Of a DNA stretch of 64,000 nucleotides, positions 1 through 64,000 are shown piece after piece. Made by a program: the position numbers and the translations under genes. The notes under the pieces were generated by a model. That model made no database searches. It had not been told where the DNA came from and was given only the letters and a program-made list of their open reading frames with translations. This stretch comes from Gimesia sp. (GTDB lineage: Bacteria; Planctomycetota; Planctomycetia; Planctomycetales; Planctomycetaceae). How positions within the stretch are numbered: position 1 is the stretch's first letter; each line of letters opens with the position of its first letter. The DNA lies in the NCBI RefSeq assembly GCF_040219335.1, contig NZ_JAVJSQ010000014.1, positions 1 to 64,000 of the forward strand. Reading direction: 5' to 3'.

Positions 1-1
1 C

Positions 2-121
2 GTGGAAAATGGAAAGCCCAAAATGGTGGCGCTGGTCGCTGCGATGCGAAAACTACTCATCATTATCAACACCATGGTAAAGGAAGGGAAAAAATGGGAG
101 GCTAACGTGATAAATTTCTGA
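2..121 (+). pseudogene. 3' end of an IS110-family transposase (cut by window edge)
   Basis: The open frame entering from the left edge reads ...KPKMVALVAAMRKLL... and stops at 119-121 after about 39 codons. A KPKM-A--AMRKLL stretch close to the C-terminus is typical of IS110-type transposases (the Transposase_20 region), which use a DEDD catalytic domain plus a C-terminal Ser-containing domain. Only the extreme C-terminus lies here, so whether the element is intact cannot be judged. IS110 elements usually lack clear terminal inverted repeats, and I could not define the right end in the following non-coding DNA. The family call rests on one short motif. Confidence 0.6.
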
Positions 122-643
122 TTTTTTAAGACAGTCGCTACGAGTTGATGCGGTCATAAAAGGAATGTCGTCATGGATGAATTGCTTTTCTTCGTCTACT
201 GGTTCAAGTTCTGTCGGGCGAGCCGACGGTGGCACTCGCTCGTCACAATTGAGGATGTGAATTTTGTAAAATGGCGGCAGGGGGTCAAGACAGAATTTTG
301 TCCGGTTGTGCCCGGATTTTGTCCTGGTCTGTCCGGAATTTTGTCCTGCTGTGACCGGTTTGTGTCCTGGTTTGCCCTGAACATTGAGGGGCTGACTTTG
401 CGAAGTGGTGCGCTCTGTTCCAGTAGACAACCGGTGAAAAGCGATGGGGATTCAGTTGTTAATAAGTCACTGGTGCCTGATGTTCTGGTGCAGATTACCT
501 GTCTCGCGCGCGAGCCAAAGTTAGAACAGCATACGCATCGGCGGGAGGCGATCAAGGGGAGTTTATACACTTCCTCTGAGACAGTGGTGAGGCAGATTCA
601 GGTTGGGCAGCAGGGACCGACGAAGAGAAACCGCGGACGCTTT
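122..643. other. Non-coding stretch after the IS110 tail
   Basis: No convincing gene is seen in these about 520 bases. The stretch holds a degenerate tandem repeat at about 295-380. A plus-strand frame stays open from 173 through the following minus-strand gene, but it is an antisense shadow of that gene. The left part may contain the right end of the IS110 element. Confidence 0.5.
295..380. repeat. Four degenerate 21-22 bp tandem repeats
   Basis: The motif ATTTTGTCC recurs at about 295, 316 and 338, with a weaker copy (TTTGTGTCC) at about 359. Each is followed by a G/T-rich half ending in CCGG or CCTG, so the period is 21-22 bases. The copies differ, suggesting an old expansion. Function is unknown; the proximity to the IS110 tail may be coincidence. 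Confidence 0.6.
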
Positions 644-1702
644 TCAGGCGGATGTCTCGGTGGCCGGATTGAATTCTTCCATCAGCTGCGTAATCGCATC
701 CGAGGAACCCAGGGCGAAGATGCTGTCGCCCGCGTTGAGGATCGACGAACTGGAGGGGGGCATCTGGGGCTGATGTCCGGGACGACAGATGCCAACCACC
801 ATGATGCCTTTGGTGCTCAGATCGGTTTCACTCAGTTTCTTACCGCAGTAGGGGCTGGCGTCGGTGATCTGCAGGTCGGCGACTTCGAACCCACCCACAT
901 GTTTGCTGGCGACCTCGACGAAATCTTCCACGGCGGGGTGAATCATGAAGCGGGCGATTTTGACAGCGCCGCTACGGAAGGGACTGACGACGCGATTCGC
1001 GCCGGCATGTTTGATCTTCTCGCCGGCCTTGTCGTCGCTGGCGCGAGCGATGATCTGAAAGCCGGGATTCAGCATCCGTGCGGTGAGGACCACGTAGACA
1101 TTGTCGGCGTCCCCGGGGAGGGCTGCTGCGAGGGAAGAGGCCCGTTCGATGCCGGCACTTTTGAGAACCTGGTCATCGGTGGCATCGCCCTGAATGTAAA
1201 ACCAGTTGCGGGGAGTGCAGGTCTGCTCCAGACGTTCTTCGTTGCTGTCGATAACCACGAACTGTTTTTCGCGTTCGTGCAGATACTCACAGATGGAGTG
1301 TCCCATCCGACCGAGGCCACACACGATGTAATGACCTTCCAGATTGGCAATTGTTTTCTGCATGCGTCGTTTCTCCAGAACCGAACTCATTTGCTGGCGC
1401 ACAATCCACTGACCGAGTTGGGAGACACTGTAGGTGAAAATTCCCAGACCAAACATGAGGTAGAAAATGATAAAGATTTTGCCGTTATCAGACAGCGACA
1501 CCGGGTCTTCGTATCCGACGGTGGTCGCGGTAATCACGATCATGAACAGGCTGTCGAGCCAGGAAGCACCTTCGATCACCCGAATGCCGACCGTCCCGAA
1601 AATCGTAAAGCCGATCAACAGCACCATGATGCGGAAGAAGTGCGCAAGCGACTGCTTCTGCGAACGGTTTGGATCCAGGGTTGAGGTAAGCTGCTGAAAC
1701 AT
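644..1702 (-). CDS. Ion channel / TrkA-N (RCK) potassium channel protein
   Basis: This 352-residue inner-membrane protein probably conducts potassium with nucleotide-gated control. Residues about 20-110 form a two-helix pore domain with a selectivity filter TVGYED after the pore helix. They are followed by a TrkA-N Rossmann domain (YIVCGLGRMG, then VVIDSNEE about 20 residues later) and a TrkA-C-type domain near the end (ADLQITDASPYCGKKLSE, ending before FALGSS). This is the MthK/Kch-like layout of a two-TM channel plus RCK. The frame is open upstream to 2029, but the Met at 1702 begins just before the first hydrophobic helix and lies outside the upstream gene, so it was chosen; no strong ribosome site is visible. 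It starts 10 bases after the stop of the upstream minus-strand gene, which suggests co-transcription. Confidence 0.85.
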   Translation of the reverse strand: MFQQLTSTLDPNRSQKQSLAHFFRIMVLLIGFTIFGTVGIRVIEGASWLDSLFMIVITATTVGYEDPVSLSDNGKIFIIFYLMFGLGIFTYSVSQLGQWIVRQQMSSVLEKRRMQKTIANLEGHYIVCGLGRMGHSICEYLHEREKQFVVIDSNEERLEQTCTPRNWFYIQGDATDDQVLKSAGIERASSLAAALPGDADNVYVVLTARMLNPGFQIIARASDDKAGEKIKHAGANRVVSPFRSGAVKIARFMIHPAVEDFVEVASKHVGGFEVADLQITDASPYCGKKLSETDLSTKGIMVVGICRPGHQPQMPPSSSSILNAGDSIFALGSSDAITQLMEEFNPATETSA

Positions 1703-1712
1703 GCGTGAAAGT

Positions 1713-3167
1713 TTACAGTCTGAAGAGCATTTTGGATAGAAAAGCCGTATTTTCAGGAGGCAGTAACAATGACTCGGGTTTCCCCAGATCGTGGAGCAGT
1801 TCCTCGGCCGCGAGTAATCCACTGCGAACGGCCCCTTCCATCGTGGCGGGCCAGCCGGTGGAAGTCCAGTCTCCGGCGAGATACAGACCTGCGACCTGCG
1901 TCCGTTGCGCGGGGCGGAGCTGCTCCACACCGGGCTGAACGGAGAAGACTGCATGATGTTCAGTGAGCATGCGACTGTGCAGCAGTTGGGCCTCCCCGAC
2001 GACAGGCCAGATCCGGGTGAGCTCTGCAATGACTTCCTGGATGATCTCCTCCTGCGAACGTCCCTGGCGTCCGGCTGCGGTGAGTTGATGACTGGCCGAG
2101 ATGACGATCTGGTAATACCAGCGTCCGTCCTGCTCCTGCTGCATCAACTGCGTACGGTTGAACATCCATTGAGAAAGACAATCCACGAAGACCGCATGCG
2201 GGAGCGGCGTGATTTCGCGATCGAACCAGAGATGAACGCTGGTGATAGGAGCCGCTTCAAGTTGAGCGATGCGCGACAGTTCTGCCCGACCGGGGAACTC
2301 GGCAGGCAACAGATCGAGCACGCGCTGGTGGGGAACGGCGAGCACGACTCTGTCTGCATCGATGTGAGTGCCATCCCGAAGTTCGACGCCGGTTACTTGG
2401 CCCTCGGTGATTTGAATTTGTTTGACGCCGGTCTTGAGACGGATCTCGGTACCACGTGTGGTCAGCCAGTCACTGATTGTGGTGCCGTACAACTGTTCGA
2501 GGGGCGTGGTGGGAATCAGAACCTGCCAGCTGTCGCGGGCGCGAAGAAAACCATCCACAAAAACCTTGCGAGCGTGCGAGAGGCTGATGCGGTCCAGGCT
2601 TTCGCTGAGTGCGCTGACAAGGACAACGTTCCAGAAGCGGTCGATGACGGTTTGCGACTGGCCGTGTGCCTGGAGCCAGTCGGCCATGGTCGGTTCGTCT
2701 TGCGGATTGACGCTGGTGCGTGCGAGCTGTTTGAGTCCCTGGGCCAGTTCGCGTTTCTCGCGGAAGTTGAGATAGGAGAGTCGCGCGAAGGCGGGAAACA
2801 GATGCAGGGGTGTGGGGAGCGCCGGACTGGAGGCAAAGCGGTTCACCTGGAAGCGGGTGTCGGCGTTGACGGGACCGCTCTGATTGGGGCCGATGAAGTA
2901 GAGCTGCTCGGCTCGCTCAAAGGAATCGGCGATGCCGACGGTTTCGCAGAAGCGATTGAATTCGTGACAGCAGCCCATGCTGACGTGCTGACAGTTGTCG
3001 ATCAGGGACTGAGACTGCTGGTCTTCAAAGGAGCTCGCGCGCCCCCCGAGTCGGGGTCGGGACTCGAGCAGGGTGACAGGCTGATTCCGCTCCGCGAGAG
3101 CCGCAGCGCAGGCCAGGCCGGCGAGACCGCCTCCGACAATGACTGTTGCTGTGCTGCTGTCTTCCAA
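1713..3167 (-). CDS. hpnE: HpnE-like FAD-dependent hydroxysqualene dehydroxylase
   Basis: This is a 484-residue flavoprotein of the amine oxidase/phytoene desaturase superfamily. The N-terminus has the dinucleotide-binding motif VIVGGGLAGLACAAAL followed by LLESRPRLGGRASSF, and the C-terminus has the matching FAD motif GLYLAGDWTSTGWPATMEGA. The pattern DNCQHVSMGCC after the first motif fits the squalene-associated HpnE group, which reduces hydroxysqualene to squalene after HpnC and HpnD; neither partner lies in this window. No ATG fits: the frame is open to 3509 and reads into the divergent gene's upstream DNA. TTG at 3165-3167 sits a few bases after AGGGAAAG and immediately before the FAD motif, so it is the preferred start. 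The enzyme could instead be a carotenoid-type desaturase. Confidence 0.75.
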   Translation of the reverse strand: MEDSSTATVIVGGGLAGLACAAALAERNQPVTLLESRPRLGGRASSFEDQQSQSLIDNCQHVSMGCCHEFNRFCETVGIADSFERAEQLYFIGPNQSGPVNADTRFQVNRFASSPALPTPLHLFPAFARLSYLNFREKRELAQGLKQLARTSVNPQDEPTMADWLQAHGQSQTVIDRFWNVVLVSALSESLDRISLSHARKVFVDGFLRARDSWQVLIPTTPLEQLYGTTISDWLTTRGTEIRLKTGVKQIQITEGQVTGVELRDGTHIDADRVVLAVPHQRVLDLLPAEFPGRAELSRIAQLEAAPITSVHLWFDREITPLPHAVFVDCLSQWMFNRTQLMQQEQDGRWYYQIVISASHQLTAAGRQGRSQEEIIQEVIAELTRIWPVVGEAQLLHSRMLTEHHAVFSVQPGVEQLRPAQRTQVAGLYLAGDWTSTGWPATMEGAVRSGLLAAEELLHDLGKPESLLLPPENTAFLSKMLFRL

Positions 3168-3305
3168 TGACTTTCCCTGACCAACGTGCCGTGCATGTGA
3201 AATCGCCCCATCTGTACATTGGATCTGTATTTTCCGGGACCGCTGCCTTAAGATGTGAGGATATCGAAAATCAGCTGAGATCCCAGTAGTGACTTTGGTG
3301 AAATC

Positions 3306-4064
3306 ATGAAATATTCGGGGATTCCCCTGATTGAGACACTTTCCCGCGGCTGGCTGCAGGCGGGGAGGAATTTTGTTTATCCGCCCCGGTGTGTGCTCTG
3401 CGGTGAAGACCGGCTGTGCGAGGGAACGAACTGTGGGCCCCGGATCGACCAGATCGCCCCCGTGATGGCTCACACGTGTGGACGGTGCGGTGCACCGGTG
3501 GGACCGCATGTGGAGACGTCTTCAGGCTGCATTCACTGCAGGAAGGATCGTTTTTTATTCAAACGGGCGATTGCCCTGGGTCAATATCAGGGCCCGTTAA
3601 GCGAATTAATCTTAAAACTGAAGCAGAACCCGGGAGCCCCTCTGGGAGTGAGCCTGGGAAATCTACTATACTACCGCCATCAGGAAACACTGGAGAAGAT
3701 GGACTTTGATCTGATTATTCCGATCCCGCTGCACTGGACATCCCGACTCTACCGGTCTCATAATCCGTCGACCCTGATCGGAGAGGCTTTGTCGGGCCGC
3801 TTGCAAGCCCCATTCGACGTGAATATACTCGCGAAACGAAAACGGACCCCTGCGCAGCTCGGATTGAATTCTTCAGAACGAAGGCGAAATTTACGGGATG
3901 CGTTTCGAGTGCGTCGAGCGAGGCGCATCCAGGGGCAGAGCATTTTACTGGTGGATGATGTCCTGACCACGGGCTCAACCGCCAACGCTGCGACGCAGGC
4001 GCTGCTGGAGGCAGGAGCCCGCGAGATCAACGTGGCAGTCATTGCCAGGGCCCTGGGCCAATAA
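3306..4064 (+). CDS. ComF family phosphoribosyltransferase-like protein
   Basis: This is a 252-residue cytoplasmic protein with the ComF layout. An N-terminal zinc-ribbon-like region carries CxxC pairs (CVLCG, CGRCG, CIHC) at residues about 25-80. It is followed by a phosphoribosyltransferase fold with IIPIPLH and the PRPP-binding loop ILLVDDVLTTGSTA near residues 215-230. ComF proteins take part in DNA uptake in competent bacteria, but many homologues occur without a known competence system, so the role here is open. The ATG is preceded by GGTGA at good spacing. It is divergent from the HpnE-like gene across about 140 bases. Confidence 0.85.
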   Translation: MKYSGIPLIETLSRGWLQAGRNFVYPPRCVLCGEDRLCEGTNCGPRIDQIAPVMAHTCGRCGAPVGPHVETSSGCIHCRKDRFLFKRAIALGQYQGPLSELILKLKQNPGAPLGVSLGNLLYYRHQETLEKMDFDLIIPIPLHWTSRLYRSHNPSTLIGEALSGRLQAPFDVNILAKRKRTPAQLGLNSSERRRNLRDAFRVRRARRIQGQSILLVDDVLTTGSTANAATQALLEAGAREINVAVIARALGQ

Positions 4065-4137
4065 AAGATTTAAGATCGATACTCCACGGAAATGGCTGCT
4101 GTTTCGGTGGATACAACAGATAAGGTAAGTTATCTCG

Positions 4138-5322
4138 ATGGATGCGAGTACCACACCGCCACCCCCTGGTAAGAATTCGCCTGAAAAAAAGGAGAAGAAA
4201 AAGATCGGGAGAACCCATCACTTCTTTCTGCGGGGCCTGGCGATCAGCCTGCCGCCGATTCTGACACTGGTGATTGTCATCTGGGTCGCGGGAATTGTGA
4301 ATGACTATATCATCACGCCCACCACGACCACGGTGCGCTACTGCATCGCCTACTTCACCGACGGCTCCCAGCCGCGCGATGATTTCGTGCAGTTGGAAAG
4401 TCTGCCCCCCTTGGAATACTGTCGCAAGGATTACCTGGTCAGCAGAGCAGATGCAGCAGAGTTGGAAGCGATTGACGATCAGACGCTGGGAAGAATCCCC
4501 CGACGGCAGCTGACGGATAAGGCCTGGGTCCCATTTGGGGATCGGGCGGTGCCTTACACCGACTATCGAGAAGTGGCCAAGCGGATTCGCGCCTCCGACA
4601 TGCCGACGACAGCGATGGGTTTGTACATGGAACTGGCGACGACCCGCTGGTTCAAAAGCCTGTTCAACCTGAGCGCGGTCGCGGTCGCGTTAACAATTGT
4701 GGCGTTGTACTTCCTGGGACGTTTCGTGACGGCCCGGATTGGTGCCTGGATGGTCTACAAGTTCGAACAGGGCGTACTGGCGAGACTGCCTGTGGTGAGC
4801 AACGTTTATTCTTCGGTGAAGCAGGTAACCGACTTCTTCTTCAGCGAACGCACGGTCGATTACAGTCGCGTGGTTGCCGTGGAATACCCGCGGCGCGGCA
4901 TCTGGTCGCTGGGATTTGTCACGGGTGACAGTATGCTGGAGATGACCGTCACTGCGGGTGAACCCCTGGTGGCGATCCTGATTCCCACCTCACCGATGCC
5001 GGTGACCGGGTATACGATGAGCGTTCCGAAGAGCGAGATTGTGGATTTGAATATCACCGTCGATCAGGCGTTTCAGTTCTGCCTGTCGTGTGGGGTCCTG
5101 GTTCCACCGCAACAGAAAGTAACTGATGAACTGCTGCGGGAGGAACTGGGGAAACGACTGCTGGGCGATCGCAAGCTGGCCGGCTTCAAAGTTCAGATTG
5201 CTCCGCCGGAACCCACGACCCAGACGACTACACTCGCCAGCGAACATACCGAGTCGGAAGAAACGACGGATGCTGTCAAGCCAGAGTCCACTGACAGTTC
5301 CGAGAAGCCACCAGAGAAATAG
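4138..5322 (+). CDS. DUF502 family membrane protein
   Basis: This 394-residue protein starts with a Lys-rich cytoplasmic segment. A first membrane helix follows (HHFFLRGLAISLPPILTL, residues about 29-55) and a second lies at about 180-205 (SAVAVALTIVALYFLGRF). Between them and after them is the DUF502 signature, including a PVVSNVYSSVKQVTDFFF stretch and a following beta-rich domain ending near PTSPMPVTGY. DUF502 members are usually around 200-220 residues. This one carries an extra loop of roughly 110 residues between the helices and a Glu/Thr-rich tail, a longer form. Function of the family is unknown. It lies between ComF and HemC in the same direction with 70-80 base gaps. Confidence 0.85.
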   Translation: MDASTTPPPPGKNSPEKKEKKKIGRTHHFFLRGLAISLPPILTLVIVIWVAGIVNDYIITPTTTTVRYCIAYFTDGSQPRDDFVQLESLPPLEYCRKDYLVSRADAAELEAIDDQTLGRIPRRQLTDKAWVPFGDRAVPYTDYREVAKRIRASDMPTTAMGLYMELATTRWFKSLFNLSAVAVALTIVALYFLGRFVTARIGAWMVYKFEQGVLARLPVVSNVYSSVKQVTDFFFSERTVDYSRVVAVEYPRRGIWSLGFVTGDSMLEMTVTAGEPLVAILIPTSPMPVTGYTMSVPKSEIVDLNITVDQAFQFCLSCGVLVPPQQKVTDELLREELGKRLLGDRKLAGFKVQIAPPEPTTQTTTLASEHTESEETTDAVKPESTDSSEKPPEK

Positions 5323-5400
5323 ACGCCGGTCTGACGTTGATCGAAGCGCTCAAGAACTACATGGAAACAGAATCGGCAGGATAGAAAGCAGATTTGACTG

Positions 5401-6369
5401 ATGAATCAGACAGCGGAACCCCGTCCCTTGCGCATCGCGACCCGGGCCAGCAAGCTGGCGCTCTGGCAGGCCGAGCATGTGGCTGCCCTGCTGGAAGCAC
5501 AGGGAAGCGGACGACCGGTTGAAATCGTGCATATCACATCGGAGGGGGATCGGGATCTGACCTCGCCGCTGTCCCAGTTCGGCGGACTGGGTGTATTCAC
5601 GCGCGAAGTGCAGAAAGCGGTGCTGGACGGACGAGCCGATCTGGCGGTTCACAGTCTGAAAGATTTACCTACCGAGCCAGCTCCCGGTCTGACCCTGGCG
5701 GGAATTCCGGATCGGGGGCCCTTGTATGACGTATTGATATTGCCCGAGGGTTCCGAGCCGATTGAGTCGCTGGCTGGTCTTCCCGAAGAAGCACGCATAG
5801 GCACAGGCAGTCTACGCCGTCGGGCACAGATCCTGCATCAGCGAAGTGACCTGGAGATGCTCGAAGTCCGCGGAAATGTACAGACCCGTCTGAAGAAACT
5901 GGACTCCGGTGAATACGACGCCCTGTGCCTGGCGGAAGCGGGAATGGTGCGACTGGAACTGCTGGCCGAACGGAACTGGTTGCTCTTAAGTCCGCCGGAA
6001 GTCTATCCGGCCGTCGGTCAGGGCGCCTTGGGCATCGAATGCCGGGACGACGATACCGACACCATCGAGATTCTGGGCGCGATTTCCGATCCCGCGGTGC
6101 GCGCCGCGACCACGGCGGAACGAAGTCTGCTTTCGCATCTGCGTGCGGGCTGCCATGCTCCGATCGGCAGTTTGTCCCGACTGGAGGAGAATCAGTTGAC
6201 ATTGGAAGCAGTCGTCTTAAGCGGCGACGGTCAGGAGCGTATTTTCGTCTCCGAGAGTGGTCCACTCGAAGCGGCAGCGGAAGCCGGGATCAAGGCTGCG
6301 GAGGCACTGCTGGAAGCGGGGGCAGACCGGTTGATTTCGCCCGGTCCCGGCTCGCCGGAGGCCCCCTGA
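5401..6369 (+). CDS. hemC: Hydroxymethylbilane synthase (porphobilinogen deaminase)
   Basis: This 322-residue cytoplasmic enzyme joins four porphobilinogen units into hydroxymethylbilane in tetrapyrrole synthesis. Diagnostic stretches are RIATRASKLALWQAEHV at the start, HSLKDLPT at about residue 83, GTGSLRRRAQI and RGNVQTRLKKLD in the middle, and RAGCHAPIGS near residue 250. The Cys in that last stretch carries the dipyrromethane cofactor. The length is normal for the family. ATG at 5401 gives the expected N-terminus. No other haem gene is adjacent in the window. Confidence 0.95.
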   Translation: MNQTAEPRPLRIATRASKLALWQAEHVAALLEAQGSGRPVEIVHITSEGDRDLTSPLSQFGGLGVFTREVQKAVLDGRADLAVHSLKDLPTEPAPGLTLAGIPDRGPLYDVLILPEGSEPIESLAGLPEEARIGTGSLRRRAQILHQRSDLEMLEVRGNVQTRLKKLDSGEYDALCLAEAGMVRLELLAERNWLLLSPPEVYPAVGQGALGIECRDDDTDTIEILGAISDPAVRAATTAERSLLSHLRAGCHAPIGSLSRLEENQLTLEAVVLSGDGQERIFVSESGPLEAAAEAGIKAAEALLEAGADRLISPGPGSPEAP

Positions 6370-6483
6370 ATTGCGAACGACTGGGCGGCGGGACGTCAAC
6401 CCAAAAAAAGGACCTGTAAATTATTTCCCTATTCATGTAAAAAACAGGCTGTAACGTATGTCGATTCTGTGATTCACTTGGGT

Positions 6484-6489
6484 TATACT
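6484..6489 (+). promoter_or_regulatory. Possible -10 element ahead of the citrate synthase gene
   Basis: TATACT lies about 60 bases before the start codon in a 177-base intergenic gap. A hexamer 17 bases upstream (TCGATT) is only a weak -35 match, so this is a suggestion. Confidence 0.3.
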
Positions 6490-6546
6490 CTGTGCAAATG
6501 GACTGCCTCTCAAAATCGTATTCAGGAAGAGCGAAAGGTTTGAGAC

Positions 6547-7668
6547 ATGGAACGTCACCCTTATCGCCCCGGGTTAACCGGGATCATCGCGACGGAAACT
6601 GAAATCTCACAAATCCAGGATGGTTTGACTTATCGGGGTTACCTGGTAGACGAACTGGCCCGCGAGGCCATGTTCCTCGAAGTTGCTTACCTGCTCCTGC
6701 ACGGTGAACTGCCCAGCCACGAAGAGATGGCTGACTTTCAGACGATGCTGATCGAATCGGGTCAGCTGCCCCACCCCGTGTTGAAGGCTCTGGAATCGAT
6801 TCCTCCGCACATCGACATGATGGAAGTAGTGCGCAGCGGCGTCAGTCTGCTGGCACACTTCGACCCGCAGATGGAATACGGAATCTTCATGTCGGATATT
6901 TCCAATGCACAATACCTGCTGGCCATGCTGCCGCAGCTGATCTCGTTCCGTTATCATTACGTCAACGGAAATAAGCCGGTGGTGCCTAACTTCCAGCATT
7001 CGTATGCGGGCAGCTTCTGGTACATGCTTAAAGGGGACGAGCCGACTCAGCTCGAAGAAGAAGCCTTCAATGCCCTGCTGATTTCACAGGCCGATTACGG
7101 TCTGGCTCCATCCACCTTTGCTGCCCGTGTGGTGGCATCGACGGGAAGCCCCCTGTATTCATCGATCAATGCCGCCATCGGTTCGCTGAACGGTCAGTTG
7201 CACTGCAGCTCCGGAGCCGGCGTTCTGGATGCGTTACAGGAAGCACTGCATTCAGGAAATGCAGAGGAGTGGGCCTGCCAGGAAATCACCAAGGGACGTC
7301 GGGTACTCGGATTCCAGCACTCGCCGCGTAAACCACGCGATCCCCGGGCTGCGGTTCTGAAGAATTATTGCGTGCAGGTCGCCGATGCACTGGGGCTGAA
7401 TGCCATGGAAGCGACCGCGGATGCGATCGAAGATGTCATGGCGAAGGTCTCTCGCGTTCATCCCCGCGTGGAATGGCACGCGAGTCGACTGCTGCATTAC
7501 CTGGGCTTCGAGCCTGAGCTGTTCACGCCGATCTTTGCGGTCTCGCGAATGGCGGGCTGGGTCGCACACATCGTCGAACAGACGGAGAACAATCACCTGT
7601 ACCAGCCGCTCTCACGCTATGTGGGCATGGATCAGCGGAAATACAAACCGATGCCGTTACGCAGCTGA
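6547..7668 (+). CDS. Citrate synthase family protein (divergent active site)
   Basis: This 373-residue protein aligns by eye along its length with short bacterial citrate synthases: GLTGIIATETEIS and TYRGYLVDEL at the N-terminus, then LFTPIFAVSRMAGWVAHIVEQ near the end. Citrate synthase condenses acetyl-CoA and oxaloacetate. Two catalytic histidines appear conserved: in GQLHCSSGAG, where the family usually has GPLHGGAN, and in GFQHSPRK, where it usually has GFGHRVYK. The third catalytic residue, Asp in VDFYS, is replaced by Glu (RVEWHAS). The oxaloacetate-loop residues around GGAN are also changed. It may be a paralogue with altered substrate or reduced activity, so no gltA symbol is given. 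It ends in a 12-base convergent overlap with the exporter gene. Confidence 0.75.
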   Translation: MERHPYRPGLTGIIATETEISQIQDGLTYRGYLVDELAREAMFLEVAYLLLHGELPSHEEMADFQTMLIESGQLPHPVLKALESIPPHIDMMEVVRSGVSLLAHFDPQMEYGIFMSDISNAQYLLAMLPQLISFRYHYVNGNKPVVPNFQHSYAGSFWYMLKGDEPTQLEEEAFNALLISQADYGLAPSTFAARVVASTGSPLYSSINAAIGSLNGQLHCSSGAGVLDALQEALHSGNAEEWACQEITKGRRVLGFQHSPRKPRDPRAAVLKNYCVQVADALGLNAMEATADAIEDVMAKVSRVHPRVEWHASRLLHYLGFEPELFTPIFAVSRMAGWVAHIVEQTENNHLYQPLSRYVGMDQRKYKPMPLRS

Positions 7669-9951
7669 TTCCGCTTTGTCGGGATAGGTCAGTCGCAGCA
7701 GAATGGGCATCAGGACGAGGTCACCAAAGACGCCGCCCACCATAGCGACACTCACCAGCGCCCCGAAATAAATCAGGGGGATAAAGTGTGACAGGGTGAG
7801 CACGCTGAAGCCGGCAACCAGGGCAGACGTGGCATAAATGATTGCCCGGCCGACACTGTGCTGAGTTGATCGCAGCGCTTCATCCGTAGAAGCACCGCGC
7901 GAACGTGCTCTTAAGAAGCTTGAGATAAAGTGGATGCTCGAATCGGTCGTGAGTCCCATTGAGACACTGGCGATCATGGCGGTACCGATATTCAACGTCA
8001 GTCCGGTCCAGCCCATGACACCAATCACGACAACAATCGGAAACAGGTTGGGGACCATAGAAATCAGTCCCAGTTTCAAACTGCGGAAGGCCAGTGACAT
8101 GATTAACCAGATACTGGTGGCAGCGAGCAGGAAGCTGTAGAGCTGGTCCCTGAGCAGACTGTCAATCAAATAGGCGAGCAGAATAAAAATACCGGCGGCT
8201 TTACCGGGTTCGTCGTGAACAGACTTGGATTCCTGGTCGGACTCTTTCGTTTCCGAGCCGGGAAAATGTTTTTTCGCGAGGGCATCGACCTTATGAATCA
8301 GAGAGAGTTTTTCTTCGGCCGACTGTCGTTCGAGGGCCCGCAGGACAATACGCATGCGTCCCTGTTCGGGATTGTAGAGGCTGCTTTCGAAATCCGCCTG
8401 CAGGTCTTCAATCTGGTCGAGCTTGGACTGAATCGGGTCGGAGGCGAACGGTCTTGACGGCACGAAGTCGAGCGTGTCCGTTATGGAGATCACTTTAGTC
8501 AACTGTGTTTTGTCAGGAGGGTTAACCTGTTGCAGGTCTTCCGCCAGAGCCCGGACGCGGTCCAGGTATTCCTTATTCAGTTGAGACGGAGCAGGAAAGT
8601 TGACTTCCCAGGTGGAAGCACCGCCGAGCCGGGTTTCGACGAAGTCGAGCGCCTTGACGATCTCACTGGAGTCACGGAAGTTTTTACTGAAATCCGTTTC
8701 GATGGTTAAGCGACTGAAGCCGGCTGCGGCAAAAATCACGAAGATCAGCGAACCCCAGAGAATCCGTTTGGGGTAACACTCATTCATGTGCGCGACCTGT
8801 TTCAGTGTTCGGGCCAGGCCTTTATCGTCTGACTGTTTTGAAGGCTGACGCAGATATCCCAAAGACATTCCGCCGGGTAGAAGGACCGTGGAGGCGATGA
8901 GTACCATCAGAGTTCCCAGCGCCATCATGATACCGAAGCTGCGGACAGGGGCGATTTCACTGGTCAACAATGAGAGGAATCCGGCAGCCGTGGTGGCACA
9001 GGTCCAGAAGATCGCGGGTAAGAGTTCGACCATCGTCCGGCGGATCGCATCGGGACGGGGAACGTTCTCGCGTTGCAGGGCCTGAAAGTGGACGGCCACG
9101 TGTGCGACCGTCGCGATACCGATGATCGTCACGAGGGAATTCAACATGGAGCTGACCATGCTCAACTGGAGATTGCCGATGACAAGCGTGGCTTCGGTCC
9201 ACCAGATCGAACAGATCACAACCAGGAGAGGAAGGGCAACCCAACGCAGTCGACGGAACAACAGCAGCAATACGACCGCCAGCAGACTGAGCGAGACTTT
9301 AAACAGTACATTGCCGTCTTCTTCCACGTAACGGAACATGTCATAGACCTGCACGGGCTCGCCGACCACATAGGCGCGGGGCTCGTGAGCATGTGCCAGT
9401 TCGCGGATTTGTTTGAATGTTTCAGCACGGGGAACGGGCGATTGATCTTCGGGAAGCAGGCGGAGGACGATGGCCGTGGTTTCGTTGTCGTCACCGATCA
9501 GCACGCCACGCGAAAGTTCGATCAGTTCATCGCGTTTCTGTCGGATCAATACTCGCAGGAGGAAGTTTAATTTGGGAGGGCTGAGTGCATTTGCCAGGTT
9601 TTGCGTGACGTCTGCATTGATGCCCGGGATCTGACTGAGTTCCTGGGAGAATTTACGGACCTCTTTCAGTTCATCGGTTTCCCGGGAACCTTCTTCGCCC
9701 AGCAGGCCGGGCACGGTATAAGCAACGAAAACGAGTTCATCGCCGCCGAAAAGCCGTTTGCTCTCGAGGTAATCGAGCAGGTGCTGGTCATCTTTGGCGT
9801 AAAGCGATTCGATCGACTGTTCGAAGTCCAGCTTTGAAGCCGGAAAGTATGCGAAGCCGGTCAGTATTAAAAAAACGACCAGCAGGACCCAGCGGAGTTT
9901 ATAGAGCAGGTTCACCCCTGATTCCAGCCAGCTCTCTGGTTGACGACTCAT
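7657..9951 (-). CDS. RND/MMPL superfamily exporter
   Basis: This inner-membrane protein of about 764 residues has the MMPL/patched-type RND plan. One helix comes near the N-terminus (WVLLVVFLILTGFAYF). A large periplasmic loop follows (LDFEQSIESLYAKDDQHL...), then a block of five or six helices. A second periplasmic loop of about 200 residues starts TDFSKNFRDSSEI and is followed by a second helix block with MASVSMGLTTDSSIHFI-type sequence. Such proteins move lipids or hydrophobic compounds. The substrate is not evident and no membrane-fusion partner is adjacent. The frame is open to 10038, but the Met at 9951 (MSRQPESW) precedes the first helix at normal distance. The last 12 bases overlap the end of the citrate synthase gene on the other strand. 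Confidence 0.8.
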   Translation of the reverse strand: MSRQPESWLESGVNLLYKLRWVLLVVFLILTGFAYFPASKLDFEQSIESLYAKDDQHLLDYLESKRLFGGDELVFVAYTVPGLLGEEGSRETDELKEVRKFSQELSQIPGINADVTQNLANALSPPKLNFLLRVLIRQKRDELIELSRGVLIGDDNETTAIVLRLLPEDQSPVPRAETFKQIRELAHAHEPRAYVVGEPVQVYDMFRYVEEDGNVLFKVSLSLLAVVLLLLFRRLRWVALPLLVVICSIWWTEATLVIGNLQLSMVSSMLNSLVTIIGIATVAHVAVHFQALQRENVPRPDAIRRTMVELLPAIFWTCATTAAGFLSLLTSEIAPVRSFGIMMALGTLMVLIASTVLLPGGMSLGYLRQPSKQSDDKGLARTLKQVAHMNECYPKRILWGSLIFVIFAAAGFSRLTIETDFSKNFRDSSEIVKALDFVETRLGGASTWEVNFPAPSQLNKEYLDRVRALAEDLQQVNPPDKTQLTKVISITDTLDFVPSRPFASDPIQSKLDQIEDLQADFESSLYNPEQGRMRIVLRALERQSAEEKLSLIHKVDALAKKHFPGSETKESDQESKSVHDEPGKAAGIFILLAYLIDSLLRDQLYSFLLAATSIWLIMSLAFRSLKLGLISMVPNLFPIVVVIGVMGWTGLTLNIGTAMIASVSMGLTTDSSIHFISSFLRARSRGASTDEALRSTQHSVGRAIIYATSALVAGFSVLTLSHFIPLIYFGALVSVAMVGGVFGDLVLMPILLRLTYPDKAESAA

Positions 9952-10418
9952 AAGGGGAAACCACTTCCTGCTGCCCGCCTGGCAATACGATAAAAATTCG
10001 GCCCGTTGCGATGATGCAGAAAAACTTCCGCAGCTCACGCAACCCAGATACTCTTGTCGAACTATAGCTCACGGAAACTATGATTTCACCACAAAGTGTG
10101 GGTTTTTTGCATCGTGTTGTTTTTTTCCAACGGGCATACTTCAGAACCTGCAGCATCGATATTTCCTGATATCTGGATCGTTTCGAATCGCAGGCCTGTT
10201 CAGCCCCTACAGCCGTCAGAAATCACATAAACCCCTTTGCTGGTGAGCAGAGTCCCCTTGTTTCTGCCGTGTCAGATCTGCATACTTAGGGCAGTCTTCC
10301 CACTGGTTAACTGCCGTATTGTTAATACTTTGGGAGAATCGAAACACCAGATCGAAAATACGCGGATCCAGCCGGGTTGTCCCCTGAGATCTCTCTTTTC
10401 CACAGTGGAACATTGTCT
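9952..10418. other. Divergent intergenic region without a clear gene
   Basis: About 467 bases separate the exporter and the glycosyltransferase. A small hairpin (CCACA-AAG-TGTGG followed by G and six T) lies at 10089-10108, and a GTATT-GTT-AATAC inverted repeat at 10316-10328. Neither is strong enough to name. The glycosyltransferase may start at TTG 10377, which would shorten this region. Confidence 0.4.
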
Positions 10419-11783
10419 GTGACCAAAACCGGATTCTTAACGACGGCCCTTGTACTGATTCTGATCCTGGCAGGCGGTCTGCGTCTGGGAATCGTAATGC
10501 GGCAGAGTGATCAACTGAGGGAAGACCGGGATGCCTATATTGCGATTGCCCGTAACCTCGCTGCGGGACATGGTTTCACATCGAGTCGTATGGAGGCGGG
10601 ACAGGACCTCGAACCGACGGCCTTTCGTCCGCCCCTTTACCCCTGCCTGCTGGCCGTGGGTTACTATCTGAATGCAGGTCCCCTGATGACGGGGATCCTC
10701 CAGATCCTGCTGGGAATCGCCACCGTCTGGTTCACCTGGAAAGCCGGACAACGATTACAGTTACAATGGGCCGCTGTGCTCGCAGCGGGAATTGTGGCAA
10801 CGGATCCGATTCTACTGCAATACACCTCTTACTCCATGACCGAAGTGCTGGCCACGTTCTTGTGCAGCCTGTTGCTCTACCTGCTGATCTGCAGTTTTTC
10901 CACACGTGCAGAGGAATTATCGGCGTCAACCAATAAACCCCTGCTGTTCTGGACCGGCGCCGTCTGGGGGCTGGCGATTCTCTGCAGGCCCACTTTTCTG
11001 GCGTTCCTGGGAATCTGGCTGGTGATCCGCCTGGCGGATTCGCTGAAACAGAGACTGCTCTCAAACAGAGAGGAGTTAAGGCCCTCGTCCGTCAGGCAAC
11101 AGATCGCCTTTCTGGCAGCGGGAATTATTCTGGCTGTTTCTCCCTGGCTGATTCGCAATCTGGTCGTGTTTCGCGTACCAATTTTGACGACCACGCATGG
11201 CGGATACACGCTCCTGCTGGGGAATAATCCGGTCTTTTTCAACGAAGTGGTGCAGCAGCCCTGGGGAACGGTGTGGACAGGTGAGAGCCTGGATGCCTGG
11301 CAGAAAAGTCTGGAGGCGGACATCGCGCAACTGCAGCCAGCCCTCGAAACCGAACAGGAACGGGATCGCTGGATGTACCAGCGCGCTCGCCAGAACATTT
11401 CAGCCCAACCTTCGCTGTTTGCCCAGTCCTGTCTGCTGCGACTCAAGCGTTTCTGGAATATCGCCCCCCTGGCGAGTGCAGGGCAAACTCCCTCGCGCAC
11501 CCTGCTCTTGGGAGTGGCGAGCTACTACTTTGTTGTCCTGCTGGGCTGTCTCTGGGGAGTGTGCCTGGTAGTCTGGAAAACAGAGCGAAACTGGTCACCA
11601 CTTATCTGGCTGCTGGTGAGCTTTACCATCGTGCATCTGTTCTACTGGACCAACATGCGAATGCGAGCGCCGCTGGTGCCTGCGATCGCCCTGCTTAGTG
11701 TTTTCGGCTGGTCCCATCTGATTCATTTCTGCAAAATCGACCGACTCTGGAACCGCCCGAACACCGATCACCCTAAAGCCTGA
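10419..11783 (+). CDS. ArnT/PMT-type (GT39-like) membrane glycosyltransferase
   Basis: This is a polytopic membrane protein of about 454 residues in the GT-C fold. After the first helix it carries REDRDAYIAIARNLAAGHGF, the periplasmic acidic-motif region in which Asp acts as catalyst in lipid-linked sugar transferases, and then TAFRPPLYP. Multiple helices follow through the C-terminus (WLLVSFTIVHLFYW). It probably transfers a sugar from a polyprenyl-phosphate donor; the acceptor is unknown. Start choice is uncertain. GTG at 10419 puts the first helix directly after the N-terminus, as is common in this family. An in-frame TTG at 10377 would add 14 residues. Neither has a strong ribosome site. 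Confidence 0.75.
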   Translation: MTKTGFLTTALVLILILAGGLRLGIVMRQSDQLREDRDAYIAIARNLAAGHGFTSSRMEAGQDLEPTAFRPPLYPCLLAVGYYLNAGPLMTGILQILLGIATVWFTWKAGQRLQLQWAAVLAAGIVATDPILLQYTSYSMTEVLATFLCSLLLYLLICSFSTRAEELSASTNKPLLFWTGAVWGLAILCRPTFLAFLGIWLVIRLADSLKQRLLSNREELRPSSVRQQIAFLAAGIILAVSPWLIRNLVVFRVPILTTTHGGYTLLLGNNPVFFNEVVQQPWGTVWTGESLDAWQKSLEADIAQLQPALETEQERDRWMYQRARQNISAQPSLFAQSCLLRLKRFWNIAPLASAGQTPSRTLLLGVASYYFVVLLGCLWGVCLVVWKTERNWSPLIWLLVSFTIVHLFYWTNMRMRAPLVPAIALLSVFGWSHLIHFCKIDRLWNRPNTDHPKA

Positions 11784-11836
11784 ATAATCAATCACTTACA
11801 AGCAGGCTGACTCTCATTCCCGGCCAGTGATTGTTA

Positions 11837-11866
11837 TTGACACTCTTTCAGAAATCGACCTATAAT
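11837..11866 (+). promoter_or_regulatory. Consensus sigma-70-type promoter for the lptD-like gene
   Basis: A perfect TTGACA at 11837-11842 and a perfect TATAAT at 11861-11866 are separated by 18 bases. They lie about 160 bases ahead of the preferred GTG start of the LptD-like gene and directly downstream of the glycosyltransferase, so they mark a new transcription unit. Such an exact pair is rare in this window. Confidence 0.75.
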
Positions 11867-12027
11867 CCGCACCCATTTATCTCGGGTCGACAGACTGAGT
11901 TACCACCTGCCGACCTCAAACCGTTACCCTCTTTACTGCTAAACCCTTGGCAGCAGAGCGTATTCCACTTCGATCCTATCCTCTCATCAGAAGATTGACC
12001 TACCCGGTTATCACTTCAGGAGTGCCC

Positions 12028-15000
12028 GTGTCGGGCGAGATCTATTCCGATTCTCGGTATGTTTCGCTTCGTATCTGGCGAGTGATTTTGCTGATTGCAA
12101 TCCTCGGCGGTGTCACCACCGTTGCGCCTGCACAGACCAGTTTCTTCGGTGCTCCCAAAGCGTCTTATGAAGAGTCGGAATACGAACCATCGGAACAGGA
12201 ATCGATCCAGATCGAGGCGGAATACTCCCAGCAGTGGGAGCAGGATTTCGTCAACGTTTCGATTTTGAAAGGGAACTGTCGCATTCAACAGGGCGACGCC
12301 GTTCTCCGCTCGCGACAGATGGTCATCTGGCATGCCAAATCTCGCAAGGCAGACCGCATCTCGGTCTATCTGGAAGGGGAAGTTCGCGTCGATCTGCCCG
12401 GAGAATCCAAAAGCGAGAACAGCCTGCTGGTCAATCTGGTCACGCAGAACGGCTTGAAAACCAAATACCGTCGTCCGACGAACGGAACGCCCGCCGAGGA
12501 TGATCCCCTGCTCAAGCGGGCGACACAGCGCCGGGGTATTCCCCACGATCATCAGTTGAAGCGTGCCCAGTTCATCGTCGAGAAACCACCGATCGAAGGA
12601 CCGGAACTGGCTCCCATGCCCGAACCGGAAATGAACGTCGGATTCCGTCGCATTCGCCTGTTCCCTCGTAGTGCGGTCCCCTACAACGTACAAAGTTTTC
12701 CCTCGACGCATACCGTTCCCCCAGAACAGATCTGGGTGATTACCGGCGGTGTCAACCTGCTGATCGATGGTGTGGAAGGACTGGGCATGGTCGACATGTC
12801 CGCGGATCGGATTATCATCTGGACCGACGGACGGGATACGCAGAATTTCAACTCAGAAATCCGCCAGTCCAAAGAAACGCCTTTCGAAATCTACCTCGAA
12901 GGCAATATCGAGATCCGGCAGGGAACCTATTATCTCCAGGCAAACCGTGCCTACTATGATGCCCGCGAAGAACGGGGTGTGCTGCTGGATGCAGAACTCA
13001 AAACATACATCCCGGAACTGGGAGAAGATGTCCGCGTCCGCGCCAGCCAGATCCGTCAGTTGTCGAAAGGGGCCTACCTGGCTCAGAACGCCTGGGCAAC
13101 AGGCAGCCAGTTTGGAAAGCCGGGTTACAAAATTCAATCCTCGGATGTGTTCATCGAAGATCGCTATACGACTCCCTGGCTCGGAACAGGCTCACCGCAA
13201 ATCGATCCCCTCACTAATGAACCAGTACCGAATAAGCGCGCCTGGATCTCCAGTTCGAACAATACCTTCCAGGTTGGTGACGTACCGCTGTTTTATCTGC
13301 CCTACGTCTCCAGTCCGGCCGAAGACATCTATTTTCCGATCACGGGTCTGAGATTCGGAAACGACCGGATCTTCGGTTTTCAGGTTGAGACCGAATGGGA
13401 TATGTATAAACTGCTCGGCCTCGAGCGTCTGCCCGGTACGAAGTGGGAAGGTCAGGTCGATTACTACTCATACCGAGGCGTCGGCATCGGTCAGTCCGGA
13501 GACTATCAGGGAGCCAATATGCTGGGCTTCGATAATGTCTTCCGCGGTGACGCCAAGATGTTCTACATCCACGACACCGGTCTCGATAACCTGGGTGCCG
13601 ACCGCCGGGCTCTGGTCCCCTCCACTGAGGATCGCTATTTCATTAATATGCACCATCGTCAGGAATCGCCGTTCGGGATGACACTCACCGGCGAAGGCGG
13701 TCTGCTCTCAGACCGGAACTTCCTGAACGAATACTTCGAAGATACGTTCGACACCGGTAAAGATATTGAAACCCTGCTGCACCTCAAGCAGCAACAGGAG
13801 AACTGGTCCTGGTCGATGATTGGTCGAACCCGGTTGAACGGATTCGAAACCACCACAGACTGGCTGCCGAAAGCGGATCTGTTCCTGCTGGGCGAGCCCC
13901 TGTTCGGAAACCTGGTCAACTGGACTTCCCATTCCTCCGTCGGTTACGGAAAGCTGAAGCCCGGCTCCGCACCATACAACCCGTCTCAGGACGTCTTTAC
14001 TCCCCTGCCCTTCGTCGCGGATTCAGAGGGACTGGTCGCGATGACCCGGAACCAGCTGGAAGCCCCCTTCAATCTGGGTCCCTTCATCATGACTCCTTAT
14101 GTCATGGGGGAAGCGGCTTACTGGGAACAGGGTCTGCAACAACAGCAGATTGACCGTCTGTATGGCTCTGCCGGTCTGCGGAGCAGCATCATGGCAGAGC
14201 GGGTCTTCCCCACGGTATACAATCCGTTTTTCAATCTCAACGGTCTGGCTCACAAGATGGTGCTCGAAGCGGATTACTCCTTCAGCGACTCGAGTGAAAA
14301 CCTGACCAACATCGCACAATACAATGAATTCGATGACAATGCCCAGGAGCGTTTCCGCGAACGTCTGGTCATTAACACCTTCGGTGGCACGCTGCCTCCC
14401 CAGTTCGATCCCCGCTTTTACGCTGTACGAACGGGAGCCGCGCGGGGTGTGACCGATCCGTACTACGAAATGGTAGACGATCAACAGGTCCTGCGGATGG
14501 CGTGGCGGCATCGTCTGCAGACCAAAACGGGGCCCCCTGATCAACAACGAATCAAAGACTGGATGAGCCTGGACCTGGAAGCATCCTACTTCCCGGACGC
14601 TACGCGTGACAACTTTGGCGAAGACTTTGGTCTGTTGGGTGGACGTTACCGCTGGTACCTGGGCGATCGAACAACGCTGGCAGCAAACGCCTATTACGAC
14701 CTGTTCGATGGCGCACAACAGTTGTGGGACGTGTCATTGACCAGTCAACGAACCCGCCGCATGACGGTTAACGTGGCATTACAACAGATCAAAGGGGGCG
14801 GCGGCCTGGACAGCCAGATCCTCTCTGCCACGCTGAACTACATCATGAGCGAAAAATGGAGCGCGGGTGTCAGTACCGCATACGACCTGGGTGAAAACCT
14901 GAACCGCGGACAGACCTTCATGCTCACCAGAACCGGGGCGGACTTCGTCATGAGCCTCGGAATGAACTACGACCAGAGTACGGGTAATGCCGGAATCGGC

Positions 15001-15081
15001 TTAACCATTATGCCGCGTTTTGGAAACTTTGGAGCCGGGCCAGGGGCTTTCAATTCACTCTTTGGCAATCCGCCTCAATAA
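12028..15081 (+). CDS. LptD/OstA-like LPS-assembly outer membrane protein
   Basis: This 1017-residue protein has an N-terminal hydrophobic segment (VILLIAILGGVTTVAPAQT) that fits a signal peptide. An OstA-type beta domain follows with repeated patterns such as LKGNCRIQQGD, LRSRQMVIWHAKS and EGNIEIRQGTYYLQANRAYYD. After these comes a long C-terminal beta-barrel region rich in alternating aromatic strands. LptD places lipopolysaccharide in the outer leaflet; the family is known from planctomycetes. It is longer than the E. coli protein (about 780) and nearly lacks Cys, so the usual LptD disulfide pairs seem absent. The frame is open to a TTG at 11947, but GTG at 12028 follows CAGGAG at 5 bases and is preferred. 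The next gene starts 14 bases downstream. Confidence 0.8.
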   Translation: MSGEIYSDSRYVSLRIWRVILLIAILGGVTTVAPAQTSFFGAPKASYEESEYEPSEQESIQIEAEYSQQWEQDFVNVSILKGNCRIQQGDAVLRSRQMVIWHAKSRKADRISVYLEGEVRVDLPGESKSENSLLVNLVTQNGLKTKYRRPTNGTPAEDDPLLKRATQRRGIPHDHQLKRAQFIVEKPPIEGPELAPMPEPEMNVGFRRIRLFPRSAVPYNVQSFPSTHTVPPEQIWVITGGVNLLIDGVEGLGMVDMSADRIIIWTDGRDTQNFNSEIRQSKETPFEIYLEGNIEIRQGTYYLQANRAYYDAREERGVLLDAELKTYIPELGEDVRVRASQIRQLSKGAYLAQNAWATGSQFGKPGYKIQSSDVFIEDRYTTPWLGTGSPQIDPLTNEPVPNKRAWISSSNNTFQVGDVPLFYLPYVSSPAEDIYFPITGLRFGNDRIFGFQVETEWDMYKLLGLERLPGTKWEGQVDYYSYRGVGIGQSGDYQGANMLGFDNVFRGDAKMFYIHDTGLDNLGADRRALVPSTEDRYFINMHHRQESPFGMTLTGEGGLLSDRNFLNEYFEDTFDTGKDIETLLHLKQQQENWSWSMIGRTRLNGFETTTDWLPKADLFLLGEPLFGNLVNWTSHSSVGYGKLKPGSAPYNPSQDVFTPLPFVADSEGLVAMTRNQLEAPFNLGPFIMTPYVMGEAAYWEQGLQQQQIDRLYGSAGLRSSIMAERVFPTVYNPFFNLNGLAHKMVLEADYSFSDSSENLTNIAQYNEFDDNAQERFRERLVINTFGGTLPPQFDPRFYAVRTGAARGVTDPYYEMVDDQQVLRMAWRHRLQTKTGPPDQQRIKDWMSLDLEASYFPDATRDNFGEDFGLLGGRYRWYLGDRTTLAANAYYDLFDGAQQLWDVSLTSQRTRRMTVNVALQQIKGGGGLDSQILSATLNYIMSEKWSAGVSTAYDLGENLNRGQTFMLTRTGADFVMSLGMNYDQSTGNAGIGLTIMPRFGNFGAGPGAFNSLFGNPPQ

Positions 15082-15095
15082 CAGGAATTTCGACA

Positions 15096-15530
15096 GTGTT
15101 ACAATCACCGGAAACGCAGTCACGAAATATTCGCATCCACTCTGCTGGAAATTCAGACACCGAAAAAATCCGTCCCGAATGGCGGCAGCGCCTGGTTGAT
15201 GTCGAGCGGGGCATCACGTTCGGCGTGCGTCTGGACAGTTCGTTCTTCATCCACTTCTTTACAGGCAGTGCCGTACTTACCACAGGCATGCTGCTGGGCC
15301 TGTCAGCCACACACTGGGCGATCGTCATTCTGGCTATGACCACCGTGCTCTGTGCGCAGATGTTTAACCAGGTCTTGAAGTCCATCTGGAAACTGCTGGG
15401 AAGTCATCTGCCAGCGGAATCACAGAATACGTTCAAAGTCGGAACGGCAGCGGTAGGCGTGAGTATTATTGGTTCGATCATCACCATCGGGATCATTTTC
15501 TGCTCAGCAATTTACCGCTTACTGTTTTAG
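15096..15530 (+). CDS. DagK-like small membrane protein with degenerate active site
   Basis: This 144-residue protein has a cytoplasmic amphipathic N-terminus (RQRLVDVERGITFGVRLD) and three hydrophobic helices, the layout of small diacylglycerol/undecaprenol kinases. The region AQMFNQVLKS aligns with the kinase helix usually written ELLNSAIE, and FKVGTAAV with AKDMGSAAV. Several residues needed for catalysis in E. coli DgkA are changed (Glu to Gln, second Glu to Lys, and the Lys-Asp pair lost). It may therefore be a pseudo-enzyme or a separate family. GTG at 15096 is preceded by CAGGAA at good spacing. It follows the LptD-like gene by 14 bases and is probably co-transcribed. Confidence 0.6.
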   Translation: MLQSPETQSRNIRIHSAGNSDTEKIRPEWRQRLVDVERGITFGVRLDSSFFIHFFTGSAVLTTGMLLGLSATHWAIVILAMTTVLCAQMFNQVLKSIWKLLGSHLPAESQNTFKVGTAAVGVSIIGSIITIGIIFCSAIYRLLF

Positions 15531-15646
15531 CAGACAGTAGCGATGAGAACCCTATTTTTATCAGAGTCTTGCGTCTTCTCCGGTCGTATCGGATAATCAT
15601 TAAATCACTTATCCATTCGAAACTGATATCACTGGTGGCGCTGCTG

Positions 15647-16927
15647 ATGAAACAACAACGACCTTCTATCATCGTATTCCTGCTCTGTGGAATTACCCTG
15701 CTCAGTACCGACGTCGCTTCGGCTGCTGATGTCATTAAACCGGATCCTCGACTGCCGGAATCGACTCCCTGGGATCTGACAGCACTCAGCCAGACACCCG
15801 AATTTGAATGGATCGACCAGACCGGCCCGGTTCACGAACTCCTGTATCAGGGGCTGGAATACAAAGGGAAGCCGACGCAGGTCTTCGCTTATTATGCTTC
15901 TCCCCGCACGCTGGGTCTCTCTGAAGACAAGCAGGCCACTTACCCGGGCGTCGTATTAATTCACGGCGGTGGTGGGACGGCATTTCATGAATGGGCCGAA
16001 CTGTGGGCGAAGCAGGGCTATGCAGCGATCTCCATGGACCTGGCAGGCAGCCGACCGCTGGAAGGAAAGAATCCACACAAACGCGAGCATCGCGCGCGTC
16101 TGTCAGCAGGCGGTCCGAACCAGTCTCATGCGGAAAAATTCAACGCGATCAAAGACGACAAGTCGGAACACTGGTGCTACCATGCCCCCGCCAACGCAAT
16201 CCTGGCTCACTCGCTGATTCGCTCCTTCCCTGAAGTCGATAAAGATAAAACCGCCGTCACCGGCATCTCCTGGGGTGGCTATCTGACCTGCATCGTGTCT
16301 GGTCTGGACAATCGATTTAAAGCAGCTGCTCCCGTTTATGGTTGTGGCTTCCTCAACAACCATTCCGTGTTTGAGCGGTCGATCAACCAACTCCCCGACG
16401 AAGATGCCAAACGCTGGATGCAACTCTATGACCCGGGGCACTATCTGCGGGCAGTCCAGATGCCGATCTTTTTCCTGAATGGAACCAACGACTTTCATTA
16501 TTGGCTCGAAGCCTATCAGCGCAGCTACGAAGCGGTCCCCGCATCCACTCCGAAGAATATTCGCATCGAAGTCAAAATGCGGCACAGCCATCCAGCGGGC
16601 TGGGAACCCAAAGAGATCGCCCGCTTCTTTGATGAAAAGCTGAAGCAGGCAGCACCGCTGGCCGTCGTTCAGAAACCGGTCATCCAGGGAGAACAGATCA
16701 CTGCTGAACTCGCACAGCCGGTCAAACTGAAATCCGCCGTCCTGCAATATACGACGGACGAAGGTCCCAACCTCGAACGCAAATGGCAAGCGGTACCTCT
16801 GACGATTGAAGGCACAAAGATCACCGGACCAGCGCCCCCGAAAAACGCCGTCATCTGGTTTATCAATGTGACCGATGAACAGGACGCTATGACCTCCAGC
16901 CCGCTCTCTTCAAAACTGGTAAAGTAA
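15647..16927 (+). CDS. Secreted alpha/beta hydrolase (acetyl-xylan-esterase/dienelactone-hydrolase type)
   Basis: This 426-residue protein has a clear signal peptide (MKQQRPSIIVFLLCGITLLS, cut near VASA-AD). The alpha/beta hydrolase core shows VVLIHGGGGTAFHEWAELWA for the oxyanion region and GISWGGYLT as the nucleophile elbow with Ser at about residue 223. An acid region follows (FFLNGTNDFHYW) and then a His (MRHSHPAGW). A C-terminal beta domain of about 90 residues follows the hydrolase fold. A periplasmic esterase or peptidase-like activity on a carbohydrate or ester is likely; the substrate is unknown. A TTG-started extension to 15569 is possible, but ATG at 15647 gives a proper signal peptide. 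The gene ends 3 bases before the convergent helicase gene. Confidence 0.8.
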   Translation: MKQQRPSIIVFLLCGITLLSTDVASAADVIKPDPRLPESTPWDLTALSQTPEFEWIDQTGPVHELLYQGLEYKGKPTQVFAYYASPRTLGLSEDKQATYPGVVLIHGGGGTAFHEWAELWAKQGYAAISMDLAGSRPLEGKNPHKREHRARLSAGGPNQSHAEKFNAIKDDKSEHWCYHAPANAILAHSLIRSFPEVDKDKTAVTGISWGGYLTCIVSGLDNRFKAAAPVYGCGFLNNHSVFERSINQLPDEDAKRWMQLYDPGHYLRAVQMPIFFLNGTNDFHYWLEAYQRSYEAVPASTPKNIRIEVKMRHSHPAGWEPKEIARFFDEKLKQAAPLAVVQKPVIQGEQITAELAQPVKLKSAVLQYTTDEGPNLERKWQAVPLTIEGTKITGPAPPKNAVIWFINVTDEQDAMTSSPLSSKLVK

Positions 16928-16930
16928 CGA

Positions 16931-18853
16931 TCAGGCAGCGGAGTTCGGAACCTTGGGGGCGATCTTCTGGGTTGTATCCCCTTTCTTCTGCTTCAGATCG
17001 AACAGGCCAAAGATCTCGGCTGCGGTGAGGCTGCGTGATTCGCAGGTCGTATCGCCATCGCCCAGAATCGAGCGGAACAGTTCCCGCTTCTGTTCGAGCA
17101 CCATGTCGATCCGCTCTTCAATCGTGTTATTACAGACAAACTTGGTGACAATGACCTGCGTTTTCTGCCCGATGCGATGCGCGCGGTTAATCGCCTGGTC
17201 CTCGATCGCTGGATTCCACCAGCGGTCAAACAGGAAGACGTAACCGGCGAACTGTAGATTCAATCCGACAGCCCCGGTGCCATAACTCATCAGCAGCAGA
17301 TGCGAATTGGGATCGTGCTTGAACTGATCCAGAATCGGTTCGCGCTGTTTCGTGGGAATTCCCCCGTGATAAACCAGGGTCCCGAAACGTTCCAGCCGCT
17401 GCGCCATGAAGTCCAAAGGCTTGGTCCACTGGCTGAATAGAATCGCTTTTCCCCCCGAGGCAGCGATTTCTTCCATGTCGGCTTCGAGGCGGTCGAGTTT
17501 CGCGCTGTCGCCGGTTACCGGATCAAAATTGGTGATCTGCTTCAAACGCAGTACGAGCTCAAACACATGCTGCACCGTGATCGAGTCACCCATCTCATTC
17601 AACTGAATCACACCGTCTTTCTCTGCCGTTTCATAAGCAATCCTTTGCGCCGGATTCAGATCGAGATAAGCGGGGCGGTCCAGGCGGGGCGGCAGGTCGG
17701 TCATCACCAGGTCCTTAGTCCGCCGGAGAATGAACTCTTTCGAAAGCGTCTGCAGCTGACGCAGATCGGGCGTGCCCCGGGGCGGAATGATCTCCATCCA
17801 CTCAAAGAGTGACGACATTTCCTCGTGACGATTCTCGATCGGCGTTCCCGTCAACGCCCAGCTCCGCTTGCGGGGAATGGACCGTGCGACGTCTGCCGTC
17901 CGTGAATCACGGTTCTTGATTCGCTGTGCTTCGTCGAGCACCACCAGGTCGAAGCGGGGTAGATTCTCTTCGCCCATCGCTTCAAAGTCGCGTGCCATCG
18001 ACTCATAGTTAGCGATCAGGATGGGTGTATTGGGCATCTCCCAGATCATGCGACGTCGGTTCGTATCTCCCTGTACCACGGTGACAGGCAGCTCTTCGGC
18101 CCAGAATTTGAACTCGCGTTGCCAGTTGGGAATCAACGGTTTGGGACAGACCAGCAGGATCCGACGCACCTGTCCGCTCCGCAGCAGCAGACGCACGCCG
18201 GTAATCGTCTGCATGGTTTTTCCCAGTCCCATTTCATCGGCGAGCAACGCAGACTTTTTAGAGAACAACCAGGCAATCCCCTCATACTGATAGGGGAATG
18301 GTTCGAAAGGCATGATCAGTTCCTGCCCGGCCAGCCAGGTTTCCAGCGGCGGCTGCAACAGGTAGAACAGACGGTCTTCGAGTGAAAGCGCGTTGGCCGG
18401 CGGTTTGAGCCGGGTCGACTTTTTGCGCGGGGTGACTTCGGATCCTTCGACTTCCGGGCCTTTCATCTTGCTCAGTTCGGGCTTGTCTTCTTTCTCCTCT
18501 TTGGGCGGAATGAACTCCAGGCCGTCGGGAAAGGTCATGCCGAACGTTCTGACGCGTGGCCTGGTCGGCTTCCACTTGGGCTGCAGGCCGGCGCGTTCAA
18601 TCAATTCGATTTCAGAGGCATCGAGATTGAATTTCCGGGTCAGGGCACCATTCATACCGGACGCAAATATGGACGTACTGACTGTCAGCGGGACAGTGTC
18701 ACTGCTGATCTGTCGTAACAGTTCCTCGCGATCCGTGTCAGATATGGATTGTGTCTCGGGGGCTGTAGAAGGGGGCAGAAAATGCGGTCCCCCCGTGTGA
18801 GGTGCCTTGTGTTGTGCCTGTTGTTGCTGGAATGATGGCTCGGTAAAATCCAC
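16931..18853 (-). CDS. SNF2-family DEAD/DEAH-box helicase
   Basis: This 640-residue protein has an N-terminal region of about 180 residues without clear homology (acidic and Lys/Glu-rich at 118-150). A SNF2 ATPase follows: [13 protein letters not shown] (Walker A) at about 205-217, [14 protein letters not shown] (motif II) near 305, and TGTPIENR. The helicase C-domain carries [20 protein letters not shown] and [12 protein letters not shown] near 570. SNF2 enzymes move along duplex DNA and remodel protein-DNA complexes; bacterial ones are often linked to transcription recovery or defence. The start codon is GTG with only a weak ribosome site. A small unknown gene lies 62 bases upstream in the same direction. 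Confidence 0.85.
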
Positions 18854-18915
18854 GTCTCTGCCTGATCTGGAAGTAGTGCCTGATAAATTAATTCAACGCT
18901 GCCTCAGAAAGCGGT

Positions 18916-19446
18916 CTAACGGGAGGAACCCATCTTTACCGCTTCTGTTAAGGCTTCACGCACACGTTCAAACGGCTCCCCAAGGTCAGCATCGCCGGGG
19001 ATATGCTGACTCGTTTTTTCAATCGCAGACTTTCCAATCTGATGGGCAGCATCAAACCGCAGCCGGTTTCGCCCGACCTGTTCTGTAAGGTAGGCGTCAC
19101 TCTCTTCGATCAGCTGTTCCACATCAGTCAGGATGGCGACCGGAATCGAAGTATGGTTCTGCAGTTCCAGCGCCTGTTCCTGCTCTACGAGGATCAGGCT
19201 CGGCTTGACGTTCATCTTCTCAACCAGCGTCTGCCCAATCACTTCCCCCAGCAGGAACGGAACCAGTGTCGGTCCATACAATACCTCTTGCGTCCGGTTC
19301 GGTTTGACGGGAGTCGTACATTGAAATTCCAGGGGGCGACCAAAATGATTCGTCACCAGCAGACCTCCGATCAGCGCCCCGTCCGGGCATTCAATCGTGG
19401 TCAGGAATCCCAGTTTCAACTCTTTGCTGTTACCGTCCGCGGCCAT
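18916..19446 (-). CDS. Conserved-looking hypothetical protein upstream of the helicase
   Basis: This 176-residue soluble protein is not one I recognise. It opens with a beta-rich region (LKLGFLTTIECPDGALIGG, then LLVTNHFGRPLEFQCTTPV). A mixed region follows with TLVPFLLGEVIGQTLVEKM and an Asp/Glu-rich alpha-helical tail. ATG at 19446 follows GGAGAAGAG at about 6 bases. The frame is open to a TTG at 19488 that has no ribosome site, so the shorter form is preferred. It lies 62 bases ahead of the SNF2 helicase on the same strand and is probably in one unit with it. Confidence 0.65.
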   Translation of the reverse strand: MAADGNSKELKLGFLTTIECPDGALIGGLLVTNHFGRPLEFQCTTPVKPNRTQEVLYGPTLVPFLLGEVIGQTLVEKMNVKPSLILVEQEQALELQNHTSIPVAILTDVEQLIEESDAYLTEQVGRNRLRFDAAHQIGKSAIEKTSQHIPGDADLGEPFERVREALTEAVKMGSSR

Positions 19447-19797
19447 AAAGTTCTCTTCTCCGGATGTCAGTTCTTGTGTTGTCGACAATGATCAGGTGAT
19501 CCTGATTCTCATCTGAACCGTACTTCTCTCGTCAATCAGGAAAACCTACTGTATCGATATCATCGTCCTCACCATTTCACGACTTGAGAGGTTGTTGGAA
19601 TGGTCGTATTAGATAGTTTCACTTCAATAACCCTTGAAATAACAACTGGTTCCAGATTCTCTCGTCAGACGCCCAGAGCACAGTTTTTTCCGGTAGAGAT
19701 TGCTCATTAGGTTGGAAAATTACTCAAGTTGCGGCAGAATAAGGGATACCTGCAAGAAATCTCCCCATGCCCCTGCTCCAACCAGACAAGCAAGTTT
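19447..19797. other. Divergent intergenic region with an inverted repeat
   Basis: About 350 bases between the small unknown gene and the ligase gene show no open gene. The only structure is ATCAGG-TGAT-CCTGAT at 19491-19506, just before the small gene. No confident promoter pair was found. Confidence 0.4.
19491..19506. repeat. Short perfect inverted repeat (possible operator)
   Basis: The half-sites ATCAGG and CCTGAT are separated by TGAT. The site lies about 45 bases upstream of the preferred start of the small unknown gene. It could be a regulator site or chance. Confidence 0.3.
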
Positions 19798-21105
19798 ATG
19801 AATCCATCTGACAGCCAGCCGGAAAACCTGAATCGAGACGCTTTGGAAGCCCGCCAACTTGAGCGACTGCAACACCTTCTGAAAGAGGTGTCGGCCTCGA
19901 ATCCGTTCTGGCAGCAGAAGTGGAACGCCGCGGGTGTCGACGTCAACTCGATCCAGAGCCTCGCGGACCTGCAGAAATTGCCGATCACGACCAAAGCCGA
20001 GCTGGTTGAAGATCATCTCTCAAACGCCCCGTATGGCACCAACTTGACCTACCCGCTTGAAACTTACACGCGCATGCATCAGACCTCGGGAACAACCGGT
20101 TCCCCCATGCGCTGGCTGGACACCAAAACCAGCTGGGACTGGTTTGGGGAATGCTGGGCACAGATTTATCGCATGGTGGGTCTCTATCCGGAAGACCGCC
20201 TGTTCTTCCCCTTCTCATTCGGACCGTTCGTCGGATTCTGGGCAGCCTTCGAGGGGGCCACCCGTCGCGGCAACTTCTGTCTGGCCGGTGGTGGCATGGG
20301 CAGCGAAGCTCGTCTGAAAATGATCCTCGACAACAAAATTACTGCCGTCTGCTGTACCCCGACGTACGCCCTGCGACTGGCCGAAGTCGCGGAGGCAGAA
20401 AACATCGACCTGGCAGGCAGCCGCGTGCGGGCACTCGTGGTTGCCGGAGAACCAGGGGGCAACATCGAAGCGACCAAACAGCGGATCGGCCAGGGCTGGG
20501 GCGCCCGCGTATTCGATCACTGGGGCATGACCGAAATCGGCGCCCTTGGAATTGAGCCCCTCGAAAACCCAGGCGGTCTCAACATTCTCGAAACCGAATG
20601 TATTCCCGAAATCGTTGATCCGGAAACACTGCAACCAGTCGAACGCGGAGCCCAGGGCGAGCTGTTGATTACCAACCTGGGCCGCGTCGGATCTCCACTG
20701 ATTCGCTATCGTACCGGTGACCTGGTCTGCGAAGACACAACCCCCTGCCCCTCGGGTCGCAGCCTGCTGCGTCTGAAAGGGGGCATCCTGGGTCGAGCCG
20801 ACGACATGGTGATCATTCGCGGTAATAACGTCTTCCCCTCAAGCCTGGAAGCGATCCTGCGTACGTTCGAGCAGGTAGCCGAATACCGGATCGAGGTCCG
20901 CACCATTCGCGCCATGCAACACATGAAAATCGAACTGGAACCGGTGGAGTCCCTCTCGACCACGGACCAGCAGAAACAGATTATCAATGAAGTCAGCCAT
21001 GCGATCAAAGATCGGTTGAACTTCAACGCCGAGGTCACCACGGTTGCCCCTGGTGCCCTGCCCCGCTTTGAACTGAAAGGAAAGCGGTTCTTCAAAATCG
21101 ACTGA
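19798..21105 (+). CDS. Phenylacetate-CoA ligase-like (PaaK-type) adenylate-forming enzyme
   Basis: This is a 435-residue member of the AMP-dependent ligase superfamily. Motifs in order are the phosphate-binding loop [12 protein letters not shown] at about 100-110, then [17 protein letters not shown] (adenine/acyl site), YRTGDL, and the hinge with [17 protein letters not shown] near 340-355. This pattern fits PaaK, which activates phenylacetate or another aryl or acyl acid to a CoA thioester. No other phenylacetate pathway gene is present, so the substrate is open. ATG at 19798 was chosen because the upstream extension looks non-coding. Confidence 0.8.
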
Positions 21106-21175
21106 GGCAGTTCGCTGAAACAGGAATCAGCGCACTCCTCTCTATTCGTCGCTCATCACAATCAGGAACCTGAAT

Positions 21176-22654
21176 ATGACTACCTACCTGAGATACCTGC
21201 TGCTTATCCTCTGTTTCCCGCTGAGTATGCTCATCGGTCCGAGTGCCGTCTCCGCAGCAGAGAAAGCATCCCAGCGTCCGAACATTCTGTTCCTGTTCAG
21301 CGATGACCAGCGTGCGGACGCCCTCGGCGCCTATCAGAACCCTCACATTCAGACTCCGAATCTGGACCAGCTGGCACGCGCCGGCTTCAGTTTTCGGAAT
21401 ACGTACTGCATGGGGTCGATTCATGGCGCAGTCTGTCAGCCGAGCCGAGCCATGCTCAACAGCGGACGCTCCCTCTACCATGTGCCCATGGATCTTAGAG
21501 GGGTGATGACGATGCCCCAGTTACTGAAAGAATCCGGTTACACCACCTTCGGTACCGGAAAGTGGCACAACCACCGCGAATCGTTTCAGAAGAGTTTCAC
21601 ATTGGGAACAGCGGCCTTCATGGGAGGCATGTCGAATCACCTCAAAGTCCCCGTGGTTGATTTGAAGGATGACAAATTTGAGAACAAACGCATGGGGGAG
21701 AAATTTTCCAGCGAACTGTTTGTCGATGCGACCGTCGACTTTCTGAAAACGCAGCCCGCGGACAAACCGTTCTACGCGTATATCGCCTTCACTGCACCAC
21801 ACGATCCGCGGATGCCTCCCGCATCCGCGATGGATACATACAAGGACAAACAGCCGCCACTTCCCAAAAACTTCATGCCCCAGCACCCATTCAACAATGG
21901 CTGGATGACTGGCCGCGATGAAGCACTGGCAGGCTGGCCGCGTCAACCGGAAGTCGTTCGCGAGCAGTTGACCGAATACTACGCGATGATCACGCACATG
22001 GATTCGCAGATCGGTCGCATCCTGAAAATCCTCAAAGCACAGGGGCTCGACAAAAATACGATCGTAATCTTCTCATCAGACCACGGTCTGGCAGTGGGCA
22101 GTCATGGGCTTTTGGGAAAACAGAATCTGTATGAACACAGCATGAAGTCTCCCCTGATTTTTAAAGGACCCGGAATTCCGCAGAATGAATCGAGCGAGGC
22201 CCTTGTCTATCTGTATGACATCTTCCCCACAGTCTGTGATCTGACGCAGACCAGTGTTCCCGCAGGAGTGGAAGGTTTAGACCTGGCTCCCATCTGGCGA
22301 GGCAATCAGAAAGGTATACGTGATTCACTGTTTACGACTTACGAAGATCTGATGCGGGCGGTCCGTGATGACCGCTGGAAGCTGATCCGCTATCCACAGA
22401 TCAATAAAACACAGCTGTTCGATCTCAAAACCGATCCTGCTGAGTTGAAGGATCTCTCTGAACATCCGGAGCAACAGGCACGCATCGAACAGATGCTGAC
22501 AACATTGAAAGAGTGGCAGCAGAAAACGGACGACAAGCAGCCCCTCACATCCGAACATCCCAAGTCAGAAAAAATCGATCTGACGGGCCGCAAGCGAAAA
22601 CCGGACGCACATCAACCTGACTGGATCGTGAAAAAATACTTCGATTCGGAATGA
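21176..22654 (+). CDS. Secreted sulfatase
   Basis: This 492-residue protein has a signal peptide (TTYLRYLLLILCFPLSML, cut near VSA-AEK). The N-terminal catalytic core opens with NILFLFSDDQRAD, whose Asp pair binds calcium. The maturation motif CQPSRAMLNSGRS has its Cys at residue 87, which is converted to formylglycine. KWHNHR and the later SSDHGLAVGSHGLLGK complete the alkaline-phosphatase-like active site. It hydrolyses a sulfate ester, probably from a polysaccharide. No maturase gene lies in the window. ATG follows CAGGAA at 9-10 bases. Confidence 0.9.
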   Translation: MTTYLRYLLLILCFPLSMLIGPSAVSAAEKASQRPNILFLFSDDQRADALGAYQNPHIQTPNLDQLARAGFSFRNTYCMGSIHGAVCQPSRAMLNSGRSLYHVPMDLRGVMTMPQLLKESGYTTFGTGKWHNHRESFQKSFTLGTAAFMGGMSNHLKVPVVDLKDDKFENKRMGEKFSSELFVDATVDFLKTQPADKPFYAYIAFTAPHDPRMPPASAMDTYKDKQPPLPKNFMPQHPFNNGWMTGRDEALAGWPRQPEVVREQLTEYYAMITHMDSQIGRILKILKAQGLDKNTIVIFSSDHGLAVGSHGLLGKQNLYEHSMKSPLIFKGPGIPQNESSEALVYLYDIFPTVCDLTQTSVPAGVEGLDLAPIWRGNQKGIRDSLFTTYEDLMRAVRDDRWKLIRYPQINKTQLFDLKTDPAELKDLSEHPEQQARIEQMLTTLKEWQQKTDDKQPLTSEHPKSEKIDLTGRKRKPDAHQPDWIVKKYFDSE

Positions 22655-22674
22655 AATCGCGTTTCCGGGCATGT

Positions 22675-22680
22675 TATAAT
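22675..22680 (+). promoter_or_regulatory. Possible -10 element ahead of the propeller gene
   Basis: A perfect TATAAT lies in the 114-base gap after the sulfatase, about 90 bases before the next start. No good -35 is visible at 16-18 bases. Confidence 0.3.
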
Positions 22681-22768
22681 CACAGTTCTCACCCAGACTG
22701 TGATCCCCATACAAACTGAATGAACCAGAATTCATTCCCACTAATTTACACATACCGAGGTATTCAGA

Positions 22769-24034
22769 ATGAAAGCTTTACTGGCGACTGCCTTACTCTC
22801 CCTGTTTATTGCCGCCCCCACCTATGCGGGCAACTGGCCCGGCTGGCGTGGTCCGAATTCGAATGGCGTCGCTGAAGGCAGCGGTTATCCTGTTGAATGG
22901 GACAGCTCCAAAAATATTCTCTGGGAAGTCAAATTCCCCGGCCCCAGTGGATCTACCCCCGTGATCTGGGGCGATGATCTGTTTCTGACCACCAACTCAG
23001 AAGGTAAGAACCGGATGATCTGTCTCGACAAGAACACCGGGAAAGAAAAGTGGCACACCGACTTCGGAACCGAACGCGCCGGCAAGCACAAAAAAGGGAG
23101 CGGCAGCAGCCCCTCGCCTGCAGTCGATGACCAGTTCATCTTCGGTTACTTCAAAAGCGGAGATCTGGCCTGCCTGACCAAAGAAGGAAAAATCGTCTGG
23201 CAGAAAAACCTGCAGAAAGAATATGGCGAAGACACCCTCTGGTGGGACCTGGGAACCTCGCCCGTCTTGACCGACAACCTGGTTGTGATCGCCTGCATCC
23301 AGAGCGACAATTCCTACATCGCTGCTTTCGATAAAGCGACCGGGAAAGAAGTCTGGAAACAGGGCCGCAACCTGGATGCCCCGAAAGAAGCCAACCAGAG
23401 TTACACGACTCCGGTAGTCGCCAGACAGAATGGCAAAGAAATCATCTACGTACTGGGAGCCGACCATGTCACCGCCCACGATGCACAGAACGGTAAAGAA
23501 ATCTGGCGCGTGGGGGGACTGAACCCCACACAGCATGAATACTTCCGCTCGATCTCTTCACCCGTCATCAGCGATGGCTACCTGATCGCTCCCTACGCCC
23601 GTGGTGGTTCACTCACAGGAATCAAACTCGGCGGCCAGGGAGATGTCACGAAATCCAATGTTGTCTGGACCAAAGAAGGGGAAGGCAAAGGTGCCTTCTC
23701 GGATGTCCCGACCCCGGCTGCCATCAACGGTCGATTCTACGTCTGTTCGGACAAAGGTGAAGTCCTCTGCTTCGACATCAAAACAGGAAAACAGATCTGG
23801 GAAGGTCGTCTGCCCCGCAGCCGTCATAAATTCAGTGCCTCGCCAATTCTGGCTGACGGACATATTTATGTGACCCGCGAAGACGGAACCACCCTGGTTG
23901 TGGAACAGGGAGACGAATTCAAGCTCGTTTCCGAAAACCCGCTGGAAGGCTTCGCCCTGGCCACGCCGGTCTTCTCGGATGGTAAGATCTATCTGAAGAT
24001 GACCGATAAACTGTATTGCCTCGGCAAGAAGTAA
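22769..24034 (+). CDS. Secreted PQQ-like beta-propeller repeat protein
   Basis: This 421-residue protein has a signal peptide ending at TYAG. The start of the mature part, NWPGWRGPNSNGVAEG, is typical of planctomycete PQQ-like propellers. Propeller blades follow, each with a variant of xGxxxWxxx, for example LDKNTGKEKWHTDF, FDKATGKEVWKQG, HDAQNGKEIWRVGG and DIKTGKQIWEGRL. Such proteins resemble BamB and the repeat domains of quinoprotein dehydrogenases. No PQQ-binding catalytic residues can be claimed here. ATG follows GAGG at 9-10 bases. A strong terminator closes the unit. Confidence 0.85.
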   Translation: MKALLATALLSLFIAAPTYAGNWPGWRGPNSNGVAEGSGYPVEWDSSKNILWEVKFPGPSGSTPVIWGDDLFLTTNSEGKNRMICLDKNTGKEKWHTDFGTERAGKHKKGSGSSPSPAVDDQFIFGYFKSGDLACLTKEGKIVWQKNLQKEYGEDTLWWDLGTSPVLTDNLVVIACIQSDNSYIAAFDKATGKEVWKQGRNLDAPKEANQSYTTPVVARQNGKEIIYVLGADHVTAHDAQNGKEIWRVGGLNPTQHEYFRSISSPVISDGYLIAPYARGGSLTGIKLGGQGDVTKSNVVWTKEGEGKGAFSDVPTPAAINGRFYVCSDKGEVLCFDIKTGKQIWEGRLPRSRHKFSASPILADGHIYVTREDGTTLVVEQGDEFKLVSENPLEGFALATPVFSDGKIYLKMTDKLYCLGKK

Positions 24035-24056
24035 AACACCTACGATCAGACTTACT

Positions 24057-24089
24057 GAGGGACAGGTCACTCACCTGTCCCTCTTTTTT
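24057..24089 (+). terminator. Rho-independent terminator after the propeller gene
   Basis: The 11-base stem GAGGGACAGGT / ACCTGTCCCTC has a 5-base loop and is followed by six T. It lies 23 bases after the stop codon. Confidence 0.9.
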
Positions 24090-24125
24090 CGACTCAACTT
24101 CTGACTAAATGAAGCTAAGAAAATC

Positions 24126-25721
24126 ATGACTGATCAACCTCAAATTAACCGACGCACGTTTCTGGGTGAAACCATGGCGGCAACAGCGCTGTCTGGACTG
24201 CGTGTGAACTCTGAACTCCAGGGAGCGGGGACTCAAAAGAAGTATCAGTTGTTCTGGGGTGATTTACACAATCACAACGCCGTCGGCTACGCGAAAGGAT
24301 CACTGGAACGTTCCATTGACCTGGCACAGGAACACCTCGATTTCTTCGCTTTCACCGGACACGCTTCCTGGCACGATATGCCGAAGATGCCGGGCAACCG
24401 ACACATGAAATGGGTCAATGGATTCGAAGTCCACTCCAAACACTGGCCCAAGACCCGGCAACTGATTCAGGATGCGAACTCCGACGACTTCGTGGCGTTT
24501 CTGGGCTACGAATGGCACTCCAGTCAGTTCGGTGACTACTGTATGATCTTCCCCGAGGACCAGCCTGAACTGTTCCTGCCGAACCATGTCGAGAAACTAC
24601 TCGACTTCGCGGAGGGTAATCAGGCACTGGCGATTCCACATCACGTGGGTTACAAGCAGGGCTGGCGCGGTGCGAACTTCAAGCATTTCCGTCCGGGAGC
24701 TTCTCCCGTGGTCGAAGTCTTTTCCGAACATGGTTGCACCGAAACCGACCGCAGCCCTTTCCCAATGATCCGCCACAGCAACGGGGGGCGTTCCGCATCG
24801 AACATGATTGTCCCCCAGTTGCAGAAAGGAATGCGTTTTGGCTTTGTCGCTTCGTCCGATGATCACCTGGGCTATCCCGGTGCATACGGCGAAGGGGTAC
24901 TGGGTGTCTGGGCAGAAGATCTCTCTTCGCGTTCGCTGATGGAAGCGATTCGCGCCCGCCGTACATATGCCGCCACGGGAGATCGGATTGCCCTCGAAGT
25001 TTCACTGAATGGTCACCCGATGGGCAGTGATGTGCCTGCAACTACCGATCGTCAGATTGACGTTCGCGTGCAGGGAGAAGACGCGATCTCCATGGTCGAG
25101 TTGATTCGCAACGGCAAAGTCATTGAACGCCATTTTCCCGAAGATCACCTGGACGACAAACCGATTCTGCCCGGCAAAGTAAAATGCCGCCTGCAATACG
25201 GTTGGGGGCCCTGGGCGGATCTGGCGATGGGCCGCACCTGCTTCTGGGATATGACCATCATACTGGACGGCGGTCGTTTCACCCGCGCGATCCCCTGCTT
25301 CCAGTCGGCGCCCTTTAATGAAAAGTTGCGTGATAAACTCAAAGTCGTTTCGAATCAGGAACTCCACCTCGATTCCAACACCACACGCGTCAACTGCTAC
25401 GCCGAGGATCCCACCAAAGCTGTTGTCACCGAGATCGAAGGCACACCTGACACAGTGCTCACTCTACAGATTCGCAAACCTTACGAGAAAACCATCAGTG
25501 CCAAACTGCAGGATCTGATCGACGACAACGTCGTGGAATTCACGGGCGTCTTTACCAGCGAAAGCTATGTAGTGCATCGCCTCGTAGGTCAGAGCGAATA
25601 CTCAGCTCAGATTTGTTGGCAGGATCATCAGTCCGATGCGAATTCGACCGACTGGTATTACGTACGCGTGACACAAAACAACGGTCAACTCGCCTGGTCC
25701 AGCCCGATCTGGGTCGGTTAA
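24126..25721 (+). CDS. DUF3604 / PHP-like periplasmic protein
   Basis: This 531-residue protein starts with NRRTFLGETMAATALSG, a Tat-like (RR) secretion signal. It then shows the PHP-type metal motif WGDLHNHNAVGYAKG and FTGHASWHD, later AIPHHVGYKQGW and ASSDDHLGYPG, all His/Asp-rich clusters that can bind divalent metals. DUF3604 proteins resemble PHP-fold phosphoesterases, but no substrate is established. A beta-rich C-terminal domain of about 200 residues follows. It sits in a run of exported hydrolases after a terminator, so it probably begins its own unit. Confidence 0.75.
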   Translation: MTDQPQINRRTFLGETMAATALSGLRVNSELQGAGTQKKYQLFWGDLHNHNAVGYAKGSLERSIDLAQEHLDFFAFTGHASWHDMPKMPGNRHMKWVNGFEVHSKHWPKTRQLIQDANSDDFVAFLGYEWHSSQFGDYCMIFPEDQPELFLPNHVEKLLDFAEGNQALAIPHHVGYKQGWRGANFKHFRPGASPVVEVFSEHGCTETDRSPFPMIRHSNGGRSASNMIVPQLQKGMRFGFVASSDDHLGYPGAYGEGVLGVWAEDLSSRSLMEAIRARRTYAATGDRIALEVSLNGHPMGSDVPATTDRQIDVRVQGEDAISMVELIRNGKVIERHFPEDHLDDKPILPGKVKCRLQYGWGPWADLAMGRTCFWDMTIILDGGRFTRAIPCFQSAPFNEKLRDKLKVVSNQELHLDSNTTRVNCYAEDPTKAVVTEIEGTPDTVLTLQIRKPYEKTISAKLQDLIDDNVVEFTGVFTSESYVVHRLVGQSEYSAQICWQDHQSDANSTDWYYVRVTQNNGQLAWSSPIWVG

Positions 25722-25779
25722 TCTCAAAGTCCACACTCCAAGACTCGCTCACCTGAACTCACCCTATGATGGAACTGGT

Positions 25780-26988
25780 ATGAATACTGTACTTCGTCTG
25801 ACCTCTCTCTTGAGTCTTTTAATCGTGGCGTTGTCGGCACTCGCCCAGGCTGATGAACCTGCCAACCCGACCCCGGAATCTCAGCGCTCCGCGGAAGCAG
25901 AACCGCAGGATCCGGTACGGCTGATCCTGCCTCCCATCATTTACGCGACCCCCGGAATTGAGACCAGTGTCTACTTCGACAATGTATCGCTGACGATTAA
26001 CCCGGCGAACTATGTATTCGACGTGCACTGTAACCGGGGACACCTGCAGCAGGAACGCTGGACTTACACTCCCGACGAAAAAGAGATCGGCGATTATAAG
26101 TTCAAACTGAACGTGCTGGATCAGAACAACAAGATCATCGCGTCCCAGGAATCACGCCTGAGGGTCGTCCCCACAACAGTCGGTAAAGAAAAGCCGACCA
26201 GTCTCCTGATGATCGGCGACAGTCTCACGCACAATTCGGTTTATCCCCGTCACGTATTTGAACTGAGCGAAAAATTCCAGGGCCCTGAACTGAAACTGAT
26301 CGGTTCTCACAATCCGAGTAACGAAGCAAATGTGCGACACGAAGGTTACGGCGGCTGGACTGCGGTCCGTTTCGCGACCCACTTCAAGGAAAATGCCCGC
26401 CAGGGAAATTACCGCGAACGAGGCAGCCCATTCCTGTATGCCGATGAAAGTGGGAAGCCGCAACTCGATTTTCCCCGTTACTGCAAAGAGTTCAATGACG
26501 GCAACGCGCCTGATCTGGTCACAATTTTCCTCGGCCCCAACGATGTCTATTCAGCTACGGATGAGAGCATCGAAGAACGCACGGATACGATGGTCAAGCA
26601 CCTGGATATTCTGGTCAAGATGATTCACGATTTTAATCCACAGACCAAAATCGGTTTCATGCTCCCCGTCCCGCCGGCCGCCAGCCAGGACGCGTTCGGC
26701 ACCACCAATGGTCGCCAGCAGACACGCTGGCAGTACAAGCGTAATCAGCACTATGTCGCGGAACGGATGCTGAAACATTATGGCGGCAAAAAAACGGAAC
26801 AGATCTACCTGGTACCAACACACCTGAACCTTGACTGCGTACACAACTATCCCGCGAAGCGAGTTCCCTGGAACTCACACACCACAGAGGAAACACTGCG
26901 CCAGAACAACGCTGTCCACCCAGCCAGCAATGGTTACCTGCAGATCGGGGACAGCGTGTTCAGCTGGATTAAAGAAGTTTCCCGGTAA
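25780..26988 (+). CDS. Secreted SGNH/GDSL-type hydrolase
   Basis: This 402-residue protein has a signal peptide (LTSLLSLLIVALSALAQA). A beta domain of about 110 residues comes next. The SGNH fold follows: LLMIGDSLTHNSVYP with the nucleophile Ser near residue 147, GYGGWTAVRFA (Gly block), FLGPNDVYSA (Asn block) near 252, and NAVHPASNGYLQI (Asp/His block, His near 381) at the end. These enzymes are esterases or carbohydrate deacetylases. The gene is 58 bases after the DUF3604 gene, and its end converges on the next sulfatase 34 bases away. Confidence 0.85.
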   Translation: MNTVLRLTSLLSLLIVALSALAQADEPANPTPESQRSAEAEPQDPVRLILPPIIYATPGIETSVYFDNVSLTINPANYVFDVHCNRGHLQQERWTYTPDEKEIGDYKFKLNVLDQNNKIIASQESRLRVVPTTVGKEKPTSLLMIGDSLTHNSVYPRHVFELSEKFQGPELKLIGSHNPSNEANVRHEGYGGWTAVRFATHFKENARQGNYRERGSPFLYADESGKPQLDFPRYCKEFNDGNAPDLVTIFLGPNDVYSATDESIEERTDTMVKHLDILVKMIHDFNPQTKIGFMLPVPPAASQDAFGTTNGRQQTRWQYKRNQHYVAERMLKHYGGKKTEQIYLVPTHLNLDCVHNYPAKRVPWNSHTTEETLRQNNAVHPASNGYLQIGDSVFSWIKEVSR

Positions 26989-27022
26989 ATCGGAATCCGG
27001 TCAGACAGTATCTGTTCGTCGA

Positions 27023-28495
27023 TTACTGCTGATCCAGTGCCGGAAATGGAAACATCTTTGACGGAGTACGGCCCGTTTTCATAATGGATTTGATGCGGGC
27101 CACGACTTCCGGATGCTGATCAGCCACGTCGTGCTGTTCGCCCGGATCATCTTTGAGGTTGTAAAGTTCGATCTTCATCTGCGGATTTTTCTTTCGCAAC
27201 AGATTCTGACGCACGCCTTTCCAGTCCCCCATGTGAACCGCCTGTTGTCCCGTGTAAGCCGGGAACTCCCAGTAGAGATACTCATGCTGCTTCTGTTCCT
27301 GCGGTTTGCCCAGCAGGGTAGGTACGAAGCTGATGCCATCAATGTCAGCTGGTGCTTTGGTTCCCGTCAGCTGTGCGATGGTAGGCATGACATCCCAGAA
27401 CGCGGAAAGATGATCGGTCACATCCCCCTCGGGAATGTGTCCCGGCCAGCGAACCACCAGCGGCACACGGATCCCCCCTTCATACAGACTGCCCTTGAAC
27501 CCGCGCCAGGGGCCAGCCGATTCAAAGAAGACCGAATCAGATCCGCCCAGGCGATCGTATGTCGGACCATTGTCAGAAGTGAAAAAGACCACGGTATTGT
27601 CATCCAGATTTAATTCTTTGAGCAGGTTCATGATCTGGCCAACGCCTTTGTCCATGTGTGTAATCATGGCTGCATAGCCAGCGCGGGGATCGGAGCGTTT
27701 AATGTAGCCGCGATGCTTATAATCCTCTTCCGGAATTTTACCCCGGTATTCTGCGACCGATTCCTCCGGTGCCTGGATCGCCAGGTGCGGAACCGCGAAC
27801 GGCAGATACAGGAAGAAGGGACGATCTTTGTTTTCACGAATGAATTCCATTCCGACTTCGACAAATTTGTCCTGTGAATACGTTTCGCCATTCAAAGTCC
27901 GATCGTTGCCCGGCAGCGTTTCTTTGGTGTGATTCCGCCAGAGGAAACGGGGATAGTGATTGTGGGCATGCACCTGGCAGTTGAAACCATAAAACAGATC
28001 GAATCCCTGCTTGTTGGGATCTCCTGAGGTCCCGAAGTGTCCCAGCCCCCATTTACCCATTGCACCGGTGGCATATTGTTTCTGTTTGAGCATCTCTGCG
28101 ATGGTGACTTCGGCATCGGGAATCGGATGCTGCCCCGGATACTCCCAGCCCTCTTTCTCTTTCATGTCCTGCACATAGTCAGGTTTGCCGTTATTCCGCA
28201 CATAGGCATGACCCGGATGTTTGCCGGTCATCAGATTGCAACGGGAAGGGGCACAAACCGCGTTACCCGAATAGAACTGGGTGAAACGGATACCGTCTGT
28301 GGCAAGCTTGTCGATATTCGGCGTCTTGATAAATTTCTGGCCGTAACAACCCAGTTCTTTGTAGCCCAGGTCATCAGCGATAATGAAGACGATGTTGGGG
28401 GGCTGTTTTTCGGCTGCACCTGCACTGGAAACAGCGCTGGTCAGACAACCAAGAATAAACAGAGAGAATAAGACCACGGGGGCTGAACGGCGCAT
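27023..28495 (-). CDS. Secreted arylsulfatase-type sulfatase
   Basis: This 490-residue protein has a signal peptide ([20 protein letters not shown], cut near GAA-EKQ). The catalytic core shows [19 protein letters not shown], the Cys-type maturation motif [16 protein letters not shown] (Cys near residue 81), MGKWGLGH, and [15 protein letters not shown]. This matches the arylsulfatase A-like branch, which cleaves sulfate esters. ATG at 28495 follows AGGAG with good spacing, while the open frame to 28555 has no ribosome site. It follows the metallophosphoesterase gene on the same strand with a gap of about 114 bases. Confidence 0.9.
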
Positions 28496-28609
28496 AATAA
28501 GCTCCTGAAGAATCAGACAGATGTAGGATCGTTGATTCATCCATCTTATACGCATCTCAGACCATGGTGCAACAATGGCCTGCTTCGAATTCCCGGGTCA
28601 GAGCCGTTC

Positions 28610-29524
28610 TCAGCTCCAGTGATAATCCTGCTGTTTGCGAAATCCGTTGAGCACCAGGGAACCGTCAGGATAGACATCCAGGGTACTGTACCCGTTATTT
28701 GTCAGTCCCGAACCTTCCACCATTGCCACCATTGTGCAGTAATGGATACCGCCGATTTCTGCATATTTATTCCGGTGACTGTGCCCCTGAAAGACCGCGG
28801 CGACATTGCCCGCTGATTCCAGGATTTTACGGACTTCCGAAGAATTCTTGACGGCGTGGGCATCCGTATCTTTCAGATCGAGCGGCTGATGCACAAAGAC
28901 GATGGTCGGCAGCTTTGTCTGCTGCAGATCATCCTTGAGCCACTTCAGTTCAGACGCAGGCATATTGGCGTCTGTCCATTTAAAATTGTGACGCCCGTAA
29001 GGTGTGCCATCGCTTTTGAAACAGGAATCGAGCACAACGAAGTGATAGCCGCCCCGATCAAAGGAGAAGTAGGACTCCTTCTGGCCCACCCCCTGCAGGA
29101 ACTCTGCTTTGGTCAGCTGGTCTACACAATGGTTGCCGAGTACAAAATGTCGCGGGTAGGGAATGGCATCGATGGCTGAAACAATGGTCTGCAGATGTTG
29201 CTTCTCCTGCTCCAGCGACTTGCCGGAATCGATCAGATCGCCATGGAAGACGACGAAGTCAGGCTCGTCTTTCTTAAACTGAGTGACTGCTTCGTCCAGT
29301 TTCTTCAAAGTTTCCCGATAGTGACGCGAGCCTCCCGGTGGCTTATCTGCGTAGTGCAGGTCCGTAACCAGCCCCACGCGGACGGCCCCACGCTGTTTCT
29401 GATCAGCGGCAGCCGCCAGTTGCCCCAACGGCGCTGCAGTCAGCCCGCCCAGAACCAGGGCTCCCCGCTGGAGAAAAGCACGTCTGCCTAATGAAATTCG
29501 GGAATCAGGATTGATTGGGGACAT
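28610..29524 (-). CDS. Tat-exported metallophosphoesterase
   Basis: This 304-residue protein starts with an RR-containing signal (LGRRAFLQRGALVLGGL). The calcineurin-like metal motifs follow in order: GLVTDLHYAD (DxH), VVFHGDLIDSG (GDxxD), VLGNHCVDQ (GNH[CD]) and VFQGHSHRNKY (GHxH). Such enzymes hydrolyse phosphomonoesters or diesters with two metal ions. The start ATG is preceded by AGAGGTG at good spacing. It is divergent from the ArsR gene across about 177 bases and lies upstream of the sulfatase on the same strand. Confidence 0.9.
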   Translation of the reverse strand: MSPINPDSRISLGRRAFLQRGALVLGGLTAAPLGQLAAAADQKQRGAVRVGLVTDLHYADKPPGGSRHYRETLKKLDEAVTQFKKDEPDFVVFHGDLIDSGKSLEQEKQHLQTIVSAIDAIPYPRHFVLGNHCVDQLTKAEFLQGVGQKESYFSFDRGGYHFVVLDSCFKSDGTPYGRHNFKWTDANMPASELKWLKDDLQQTKLPTIVFVHQPLDLKDTDAHAVKNSSEVRKILESAGNVAAVFQGHSHRNKYAEIGGIHYCTMVAMVEGSGLTNNGYSTLDVYPDGSLVLNGFRKQQDYHWS

Positions 29525-29656
29525 GGAATCACCTCTTCTGCCGGTTTTATATTTATTGACGTAAAGTCTTATTGTTGCATATATTTATGAAGATTCAATG
29601 ACGCAGAAGTGAATTTATCTGCTGAGAATCGGCTGAAAAATCTCAAAGAATCCTCA

Positions 29657-29687
29657 TTGACATATCGTAACATCACGATATTATATA
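29657..29687 (+). promoter_or_regulatory. Promoter of the arsR-rhodanese unit
   Basis: A consensus TTGACA at 29657-29662 is followed after 17-19 bases by an AT-rich -10 region (ATTATATA, about 29680-29687). The spacer is filled by an inverted repeat, the usual position for a repressor that blocks RNA polymerase. Confidence 0.65.
29662..29681. promoter_or_regulatory. ArsR-type operator 1 (inverted repeat)
   Basis: ATATCGT-N6-ACGATAT is a perfect 7-base inverted repeat lying between -35 and -10 of the arsR promoter. A near copy (ATATCGT-N6-ACGACAT) lies at 30029-30048 in front of the rhodanese gene. The shared sequence next to a winged-helix regulator gene suggests that both are its binding sites. 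Confidence 0.7.
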
Positions 29688-29701
29688 CATGAGGTAAGAT
29701 T

Positions 29702-30010
29702 ATGAAACTGAAAGAAACTCCCAATTATGACGGCCCCGCACTGGAACAGGCAGCAGAATGCCTGAAGGTTTTGGCGCATCCGGCTCGGATCCGTATCGTG
29801 CAACTGCTTCTGCGCGGACGGTACACCGTAGGTGAGTTGGCTGAAGACTGTGGAATTCCCAGCAACGTTGCTTCAGAGCATCTGCGTCTGATGCAGCGCT
29901 GTGGTTTCTTTGTGAGTGAACGGGAAGGCCGGAGCGTCTACTACAGTGTGGCCGAGCCTCATTTAAACAAGATCATGGATTGCATCGAAGGACGTTTTTT
30001 CCAGTCCTGA
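29702..30010 (+). CDS. ArsR-family winged-helix regulator
   Basis: This 102-residue protein has the ArsR/SmtB fold: CLKVLAHPARIRIVQLL (helix 2-3), then the recognition region GELAEDCGIPSNVASEHLRL, and the wing SEREGRSVYYSV. Cysteines are at residues 20, 50, 67 and 94. Context with rhodanese and persulfide-type genes suggests a sulfur-species sensor of the BigR/SqrR kind. The Cys in the helix-2 position typical of BigR/SqrR is not present (IRIVQL), so sensing may use another Cys pair. ATG follows GAGG. It probably represses its own promoter through the two adjacent operators. Confidence 0.85.
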   Translation: MKLKETPNYDGPALEQAAECLKVLAHPARIRIVQLLLRGRYTVGELAEDCGIPSNVASEHLRLMQRCGFFVSEREGRSVYYSVAEPHLNKIMDCIEGRFFQS

Positions 30011-30028
30011 GCATTTTTTTACAACAAC

Positions 30029-30048
30029 ATATCGTAAATTCACGACAT
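30029..30048. promoter_or_regulatory. ArsR-type operator 2 (before rhodanese gene)
   Basis: ATATCGT-N6-ACGACAT matches operator 1 in 13 of its 14 half-site bases and lies between the arsR stop and the rhodanese start. It may control an internal promoter. Confidence 0.6.
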
Positions 30049-30063
30049 TACGAGGTATCAATC

Positions 30064-30630
30064 ATGGCAGAAGTCAAAACCATCACACCGGAAGCATTGG
30101 CCCGGCTGCACAGTCAACAGGATGTCGCAGTCATTGACGTACGGACTCCTGCGGAATTCCGGGAAGTCCACGCCACAATCGCCCGCAACATTCCCCTGGA
30201 CAAGATCGGTACAGACCATATTGAAGAGCTGACAAATGGCAGCACTGACGAGCCGGTCTACATTATCTGTCAGAGCGGAAACCGTTCGTCCCGCGCCTGC
30301 CAGAAACTGATCGAAGCAGGCTGTCCGAACGTGGTCAGCGTCGAAGGGGGCACCAAAGCCTGGGAAGCACAGGGGTTGCCCGTCGAACGTGGTAAAAAAA
30401 CGATTTCCCTGGAACGTCAGGTTCGGATTGCAGCTGGTTTCCTGGTCTTTACCGGTGCCATGCTGGGCATGTTCGTTAATCCCTGGTTCAGTGGGATCTC
30501 GGCGTTCGTCGGGGCAGGATTAATGTTTGCCGGTATTACTGATACCTGTGGGATGGCAATGGTACTCGCCAAAATGCCCTGGAATCAGGTTGCCGGCTGT
30601 GAACAGCAACAGTGTCAAAAAACAGCTTAA
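30064..30630 (+). CDS. Rhodanese-domain protein with C-terminal membrane helices
   Basis: This 188-residue protein has an N-terminal rhodanese domain (VAVIDVRTPAEFREVHA, then the active-site loop IICQSGNRSSRAC with Cys at about residue 79). Two hydrophobic helices follow (QVRIAAGFLVFTGAMLGMF and GAGLMFAGITDTCGMAMVLA) of the DUF2892 type. Rhodaneses move sulfane sulfur between thiols and persulfides; the anchor puts this one at the inner membrane. ATG at 30064 follows a GAGG at about 9 bases. The frame is open back into arsR but that extension is unlikely. The next gene begins 17 bases after its stop. Confidence 0.85.
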   Translation: MAEVKTITPEALARLHSQQDVAVIDVRTPAEFREVHATIARNIPLDKIGTDHIEELTNGSTDEPVYIICQSGNRSSRACQKLIEAGCPNVVSVEGGTKAWEAQGLPVERGKKTISLERQVRIAAGFLVFTGAMLGMFVNPWFSGISAFVGAGLMFAGITDTCGMAMVLAKMPWNQVAGCEQQQCQKTA

Positions 30631-30647
30631 AAGCGGAGGGTCCTGCA

Positions 30648-32024
30648 ATGTTCTTTCAACGTCACTATCTGGATTGTCTGTCGCTGGCATCTTACATGAT
30701 TGCCGATGAAGAAACGGGCGACGCGGTTGTCGTCGACCCCCAACGTGATATTGAGATTTACCTCGAAGATGCGAAAGAGCACGGCCTGCAAATCAAACAC
30801 GTGATCCTGACTCACTTCCACGCCGATTTTATTGCCGGTCACATTGAACTGCAGAAAGCCGTAGGTGCTCAGATCTATCTGGGCAGCAGGGGCGCAGCAG
30901 AATTCTCTCACCAGTCCCTCGCGGAAGGTGATGAAGTGCTGCTGGGTTCTGTGAGAATCACAACCATGGAAACCCCGGGACACACGCCGGAAGGCATCTC
31001 GCTGGTCGTTTATGACCTGAAAGAGAATCCGGATCAGCCCCAAATGATTCTGACAGGAGACACCCTCTTCCTGGGAGACGTTGGTCGCCCCGACCTGCTG
31101 GCTTCCCTGGGTGCCACCGCCGAAGAATTGGGAGGCATGTTGTATGACTCTCTCCATGAGAAGATCCTGAAGCTGCCGGATGAAACTCTGGTCTATCCAG
31201 CGCATGGGGCAGGCTCCATGTGTGGAAAACAGCTCAGCAGTGAAGCGGTCACCACACTCGGAGAGCAGCGGCGCTATAATTACGCTCTGCAGCCGATGAG
31301 CAAAGCCGCCTTCATTGATATGGTCACCACCGATCTTCCGGAAGCACCACAGTACTTTGTGCATGATGCAATTCTGAATCGCAAGGAACGTCAGACCCTG
31401 GATGAAAGCATCAAAGCCGCCTGGCATGCCTACTCGCTCGCTGAAGTACAGCAGATGCTCAACAGCGGAACACAGGTGATCGACGTCCGCGATGCCGCCG
31501 AATTCGCAGCAGGTCATCTGAAAGGGAGTATCAATATCGGTCTGGAAGGTCGCTACGCCACATGGGCAGGTACGATGCTGGATAAGCAGGCCCCTATCGT
31601 GGTGATTGCGAGTGAAGAAGATCAGATCGAAGAAGCAATCATTCGCCTGGGACGGATTGGTTTTGACCACGTAAAAGGATTCCTGAAAGATGGCCTCAAC
31701 AGCCTTCAGGACCACCCCGAACTGGTCTCTCAAACCAGGCGGATTTCTGCCCAGGCCATGCAGGAACTGAACGAGCAGGTCACCATTATCGATATTCGTA
31801 CGCCCGCTGAATGGAATACAGGGCATATTGAGAACAGCATCAACATCCCCTTAAATCACCTGGCAGAGCATCTGTCTGAGATCCCCCGGGACCAGACGGT
31901 GATCGTCCACTGCCAGGGAGGCTACCGTTCATCCATTGCCGCCAGCCTGCTGGAAAAACAGGGATTTGACAACATCATCGACCTGGTGGGAGGCTTCAGA
32001 GCCTGGCAGACGATCGCTGCCTGA
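30648..32024 (+). CDS. MBL-fold plus tandem rhodanese protein (persulfide dioxygenase/CstB-like)
   Basis: This 458-residue protein has an N-terminal metallo-beta-lactamase domain with LTHFHADFIAGH at about 53-64, the metal motif of the ETHE1/CstB branch. TMETPGHTPEG, LTGDTLFLGDVGRPDL and YPAHGAGS follow. Two rhodanese domains complete it. The first (GTQVIDVRDAAEFAAGHL) lacks an active Cys, while the second (VTIIDIRTPAEWNTGHI) has VHCQGGYRSS with Cys near residue 421. CstB-type enzymes oxidise persulfides to sulfite and thiosulfate. ATG follows GGAGG. Together with ArsR and the rhodanese it forms a sulfide/persulfide detoxification unit ended by a terminator. Confidence 0.85.
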   Translation: MFFQRHYLDCLSLASYMIADEETGDAVVVDPQRDIEIYLEDAKEHGLQIKHVILTHFHADFIAGHIELQKAVGAQIYLGSRGAAEFSHQSLAEGDEVLLGSVRITTMETPGHTPEGISLVVYDLKENPDQPQMILTGDTLFLGDVGRPDLLASLGATAEELGGMLYDSLHEKILKLPDETLVYPAHGAGSMCGKQLSSEAVTTLGEQRRYNYALQPMSKAAFIDMVTTDLPEAPQYFVHDAILNRKERQTLDESIKAAWHAYSLAEVQQMLNSGTQVIDVRDAAEFAAGHLKGSINIGLEGRYATWAGTMLDKQAPIVVIASEEDQIEEAIIRLGRIGFDHVKGFLKDGLNSLQDHPELVSQTRRISAQAMQELNEQVTIIDIRTPAEWNTGHIENSINIPLNHLAEHLSEIPRDQTVIVHCQGGYRSSIAASLLEKQGFDNIIDLVGGFRAWQTIAA

Positions 32025-32082
32025 GAAGCCGAAGCAAGATCTGATTTTGCGGAAGGCGAAAATATCGCCGCAGGTACAATAG

Positions 32083-32127
32083 AAAAACCTTTGCCCGATC
32101 CATTAAAATGGGGCAAAGGTTTTTTAT
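32083..32127 (+). terminator. Rho-independent terminator after the persulfide unit
   Basis: The 14-base stem AAAAACCTTTGCCC / GGGCAAAGGTTTTT has a 14-base loop and is followed by more T. It is the end of the arsR-rhodanese-MBL unit. The symmetric A and T tracts mean it might also act in the other direction, but no minus-strand gene ends here. Confidence 0.9.
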
Positions 32128-32148
32128 TTATCCCTGACAGGTTTGACC

Positions 32149-32685
32149 ATGGTACTCCTGCCCGCATCCCGACGGAAACGACATTTCAATGCGGCCGAAG
32201 GCTATCTGATGCTGGAAATGCCCGTGCAGGCACTGCGTGAGCTGTCCCACATTACCGGTCAAGACCGTGACTCGGAAAAGTACTGCCGTTTTCTGGGTCA
32301 GTCACTGCAACTGGCCGAGCGGTTCGCCGAGGCACTCGACGCTTATCGGGATGCTTACGAAAAAAATCCCCAAAACCTGACAACGCTGATGGGGATGGCC
32401 TGGTGCTTTAAACGTACCGATCAGCTCTCCTCTGCAATCGGGATCATGGAAGAAGCCTACCAGCATCACGCTGACGAACCTGTTGTGCTTTATAATCTGT
32501 CCTGCTATTTTGCGCTGGCGGACGACAAAGCCAACGCCCTGTCGTGGCTGGGGCGTGCTTTACGCATGGAACCCCGCCTGACGAAACTGATTCCGGAAGA
32601 GTCAGACTTCAATACACTGCGAAACGATAAAGATTTTCAGTTCGTCGTCGAAGCTGCAGAAGGTAACACATCACAAAATTCCTGA
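32149..32685 (+). CDS. Tetratricopeptide-repeat protein
   Basis: This 178-residue soluble protein is built of TPR-like helical pairs (AAEGYLMLEMPVQALRELS, then ALDAYRDAYEKNPQNL, VVLYNLSCYFALADD and ALSWLGRALRMEP). TPR proteins bind other proteins; no enzymatic domain is visible. ATG at 32149 is preceded by ACAGG. A TTG two codons upstream is the alternative. It lies between a terminator and an M28 peptidase gene 83 bases downstream. Confidence 0.75.
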   Translation: MVLLPASRRKRHFNAAEGYLMLEMPVQALRELSHITGQDRDSEKYCRFLGQSLQLAERFAEALDAYRDAYEKNPQNLTTLMGMAWCFKRTDQLSSAIGIMEEAYQHHADEPVVLYNLSCYFALADDKANALSWLGRALRMEPRLTKLIPEESDFNTLRNDKDFQFVVEAAEGNTSQNS

Positions 32686-32768
32686 CTGCAGGATGACCAC
32701 TTCACGGTGCATGCAGATCGGACTCTCTTTTTCAAATCGACTGGCCTGGCAAGGAATCGAAAGCCATT

Positions 32769-33656
32769 ATGACGAATATAGACACTCAACGACTGAAGCG
32801 GCTCTGTGAAGACCTCTGCCAGTCCATTCGTCCCGCTGAAAGTGAAGCACTGGAGGCCGCCCGTCAGTATGTGATCCGGGAACTGGAAGCCTCTGGATGG
32901 GAGATCGAGCGGCACCCGTTTCAGGCTCAGGATTCCATGCTGGTCACGTTTTCAGGTCAGAACCTGATTGCCCGGCATCCCCGGTTGTCTGATCCGGAGA
33001 AACCATTGTTCTGTGTCGGCGCCCACCTGGATACGCGTCCCGAATCGCCCGGTGCGGATGACAATACCAGTGCCGTCGCGGCCCTGCTGGAACTGGGGCG
33101 TCTGCTCCCTGAATTACAACAGACAGACGTTGCATGGAGTATTGAGCTGGTGGCGTTTGACCTGGAAGAAAATGGTATGCTGGGTGGAGCAGAACACGCC
33201 CGCCTGCACCAGGAAAAAAAGACAGATCTGCGCGGCATGGTTTCGCTGGAAATGCTGGGCTACTGTGATCCCACTCCGGGCAGTCAGATGCTGCCCCGCG
33301 AGCTCGTCGGCATGTATCCCGATACGGGCGATTTTATCGCCGTGGTCGGTAATCAGAATTCCGGAAAGTTGATCGAAGCATTTAAAACCGGTCTCAAAGC
33401 AGTGGAGACACTGCCGGTCGAAACCTTACAGGTTCCTCAAAATGGCGAAATGCTGCAGGCCACTCGTTTAAGTGACCATAGTCCTTTCTGGGATGCCGGC
33501 TATCCCGCACTGATGATTACCGATACCAGTTTCTTAAGAAATCCCCATTACCATCAACCCTCGGATACCGTTGATACACTCGATTTCGAGTTCCTGACGA
33601 AAGTAACGCAAGGGAGCCTGGAAGCAACCAGGCAGATCTTGAACCAGGGCTATTAG
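32769..33656 (+). CDS. M28-family zinc aminopeptidase
   Basis: This is a 295-residue metallopeptidase without a signal peptide. The two-zinc motifs are in the expected order: VGAHLDTRPESPGADDNTS (His, then Asp bridging), DLEENGMLGGAEHA (catalytic Glu and ligand), and DHSPFWDAGYPALMITDT with RNPHYHQPSDTVDTL (His ligand) near the end. M28 enzymes remove N-terminal residues from peptides. The product is probably cytoplasmic. Confidence 0.9.
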   Translation: MTNIDTQRLKRLCEDLCQSIRPAESEALEAARQYVIRELEASGWEIERHPFQAQDSMLVTFSGQNLIARHPRLSDPEKPLFCVGAHLDTRPESPGADDNTSAVAALLELGRLLPELQQTDVAWSIELVAFDLEENGMLGGAEHARLHQEKKTDLRGMVSLEMLGYCDPTPGSQMLPRELVGMYPDTGDFIAVVGNQNSGKLIEAFKTGLKAVETLPVETLQVPQNGEMLQATRLSDHSPFWDAGYPALMITDTSFLRNPHYHQPSDTVDTLDFEFLTKVTQGSLEATRQILNQGY

Positions 33657-33703
33657 ACCAACTACCCGTTCCACTCTGCTCGAAAAGGGCTTTTGACAGA
33701 AAA

Positions 33704-34474
33704 ATGAATGACGCCACACAGGAAGATAAAGAACTGCTGCAGATCTCTGAACTTTCCAGACCACAACGCCGCGTGCTGGGGGTTTTACTGGAAAAAGCAT
33801 TTACAACTCCCGATCAATATCCACTGACACTCAAAGCAGTTACCACTGGTTGCAATCAGAAGAGCAACCGCGATCCCATCAGCAATTACAGTGAGACGCA
33901 AGTATATGAAACCCTGGAATCGCTGCGTGAATTAGGACTTGTAGCCGTAATTCATTCAGACAGTGGTCGTACGGAGCGTTACCGCCATTACATGCGTCAT
34001 CGTTTCAATTTTACCGAACCCCAACTGGCCATCCTGACTGAACTCTGGCTACGTGGCCGCCAGACGATGGGAGAACTCCGCGGCCGGGCCAGTCGTATGG
34101 TGCCGATTGACTCTCTCGAACAGTTGCGGGCGGAATTTAAGAGACTTCTTGATCAGAAGTATGTACAATCAAACGGCAGCATTGAACGACGCGGCATCGA
34201 AGTCGATCACAACTGGTACAAGGAAAGTGAAGGAAAAGCGCTGGGATTCGATTCTTCAGCCGACAGCGAGCCTGAGGTAACGCGTCCTTCCCCCACTCCT
34301 GCTCCCGTAGCTACAGTCAACAATGCCAACTCGGAGCTGGGAGCCTTACAAGAAGCCGTAGAGCGTCTGCAATCCGACAACCAGCAGCTTTCACAACAGG
34401 TGGCATCCATGGCCGAAGTGGTTGAACAGTTACAACAACAGCTGGCAGATCTCAAACAGGAACTGGGCAGCTGA
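33704..34474 (+). CDS. YceH-family (DUF480) protein with coiled-coil tail
   Basis: This 256-residue protein has the DUF480 core of two winged-helix domains (RRVLGVLLEKAFTTPDQYPL, then GCNQKSNRDP and AILTELWLRGRQTMGELRGR). A Pro-rich linker and a C-terminal coiled coil of about 45 residues follow, with heptad-spaced Leu (ELGALQEAVERLQSDNQQL). E. coli YceH ends in a similar coil. The function of the family is not settled. ATG was chosen 48 bases after the peptidase stop. Confidence 0.85.
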   Translation: MNDATQEDKELLQISELSRPQRRVLGVLLEKAFTTPDQYPLTLKAVTTGCNQKSNRDPISNYSETQVYETLESLRELGLVAVIHSDSGRTERYRHYMRHRFNFTEPQLAILTELWLRGRQTMGELRGRASRMVPIDSLEQLRAEFKRLLDQKYVQSNGSIERRGIEVDHNWYKESEGKALGFDSSADSEPEVTRPSPTPAPVATVNNANSELGALQEAVERLQSDNQQLSQQVASMAEVVEQLQQQLADLKQELGS

Positions 34475-34503
34475 AACTGATTGGTACAGATCGAGGCATC
34501 AAT

Positions 34504-35916
34504 ATGAAAACGATCTCAAGGGCATCCTGTCTCTGGCTGTTCCTGTTTCTGCTCCTCGCCATCGATTCCACATATTGCAACGCAGCCTCGCGTCCAAACC
34601 TGATTTCCATCGTCACTGACGACCAGGGGCGCTGGGCCATGGGCCTGTATGGAAACAAACAGATCCATACTCCCTATATGGATCAGATTGGAAAGCAGGG
34701 GGCGGTCTTTACAAATGCCTTTGTTGCCACCCCGGTCTGCTCCCCCAGTCGGGCCACATTCCTCTCCGGCCGTTATCCGACTGAGTTGAGAATTACAGAT
34801 TACATCTCGCCGGATGAAGCCCGCGAAGGCGCGGGGTTGCACGCCCCCATCTGGCCCGCAGTATTACAGAAAGCCGGATACCGAACGGCCCTGATCGGGA
34901 AGTGGCACCTGGGCGAACAGGCCGACTTCCATCCACGGAAAAAAGGGTACGACCACTTCATGGGATTTCTCTCGGGGGGCACCCGGCCGATGGACCCCAT
35001 TCTGGAAATCGAGGGGGTAACAGAAAAACAGACAGGCCCCCTGCCCGATTTACTGGTAGATAATGCGATTCAGTTTGTCAGGGAATCCAAAGACAGACCA
35101 TTTGCACTCTGTCTGCACTTCCGGGCTCCACATACTCCTTATGGCCCGGTCCCTGCTGAGGACTCTTCCCACTACGAAGGCGTCGAGATCGAGATGCCCA
35201 TCGCCAAGGGGCTGATCCCGGAACAGATCAAGCAGAAAAACAAAGAATACTATGCGAGCATTTCCTCAGTGGATCGGAACATCGGTCGTCTGCTCAAGGA
35301 ACTGGACCAGCTACAACTCACGGAAAACACCCTGGTGATCTTTACCAGCGACCATGGTTACAACAACGGCCGCCATGGCATCAGCACTAAAGGCAACGGC
35401 CACTGGCTGGCGGGAGGAGTCACCGGTCCCAAACGTCCCAACATGTGGGACACTTCAATCCGCGTTCCGCTGGTGATGCGCTGGCCACGCGTGATTCAGC
35501 CAGGCACCCGCTTCGATGAGATGGTCTCTAACGTGGACATGTTCAAATTTGTCCTGGGAGCATTCGACCTTCCCCTGCCCGAAAATGCGTCCTTCCATGG
35601 AATCGATTACTCTCCCCTTTTGTTCGGCAAATCGATTCCAGAACGAACCGCGATTTACGGCCAGTATGACCTGCATAATAACGGGTTGGCCTACATGCGA
35701 ATGATCCGCACCAAAAAATGGAAGTTCGTCAAACACTATCGGGCCCGATACATGGACGAACTATATGACCTTGAGGCAGATCCGGACGAGACCCGGAATC
35801 TGATACGACGACGGATGCCCCCTGGAACAAAAGAGAAAGCCACAGAGCTGGAACAACAGCTGATCGAGTGGCAAAAGTCGATTCAGGACCCCATTTTGAA
35901 ACCTGCTTACCAGTAA
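34504..35916 (+). CDS. Secreted sulfatase
   Basis: This 470-residue protein has a signal peptide (TISRASCLWLFLFLLLAIDS, cut near CNA-ASR). The sulfatase core shows LISIVTDDQGRWAMGLYG, the Cys-type motif CSPSRATFLSGRYPTE (Cys near residue 79), IGKWHLGEQ, and FTSDHGYNNGRHG. It belongs to the choline/heparan-like sulfatase branch by its general pattern. The substrate is unknown. It is a third sulfatase, standing apart from the other two and following the YceH gene after 29 bases. Confidence 0.9.
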   Translation: MKTISRASCLWLFLFLLLAIDSTYCNAASRPNLISIVTDDQGRWAMGLYGNKQIHTPYMDQIGKQGAVFTNAFVATPVCSPSRATFLSGRYPTELRITDYISPDEAREGAGLHAPIWPAVLQKAGYRTALIGKWHLGEQADFHPRKKGYDHFMGFLSGGTRPMDPILEIEGVTEKQTGPLPDLLVDNAIQFVRESKDRPFALCLHFRAPHTPYGPVPAEDSSHYEGVEIEMPIAKGLIPEQIKQKNKEYYASISSVDRNIGRLLKELDQLQLTENTLVIFTSDHGYNNGRHGISTKGNGHWLAGGVTGPKRPNMWDTSIRVPLVMRWPRVIQPGTRFDEMVSNVDMFKFVLGAFDLPLPENASFHGIDYSPLLFGKSIPERTAIYGQYDLHNNGLAYMRMIRTKKWKFVKHYRARYMDELYDLEADPDETRNLIRRRMPPGTKEKATELEQQLIEWQKSIQDPILKPAYQ

Positions 35917-36073
35917 GTAAACCGATACGATTCAACGTAACGTCTGTTCCCTGTACGATTTGCAGAAGATTACCGTTTTTTGCTTTATATCCATCAACAT
36001 TTGTACGGAATTCGTATAAAACCGGAATAGGCACCAGTTTTGACCAAATTCTATTTAACCTTCGAGGAATAAT

Positions 36074-38386
36074 ATGCTTTCGATTTCCCGCTTTAGCCTG
36101 CTACTCTGTCTGCTGATGATTACCGTTGGCTGTCAGAAAGGCTCCGAATCAGGCAGTGAAAATCAATCCGCCGACAGCAGCCCCGCGGAAACCGCTTCCA
36201 AAGATGCCGAGATGCCTGAAGCCGACAAGACCGCGAAAGCGGATGATAAATCTGCTGAAGAAAAAGAGAAAGAAAACCCCGAAGCGTTCAAAATGCCGGA
36301 AACGGTTGAAGGCAACTGGATTCTGGTCCTGCCTCAGCAGCAGCAGTTGATGCCACTCTACCTGTTGCGCGTCATGACCGAAGTGAAATCCGCCGAGGGA
36401 GATCAGAAAGAAAAATCCGATTTTCAGGGTGTCAAAATCGTCTCTCAGGGTCCGAATGTAGCCCCCGCCAAAATCGTCTCCGCAAAGACGACAGATCAGA
36501 CCGTCACATTTGTGGAAAGCCTGTTGGATGATAAAGGCAAGGAATTCATTCAGCTCAGCTTCGAGGGATCACTGAATAAAGAACGTGGCGCGATCTACGG
36601 CAATATCAGTTTCAACAATGATAACTGCATTCCCGCCCTGATGCTCTTCACCATTGAAAAGGATCTCTCCAAGATCAAAGAGCCGATGCCTTCTCCCGGT
36701 GCCCAGGAACTGATCAAGGCCATGCAGTCCCCTGATCCATTCAAACCGCTGAATGAATTCACCGAGAAAATGCAGATGTTCCCGCTGGCTCTGGATGCAT
36801 TTCCTCCCCTGCTGGCCTTCGCTTTGAGCAGTGATAAAGATACCAAAACCATCGAAGATATTATTAAACGCTATACCGAAACCTCTGCTCTCTGGGGTAA
36901 ACGGATGGAGGCCAGCACCCTGGTCCGGATCACATCCATGCTGGCACGGACTGATAACAACAGCGGCATGGCCACGAAATATATGGATCAGTTCAACAAG
37001 CTGGTCGAAGAAGGCGTCAAACCACTCAGCAGCTGGGATCAGGAAATGGCGCTGGCTAAGGCTCGTGTCGGACTGAAATCCAAAGATCCGGAAAAAATTA
37101 AAGCAGCCGGTGCACTTCTGGAATCTGAAGCGAAAAAATATCCTCACGATCGAGAGTTGATTACTGAACTGGTCAGCTACGAAAAAGAACATGGCAGCAT
37201 TGACAAAGCCATCGAGCACCTGGGAATCCTGGCCAGCTCTCCCCTTTCCGGTCGTGAACGTCAGATGATTGCTGCTTCCAAGCAAAGCCCCCAGACGGTC
37301 AAATTCGATGATCCGCGGGAGAGTCTGACCGAACTCTGGAAAAAGAAGCACGGCTCCACCGAGGGGCTGGACAAATACCTGGCCGAATCTTTTAAACGCT
37401 TCCTCGACAGTTTCGTATCTAAAGAAGCGAAGGAAGTCGACCTCAAAAAAGGAAATCGGACTTCGCTGATTGAATTATTCACCGGTGCTTCCTGCCCACC
37501 CTGTGTGGCAGCAGACCTGGCCACCGGAGTTGTTGAGTCTTCATTCCCCGCTTCGAAAGTCATCGTACTGCGCTATCATCAGCACATTCCGGCACCGGAT
37601 CCGCTGACCAACTCAGACTCGGAAGCACGGTTCTTTTACTACAATCACCGTGGCACCCCTTCGATCAATCTGAACGGTCAACAGGTCTTCGGAGCAGCCG
37701 GCGGAGTGGAAGAAGTCGAATCTTCCTATGATTCACTGGTCGAAGCGTTGATTCCAGAACTCTCAGCAGACACTGAAGTCAAAATCGAACTCTCTGCCGC
37801 TGCGAAAGATGGCAAGCTGGAACTGGAAGCCAATGTCAGCGGAACAGATAAGATTAAAGAACCGCTGCACCTTGTCGCCGTACTGGCCGAAGACGAACTT
37901 CACTATGAAGCTCCGAACGGCATCAACCTGCATGAAATGATCGTTCGGTCGATGCTGGGTGAACCAACGGGTGTCGCTGCCAAAGATGGCAAACTGAGCC
38001 TGACCAAAACCCTGGACCTGGACGAATTCAAAGGTCGTATCAGCGATTACCTCTCCGCCTTTGAGGAAAAATCCGGTGCAAACTTCACCGGTGTCCCACT
38101 GGCTCTGGAAAAACTGCACTTCGTGGTATTCGTGCAGGGCGAACTCTCGAAAGACGTCTTCCAGGTTGCTTCGGTTCCTGTAAGTGGTAAGCTCACTTAC
38201 AAATCGGAACTCGCCGAACCTGCCAAAGAGAAACCCGCTCCCGCGAAAGAAAAACCTGCCAAGGAAGCAAAACCTCCGGTGAAAGCTGATAAACCTGAAG
38301 ACAAAACCGCGGCCAAACCAGAGGATAAAAAACCGGAAACCTCTAAGCCGGAACCGAAGAAAGAAGCCGCTGAATCTGACAAATAG
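36074..38386 (+). CDS. Large lipoprotein with an embedded thioredoxin-like CPPC domain
   Basis: This 770-residue protein has a lipobox (LLLCLLMITVGC) with the lipid-modified Cys at residue 22. A Lys/Glu/Ala-rich region and a helical domain of about 350 residues follow. Then comes a thioredoxin-like domain with LFTGASCPPCVAADL (Cys pair at about 474 and 477) and the matching cis-Pro loop RGTPSINLNGQ near 530. The C-terminus is a long Lys-Pro-Glu-rich tail with repeated PAKEKPA-type units. A periplasmic thiol-disulfide role is likely, but the partner is unknown. It is followed by a strong terminator. Confidence 0.7.
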   Translation: MLSISRFSLLLCLLMITVGCQKGSESGSENQSADSSPAETASKDAEMPEADKTAKADDKSAEEKEKENPEAFKMPETVEGNWILVLPQQQQLMPLYLLRVMTEVKSAEGDQKEKSDFQGVKIVSQGPNVAPAKIVSAKTTDQTVTFVESLLDDKGKEFIQLSFEGSLNKERGAIYGNISFNNDNCIPALMLFTIEKDLSKIKEPMPSPGAQELIKAMQSPDPFKPLNEFTEKMQMFPLALDAFPPLLAFALSSDKDTKTIEDIIKRYTETSALWGKRMEASTLVRITSMLARTDNNSGMATKYMDQFNKLVEEGVKPLSSWDQEMALAKARVGLKSKDPEKIKAAGALLESEAKKYPHDRELITELVSYEKEHGSIDKAIEHLGILASSPLSGRERQMIAASKQSPQTVKFDDPRESLTELWKKKHGSTEGLDKYLAESFKRFLDSFVSKEAKEVDLKKGNRTSLIELFTGASCPPCVAADLATGVVESSFPASKVIVLRYHQHIPAPDPLTNSDSEARFFYYNHRGTPSINLNGQQVFGAAGGVEEVESSYDSLVEALIPELSADTEVKIELSAAAKDGKLELEANVSGTDKIKEPLHLVAVLAEDELHYEAPNGINLHEMIVRSMLGEPTGVAAKDGKLSLTKTLDLDEFKGRISDYLSAFEEKSGANFTGVPLALEKLHFVVFVQGELSKDVFQVASVPVSGKLTYKSELAEPAKEKPAPAKEKPAKEAKPPVKADKPEDKTAAKPEDKKPETSKPEPKKEAAESDK

Positions 38387-38412
38387 TTTTCAGCCTGAGC
38401 TGTAAAAATAAC

Positions 38413-38445
38413 AAAACAGGGCATGGATCATCCATGCCCTGTTTT
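38413..38445. terminator. Bidirectional terminator between convergent genes
   Basis: The 15-base perfect stem AAAACAGGGCATGGA / TCCATGCCCTGTTTT has a 3-base loop and A and T tracts at the two sides. It can end transcription from both the lipoprotein gene (plus) and the coiled-coil gene (minus). Confidence 0.9.
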
Positions 38446-38475
38446 AGTTCAAGCCACTTTCAGCCAGGAGACTGT

Positions 38476-39729
38476 TCACTCGTTGTCGGTCGGAGGGGTG
38501 GGGACCAGTTTTTCGATCTCACCATCCTGACCTTTGACTTCTTCACCAAACAGGGCATTCCCGTCAAGCGTTGTCAGCTTAGTCGTGCGAGCCGGAGCAG
38601 GCTCACGACGAATCTGACGGAACCGGGTCGTGGCTTTGCCCATGCGGGTATCTCGCTGATCCATGATCACGCGGGCTGCTTCCCGAACTTCGGCATCGCT
38701 CAGTCGCTTCAGGTTACCCAACTCGGCCAGCGGTTCCAGGATGCGGGTCGCTTTCGATACAGTGCTCTCCATCAGGATAATGTCGAGCAATTCGCGTCGC
38801 ATTCCCTGCATGGAAGCAATCTGTTCTTTCACGCTGTCCTGCAGCTCTCCCAGAACTTCCAGCGTTTCAGCAGCTTCGACCACGCGATCCGTTTCAGCCA
38901 GCAGTTTCGTTTGAATATCCATCAACGATTTCAAGTTGGTGTCAGCCTCTGTCAGTTTCAGATTCTCATCAGTCAGTGTCTGCTGCAGCGAGATCATCTG
39001 CTCAGCGTGCTTCTGAGCGGCTGCCAGCGGTTCTGACTGGGAAATCAGGCTCTGCTGCAGGTCAATCATCTTCTGGCTGTTGGTGCGGGCAACTTCCAAC
39101 TGCTCTGACTGATCAACAATCTGCTGCTTGAAATTCAGAAACTCACTAAAGGCTGTCTGAGCATCTTTGATGCCTGTGGACTGGTTAGCAGCCAGCTTCT
39201 GCAGCTTGATCACTTCATCCAGTGTCGACTGGGTCTGTTTGACCTGCTGCTTCTGTGAGGCCAGGCGATCCTGCATCGCCAGCATATCATCCAGCGCGGT
39301 ACGGGCTTTGGTGGTTAAGCCTTCCTGCTGGAGAACCTGTTTCTGAAACTGATCGATCTTTTGGATGGAAGCGAGTGCCTCTTCGGTCTGCTCAGCTTCT
39401 TTTTCCAGTAAGATTCGAAGATCGCGAATCTCTGCCACAGCTACTTTGGCTTCGGAGAGCTGTTTGGCCTGCGAATTGAGTACGGTCAACAGATTGTTGA
39501 CCTGCCAGGCACTGGTTTTGGCACCAACCAGTTTATCCATATCCTGTTGGACTGACACCAACTCCGACTGCAACTGACCGATCTGACTCAGCATCGGCCG
39601 TGCTACTACAAAATACATACTAAGAAGACCAGCGGCCACTCCAACAAGCATCATTGCCCAGGTGTTCTGGATTGTCGAAAGGCGTGCGTTGGTATCTAAA
39701 CGATATTGTCTTTCCCCTGAAGTCTTCAA
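38476..39729 (-). CDS. Membrane-anchored coiled-coil protein with eight 24-residue repeats
   Basis: This 417-residue protein has one membrane helix near the N-terminus (MMLVGVAAGLLSMYFVVA, residues 26-43) and a long helical region behind it. Residues about 120-311 hold eight consecutive repeats, each exactly 24 residues, with a hydrophobic residue and Gln (or Lys) at positions 9-10 and a small residue at 22-23, for example TALDDMLAMQDRLAS and STLDEVIKLQKLAAN. A region rich in Ala/Glu/Arg and a Pro-rich tail follow. No known domain is recognised. The helix probably anchors the coil in the periplasm or cytoplasm. It lies opposite the lipoprotein gene across the shared terminator. Confidence 0.7.
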   Translation of the reverse strand: MKTSGERQYRLDTNARLSTIQNTWAMMLVGVAAGLLSMYFVVARPMLSQIGQLQSELVSVQQDMDKLVGAKTSAWQVNNLLTVLNSQAKQLSEAKVAVAEIRDLRILLEKEAEQTEEALASIQKIDQFQKQVLQQEGLTTKARTALDDMLAMQDRLASQKQQVKQTQSTLDEVIKLQKLAANQSTGIKDAQTAFSEFLNFKQQIVDQSEQLEVARTNSQKMIDLQQSLISQSEPLAAAQKHAEQMISLQQTLTDENLKLTEADTNLKSLMDIQTKLLAETDRVVEAAETLEVLGELQDSVKEQIASMQGMRRELLDIILMESTVSKATRILEPLAELGNLKRLSDAEVREAARVIMDQRDTRMGKATTRFRQIRREPAPARTTKLTTLDGNALFGEEVKGQDGEIEKLVPTPPTDNE

Positions 39730-40034
39730 GGCTCTATCTCCCAGCGTGATGATTTAACTCGGACGTAAAATTGGCACATCCTGTAGGTTTTGACCATGCA
39801 TCCTTGCAAAACCATTACTGCTGTACTACCTAATATCGCCATTTTGACATTTGAAGTTTCTTCATTCTTGCCCAAAACCCCAAACAATTCCAAAAATTCT
39901 GCTTGCTCGAATCACGTTCCTGACCTATGCCTGTCACCTGATTTTTCTCTCAACCCGTTTGACAGCAATGACAATCGCGGTGCCAACATGATAAAGTGTG
40001 TGCTGGCTTTCATTTGAGATACGAGGATATAAGC
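39730..40034. other. Divergent intergenic region
   Basis: Roughly 305 bases between the coiled-coil gene and the acetyltransferase. No gene or convincing promoter pair was found, only isolated TTGACA hexamers without a partner -10. Confidence 0.4.
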
Positions 40035-40496
40035 ATGCTGGAAATTCAAATCGATTATGCCACTCTGGAAGACTGCGAAATCATTACGCATTTTAATCTT
40101 GAGCTGGCGCGGGAAACGGAATCAAAAAATCTGGATCAGGAACTGGTACGCACAGGCGTGGTGGAGTCACTTGGTGATTCGCGCGGTTGTCAGTATTTTG
40201 TGGCCCGCCATCAGGATACCGTGGTCGGCCAGATCATGTTCACCCGCGAATGGAGTGACTGGCGTAACGGAGAATTCTGGTGGTTCCAGAGCGTGTATGT
40301 CGATCCGGCATACCGCCGACAGGGAGTTTTCAAACAGCTGTCCGATCACGTGGAAAAACTGGCTCGCTCCAATCCCGATGTCGTCGGCCTGCGTCTCTAT
40401 GTAGAAAAAGAAAACGACCGTGCACAGTCTACCTACCATCAGTTGGGGTTTGGCTTTCCCGGCTACCAGGTGATGGAAAAGATGCTCGATCGTTGA
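40035..40496 (+). CDS. GNAT-family N-acetyltransferase
   Basis: This is a 153-residue cytoplasmic enzyme of the GNAT fold. The acetyl-CoA motif is SVYVDPAYRRQGVFKQLSDH (R-x-x-G-x type pattern) at about 92-111, preceded by the beta strand VVGQIMFTREW and followed by GLRLYVEKENDRAQSTY, the usual strand and helix after motif A. The acceptor substrate is unknown. ATG at 40035 follows GAGG at about 9 bases. An in-frame ATG about 13 codons upstream is not supported by a ribosome site. Confidence 0.85.
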   Translation: MLEIQIDYATLEDCEIITHFNLELARETESKNLDQELVRTGVVESLGDSRGCQYFVARHQDTVVGQIMFTREWSDWRNGEFWWFQSVYVDPAYRRQGVFKQLSDHVEKLARSNPDVVGLRLYVEKENDRAQSTYHQLGFGFPGYQVMEKMLDR

Positions 40497-40586
40497 CGGA
40501 AGGCCTCCAGACGACCAAAATCAAATCTGGATCTCCGCCTGCGCCACGGCTCCCGTTAATGAATCACTACTCCAGGAACAACATCC

Positions 40587-41309
40587 ATGTCACAATCTGA
40601 ATCAAGTGAAATCCTGCTCCCCAAACTGACCCGCCGCGAATTCCGCGAGCGTATGCAGTCCGGCGAACTGAAAGCCTGCATCATCCCCGTGGCAGCCACA
40701 GAGCAGCATCTGGAACACCTGGCCATGGAGCATGACTGGAGAAGCGTCATGCTGGTCGCAACCGAGGCCGCTCGCCTGCTGGCACCAGAAGTTCTGGTAG
40801 CACCTTCCATGAATATTGGAATCAGCGAACACCACATGCGACACCCCGGCACATTATCCGCACTGCCCGGCAGTTGGCTGAGCGTGCTGTTTGACACCAT
40901 TCGCAGTATGCACCATGCGGGCTTTAATAACATCCTGGTGCTCAACGGCCATGGTGGAAACATTGCCCCCTGCCTGGGAATGTGGGGACAGTTCCAGCAG
41001 CGGCTGGAAATCAATCTGCATTTCGAGTCCTACTGGAATCTACTCCCGGAAGAGGTCGCCCTGGCGAATCTGAAGACAGAGCGCTGGCCCGGTCATGCCC
41101 AGGAATTCGAAACGGCATTTGCCATGGCAGCGTTTCCGGAAAACGTCCGGCACGACGCGATGCAGGATCAGGAAGACAAAGAACCCCTGGAAGCCACTGC
41201 AGAAGCGGGGCAGAAGATGATCGACGAGATCGTCAAACAGGTCGCCGGATACGTCTCAGGCATGATCGATGGCAGCAATACGGTAGAAATCCCCCCGTTT
41301 CATCCTTGA
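40587..41309 (+). CDS. Creatininase-family amidohydrolase
   Basis: This 240-residue protein has the creatininase fold. Metal-ligand stretches are PVAATEQHLEHLAMEHDW (Glu, His, Asp), LVLNGHGGNIAPC (His-Gly-Gly-Asn) and later GHAQEFETAFAMA (Glu). Such enzymes open cyclic amides such as creatinine, or act on formamides in cofactor synthesis (the MftE/FAPy type). The substrate here is not evident. ATG follows CAGGAA at about 9-10 bases. It ends 29 bases before the convergent prenyltransferase-repeat gene. Confidence 0.85.
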   Translation: MSQSESSEILLPKLTRREFRERMQSGELKACIIPVAATEQHLEHLAMEHDWRSVMLVATEAARLLAPEVLVAPSMNIGISEHHMRHPGTLSALPGSWLSVLFDTIRSMHHAGFNNILVLNGHGGNIAPCLGMWGQFQQRLEINLHFESYWNLLPEEVALANLKTERWPGHAQEFETAFAMAAFPENVRHDAMQDQEDKEPLEATAEAGQKMIDEIVKQVAGYVSGMIDGSNTVEIPPFHP

Positions 41310-41338
41310 GCATGAAACGGAGAGAGCCGCTTGAGCCA

Positions 41339-42469
41339 TTATTTCGCGGGCTGACAGTAACTCAACGCCAGCAACGCATATGCGGTTGCCAGATTGGGAT
41401 CTGATTCATACCAGCGTTTCTGGGTGTTGGTCCAGCTGCCGTTTTCGTTTTGCAGTTCAGCCAGTTGATTGACCAGTTCGGCCCGCCAGTTGTGGGCCGT
41501 TCCCTTTTCATCTTTAAATTCATCGACCTGCATTGCATCCAGTGCTTTCGCAAAAGTATGGAAGTAGTAATACAGGCCCATCAGCCCCATGCCGGGATTT
41601 TCCTTCAACGTATAATGACGTCGGATCCACTCAGTAGCGGCTTTAACCCGCTTATCCTTCTCATCAACGCCGGCAAAAATCATGCTTTTCAGACCTGCAT
41701 AGGTCATGCTGCCATAAGAACGCAGTCCGCCATCCGGGGTTTGCCCTGCCTGCGAAGTTCCCCCCGCCGCTGGCGTGTAATAGAAACCGCCGTCGTTGAC
41801 TTTCGAAGCAAAGGGCGTCGTATTAAATTCTGATTCCAGGTTCTGAGTTCGCGATACGAACACGAGTGCCTTCTGAATCGCAGGGTCGTCTGATTTCACT
41901 CCAGCTTTCCGCAGCGCTTCGATCAGAAACTGGGTATTGGAAAGGTCAGGACGCTGATGTCCGCCGTAGCCGGCACCACCATAAAAAGTGTCGGAAGACT
42001 CGATTCCTTCCCCTTTGTCCCACTGCAGCCCTCGGAGAAACTTCTCTGCATTCTTGATGGTCTGATCATAACGACCATCTTTATTGGCTGCATGCAGCGC
42101 CATGATCGAGATACAGGTTTCATAGTTACGGTGATTACTTTTCGAGTAGTAAATCCCGCCATCTTTCTGAATGTAACCTTCCAGTCGCTTCAGGGCTTTC
42201 GCCACAACGGGGTCGCTGGCAGGCACACCACTTTCCAGCAAGGCGGTCGTGACCAGTGCACTGATACCGGGCACGGTTTCAGTCGTCCACAGACCGTCTT
42301 CCAGCTGGCTGTTTTTTAAATAATTGATGCCGGATTTCTGGATCTTTTGCAACTTCTCTGCATCGACTGATTTAGCCGGTGCATCGGCAGCAATACCTAC
42401 TGAAGCCAGCGCAGCCCAGGCCACTGCACAGATTCCGACAAAACTCAAAACTCGTCTGTTCGATAACAT
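41339..42469 (-). CDS. Secreted prenyltransferase/squalene-oxidase repeat protein
   Basis: This 376-residue protein has a signal peptide ([20 protein letters not shown], cut near IA-ADAP). The rest is an alpha-alpha toroid with repeated patterns ending in W or Y, for example [39 protein letters not shown] and [14 protein letters not shown]-type turns. It looks like squalene-cyclase-type repeats but lacks the DXDD acid motif of hopene cyclases, so it is not a hopanoid cyclase. A scaffold or binding role is more likely. ATG at 42469 follows AGGAG. A promoter lies about 175 bases upstream. Confidence 0.75.
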
Positions 42470-42643
42470 CAACAGCTCCTCACTCTCGTTTTTTTCAAGG
42501 ATATCACTCAAATATCAGCAGCATCCCTGCATTCCGGATTTCAGACGGAACTAAAAGAGAACTCAGCTCTGTGACGCCCGGGACAGAGCCTGCACCTTAA
42601 GACAGGAAAAACACTACGATGGAGTACCAGAGGGTACATCCTG

Positions 42644-42672
42644 ATTATATCCGTCCCCCATTCAGATGGAAA
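42644..42672 (-). promoter_or_regulatory. Promoter for the prenyltransferase-repeat gene
   Basis: On the minus strand, TTTCCA at 42667-42672 and TATAAT at 42644-42649 are 17 bases apart. This leaves an upstream leader of about 170 bases. Confidence 0.4.
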
Positions 42673-42711
42673 ATGACGATTTCCGGTTTTCATAAAAATT
42701 TGTCAGCGTCA

Positions 42712-42741
42712 TGGATAACCGTACCCTGTTTCCTCTATAAT
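42712..42741 (+). promoter_or_regulatory. Promoter for the RDD membrane operon
   Basis: TGGATA at 42712-42717 and a perfect TATAAT at 42736-42741 are separated by 18 bases. They lie about 70 bases before the RDD start. Confidence 0.45.
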
Positions 42742-42813
42742 CAGCTGTGTAATTCCTGAATGCAGGGATTTCTGGCTTCAATTCATTCTCCGGACTGACT
42801 CAGTACTTCACTC

Positions 42814-43707
42814 ATGGCGACAGCAACTTCAGAACTGGACCAGGCACAGACCTCGGCCGTCTATCAGAAAGAGGTCTATTCTAATCAGCCTCGAAAACTG
42901 AGCCTGGATATGCAGATTGAAATCCCAGAGAATGTCATTCTGACCTACCAGCTGGCAGGGCCGGCACAACGCTATCTGGCCTATCTGATTGATCTCATCA
43001 TCCGCATGGTTGTCATGATTGGATTACTGATGTTCGTCATGCCGATGATGAGTCTCGTATTACCCGGAACCGCCCTCGGCCTGTTCCTGGTTCTGATGTT
43101 CCTCAATACCTGGGGGTACTACACGATCTCGGAAGGATTTTTTAAAGGACAATCCATCGGGAAATACTTTTGCGGCATCCGCGTGATCCGTGAAGGAGGC
43201 TACCCGATTACCTTCTGGCCCGCCGTACTGAGAAACCTCGTGCGAAGTGCCGATGCGATTATGTTCTATGGAATCGGCATCACCTCCATGCTGCTGACAC
43301 GTCGCTTCCAGAGACTCGGAGATCTGGCTGCCGGCACGGTCGTAATTCAGGAGCGTTCGCTGAAACTCCCCCGGAAACCTGTGATCCTGGATAAAATCAA
43401 ACCCCTCGACAAAAATGAAATCGGCAGCTTCCTTCCGCGAGACGAAGTCTTGTCGCTGATCGACGAATTTATCGGACGCCGTCATGTTTTGACCTATGAA
43501 CGGGGGCATACCCTGGCAGCAATTCTGGCACAAAATCTGGCCGATCGACTGCACTATTCCGGGGACCCGAAAAAAGTGACTCACTACCCCATGGCATTTC
43601 TCGCAGCCGTCTATAAAACATTCAGCTTCAGTCAGGCCGAAGAAGAACAGGATGTGGTCTCCGAATACCTGAAACAGTCTGGCTTCGGGGAGTTCCACGA
43701 TGAATAA
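42814..43707 (+). CDS. RDD-family membrane protein
   Basis: This 297-residue protein has three or four membrane helices in the RDD pattern: RYLAYLIDLIIRMVVMIGLL, the Asp in the first helix being the family mark, then TISEGFFKGQSIGKYFCGIR and GDLAAGTVVIQERSL. A cytoplasmic region of about 110 residues follows. RDD proteins are often transport-like components with unknown substrates. It is the first gene of a tight operon; its end overlaps the next gene by 8 bases. No strong ribosome site is seen. Confidence 0.85.
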   Translation: MATATSELDQAQTSAVYQKEVYSNQPRKLSLDMQIEIPENVILTYQLAGPAQRYLAYLIDLIIRMVVMIGLLMFVMPMMSLVLPGTALGLFLVLMFLNTWGYYTISEGFFKGQSIGKYFCGIRVIREGGYPITFWPAVLRNLVRSADAIMFYGIGITSMLLTRRFQRLGDLAAGTVVIQERSLKLPRKPVILDKIKPLDKNEIGSFLPRDEVLSLIDEFIGRRHVLTYERGHTLAAILAQNLADRLHYSGDPKKVTHYPMAFLAAVYKTFSFSQAEEEQDVVSEYLKQSGFGEFHDE

Positions 43708-44776
43708 GCATAAGTTCATTCAGCAACGCAGACCCCAGTGGAAACGATTCGAAGAGTTTCTGTACGGCACCTCTCGTAAATCCCTGTCCAAACTGGAAGC
43801 GGAACAGATCACGGAATTTTCCCGGCTGCTTCGTGAAGTTTCTCACGATCTGGCCACCATTCGGTCTCGCGGCTGGGGACACGACCTGATCTCTTACCTG
43901 AACGATCTGGTCGCGCGCGGGCATAACCTGTTTTATGGCGCCCCGCCCAGCAATCTCTCCGTTTTTTATCGCTATGTGTCCCTCGAATTTCCCCGTCTGT
44001 TTCGCGCTAACATCGGCTACTTCCTGACAGCCTGTCTGTTGTTCTTTCTGCCGCTGGGGATCAGCTGGTACGTGGTGCAGAACAATCCCAGTCTCGCCTC
44101 GCGGGTCATCCCCGAAGAAATCATGTCCCGCTTCGACACGATGTATTCAGACCATGGCGAGTCTGATCCGGATAATGCGAGCGAGGATGATTCAGAGTCG
44201 GAATCAGAAGGGAGATCCAGCTTTGGAGATGAACGGGCAACGATGGCTGGTTTCTACATCAACAATAACGTGGGCATCGCACTGAAATGTTTCGCGTTGG
44301 GAATTCTGCTCGGCATCGGCACCGTTTATACCCTGCTGTTTAACGGGATTTTTCTGGGAGCCGTCTCCGGTTACGTCATCAGCCAGGGACATGGTGAGCG
44401 TTTCTTAAGCTTTGTAATCTCACACGGTTCTTTTGAACTGACGGCCATTGCCGTCGCGGGAGGCGCCGGACTGATGCTGGGAAATGCCCTGATTCATCCG
44501 GGCCAGAGAACGCGATTTCAATCGTTACAGGTTCGCGGACTGGAAGCAGTGCAAATCGCAGGCGGCGCAGCTGTCATGCTGGTGGTAGCGGCATTGATCG
44601 AAGCCTTCTGGTCTCCCTCTGATGTATCCCCCATGTTGAAGTACAGTGTCGGCAGTGTGCTCTGGTTGATTGTTTTTCTGTATCTCGCCTTTGCCGGACT
44701 CCAGTCTGATGAAACGGGTGAGACTGCAGCTCAACCAGGTCATTCTGAGAAACCAGGGGAGCTTCCATCGGCATGA
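43700..44776 (+). CDS. SpoIIM-like (stage II sporulation protein M family) membrane protein
   Basis: This 358-residue protein shows the SpoIIM/DUF95 pattern: a helical N-terminus (RPQWKRFEEFLYG), then ANIGYFLTACLLFFLPLGIS, NNVGIALKCFALGILLGIGT, and later GHGERFLSFVISHGSFELT. Five membrane helices are likely. An acidic Asp/Ser/Glu-rich insert sits at about 155-175. Homologues occur in non-spore-forming bacteria next to RDD genes, so sporulation is not implied. It overlaps its neighbours by 8 and 4 bases. Confidence 0.85.
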   Translation: MNKHKFIQQRRPQWKRFEEFLYGTSRKSLSKLEAEQITEFSRLLREVSHDLATIRSRGWGHDLISYLNDLVARGHNLFYGAPPSNLSVFYRYVSLEFPRLFRANIGYFLTACLLFFLPLGISWYVVQNNPSLASRVIPEEIMSRFDTMYSDHGESDPDNASEDDSESESEGRSSFGDERATMAGFYINNNVGIALKCFALGILLGIGTVYTLLFNGIFLGAVSGYVISQGHGERFLSFVISHGSFELTAIAVAGGAGLMLGNALIHPGQRTRFQSLQVRGLEAVQIAGGAAVMLVVAALIEAFWSPSDVSPMLKYSVGSVLWLIVFLYLAFAGLQSDETGETAAQPGHSEKPGELPSA

Positions 44777-45693
44777 TGCGTTTCGAGAAGATCAATATCG
44801 CTCTGGTACCCCGGAAGGCCAGCAGTTGCCTGGACCTGGCGATCCGTTTCTATGGACGGTTCCTGATCCCGATCCTCAAACTCTGGGCGATCATCGCGAT
44901 CCCGGCCTGCACCCTCGTGTATTGCCTCAGCTATTATTTTCTGCTGGACCTGCGGATGGCACTGACTGTGGCCTTCTTTGCCTCATCACCGCTGGGGGTC
45001 CTGCTCACCTGGAATTCAGCCCTGTTTGCGTTCGGAAACACTCCGGGCATGGGAAGCCTGAGACGCCAGTTCCAGTTCCGGATGATTCCTTTGATGCTGT
45101 TCTGCCTGGCAGAGAGAGCCCTGTTCTTTATCGGACCTGCCCTGCTCTTCTTTTCCGGCAATATGCTCGGCCTGCTGGGATTTATCTACTGTTTCTTTCC
45201 CGGTATCTGGATTCTGGTACGCAGCGGATTCCGGGTCGAACAGGCTGTTCTGGATTATGCAGGTGTCGCCTCGCAGGAAGATGCCTCGCACGATCATCGC
45301 ACAAAAGACCTGATCAAGACCAACTTCGGCTCACTCTTTGGCCGGGGACTGGCGATCTTTCTCTTCTGCTACATCCTGACACTGATCCTGTTTATCACCT
45401 TCGACTACCTCTGCTACACCCTGCTGGAGTTCCCGATCCTGATTGGACAGATCCCATACCTGCTGGATCCGAAAACCGCCGATGATACACTGATCAATAT
45501 CATGCTGCTGATGACGACAGACCCCCGCGTGCTGGCCATGCTGACGGCATTCATCCTGCTGGTCTATCCCATTGGCCGCCTGGCCTGGTTCTTTACTTAT
45601 ATCGATCTGCGGGTGCGTCTGGACTGCTGGGATATGGAACTCCGTATGACCGAAGTCTCTGAGAATCTGACATTCAAGGAGGTTTCGTTATGA
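44773..45693 (+). CDS. Polytopic membrane protein of the RDD operon
   Basis: This 306-residue protein has at least five hydrophobic helices (FYGRFLIPILKLWAIIAIPA near the start, FILLVYPIGRLAWFFTYIDL at the end) and no recognised catalytic motif. It occupies the position of an unnamed membrane protein between SpoIIM-like and DUF4129 genes. The ATGA overlap with the upstream gene and the 4-base overlap downstream support translation coupling. Confidence 0.7.
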   Translation: MMRFEKINIALVPRKASSCLDLAIRFYGRFLIPILKLWAIIAIPACTLVYCLSYYFLLDLRMALTVAFFASSPLGVLLTWNSALFAFGNTPGMGSLRRQFQFRMIPLMLFCLAERALFFIGPALLFFSGNMLGLLGFIYCFFPGIWILVRSGFRVEQAVLDYAGVASQEDASHDHRTKDLIKTNFGSLFGRGLAIFLFCYILTLILFITFDYLCYTLLEFPILIGQIPYLLDPKTADDTLINIMLLMTTDPRVLAMLTAFILLVYPIGRLAWFFTYIDLRVRLDCWDMELRMTEVSENLTFKEVSL

Positions 45694-46472
45694 CAGCCTC
45701 TCGAGTTCGCCTCCAGAGCAGAGTCTCCCTGATTCTCAGTCTGGGAATCCTCCTGCTGACCCCGGTGTTTCTCGCTGCACAGCAGGAAAATGATTACACC
45801 GATCTGTCATCTCCTGACCAGGTGATGCTGAAGCAGGACATGCAGGAGATTCTGAAACGGCCCGAATTTCGACATCTGACCCGCGAACGCGAACTCACTC
45901 AGGAAGCCGACGTGGATCTGAACGACTGGATCAAAGATTCTCCCCGACAAAGCAGCTATGACACCTCTGCCATCTCCGGTGTTGCCGGATTGATTTTCCT
46001 CTACCTGTCGTATGCTGCTGTGATTTGTGCCTGTCTCCTGGTTCTGTTCCTGCTCGTAAAAGCAGTGACTGGCTTTAAGCTTTCCAGAGAGCACAACATG
46101 AAATCCGACAAAACCCAATTGCAAGGGGAGATGGTGCTGGAGGAACATGTCTCGCCCGCTGAATTAGCGGCAGCCACTTACCTCGAACGGGCACAGGAAC
46201 TCGCCCGATCCGGTAACTACCATCAAGCCATCATCCAGCTACTGTATGGATCCATGAGCTTCATTGAACGCTCGGGATGGATCCGGTTCCGAAAAGGATT
46301 AACTTATCGCGATTACATGCGTGCGGCACGCCCGCATGGCCTGGCCGGTGAATCACTGCGTCAGATGATTCGCACTTATGAACCCCTGGGATTCGGCCGT
46401 CGGGTCGCAACCCGAGAACACTTTGAAAGTACACTCCAGCATTATGAATCAGCCTTCCAGAAAGAAACGTGA
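45690..46472 (+). CDS. DUF4129-domain membrane protein
   Basis: This 260-residue protein has a signal-like helix near the N-terminus, a helix at about 100-125 (LIFLYLSYAAVICACLLVLF) and a C-terminal cytoplasmic DUF4129 domain: LERAQELARSGNYHQAIIQL, then RFRKGLTYRDYMR and TYEPLGFGRRVATREHFEST. The domain is common beside transglutaminase, MoxR and DUF58 genes. The last 29 bases overlap the DUF4350 gene start. Confidence 0.8.
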   Translation: MTASRVRLQSRVSLILSLGILLLTPVFLAAQQENDYTDLSSPDQVMLKQDMQEILKRPEFRHLTRERELTQEADVDLNDWIKDSPRQSSYDTSAISGVAGLIFLYLSYAAVICACLLVLFLLVKAVTGFKLSREHNMKSDKTQLQGEMVLEEHVSPAELAAATYLERAQELARSGNYHQAIIQLLYGSMSFIERSGWIRFRKGLTYRDYMRAARPHGLAGESLRQMIRTYEPLGFGRRVATREHFESTLQHYESAFQKET

Positions 46473-47688
46473 ACGCAGAAATGCGGGCTGGTTCTGGCTG
46501 GCCGCACTCTGTCTGCTACTTCCTTTGCACCTCTGGTTTCCGGAGTTCGGTACCGGTGCGCTGGACGATTCCTACAGTTCCTCCGCCAGCGGGAAAAAAG
46601 CATTTTATCTCCTGCTCGATCATGAATCGTTTCAAACGGAACGCAACCGGACTCCTCTAAGCGTCCTGCTGCAAACACTCGATTATGACGAAACCGTCTG
46701 CATCCTCGGGCCGGCCCGCTATCCCAGTCCACTGGAATGGTCGTCTCTGCTGGCCTGGGTCGAAGAGGGCGGGCGACTGGTCATCTCAGCCAATCCAAAA
46801 CATCCGCAATTCCAGGTGGAACCGCTGGAACTCAGCGTGGAATATCTCGATGAAGTGGAACGGGAGAACATGCCCCGTGTTGAGAAAAAAGAGGAAGACA
46901 AAGAGGAATCCGATCTCAGTCTACTGATGAAAGGCGAACATGACCTGATCGAAGCCCAGGCCTCTACCGTGTTTTCTGATGTCCCTTCACTCGTCTGGGA
47001 TACCAATGCACGGGTGACCTCCGCAACGGGTCAGGCTCTGGTCACTGCAGGAGAGACCCAGCAGGCCGTCCGACTGCATCATGGCTTGGGAACAGTTGTT
47101 GTCTCCGCCTCCTCGGAAATCTTTTCAAATCAGTCCATGGTAGATGGCGGCAGCGTTGCGGCATTTCGGCTCATTGAGGCTGCCGGACCTCCCGAGTATT
47201 TTGTTGTTGATGAATCGCTGAATGCTTCAGGAACTTCCAAAGTCGTCGCCCTGCTGATCGATCCGACCTTCCGCCCCCTGACAATCCAGCTGCTGATCAC
47301 ACTGCTGATTTTCGGCTGGTGGAGAAACAATCGTTTCGGGCCGATCCTCTCTTCTCACATTCTGCCCCGGCATAATATTGTTTCGCATACCGATAACGTC
47401 GGCAATTTACACTATAAAAAAGCCAACGGGCGTGCTTTACTATTCGCGTATATCAAGCAGCTGTTTTCCGAACTGAACCTCAGGCATTTCCGTGGTGAGG
47501 AACATCGTGTACTCGATCCCATCGCGAGACGTTTGAATGAAGATCCAAAGCAGATCAAAAAATTCCTGAAACAGGCTGCTCAAATCGCGAAGAGTAAAAA
47601 AGTGAATCGCCATCAGATGGGTGAGCTGATTCGAAAACTGTCAAAAATCAGACAGGCTGCTTCGCCTGGGAAATATCAGAAGAAATAA
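46444..47688 (+). CDS. DUF4350-domain membrane protein
   Basis: This 414-residue protein has a helix at the N-terminus (AGWFWLAALCLLLPLHLWF), then the DUF4350 domain (DSYSSSASGKKAFYLLLDHE, CILGPARYPSPLEW, LLAWVEEGGRLVISA). A second helix follows near residue 280 (PLTIQLLITLLIFGWW) and then a cytoplasmic basic helical tail. DUF4350 resembles glutamine-amidotransferase-like domains and usually precedes moxR. ATG at 46444 starts inside the preceding gene; a Met 22 codons upstream is less likely. No MoxR or DUF58 gene follows. Confidence 0.8.
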   Translation: MNQPSRKKRERRNAGWFWLAALCLLLPLHLWFPEFGTGALDDSYSSSASGKKAFYLLLDHESFQTERNRTPLSVLLQTLDYDETVCILGPARYPSPLEWSSLLAWVEEGGRLVISANPKHPQFQVEPLELSVEYLDEVERENMPRVEKKEEDKEESDLSLLMKGEHDLIEAQASTVFSDVPSLVWDTNARVTSATGQALVTAGETQQAVRLHHGLGTVVVSASSEIFSNQSMVDGGSVAAFRLIEAAGPPEYFVVDESLNASGTSKVVALLIDPTFRPLTIQLLITLLIFGWWRNNRFGPILSSHILPRHNIVSHTDNVGNLHYKKANGRALLFAYIKQLFSELNLRHFRGEEHRVLDPIARRLNEDPKQIKKFLKQAAQIAKSKKVNRHQMGELIRKLSKIRQAASPGKYQKK

Positions 47689-47701
47689 TGAAAGCCCATT
47701 T

Positions 47702-48055
47702 GTGATTACCTACCATTCGATCGCCAAAGTCGGTGACATTCCGGAAGGAGAAGGACGCGCTTATCATCTCGAAGGCCTGATGATCGCCGTCTTCCTCAAA
47801 GAAGGCCAGTATACCGCCATCAATGATTTCTGCCCTCACCAGGGAGCGCCCCTCTCAACCGGCTATGTCGACGAAGAGGGAGCGGTTACCTGTCCCTGGC
47901 ATGCCTGGCGATTCTGTATCAAAGATGGCACCTGGCTGGACAATCCCAAATCAAAATTACAGGTTCCCGTATACCCGCTGCGAATCGAAGGGGATGACAT
48001 CCAGGTGGGACTGGAGCTCCCTGAAGAAGAGGCCCCATCGACTCCCGCCGACTAA
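47702..48055 (+). CDS. Rieske-type [2Fe-2S] ferredoxin
   Basis: This 117-residue cytoplasmic protein has the two Rieske motifs, FCPHQGAPLS and CPWHAWRF, in which two Cys and two His bind the cluster. It resembles NirD-like small-subunit or dioxygenase ferredoxins. No reductase or oxygenase gene lies nearby, so the partner is unknown. GTG at 47702 is the start. The stop codon overlaps that of the convergent hydrolase by bases. Confidence 0.85.
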   Translation: MITYHSIAKVGDIPEGEGRAYHLEGLMIAVFLKEGQYTAINDFCPHQGAPLSTGYVDEEGAVTCPWHAWRFCIKDGTWLDNPKSKLQVPVYPLRIEGDDIQVGLELPEEEAPSTPAD

Positions 48056-48735
48056 AACTCGCAGGAGCCCCCCGGTTCCAATACCACCGGTTCGGCTGTG
48101 GTCTGGCTTCGTACCTGATGAGCCCACGCAGCGGCGTCTTGTTCAATCAGGGGCCAGGTATTGTAGTGCATGGGGATAACCCGTTTGGGTTCGATCAGTT
48201 TCGTCGCCCGTACGGCATCTTCCGGTCCCATAGTGAAGTTATCGCCGATCGGCAGGATCGCCAGGTCAACGCCTTCTTCACCAATCAGCTTCATGTCGTA
48301 AAACAGACCGGTATCAGCGGCAAAGTAAATCGTTCCATCATCCAGTTTTAAGAGGATACCACAGGGGCTGCCGCCGTTGCTTCCGTCCGGCAGCATTGAT
48401 CCATGATGGGCGATCGTCAGCTTGACGGTCCCAAACTCATGTTGATAGGAACCACCGATGTGCTGAGGGTGCACATTTTCAATCCCCTGTTTCCCCATCC
48501 AGTCGATGATTTCGAAATTGGCAACCACCAGCGCTTTGGTTCGTTTCGCGATCTCAACGGTATCCCCGACATGATCGCCGTGTCCGTGACTGACAATGAT
48601 CGCATCAGCCTCGAGGGCATCGGCGGAGACGCTCGCGCTGGGATTCCCTGTCAGAAAGGGATCCAGGAGGATGGTTTTACCATTGGTTTCAATCTGAAAG
48701 GAGGAATGTCCCAGCCAGGTAATCTTTGTTGCCAT
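48052..48735 (-). CDS. UPF0173-family metallo-beta-lactamase-fold hydrolase
   Basis: This 227-residue protein has the MBL fold: ITWLGHSSFQIETNGKTILL, then IIVSHGHGDHVGDTVEIA (HxHxDH), IAHHGSMLPDG, and FAADTGLFYDM near the end. This is the UPF0173 pattern, with an unknown substrate. It follows the giant gene 76 bases downstream on the same strand and ends over the Rieske stop (4-base overlap). ATG at 48735 is the natural start. Confidence 0.9.
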   Translation of the reverse strand: MATKITWLGHSSFQIETNGKTILLDPFLTGNPSASVSADALEADAIIVSHGHGDHVGDTVEIAKRTKALVVANFEIIDWMGKQGIENVHPQHIGGSYQHEFGTVKLTIAHHGSMLPDGSNGGSPCGILLKLDDGTIYFAADTGLFYDMKLIGEEGVDLAILPIGDNFTMGPEDAVRATKLIEPKRVIPMHYNTWPLIEQDAAAWAHQVRSQTTAEPVVLEPGGSCEF

Positions 48736-48811
48736 GCTTGCCTCGAAGGTAAAGAGAAAGGAGTGATCCTGATTTCCGTACCTGCAAGATACAACAGATC
48801 GAAGTCCAATT

Positions 48812-51800
48812 TCAAGCAGTCGGTTTCATTCGCTGTGCACTGAGCCAGATCGCTCCCAGTAGAAAGCAGACCAGTGCAAAGTTCCCCAACCAGTCGGAGA
48901 GGAACAACCAGCCGATCAGCCCCACCAGAGACACGATGATACCGCCCCATTTTCGGAGCACAATCGAATCTCCGTAGCGGGTGACAATCAGAATCAGAAA
49001 GATCAGCATCCCTGCCCAGAAGATCGTCCAGACCAGGGCGGAACCGAAGGCAAACGTATTTTCAGGCCGGACCTTGAGCGCCAGTTTGGGATGCCCATTG
49101 ACCTTGGTGAATTCCAGCTTGTGTCCCTTCAGGGGAATATCAAACTTCAGTGAAATCCCGCCTGCTTGCGTCCAGCCGGCCTGTTGGCTTACCTGCCCCT
49201 TTCGTATCGTCAATTCACCCAATTCTTTCGCATCTCTTCCGAATTTCATATCGTTAGAGTACGTATCGGCGAGTGCTTCTTCGACATCATTTAATTGATT
49301 CCAGACATTTTTTTCTTTGGAATTTGTGATTGCCTCATTTCTCGCGTCTCGTTTGTCGAAGCGGGCTTTCCAGTCTTTTATTACCTGTTCAGGATTCTGG
49401 TTCGTCCCTCCCCCAAAACCGCCAGCCATTCCCGGCCCTTGTGGAGTAGATGACTGACCAGGCATCGCCTGTTGTTGCTGCAATTCCTGCTGAGGCATCG
49501 CAAAATCATTCGCATTCTGCAGGCTCTGCTGACGGCGTAAGGCACGGCTGTCGGCAGGTGTTGTCTGCTGAATACCTTTCTTCCCAGGCGCCTGCTTCGG
49601 TGCGGTATTCCGAATCGAAAAACTTTTCAGTTTAGGCAGGTCACTGGCGGTATTTGATGAAGCCACTCCATCTCCGTTCGAGGATTCAGCCGGGGCGCGA
49701 TTCAACTTGTATAATGAGGCATTATTCCCGATTACGAGACTGTTGAAAGCGTCTTCGGAATCAAAATCGGAGAGTCCATTTGTATTCACTGCGTCGTTCA
49801 ACATTTTATCCTGCTGTGCCTGACGCTGTTGTTCCTTCCGCTGCAGTTCGCTGATCTGCTGTTTGATTCGCTGCCCCTGCTGTCTGGTCTGGGCATCGTC
49901 ATCCGTATCTAACTGTTTCCCCAGTTCTTTCAGGTTGGAGATGACCCGTTTTCGCACACGGTCACTCTTACTGCCGCTGTATACGGAGTAAAGGTTCTCC
50001 ACATCTTTCTGAACACTCGTCAGCGAAAGCTGATATTGGCTGTACTCTGCTTCCGCTAGAACCGGTGACATATTCGTTCGCGAGTTATCCAGTAAGGGAG
50101 TTGCCGAATAGTCGTCGGGAACATAAACAGTCCACTTGGTCTGGGCGACGGGAATTCCATACTCGGCATTCTCAGCTGGTGTGACGATCCGCGGCGGTTC
50201 CAGATCGAGTGCCTGTCCCTGCCAGTTGAATCTCCCCTGGGGCAAACTGGACTCCAGCCGACCGACGAGAATCAGATTGACTGAAAAAGAAAGATCAGCC
50301 GCACTCGTTTTAGGGAGAGCCAGCAGATAGATCGCCTGCTTTTGTGATCGTTTTTCTGCGCCCTTCTCTGTTGGTCCCGCTACCTGTTTGAGTAATACCG
50401 GGGCTGTCGGCACACCTTTGACAAAAGCACTCAAGACCTGCGACCGTTCCGGAAGCATGACTGCCAGAAACTGACGTGAACGGTTACGTAAGCGGTATTC
50501 CGCGTGCGTTTTCCAGCTGCCATCGTGAGCCAGCACGGTCGTCAACTGCGAAAGATTCACCGCAGCGGCGGCTCCCTGGTCTGCCTGGAACTGCTGAATC
50601 TGATACTCGGGAGGCTTACCATTCCCCTGCAACCGAGCCAGGGTCATTGCCTGATTAGCCAGGGAATCATCGAGTGTCAGCGGCATTTCCTCACGATCGA
50701 CCGTTGTAATCGATTCCGGGTTCAGCAGGTTCAATCGTGCCCAGCTGTGATTCAGCAGCATCAGATAATGCTGCTGAATTTCCAGTTCGGTTGTTTGAGA
50801 ATCAACCTGAATGCTGGTATCCATGACACGTACCTCGGGAATCTCAATCTTCCCGGTCACCGGAGGTGCCTGCGTGGTTTCTGCGGTGATGAAATACGTT
50901 CCTTCGACCGAGTTCTGTAGGTGAATCGTCCATTGGATGATTTCATTGCCGATTACGCGTTTGTTGATCTGTCGAATTGAATCCCCGCGGAAGTCCAGAT
51001 GTTCTCCCAGCCAGGCAGGAGTAGTAAACGACAACACATCGGTTGCTGCTCCCTGAATCGACCAGCGAATCCCCACCGTATGGCTGACCGACACATTACC
51101 CACCGTCGTCATCACCAGTGAATTAGCCGTCACATTTGGCTGAGCCGGAGTGAGTTCCAGTTTGATCCACTCCGGCAACTCTGCCGAGGATCGATAAGCG
51201 AATTGAGGCAGACTCGGACGCTGTGCTTTCAACTCGGGTGACAAATCGGCAGAGGAAATCGCCCGCCAGTCTTCCAGTTCGGGGGCACGTGCTACCAAAG
51301 ATTCGTCGATCCAGATAGCCAGATCACTGCGTACCGAGGCAACCGCCAACGGTGTGGGGATCATAACTTCTGCCTGTTGCTGATTTCCCTCCCGGGGCAC
51401 TACACCATCAACGACGATTTCTGCCAGGCTGGTTTTGAGCTCGGCGAATTCAAGAACCAGAACCCGCATGTCATCGGCGTTCTGTTCGATCACATACCAG
51501 TCATCCAGCCCCTGTGCCTGGACACTCAAGACGAGATAGGCTTCAGGCAGTTCCAGCACGAACGTTGATTCGGGAATCCCTTTAAGCTGATAGCGGATGC
51601 GGCTGGAAATACTTAGTTTGCGAGGCGAAACAAGGACTCCATGTTCAGCGATGGCCTGTTTTTCAGCTTGTTTTCGGGAAAGGAAGAACTGAGTCTCCAC
51701 GGGCCGACGTGAAAACCGGTAAGCCCATTGGGGCTGCAGAGTGTGGCCTGCTATTTTCCAGACCGGCGATGCGGTTTCCGGATTCACATACTTCTGAGTA

Positions 51801-54800
51801 TCGATTTGTATCGCTCCGGATATTTTCTCCGGACGAATCTGAAACTGAGGCTCTGCATAGACGCCGATGGTCCCGGTTTCATTTGTGATGGTTTCAGGAA
51901 CAAACTGGGGCAGGTTAAGCGAACGATTCTGCTTTCCAACAGACAGCGACTGAAACGCTTCCACTTTGATGCGTGTCCCATCTTTGATATCGCGTCTTAA
52001 AAAGACTTTGATACGTCGATCTTCTCCGGTCCCCACCATTTCCCAGCCGCCCACATCGGGACCGGTTACGGACTGAATGCGAATGTCCCCGGGAACCTTC
52101 AACAATGCCTGGTTAATCGTCCCCTGTCGCACCTGATATTGATGCAGACTGTGCAACCGCAGTCCCGCGTCCTGGACGACCGCTGACAGACTGGTATCAC
52201 AATGCACAATGCCTTGAATCGCACCCCGCTCTTCTGCCTGACGCCAGGAAATCTGCAGTTGGCCTCCCTGATCTACAGGCAGTTCCAGGGTCGATTTACC
52301 TGCAGTTGCCTGTTTCCGATAAGTGGACCGGGTTCCCGTGATGCTGACCTCCGAAGTTGCATTGGGAAGATCGAGTGTCAAGCGCCCGCTGGCCACAGGC
52401 AGGAGATCGAATTTGAAACTCCCCGCCGTTCCGCTCTGTTGAGCAGGGAGGTCCAGTTCCAGATCGAGGATATGCAGTCCCGCCTGTGAAATTACGATGG
52501 AATACATCGTTTGTGAAACAATTTTATTACTGGCGAATTTGTGTTCCGGATGAGTCAATAATGTGGCCGACTTTCCATCGAGCTGAGCACTGCTGATGGC
52601 CGCTTTCCCTAAAGGCAAGGCGACTGTCACCGGCTGTGAACCAACCGTGTGGATGACCAGACGCCCTTTGACATGCACGACCGCCTGTCCGGTTTCCGCC
52701 CCCGGTTTTAATTCCGTGGCATACAGTGCCTGACTGACAGTTCCCTCAGAAGCTGCCTGCTGATCGATGGGTTCATCCGGATGCGCTGCATTCCAGAGTT
52801 TCCTGAATTCATCCTGCGGCAGAAAGATGCGTTGTGAATCGAGCGGATCAGTGCCTGTTTCATAAGGAATCACCAGGTTTTGCGGTAGCCTGGGGACGGG
52901 AGGGATTTCTCTAGTCTGAGCTACTCCATTTACTGGAGCTCCCAGACAGAAACCCAGCAGGAGCAATGTGGTGACCGTCGCCTGCTTCTTGTCTGCAGTA
53001 GCATTCCAGCGACAGCATTCCCGTCCCAGCTTGTCGATCATCCATTCCACACTCCAGCATAAACCGACCAGTAGCGAACCGATGAAAAGACCATCCAGAA
53101 TTGGCTGCACTCCTGCAGGCAGAAACGCACTGCAGGTGATCGGGAGAAAAATCCCCAATAACAGCACCAGGCAACGCTGCAGACATGTGCGGCTCCGCAT
53201 TAGCCAGCCCAGCCAGAGCACTCCGACCATCACAATCAGAAACAGACGACGATTGATTTTCAGGGCCTGCAACGTCACATCCAGCGACAGCCCGGATTTA
53301 TGGGGCTCGCCGTAATACTGAAATTCCAGTGAGCGATAACCTTCCGGAGCAGGCAGTGGTGCGACAACCGAAAGTCGACCTCCCAGTGCTTTCGCCGGAG
53401 CAGGAGGAAACTCCGCCTCCTTAATTAAATCTTCCCCCGCGATCTCAGACGCCGGCTTGCCTTGCGTGCCTCCAGCCTGCCTGTCGAATTTGGCTTTGCC
53501 ATCTCGAGATTTCGATTCACCAGACCGATTCATTTCCTCAGATTGCGAAGTTGGTTCCTTGAGTTTTCTCGTCAGCCCATCAACCTGCTCTTTCATTTCA
53601 AAACCCAGCGCCGCTTCCGTCTGGGGAACCGAGGTATCAGCATTTTCTTCGATACTGGAAGTGGGTTGTGGTGCATTGTGAAGACGGAGTTCAATATCTT
53701 TCAATTCATTTTTAGACATGGAACGGCGTGCTGCTTCTCGTGACTGCTGCACTGCAGGCAGCATGAGTGCGATAACAATACAAAGCAGGATAAACCCGCC
53801 GAACAGGGAAATCACCACATTTACCCCGCCCCTGCGATAGGCGTAGACACTCACCACTGCAATCAACAGCACAAAACAGGCAGCCAGAACGCGCCCGCCC
53901 ATCTCGCGGATTGGTACAATTGAGAGGTGCTGACGGACTCGTTCGATCATCCCCGGTCGTCCCAGGGGTTGGTCGGGAACGAAATCCCCGGTGCTGTCGG
54001 TAATGAAAGTGTCCTGGGGATACAGAATCGTCCAGGCCTGGTTCATAATCTGTAGCGGCTGGATCTGTCCGGCTCCGTCAACAACGGCGACCCGCGGAGG
54101 CACTGCAGAGAGTCGATCTTTCCATGCCACGTTTCCACGATTCGCATCGTAGAGGAGTTTCAAGGTATGCGTGCCATCGGTCTGGCTATCTGCAGTCACG
54201 GGTATCATGAAAGCAGCACCTGTCTGACGTACCTCAACCGGGGTTCCACCAATCTGGGCCGACAACAGTTCTGCACCCTCGGGAAGTGTGACCTGCAGAG
54301 CCTGAATCCCGACAGCAGAAAAGTTGAGTGCAGCTTCGTTTTGAACTTCTCCTGCAGAGCCCAGTACGCTTTGAATCTGAAGGTGATGCGCAATCGCGGT
54401 GGGTACAGCCGTCTGATCGAAACGGGTTTCCTGGACCTGTATCTGATGACCGGCGCCCACAAACCGGAATGCAGCAACAATGCGTTCCTGGGGCACGTAA
54501 GTGATGGGGGCAGGTAACTCTGCGGCATCGATCGAATTCAGGGCCTGACCTCGGACGCCGGTTGCTTTAATCTGCAGACGCTGATCGCCTTCCGCTTCGA
54601 ATGCAACCTCTCCATACTGACGATCTGCAGACATGATCTGCAGTTGCGGAATCTGCACAACCTCTCCTTCAGGTCGAGGTTGTTCGACGGTCACTGTCAG
54701 GGTCTGCTTTCCACTCAAGCGGCGATCCATCTTCAATTTCCAGACGCGCACTCCGTTCTGTGGTTCTTCGGCCGCCTGTTCAATGATGCGTCCCGCGGAA

Positions 54801-56848
54801 TCGATTAATTGAAACTGCAGATCGGTTCCCACACTTTCCGGCAGAGCGACCATCAGAGACCGGAAACTCCCGCGTTCGACATTGAGAGTTGCCTCATAGT
54901 GTGAGAAGAGCGTAGTCTGGTCGAGCCGGACATACTGCAGATGATGTGCGGCCATCTGCAAAGGTTTTCGGGAAACAGTCAGGCTGCCTGAATAGCTGTT
55001 GTCCTGATATTGATAACCGAACCGCATGTTGGGAATACTATCCTGCATCGGTTCCAGGCCGGTCAGTTCACTGGGAACCAGATCCCAGTCATTCTCCGCA
55101 TTGATGACCAGCGTTCCCTCCAGGATTTTGGCCTGGGGCAATTCAATTTGAGGCAAGTTGAGTAGCTGGCCTTCTGTTTCAGGGGGCCAGTTCTCCAGAT
55201 CGCGATGTGCGGTAATAATCACACGTGCTTCCTGGTTCGCCGGCAGTGCATCCGGGAAAGGAAGGCGTATCTGTTTGGCACCCGCTTCACGAGAGGATTC
55301 TTTCCAGTCGATTGGCTGATCTTTAAAAGTCGCTCCCAGAATGGTCCACTCGGCAGGCAGGTTTGCTTCAAACTCAAACATGGGAGCAAACAGGCTTTCC
55401 ACCGTGGTCACCAGGCGAAGATCCATTCCCTGTTCATTGATGTTGATCACGGTAGATGCTGCCATCTGCACCTCGGAACGTTTTTCCTGCGTGATCAGTG
55501 AAATACGAAAATCTTCCTGCCAGAAATCAAAATCCAGGCCCGGCCCCGTAGTCTGTCGCACGGGAGTTCTTTGACGTGTCGCCTGTGCAGTCTGGGCTTT
55601 CCGTCTGACATTTCGCGTTCTCTCGACCTGGAGCCGAACTCCTGGCGGGTAGCGGATCAGAATGGATCCGACGTGGGAGTTGACCTTTTCAATGAATAAA
55701 TCGGGGACATTCCAGTCTTCATCCGTTTCCGTAGTCATGACGCCCCGGCAGATGATCTGTCGTTCGCCCTCGATCGGTTGCCGATAATTCAATGTGATTT
55801 CTGTTCGGTTACGATCCCGCATGCTGTCATTCAACGTCCAGGATTCCAGCCCCGTTGATTCCACACTGACAATTTCCAGGGACTGGGGCACACTCAGAAT
55901 CACCCGATCCAGCGACTGTCCGTAGATATTGAGCGTGGTCTGCGCCTGCCAGGCGACTTTACCGGGACTGACAGAAACACCAATCCCACTCTGTGCGAAA
56001 ATCAGAGAATCGTTGGTCTGCTGCTGTGACTGCTCGGTAATTTTAATGCTGACCTTACCATCTCCCCCCACCGGGAACTCATAAGCGGCCTGTTCTCCCT
56101 CCTGGGAAGTGGATTTCACCTTCAATTCGTTAACCACCAGATGCCGATCAGTGGGAACTTTCATTTTGAACTGACTGGGCACACCGGGCAGTAACTGAAA
56201 CTGGGAGACCTGATCACTGCCAACCGTATTTAGAGGAGCTGAAAGCTGCAGTTCCAGTTGATGTTCCCCTGCCCCCTTGCTGAATAGCTGCAGTTGCGAA
56301 TTCTTTCCGGACTGCCGGGCGAGCATGGCAGGCTTCCCGTCCAGTTCGGCCGATTCCAATGCCAGTCCCTGCAGAGGCAATTCGACAGCCGTCAGTTGTT
56401 GAGGAAACTGGCGAATCGAAATGCGGGCCTTAATGACTAGTTGCCGATCTGAGAGAGTCGCCTCGTAGACAGCACCATAGATAACAGATCGTGCATCAGG
56501 CAGTCCGGTCCCTCCGATATTGGCTTCCGCCTGTTCTTTGAGCGACTCATACTGCGCACGCGGCAACAGCACACCGCTGCGGTCACGCGACATTAAAGCG
56601 TCCAGTTGATCCAGGGGCAGATAGACGGCTGTCTCTGGCCAATGAGGCGGCTTCGGTGCGGGCATCGACTGTTTTTGTTTGACAGCCACTTTTTTACTGT
56701 TCGTTTTCTGGGCGGGGAGTTCCCCAGTAAACCACGTCGAGAGGCATCCCAGGCAGACTGTGATCGCCAGTGAAAGATTCAGAAATTGGCGTATTTCAGA
56801 CACACCAGTAACAGCAGGTGCGGATATCGTTTTTGATTTTATATTCAT
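48812..56848 (-). CDS. Giant envelope protein: two fused copies of a five-unit beta module
   Basis: This protein of about 2678 residues starts with a signal-like helix. Copy A (about 74-1200) and copy B (about 1340-2678) share one order of elements. First comes a head (VYLPLDQLDALM in A, RIFLPQDEFRKLW in B), then five units patterned LP...S...W. The fifth unit is LQVTLPEGAELLSAQIGG in A and LAVMLPERSQVLSAFVKG in B. A W/P-D element follows (AWTILYPQDTF in A, KWTVYVPDDYS in B), then a Gly-Pro element and membrane helices. Between the copies lie helices resembling a pseudopilin segment and a signal-peptide-like stretch (TTLLLLGFCLGAPVNGVAQT, about 1290-1313). B has a Gln-rich coil at about 2290-2500. 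ATG at 56848 follows GAGG; an ATG 4 codons earlier is possible. No named family is recognised, and the envelope role is inferred. Confidence 0.8.
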   Translation of the reverse strand: MNIKSKTISAPAVTGVSEIRQFLNLSLAITVCLGCLSTWFTGELPAQKTNSKKVAVKQKQSMPAPKPPHWPETAVYLPLDQLDALMSRDRSGVLLPRAQYESLKEQAEANIGGTGLPDARSVIYGAVYEATLSDRQLVIKARISIRQFPQQLTAVELPLQGLALESAELDGKPAMLARQSGKNSQLQLFSKGAGEHQLELQLSAPLNTVGSDQVSQFQLLPGVPSQFKMKVPTDRHLVVNELKVKSTSQEGEQAAYEFPVGGDGKVSIKITEQSQQQTNDSLIFAQSGIGVSVSPGKVAWQAQTTLNIYGQSLDRVILSVPQSLEIVSVESTGLESWTLNDSMRDRNRTEITLNYRQPIEGERQIICRGVMTTETDEDWNVPDLFIEKVNSHVGSILIRYPPGVRLQVERTRNVRRKAQTAQATRQRTPVRQTTGPGLDFDFWQEDFRISLITQEKRSEVQMAASTVININEQGMDLRLVTTVESLFAPMFEFEANLPAEWTILGATFKDQPIDWKESSREAGAKQIRLPFPDALPANQEARVIITAHRDLENWPPETEGQLLNLPQIELPQAKILEGTLVINAENDWDLVPSELTGLEPMQDSIPNMRFGYQYQDNSYSGSLTVSRKPLQMAAHHLQYVRLDQTTLFSHYEATLNVERGSFRSLMVALPESVGTDLQFQLIDSAGRIIEQAAEEPQNGVRVWKLKMDRRLSGKQTLTVTVEQPRPEGEVVQIPQLQIMSADRQYGEVAFEAEGDQRLQIKATGVRGQALNSIDAAELPAPITYVPQERIVAAFRFVGAGHQIQVQETRFDQTAVPTAIAHHLQIQSVLGSAGEVQNEAALNFSAVGIQALQVTLPEGAELLSAQIGGTPVEVRQTGAAFMIPVTADSQTDGTHTLKLLYDANRGNVAWKDRLSAVPPRVAVVDGAGQIQPLQIMNQAWTILYPQDTFITDSTGDFVPDQPLGRPGMIERVRQHLSIVPIREMGGRVLAACFVLLIAVVSVYAYRRGGVNVVISLFGGFILLCIVIALMLPAVQQSREAARRSMSKNELKDIELRLHNAPQPTSSIEENADTSVPQTEAALGFEMKEQVDGLTRKLKEPTSQSEEMNRSGESKSRDGKAKFDRQAGGTQGKPASEIAGEDLIKEAEFPPAPAKALGGRLSVVAPLPAPEGYRSLEFQYYGEPHKSGLSLDVTLQALKINRRLFLIVMVGVLWLGWLMRSRTCLQRCLVLLLGIFLPITCSAFLPAGVQPILDGLFIGSLLVGLCWSVEWMIDKLGRECCRWNATADKKQATVTTLLLLGFCLGAPVNGVAQTREIPPVPRLPQNLVIPYETGTDPLDSQRIFLPQDEFRKLWNAAHPDEPIDQQAASEGTVSQALYATELKPGAETGQAVVHVKGRLVIHTVGSQPVTVALPLGKAAISSAQLDGKSATLLTHPEHKFASNKIVSQTMYSIVISQAGLHILDLELDLPAQQSGTAGSFKFDLLPVASGRLTLDLPNATSEVSITGTRSTYRKQATAGKSTLELPVDQGGQLQISWRQAEERGAIQGIVHCDTSLSAVVQDAGLRLHSLHQYQVRQGTINQALLKVPGDIRIQSVTGPDVGGWEMVGTGEDRRIKVFLRRDIKDGTRIKVEAFQSLSVGKQNRSLNLPQFVPETITNETGTIGVYAEPQFQIRPEKISGAIQIDTQKYVNPETASPVWKIAGHTLQPQWAYRFSRRPVETQFFLSRKQAEKQAIAEHGVLVSPRKLSISSRIRYQLKGIPESTFVLELPEAYLVLSVQAQGLDDWYVIEQNADDMRVLVLEFAELKTSLAEIVVDGVVPREGNQQQAEVMIPTPLAVASVRSDLAIWIDESLVARAPELEDWRAISSADLSPELKAQRPSLPQFAYRSSAELPEWIKLELTPAQPNVTANSLVMTTVGNVSVSHTVGIRWSIQGAATDVLSFTTPAWLGEHLDFRGDSIRQINKRVIGNEIIQWTIHLQNSVEGTYFITAETTQAPPVTGKIEIPEVRVMDTSIQVDSQTTELEIQQHYLMLLNHSWARLNLLNPESITTVDREEMPLTLDDSLANQAMTLARLQGNGKPPEYQIQQFQADQGAAAAVNLSQLTTVLAHDGSWKTHAEYRLRNRSRQFLAVMLPERSQVLSAFVKGVPTAPVLLKQVAGPTEKGAEKRSQKQAIYLLALPKTSAADLSFSVNLILVGRLESSLPQGRFNWQGQALDLEPPRIVTPAENAEYGIPVAQTKWTVYVPDDYSATPLLDNSRTNMSPVLAEAEYSQYQLSLTSVQKDVENLYSVYSGSKSDRVRKRVISNLKELGKQLDTDDDAQTRQQGQRIKQQISELQRKEQQRQAQQDKMLNDAVNTNGLSDFDSEDAFNSLVIGNNASLYKLNRAPAESSNGDGVASSNTASDLPKLKSFSIRNTAPKQAPGKKGIQQTTPADSRALRRQQSLQNANDFAMPQQELQQQQAMPGQSSTPQGPGMAGGFGGGTNQNPEQVIKDWKARFDKRDARNEAITNSKEKNVWNQLNDVEEALADTYSNDMKFGRDAKELGELTIRKGQVSQQAGWTQAGGISLKFDIPLKGHKLEFTKVNGHPKLALKVRPENTFAFGSALVWTIFWAGMLIFLILIVTRYGDSIVLRKWGGIIVSLVGLIGWLFLSDWLGNFALVCFLLGAIWLSAQRMKPTA
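53690..53775 (-). other. Pseudopilin-like helix inside the giant protein
   Basis: Residues about 1020-1050 of the giant protein read IALMLPAVQQSREAARRS, then KNELKDIELRLHN. This closely resembles the start of planctomycete DUF1559 pseudopilin-like proteins, usually written ALLLPAVQQAREAARR then KNNLKQIGLALHN. It is not at an N-terminus here and has no type IV prepilin cleavage site ahead of it. Confidence 0.6.
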
Positions 56849-56932
56849 GGCGAACCTCATGCAGTTAGTCGCTCACAGTCGGATTTGATTCAACTCTCGG
56901 TGAATCCGTTTTGGTAGTTTCAGACTTATCTG

Positions 56933-59900
56933 CTATTTCTCGTCAGTCTGGTCATCCTGGAAATCATCGAAGACACCGGGAGGCGGAATTACTGCCACTG
57001 ATTTGTCGGCAAGGTCCAGCTGTGAATCGTCAGCTTTATGATCAGCGATACCTACGGAGCGGAGTGCTGCGATCGAATACAGAATCCAGATTGCAAACAG
57101 AGCCAGAATTCCGTATCGGGCCGCGTAGAGGCCATGCAGAATTTTGTCTGCATTGGTCAGACTGAACATGGCTAACAGAAACCCGAGAACAATCAGCACC
57201 GTAACTTTGTTTTCCCAGGGGGTCTTGCGCATGACGACGGCAATCACAACCAGAGCAATTCCCAGAACCCAGCTGTAGAGGGAGAGTTTCCACCAGGAGA
57301 CTTCAATCTCCGGACTGCCCCCCAGGCGGGTGAAGCTGTAAGCACGGCCCTCTGTCGGAAAATCGATCAGTGATCCAGCTGAAACGCCGATCCAGGAATC
57401 GAAAAAGGATGCGTCTGCATCAATCCCACCCCGCTTAGGAATCACGCCGGCCAGATGAGGTTCGAACTCCGATTTAAAATCATCAGAGGAACGAACCAGA
57501 GCATAGTCATCCGGCACCCAGATCACGGTTTTCAACTGTTGTACTACTACATTCGCAGCCTGCACACCTCCCAGTCGAGGTAACGGCAATCCCAGCTTAC
57601 CGCCGGGCGAGTCAGTGATGCGTGGCACGGCCTTCGTAAACATCAGGCTGACGAGGAATGACTCATCTGATGCCTGATCGCGAGAGACATTCACGAAGTA
57701 GCTGGTCCAGCCTTCTTCGCTCTCGCTGTCATCTGCTTTTTCCAGCGGAACCGGCTGACCGGCAACAGTGATACTTAAAGGCTCGATGCCCTCGGGCAAA
57801 GCGACTTTCAACTGTTGACGCTCGCTGGACTTCATCAGATAGCGACAACGATACGTGGAACGTCCTTCTTTACTGACCACAATTTCCACCAAGGACTTCA
57901 GTACGATTGTCTCTACGACTTCCTGGATCTTATGGCGCGTGGAAGCGAGGTCGAGCATGACCGGCTGGCTGAAATAGCGATAAGCGAGAAAACCATCCCG
58001 CGGTAGTAATGTCAGCTCTCTCAGGTCGATCGGCTCCAGTTGATCTGACAACTCAGCGGTAGTTACCGAGAGGGTCTTGGACTTGCTGACAGCGATTTCA
58101 CCATACACGCGTGCGAGTGGTACGTTTCGCGAGCGTGGCTGGTCATCGGTTTTCTCCAACCCCAGCACTTTTAATGGTTGTAAGGCAATCTGCTTCAGGG
58201 CTATATCGCCAGAGGGATCCTCGGCTGCTTTCTCTGATTCTTCAGTTTTCTCCTGCCCAGCGTCTTCGTTTTCTTTCGCTTCTTTTTCTCCTTCAGCCGC
58301 CGGTTTCTTTACTTCAGGAGCTTTTGCGACTGCCTGCAGGCCTGGTGTGATATCATAACGAACTTCCAGCGTGTAAGGTCCCTGCACATTCCGCTGTGTG
58401 ATGATCGTCCAGGTCACCCAGCCATCAACGGCCTGCTCGGCCCGGCTTTTCTGTTTGATGGAGGGAGCGGGTGCCGGCGAAAGCGATCTGATTTGAACCA
58501 GGTCCGCGATTGCCTCCGGAACAGCGAACCGAAACGTGTCGACGCCAGCGTACTGAACCTGGTAATTGATGCGGCTGGTTACCTCTGCAATCTGTTCTTT
58601 GACATTGATGGAGGTGGCGACATCAGCCACCAGTCGTGTCGGTTTGATCTGAATCTCAACCGGAATCACCACGGGACGCCGGTTGTATTCCCATACCGAA
58701 GCCAACGCCAGCCGAGTTGACAGTCGCTGCTGGGGGCTGTTGGCCGGCTGGGCACCAACCACATCCGGGTTACTGATAATCAGCTCCATCGATTCCGGTG
58801 CATACAGGGCAATCTGACCTGTCTCACGTTCGACGTCGGTCGCTTCCAGAATGGGAATATTGACCGTTCCGGAAAGGTCATCCTGAGCCAGATTCCGATG
58901 CCCGCGAACCTGCAGTTTCAGTTTTCCTTGAAATTTCTGTTGCAGGGATACCGTCAGCAGATGGGACTCTTTGTCGAAGTTGTATTCTTTCAACCCGGAA
59001 ACATTCACGGAATCGATCTCCAGATCTTCGGGCACTTTCAACTGGAAGGAAAAGATTCCGGCCCGCTGGATATCATAATTGAGCTGCGCTGTGACTTTGA
59101 TTTCGTCTTCACCGAAATAGCAGTCCGTCTGTTGCGCAACGAAGATTCGGGGTTCGAGGGGCTGCACACGGATCTGCAACGTTGCCGAGGGATTGAAAAA
59201 GCGATAGTAGACAGCTCCGAGTCGGCGGATGTTCTCCGGGATACCATTAGCTTCGCTGCGGGTCACACCTTCAAAATTCGTGACGGTGAAGGTCATGGTC
59301 TCACCCGCGTCGATGGCAATCTGGCCGCTTTCCCGGATGACGTCCAGGGCATGAATTCCGTGCGTCGCGGAATCGGAGAGTCCCAGGATCTCAAACGGCT
59401 CTTCGGGAATTTCTTTTTCAGTATGCACTTCGATCTGTGCGTCGTCCTGTAACTGATTCAGAAATTCAACCTGTATCACCTGACGTCCATCGCCCTTTTC
59501 AACTTTCCAGCTCTTGATTTTTGTATTGGCTGATGAGAGATCCAGAATTCGGTCATTGAGGGGAACCGCGATGCGTGCCGATTTCATGTCCCCCCGCAGG
59601 ACATCGTATTTTAAAGTCGCCTGGGTATGTACCAGTCCATCACGAATGAAAACCAGAGTAGAGTTCTCGACACTGGCCAGCAGGTCCATCTCCGGCTTGC
59701 TGCTTTCCCGGGGATACCAGAGCACACTGATCTGATTGGTGGCTCCGACAGTCGATTTCACAACGGTCGATTTCTCAACGGTCGATTTCTCAGCTGACTT
59801 CGCGGGCAGGCGGACCAGTTGCGGATTGATTTTGACAGTCTGATCCGGTTCGGGAATCGTGAGATCCAGGGTGGTGATGCCTACTGTCGGGCAGGCAAAC

Positions 59901-60493
59901 TGAAACTGATGTCCTTCCGGCGAATTTTTCACCCGCGTTAACAGTTCAATCTGAACCTGGTGTTCGCCTTTTTCGGACAGGAGCAGCGCGTACTGCCCCG
60001 GCCCGGTGCCGCGCAGAAAGACCTTTGATTTTTCTGAAGTGACTTTACCAATGGCGGCATCACCAAACTGCAGGGGCAGCTCGACCCAGGGATCACCCAT
60101 CACCTGAACGGTCAGATTACATTGGATCCGGGCGACATTCTCTTCGATCGTGGCCGTGTAAGACGAGCTCGTCACCACAGCTTTGACAGGAAACTGAATC
60201 TTCCCGTCCGTCCCCAGTCCCGCTGACTGCGACCAGAGTTTCAGATACTCGACATACGGCATGAAAACCGTTGCATCCGATTTCTGGAATACGTCCTTGA
60301 TATTCTTGAAAGGGATATAGATCAGGCGATCCCAGTCATCCTGTTCTTTCCCTGATGAATCAGCCTCGCCAGCGGCAGGTTTCTCTGCTTCGACTTTGGC
60401 TTGAGCGAGTGCCGGGCGGGACACTCCTCCTAGTAATGTGCATGCCAGACAGATCAGAAGAACGAAACGAGGAGTGCATCTCAGACAGCGCAT
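56933..60493 (-). CDS. Large envelope protein: single copy of the five-unit beta module
   Basis: This 1186-residue protein has a signal peptide (RCTPRFVLLICLACTLLGGV, cut near ALA-QAK). The head (IYIPFKNIKDVFQKS) and the five LP...S...W units come in the same order as in the next gene: PWVELPLQFGDAAIG, IAVPLNDRILDLSS, FSFQLKVPEDLEIDSVNVSG, FRFAVPEAIADLVQIRSL and VALPEGIEPLSITVAGQP. The element VIWVPDDYALV (about 986-1000), the Gly-Pro element SFTRLGGSPEIEV (about 1050), four or so membrane helices and an acidic tail follow. A Lys/Glu-rich insert lies at about 715-760. ATG at 60493 follows AAGGTGGG. It lies 84 bases upstream of the giant gene and is probably in one unit with it. Confidence 0.8.
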   Translation of the reverse strand: MRCLRCTPRFVLLICLACTLLGGVSRPALAQAKVEAEKPAAGEADSSGKEQDDWDRLIYIPFKNIKDVFQKSDATVFMPYVEYLKLWSQSAGLGTDGKIQFPVKAVVTSSSYTATIEENVARIQCNLTVQVMGDPWVELPLQFGDAAIGKVTSEKSKVFLRGTGPGQYALLLSEKGEHQVQIELLTRVKNSPEGHQFQFACPTVGITTLDLTIPEPDQTVKINPQLVRLPAKSAEKSTVEKSTVVKSTVGATNQISVLWYPRESSKPEMDLLASVENSTLVFIRDGLVHTQATLKYDVLRGDMKSARIAVPLNDRILDLSSANTKIKSWKVEKGDGRQVIQVEFLNQLQDDAQIEVHTEKEIPEEPFEILGLSDSATHGIHALDVIRESGQIAIDAGETMTFTVTNFEGVTRSEANGIPENIRRLGAVYYRFFNPSATLQIRVQPLEPRIFVAQQTDCYFGEDEIKVTAQLNYDIQRAGIFSFQLKVPEDLEIDSVNVSGLKEYNFDKESHLLTVSLQQKFQGKLKLQVRGHRNLAQDDLSGTVNIPILEATDVERETGQIALYAPESMELIISNPDVVGAQPANSPQQRLSTRLALASVWEYNRRPVVIPVEIQIKPTRLVADVATSINVKEQIAEVTSRINYQVQYAGVDTFRFAVPEAIADLVQIRSLSPAPAPSIKQKSRAEQAVDGWVTWTIITQRNVQGPYTLEVRYDITPGLQAVAKAPEVKKPAAEGEKEAKENEDAGQEKTEESEKAAEDPSGDIALKQIALQPLKVLGLEKTDDQPRSRNVPLARVYGEIAVSKSKTLSVTTAELSDQLEPIDLRELTLLPRDGFLAYRYFSQPVMLDLASTRHKIQEVVETIVLKSLVEIVVSKEGRSTYRCRYLMKSSERQQLKVALPEGIEPLSITVAGQPVPLEKADDSESEEGWTSYFVNVSRDQASDESFLVSLMFTKAVPRITDSPGGKLGLPLPRLGGVQAANVVVQQLKTVIWVPDDYALVRSSDDFKSEFEPHLAGVIPKRGGIDADASFFDSWIGVSAGSLIDFPTEGRAYSFTRLGGSPEIEVSWWKLSLYSWVLGIALVVIAVVMRKTPWENKVTVLIVLGFLLAMFSLTNADKILHGLYAARYGILALFAIWILYSIAALRSVGIADHKADDSQLDLADKSVAVIPPPGVFDDFQDDQTDEK
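59751..59795 (-). repeat. Three 15-bp tandem repeats inside the envelope gene
   Basis: GTCGATTTC-based units of 15 bases repeat three times, encoding KSTV-type pentapeptides (EKSTVEKSTVVKSTV) in a linker of the protein. It is in frame and probably a local slippage expansion. Confidence 0.7.
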
Positions 60494-60875
60494 GTAACCC
60501 ACCTTTTGTACATTACTCAGTACCCTGGCATCTGTAGAGAATGGACAGCAAACAGGGTAATCGCGTAAAAAGCGTCAAATTCAGAGTTTATAGAATTAAG
60601 TATAGTTTTTTTGGCTCATTCACTGGAAGATTGGACGTCTGTGAGAGATGCGAAATTGCGAAAAAATTAAAAAATTTCACAAAATGCTCGATTAAGGGAA
60701 GAGAGTCTGCTTTCAACTTTTTCCAGTCCGTTAACAGGACGTTTAGATCTGGGAGTCCCGACCAGCTTCCCCACCTGCTTGCTTCCACTGTCAGTACTGT
60801 TTAAGTTCAATAGCTGCTCTTAACGAAACATCTGAGCTAATGCGTTCTAATCAACTCGCTTCAGGAAACAGCCAC
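60494..60875. other. Divergent AT-rich intergenic region
   Basis: About 382 bases include an A/T-rich run at about 60650-60690. No gene is seen, and no promoter pair was good enough to name. If the ceramidase-like gene starts at ATG 60840, the region is 36 bases shorter. Confidence 0.4.
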
Positions 60876-62258
60876 ATGCAGTGCCGACACCGAATCTCCT
60901 CGACATCTTTACTCATCCTGGCCGTTTCTCTTAGCGTGCGATCTCTGTTCGCCGGCGATCTGCAAATTGTTCCTTTCAATCAGGATGTCACTCCTGAGTT
61001 GGGACAGCCTGTGGCATATGCTCCAGCGCGGAAAATTGTGACGCCCCTATATGCCCGGGGAGTGGTCCTGCTCTCTGATGAAGCGCCGGTCGTTCTGTGT
61101 GCCGTGGATGCGATTGGCATTGGAAACGAAGGCTACGATACCTGGCGTGAAAAGCTGGCTGAAGCTGCCGGAACCACACCGGAGCGGGTTGCCGTTCATT
61201 CCCTGCATCAACACGACGCCCCCCGGATCGATTTTGCCACCGGTCGTATCCTGGAGAACGAGGGACTGGGAGGCTTGAAATACGACAATGCCTACGGTCT
61301 GCAGTACATCCAGAAAGTGGCGAGTGCCATTCGTACGGGTTTAAAACAACCACAAAAGGTAACACATCTGGGTATTGGCAAAGCAAAAGTCAACAAGGTG
61401 GCATCGAATCGCAGACTGCTGGGCGATGATGGCAAAGTGCGACTGATGCGCTGGAGCAAGTCAAAAGCCCCTGAAGCGATAAATGCACCGGAAGGAGTGA
61501 TTGATCCCTACCTGCGTTCAATCTGTTTCTGGAACGGTGAGAAACCGATCGCTGTTCTGAACTACTATGCGACGCATCCCCAAAGCTATTACGGTCAGGG
61601 AGATGTCAATTATGAATTTGTCGGCATGGCCCGGGAGGCACGCAATGAGGCATTACCAGGTACACTCAACGTTTACTTCAACGGCGCTGCAGGCAATATT
61701 GCCGCCGGCAAGTACAACAATGGCGAGCCTGAAATGCGTCCAGTTCTCGCACAGCGAATTGAGAAAGCCATGCAGCTGGCATTTGAGACTCAACAGAAAG
61801 TTGCTGTGAATCCCGAGGACCTGCACTGGAAGACCGAAATGACAGCGCTACCCGTCGCGTCACACCTGGATCCTGAACAGCTCAAGTCAATCATCGAGGA
61901 CGCAAGTAAAACTCCGCGCGAACGAGCCTCGGCTGCATTCAACCTGGTCTGGTACCAGCGGGCCAGCCAGGGACATCAGATTCCCATCACCTGCCTGCAC
62001 CTCAAATCAGCTTCGATCCTGCATCTGCCGGGTGAACTGTTCATCGAATATCAGCTGAAAGCACAGGAACTGGCTCCCGGCCGAACGGTCTGCCTGGCGG
62101 CCTACGGTGACTATGGTCCGGGCTACATCTGCACCGAAATCGCTTACAGCCAGGGAGGCTATGAGTCGAGCCCCCGCGCCAGCCGGGTTGCACCACAAGT
62201 CGAAACGGTATTAAATACCGTGATCGAAAAACTGCTCAAGTCGGCACCGGAGCAGTAA
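60876..62258 (+). CDS. Neutral/alkaline non-lysosomal ceramidase-like secreted protein
   Basis: This protein of about 460 residues has a signal peptide (SSTSLLILAVSLSVRSLFAG). The neutral-ceramidase-type N-terminal domain follows: FNQDVTPELGQPVAYAPARK, GVVLLSDEAPVVLCAVDAIG, HSLHQHDAPRIDFATG (His-rich metal region) and NYYATHPQSYYGQGDVNYEF. NGAAGNIAAGKYN (Ser/Gly loop region) and GYICTEIAYSQGGYE come near the end. Similar proteins are common in planctomycetes and may act on other amides, so ceramide cleavage is inferred only. ATG at 60876 follows CAGGAAA; ATG at 60840 would add 12 residues. Confidence 0.75.
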   Translation: MQCRHRISSTSLLILAVSLSVRSLFAGDLQIVPFNQDVTPELGQPVAYAPARKIVTPLYARGVVLLSDEAPVVLCAVDAIGIGNEGYDTWREKLAEAAGTTPERVAVHSLHQHDAPRIDFATGRILENEGLGGLKYDNAYGLQYIQKVASAIRTGLKQPQKVTHLGIGKAKVNKVASNRRLLGDDGKVRLMRWSKSKAPEAINAPEGVIDPYLRSICFWNGEKPIAVLNYYATHPQSYYGQGDVNYEFVGMAREARNEALPGTLNVYFNGAAGNIAAGKYNNGEPEMRPVLAQRIEKAMQLAFETQQKVAVNPEDLHWKTEMTALPVASHLDPEQLKSIIEDASKTPRERASAAFNLVWYQRASQGHQIPITCLHLKSASILHLPGELFIEYQLKAQELAPGRTVCLAAYGDYGPGYICTEIAYSQGGYESSPRASRVAPQVETVLNTVIEKLLKSAPEQ

Positions 62259-62287
62259 GCTCACAACTCCGGTAGCCGGCTCCCTCT

Positions 62288-63823
62288 TCAGTTCGCCATG
62301 GCCGAAAGTTTGGGAAGCAGAGTTACTGATCGTCGCATCACTTCTACACCCTTCGATTTGACGGAAATATAATATTTCCCGGGTGCCAGGATCTCCTCGG
62401 GATAGAACTGGAAGATGGCCCGCAAGTTTTCCCGGGTCGCAATCTGACCGGTGCGATATACGATGCGGCCACTCTCTTCACAGAGATGACAGTCCACCCA
62501 GAGATCTTCATGAGGCGGGTTCAGACTGCATTGAACGAGAATTGATTCTCCCAGTTCAAATTCAGATTTGCGGTTGATCAACCAGCCACCCACCATCTGC
62601 GTTCCGACATCGACAGAGAGAAACTTGTCTTTTTCACGCATCGTCTGTTCGGGCCTGAGCATCTCCGCTACAAGTTCCGGCTCGACTTCGTGCAGCGTCA
62701 TCCGGCCTTCGGGGCGACGGATTCCATACAGATCCTGCTCGTATTCAGCATAAACTCCCAGAGCCAGTACTGCCGCGATTCCGGTGACCCAGGCAGTGGG
62801 TGATTTCCAGCTGGCAACCGGCTGGGGGCGGAACTGTTCAATCAGAGCTCTGCAACGGTCCAGGTTACGCTGGAACCAGCCTCCCCGGCGATAGAGTCTC
62901 CGCAGACGGGCAGACACCCATTGCACATCCGATTCTTTCAGGAAACAGAAATAGATCGCGATGGAAATCATCGGGAAGATGTAAAGCCCTAGTGAGAACA
63001 GCGTACCGATATGGAACGACGCTCCCAGAGCCAGTGCGATGGGACGTCCCCATTTACGCCAGACTACAAAGATGAAGACAATTTCCCAGACAATCGCCAC
63101 GTAGGACATCACCGATACAATAATCGGGTACAGCGTGAGATATTCTCCCAGTGGATGCGGGTTATTATAGCGGGACATGGCCCAGTAAATGATCTGATCC
63201 CCTTCCAGGTACCCAGGCGTATGCAGCTTTGTAATCGCAGCACCGAAGTAAATCAGGGCGATCAGAATCTGCATCAATCGCTGCGGCCAGACTTCAAAGC
63301 GGGGTGGATCCAGTTTCGCATACTGGGGCCAGTTGCGTGCTGCTCTCTTCCCTTTCAGCCAGCTGTCAACCGACCAGACGGCACCACAATGAGACAGGGA
63401 GAGAATAAACAGGACATGGGTAGAGATGGCCGAATATTTGGTCGCCATGCTGATACAGTCCATAAAACAGAAGTAGGTATAGAGGATCAGGGACGCAACC
63501 AGCGAGAAGCGCGTCATCCAGCCAATACTGCTGCAGAACAGGAAGAATGCCAGGGCGGTAAATAGTCCAACGGCGACCGTGCCGGGCAGCACGGGAAGGT
63601 AGTCATAATAACGAAACAGGTCTGCCAGTGGTGCAGGAGCGCCATCTGCAGAAAACAGTTCCCGGGCAAAAGGCCAGCGGGTGCAGACGGTTCCCAGCAG
63701 AACCAGGGGAACCAGCATCCGGACAATCGCCAGTCCATAAGGTACTTCTTTTGCAAAAAAGAACTGACGGAAGCGATCACGAAGTTTTCCGGTTTGTGTT
63801 GAAATCACTTCTGGAGCATCCAT
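62288..63823 (-). CDS. HTTM-domain membrane protein
   Basis: This 511-residue protein has the HTTM (horizontally transferred transmembrane) pattern of vitamin-K-gamma-carboxylase-like membrane domains. Helices start at YGLAIVRMLVPLVLLGTV. Later stretches are FCFMDCISMATKYSAISTHV, IALIYFGAAITKLHTPGYLE and VMSYVAIVWEIVFIFVVWRK. The C-terminal 140 residues are soluble and beta-rich with an ERP-type turn. The Lys of the carboxylase site cannot be confirmed. It converges on the ceramidase-like gene with a 29-base gap. Confidence 0.85.
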   Translation of the reverse strand: MDAPEVISTQTGKLRDRFRQFFFAKEVPYGLAIVRMLVPLVLLGTVCTRWPFARELFSADGAPAPLADLFRYYDYLPVLPGTVAVGLFTALAFFLFCSSIGWMTRFSLVASLILYTYFCFMDCISMATKYSAISTHVLFILSLSHCGAVWSVDSWLKGKRAARNWPQYAKLDPPRFEVWPQRLMQILIALIYFGAAITKLHTPGYLEGDQIIYWAMSRYNNPHPLGEYLTLYPIIVSVMSYVAIVWEIVFIFVVWRKWGRPIALALGASFHIGTLFSLGLYIFPMISIAIYFCFLKESDVQWVSARLRRLYRRGGWFQRNLDRCRALIEQFRPQPVASWKSPTAWVTGIAAVLALGVYAEYEQDLYGIRRPEGRMTLHEVEPELVAEMLRPEQTMREKDKFLSVDVGTQMVGGWLINRKSEFELGESILVQCSLNPPHEDLWVDCHLCEESGRIVYRTGQIATRENLRAIFQFYPEEILAPGKYYISVKSKGVEVMRRSVTLLPKLSAMAN

Positions 63824-63899
63824 GCTTGCAATCCTGTTTATTGTAGCGAATCGAAATCAAAAGAATGGGAAACGGCAGATACCGCTGAAATCAGGTTTC

Positions 63900-64000
63900 T
63901 CAGTTACCGACGGGCGAAGAGAGATGCACGGGAACATCCGGATCATGCTGGAAGCCGGCATCCATGACCTGCTGACCGACGGTTGTCGCGAAGAACGAAC
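63900..64000 (-). CDS. C-terminal end of a gene running off the right edge
   Basis: On the minus strand a frame enters at the edge and runs SFFATTVGQQVMDAGFQHDP..., ending HLSSPVGN at the TGA covering 63900-63902 (about 32 codons). It is in the same direction as the HTTM gene and lies upstream of it. Too little is visible to name a family. Confidence 0.55.
   Translation of the reverse strand, partial: SFFATTVGQQVMDAGFQHDPDVPVHLSSPVGN

Follow-up and report, generated by a model that had tools for sequence, protein, structure and literature searches.

The BigR/Blh, SqrR and Staphylococcus CstR/CstB systems contain repressors of genes for handling sulfide and persulfide, and the locus described here likewise has a repressor tied to such genes. 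Its layout resembles E. coli ygaVP, where, as here, the gene of an ArsR-family autorepressor is followed by a gene for a rhodanese-membrane protein. YgaV, an SqrR/BigR homologue, is described in the accessible part of its report as binding DNA at ygaV where it covers the site of the polymerase (PMC9774250). In the window, i.e. the whole 64,000-nucleotide stretch of Gimesia sp. DNA that was analysed, the order is arsR, a ygaP-like rhodanese gene and a CstB-like gene, and two matched operators flank arsR. The second is preceded by a T-run at a conserved distance; this putative module is shared by many relatives and resembles a stop for polymerase that can be switched. The features of the operon are as follows.

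29657..29684, + strand: operon promoter of sigma70 type, with -35 TTGACA at 29657-29662 and -10 TATTAT at 29679-29684
29662..29681, no strand assigned: operator 1, a 7+7 inverted repeat without mismatch that occupies the spacer of the promoter (pattern search and conservation)
29702..30010, + strand: arsR, ArsR/SmtB-family repressor, 102 aa, with C20, C50, C67 and C94
30014..30020, + strand: T7 run of the coding strand, 8 bp ahead of operator 2 (conserved spacing)
30029..30048, no strand assigned: operator 2, an inverted repeat with one mismatch at the junction of arsR and the effector genes (conservation)
30051..30053, + strand: extra CGA triplet resembling a half-site, 3' of operator 2, overlapping the ribosome-binding site here
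30064..30630, + strand: ygaP-like gene, rhodanese and YgaP-type membrane domain, 188 aa, ATG at 30064
30648..32024, + strand: CstB-like gene, metallo-beta-lactamase (persulfide-dioxygenase-like) and two rhodanese stretches, 458 aa
32082..32125, + strand: intrinsic terminator of the operon (folding against shuffles)

By predicted domain make-up the second gene product is YgaP-like: PF00581 (59.1 bits) and PF11127 (37.5 bits) both score above cut-off, and the PDB matches include YgaP. The earlier note had named it a rhodanese, which is right for one domain but incomplete, the same protein also carrying a YgaP-type membrane domain. The third product is CstB-like in that a predicted metallo-beta-lactamase (MBL) domain and two rhodanese domains span its full length; residues 1-454 align to 3tp9 (311 bits) and residues 1-452 to 3r2u (240 bits), the latter presumably S. 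aureus CstB. The domains and these near full-length matches agree with the previous description of an MBL/double-rhodanese, CstB-like enzyme. The stem terminator proposed to close the unit is also real, with 15 pairs in the minimum free energy (MFE) structure at 32082-32125 and a z-score of -5.6 for the stretch 32050-32135, none of 200 shuffles being equally stable.

The regulator is a member of the ArsR/SmtB family by fold and family score. Its predicted structure (pLDDT 92.4) matches the folds of SmtB, YgaV, BigR and SqrR, the generic ArsR/SmtB metalloregulator model NF033788 gives 78.6 bits against a cut-off of 55, and PF01022 and PF12840 are above cut-off. It had been taken for a BigR/SqrR-type regulator, and this membership is rejected by the NF040642 (BigR) score, 46.2 bits and thus below the cut-off of 155, and by the cysteine positions of YgaV, which are Q34 and F100 here; both are non-Cys in 80/80 relatives. 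The cysteine comparison used aligned YgaV, and BigR/SqrR were set apart by the family score and the described shared cysteines, two conserved cysteines being named as common to BigR/SqrR/YgaV regulators in the available text of PMC12423496. Four other cysteines (C20, C50, C67 and C94) are conserved in 72-80 of the 80 relatives. Several regulator orthologues have lysine-rich N-termini.

Operator 1, ATATCGTAACATCACGATAT, was found at 29662-29681 by a pattern search of the window, in which operators 1 and 2 are the sole places within 2 mismatches of the pattern. The promoter hexamers match at 11/12 positions with a spacer of 16. Since the operator spans 29662-29681 and the hexamers 29657-29662 and 29679-29684, it takes up the whole spacer and reaches 1 base into the -35 and 3 bases into the -10; its earlier placement "exactly between" the hexamers is correct for the spacer but misses these overlaps. 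Among 80 related loci, selected from 399 relatives, an operator scoring at least 10/12 lies upstream of arsR in 75 (shuffles 1.5%), the site-1 profile comprising 65 loci that score at least 11 and have enough flank. The shuffles for the site, T-run and promoter statistics preserve base content only.

Operator 2, ATATCGTAAATTCACGACAT, occupies 30029-30048, between the end of arsR (30010) and the ATG of the rhodanese gene (30064). A site scoring at least 10/12 is present behind arsR in 43/80 related loci (shuffles 1.3%). Both sites are found in 16/16 same-genus loci holding arsR, the window's own included; G015, the 17th genome in this genus and 74% complete, gives no close match. Because the pair is conserved in all 16 genus loci and widely beyond, the matched operators first seen in the window are real and not due to chance.

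The T7 run at 30014-30020, which the earlier note does not mention, sits exactly 8 bp before operator 2, at positions -15 to -9 relative to the site. A run of at least six T within 60 bp past the arsR stop is present in 32/43 loci with site 2 and in 1/24 without it, always before site 2 (Fisher p 1.3e-8, with rows taken as independent). The arms of this test are loci with a site-2 score of at least 10/12 (43) and of at most 8 (24); 12 loci scoring 9, seven of them with T≥6, are in neither arm, and L128 was dropped for its short sequence behind arsR, so that the T-run test and the tree use 79/80 rows. T6 follows other mechanical ORF ends within 60 bp in 7/421 cases. Of 40 loci with T≥6, 25 have 8 as their best gap, outright or in a tie, while the distance from stop to T-run ranges from 0 to 39. 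The triplet 3' of site 2 is also conserved among the 43 site-2 loci (C 77%, G 72%, A 91%). The module is dispensable, since site 2 scores at most 8 in 24/79 loci, 16 of which still have the ygaP-like gene behind arsR; of the 43 that do have the site, 11 are without T≥6. Mapped onto the ArsR tree, the module shows hardly any clustering (22 changes vs a shuffled mean of 26.2), and a tree-controlled pair test of T-run against site 2 has only 5 usable pairs, of which a mean of 3.8 agree (median p 0.125).

The spacing also emerges from an unbiased genome scan for T6, 0-25 bases and the exact operator, which serves as the matched control for the gap-8 preference. It returned 54 site-strands in 50 of 397 genomes, with a gap of exactly 8 at 31 and any other gap at no more than 3; outside the window's genus, gap 8 accounts for 21/39 site-strands, and the backward control of the scan gave 1. 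T6-N8-operator occurs at 34 places (control 0), and 29 of the 30 fetched lie behind an orthologous arsR on the same strand, 13/30 being from the window's genus. Three of the 34 (G002, G003 and G007) have a longer run and true gaps of 7, 7 and 6. A T7-N7 search, which is not a matched control, found 3 places, all within the 34.

The module is polar: in 31/43 loci T6 stands upstream of site 2, no more than 25 bp away, and A6 downstream in 0/43. This bears on the proposal that the T7 (A7) tract is an extended ArsR contact, e.g. for a basic N-terminal tail in a narrow minor groove, site 2 having no effect on elongation. The rigid gap and the lysine-rich N-termini would suit such a contact, and NolR, a fold relative, was solved with AT-rich DNA, judging by the entry title. 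However, site 1 lacks the tract (T6 upstream 1/75, A6 upstream 6, A6 downstream 2), and at site 2 it has no counterpart on the other side despite the symmetry of the dimer, which leaves this proposal decidedly unlikely. Polarity likewise argues against DNA looping between ArsR dimers on the two operators, with the T-run as a helping bend that tightens promoter repression, because a bend could act in either orientation. The operator spacing of 367 bp in the window, near 35 turns, would be favorable for a loop, yet across 41 loci it varies between 358 and 512, and helical phasing was discarded as support because it is weak (R 0.24, p about 0.09). We know of no case of looping by dimeric ArsR, and regard it as very improbable here.

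Site 2 might instead control an additional promoter inside the operon that serves the enzyme genes, the T-run merely closing a conventional terminator of arsR. Within the genus of the window, the loop of site 2 indeed reads TATAAT, TAAAAT or similar, and is -10-like. Where both sites are present (41 loci), the promoter score at site 1 has a mean of 10.6/12 vs 7.5 shuffled, but site 2 scores 7.59 vs 7.53 shuffled (n=41), i.e. not above background, and an internal promoter is rejected as a general explanation. As for the terminator, a hairpin of -11 kcal/mol or better precedes the T-run in eight loci (L111, L112, L113, L132, L136, L150, L169 and L173). Over 40 loci, however, hairpins before the T-run are no more stable than in shuffles (mean -4.5 vs -3.0 kcal/mol, p 0.15) and are absent in 15, and the window stretch 29950-30028 shows no unusual folding stability (z -0.14). 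An intrinsic terminator is therefore rejected as general, those eight loci excepted; it would also leave the 8-bp gap to the operator unexplained. We consider this combination of internal promoter and terminator unlikely.

Because site 2 sits in a polar T-run/8-bp module without a promoter above background, operator 2 most likely acts on elongating polymerase. The previous suggestion of two operators, perhaps of different strength, was correct in their number but missed this main point. We favor, as moderately probable, a putative repressor-gated roadblock terminator by which arsR is transcribed while the enzymes stay off. The unit would be an autoregulated operon for sulfane-sulfur/persulfide stress. 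Sequence and comparison show the two sites, the polar and nearly fixed T-run spacing, the lack of a promoter above background at site 2 and the sulfur genes of the regulon; that ArsR binds, that polymerase halts there and lets go, which inducer acts and how the cysteines react is inferred. Apo-ArsR on operator 1 would block the promoter, and leaky transcripts would still run across arsR. ArsR on operator 2 would then halt polymerase so that the active centre comes to rest over the T7 run, about 9-15 bp upstream of the site, and the weakness of the rU:dA hybrid there may favor backtracking and release. Since the stop would lie past arsR, the regulator would be topped up while the rhodanese and the CstB-like enzyme remain off. 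Sulfane sulfur would modify the four-cysteine sensor, ArsR would leave both sites, and the whole operon would be read.

The proposed inducer is consistent with the other genes under the operator. The genome scan for the inverted repeat proposed in the earlier note found the same operator before a TauE/SafE exporter gene and a second CstB-like gene in the window's genome, and a sulfur regulon under the predicted operator is well supported by this recurrence. Further operator-bearing loci include the gene of a DsrE-like protein. The one-mismatch pattern was rejected as a regulon definition as too noisy (55 places in the window's genome vs 9 in the control), so 20 of the exact-pattern places in the genus were followed instead; four of these (L080, L081, L082 and L084) fall within long ORFs and are probably chance matches. 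The conserved sites, the gene content and these sulfur loci together bear out the autoregulated two-operator sulfur-stress operon proposed from the sequence. The regulator could rather sense a metal or peroxide, with the sulfur enzymes mending thiol damage: it has four conserved cysteines, fits the generic metalloregulator model, and in a few congeners the operator occurs close to genes for a di-haem peroxidase and an HlyD-type protein. The recurrent targets, however, are sulfur genes (ygaP-like in 60/80 arsR loci, CstB-like, TauE/SafE and DsrE-like), and such sensing appears rather doubtful.

More tentatively, and with some doubt, the repressor and T7 at the nearly fixed 8-bp gap may constitute a ligand-controlled, hairpin-free terminator, the equivalent in prokaryotes of the Reb1/T-rich terminator of Pol I, widely used in Planctomycetota to separate regulator from effectors and read by a new four-cysteine sensor of sulfane sulfur. 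If true, the module would be a natural, recurrent case of one repressor acting on initiation and termination at once. Its simple two-part code, a T-run and an operator at 8 bp, would allow searches of further operons and could be transferred to reporter circuits; in such circuits an additional repressor site was placed by hand according to the available text of PMC3918153. Hairpin-free release by a block and a T-rich stretch is disputed for Pol I, as the accessible part of PMC12366685 has it. The module would also make it practicable to test if bacterial RNA polymerase can be released by a bound protein and a U-tract in the absence of a hairpin. Separately, the data point to a persulfide-type regulon in Planctomycetota under an ArsR protein whose cysteine set is unlike that of YgaV.

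To our knowledge, no T-run/8-bp/operator module at a regulator-effector junction is known in the BigR/Blh, SqrR or CstR/CstB systems, which also differ in cysteine positions. Among the matches listed, mainly from the open literature, no titles or abstract beginnings describe such a module. E. coli ygaV and ygaP are 9 bp apart, with neither T-run nor second operator, and YgaV lacks the four cysteines found here. As given in the available portion of PMC12366685, yeast Reb1/Nsi1 stops Pol I 15 bp upstream of its site, within a stretch rich in T on the non-template strand, and roadblock plus T-rich stretch gave no RNA release without a hairpin, which counts against the reading favored here. The layout here, a protein site within the unit and a T-rich stretch about 15 bp upstream, fits that terminator by sequence only; unlike it, this is a bacterial operon in which the block would presumably be relieved by inducer and a hairpin is not general. 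LacI at O3 roadblocks transcription (PMC3711431, in the part available), and a second ArsR site engineered behind arsR cuts background (PMC3918153, likewise). Both, like the present locus, have a repressor site downstream of the promoter. LacI truncates its own gene, whereas here arsR is left whole, the effectors would be cut off, and a spaced T-run is conserved.

The stretch 29657-32125 of the window (contig C14 of the Gimesia sp. genome, G000) forms a single unit, in which all parts are co-directional:

Start of the unit, + strand, promoter with operator 1
29702-30010, + strand, arsR
30014-30020, + strand, T7 run
30029-30048, operator 2, between the T7 run and the ygaP-like gene
30064-30630, + strand, ygaP-like gene (Pfam: rhodanese and YgaP membrane domain)
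30648-32024, + strand, CstB-like gene (Pfam: metallo-beta-lactamase and rhodanese)
Last element of the unit, intrinsic terminator

Over almost its whole length, the CstB-like protein can be aligned to 3tp9 and 3r2u. The matched pair of operators proposed in the earlier note is borne out, as the two sites are the sole places in the window with no more than two mismatches to the pattern, and they recur in related loci. A sulfur operon with two operators is very probably what the unit represents, and sulfane sulfur is likely to be the inducer; the odds for the operon, the inducer and the effect on elongation discussed below are judgements, not computed values.

Both sites were found in 16 of 16 same-genus loci, the window's own counted, in a first comparison set of 44 loci drawn from genomes of the same genus, family and class, with 16 relatives of G000 representing the genus. 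The second set held the best 80 of 399 relatives (77 titled Planctomycetota or their taxa, one Lentisphaeria and two only 'bacterium'), and a site was called at 10 or more of 12 matches to ATRTCG-N8-CGAYAT, either in the 160 bp ahead of the arsR match or in the 130 bp past its stop. The upstream site is present in 75 of the 80 loci and the downstream site in 43, compared with 1.5% and 1.3%, respectively, in shuffled sequence. The site-1 profile (65 loci) consists of TTGAC and ATRTCGNNANNTNNCGATAT, continuing into the -10 element: site 1 is operator and promoter fused. The site-2 profile (43 loci) has neither promoter hexamer; its position +11 is T in 91% and, less strictly kept, its position +8 is A in 60%. 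An additional CGA lies at +22 to +24, 8 bp past the right half (C 77%, G 72%, A 91% in the 43 loci among L099-L178; 30051-30053 in the window), and is not seen at site 1 when the profiles are compared. This third half-site-like triplet could recruit a second dimer.

Site 2 is mostly preceded by a run of T. Six or more T's stand before it, in the first 60 bp past the arsR stop, in 32 of 43 site-2 loci, versus 1 of the 24 loci whose site-2 score is at most 8 (Fisher p 1.3e-8, rows treated as independent); A6 occurs there in 1 of 43, and T6 comes after 7 out of 421 other mechanical ORF ends. Within 25 bp upstream of site 2, T6 is found on the coding strand in 31 of 43 loci; none of the 43 has T6 downstream or A6 on either side. 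Around site 1 (75 loci), the counts are 1 for T6 upstream, 6 for A6 upstream, 2 for A6 downstream and 1 for T6 downstream. Among 40 loci with such a run, the best gap between its end and the operator is 8 in 25, ties included, despite a distance from the arsR stop to the run that varies from 0 to 39 bases. In the window, the run covers positions -15 to -9 of operator 2, the zone where the active centre of a blocked polymerase would be.

The same spacing emerged from scanning 397 genomes of the class for T6, 0-25 bases and an exact operator, with the backward pattern as control. The scan gave 54 distinct site-strands in 50 genomes (one site counted on both strands; control, 1); the gap is exactly 8 at 31 of them, including 21 of 39 outside the window's genus, and every other gap occurs at most three times. 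The narrower T6-N8-operator pattern occurs at 34 places spread over 33 genomes and at none in the control; genome G080 has it twice (C1:2000132 and C1:4563701). Among 30 fetched places, 13 of them from the window's genus, 29 lie on the same strand behind an arsR of the window regulator's family, the arsR match ending 166 bp ahead at locus L208; at L191, the one remaining place, the site is of the promoter type.

Site 2 is best read as acting on polymerase during elongation, because its promoter score is at shuffle level (7.59 vs 7.53 of 12 in 41 loci; 10.6 at site 1), a hairpin ahead of the T-run is not general (p 0.15; none in 15 of 40 loci), and the spacing between the sites, 358 to 512, is poorly phased. 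It is possible that the Gimesia-like genus has a lineage-specific internal promoter at site 2, whose spacer there (30035-30040 in the window; L099-L103) reads TATAAT, TAAAAT, TATATT or TAAATT and thus resembles a -10 element, but in most loci outside this genus it does not. On balance we lean towards an effect of site 2 on elongation through the T-run. A hairpin of -11 kcal/mol or better directly precedes the run in eight loci (L111, L112, L113, L132, L136, L150, L169, L173), so there may be a gradual transition from this element to true intrinsic terminators.

On a tree of 79 ArsR proteins, presence of the module (T-run, 8-bp gap and operator 2) needs 22 changes, at least eight forced by starred branches, versus 26.2 with shuffled labels; the module therefore came or went repeatedly and is hardly clustered. 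In independent pairs, the T-run accompanies site 2 in 3.8 of 5, five pairs being too few to reach significance. Several findings speak against the elongation reading: site 2 is absent (score 8 or less) in 24 of 79 loci, 16 of which keep the ygaP-like gene behind arsR; 11 of the 43 site-2 loci have no run of six or more T's; and the site-2 spacer is -10-like in the window's genus. Several genomes have two arsR copies (L104/L116, L146/L163, L129/L157, L139/L152); in L146/L163 and L129/L157 the module is at one copy and not the other.

The ygaP-like gene lies at most 500 bp behind arsR in 60 of 80 loci. The genome scan for the same inverted repeat that the earlier note had called for yielded a third exact site in G000 (C19:502047-502066), upstream of genes for a TauE/SafE exporter and for a second CstB-like protein. 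A TauE-like ORF, judged by eye with Pfam on L065 only, adjoins the site in 10 of 20 fetched genus loci, the window's genome counted (L065, L066, L068, L070, L071, L075-L079), and a DsrE-like gene has the operator upstream in two congeners (L073, L074; Pfam on L073 only). The operator is also near an HlyD-type membrane-fusion gene in two congeners (L067 ~3012, Pfam; L069 ~3055) and a di-haem cytochrome c peroxidase gene in one (L072 ~2989, Pfam). Locus L083 has an intergenic exact match, ATGTCGCCAAAAAACGACAT, at ~2991, with identical or near-identical matches in genomes G006 and G008. In L147, L150 and L160, arsR and the T-run/site-2 region are followed by a gene that, judged by eye, encodes an FAD-dependent oxidoreductase (MKIVIIGGVAGGASAAARARR...); this may be a reductase of CoA-disulfide or persulfide.

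The regulator is an ArsR/SmtB member, whose high-confidence model (pLDDT 92.4; helices 11-24, 27-36, 43-50, 54-66, 88-99) resembles SmtB, YgaV, BigR and SqrR. Cysteine is found at C20 in 80, C50 in 72, C67 in 78 and C94 in 79 of the best 80 of 399 relatives; by position, the predicted model puts C20 in helix 1 and C94 in helix 5. According to excerpts of PMC12423496, two shared cysteines mark the BigR/SqrR/YgaV group, whereas those of YgaV fall on Q34 and F100 here, positions with cysteine in 0 of 80 relatives. Assignment to the BigR/SqrR type, as previously suggested, was thus not upheld; the protein may work like these regulators, and is not a member by the defining feature tested.

The literature offers parallels. 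In yeast, excerpts of PMC12366685 describe Pol I halted by Reb1 or Nsi1 within a T-rich stretch, 15 bp before it reaches the bound site, with an RNA hairpin needed for release. Excerpts of other reports describe bacterial roadblock termination with Mfd helping (PMC10310618), a LacI roadblock at O3 (PMC3711431) and an engineered circuit in which a second ArsR site placed behind arsR lowered the background (PMC3918153).
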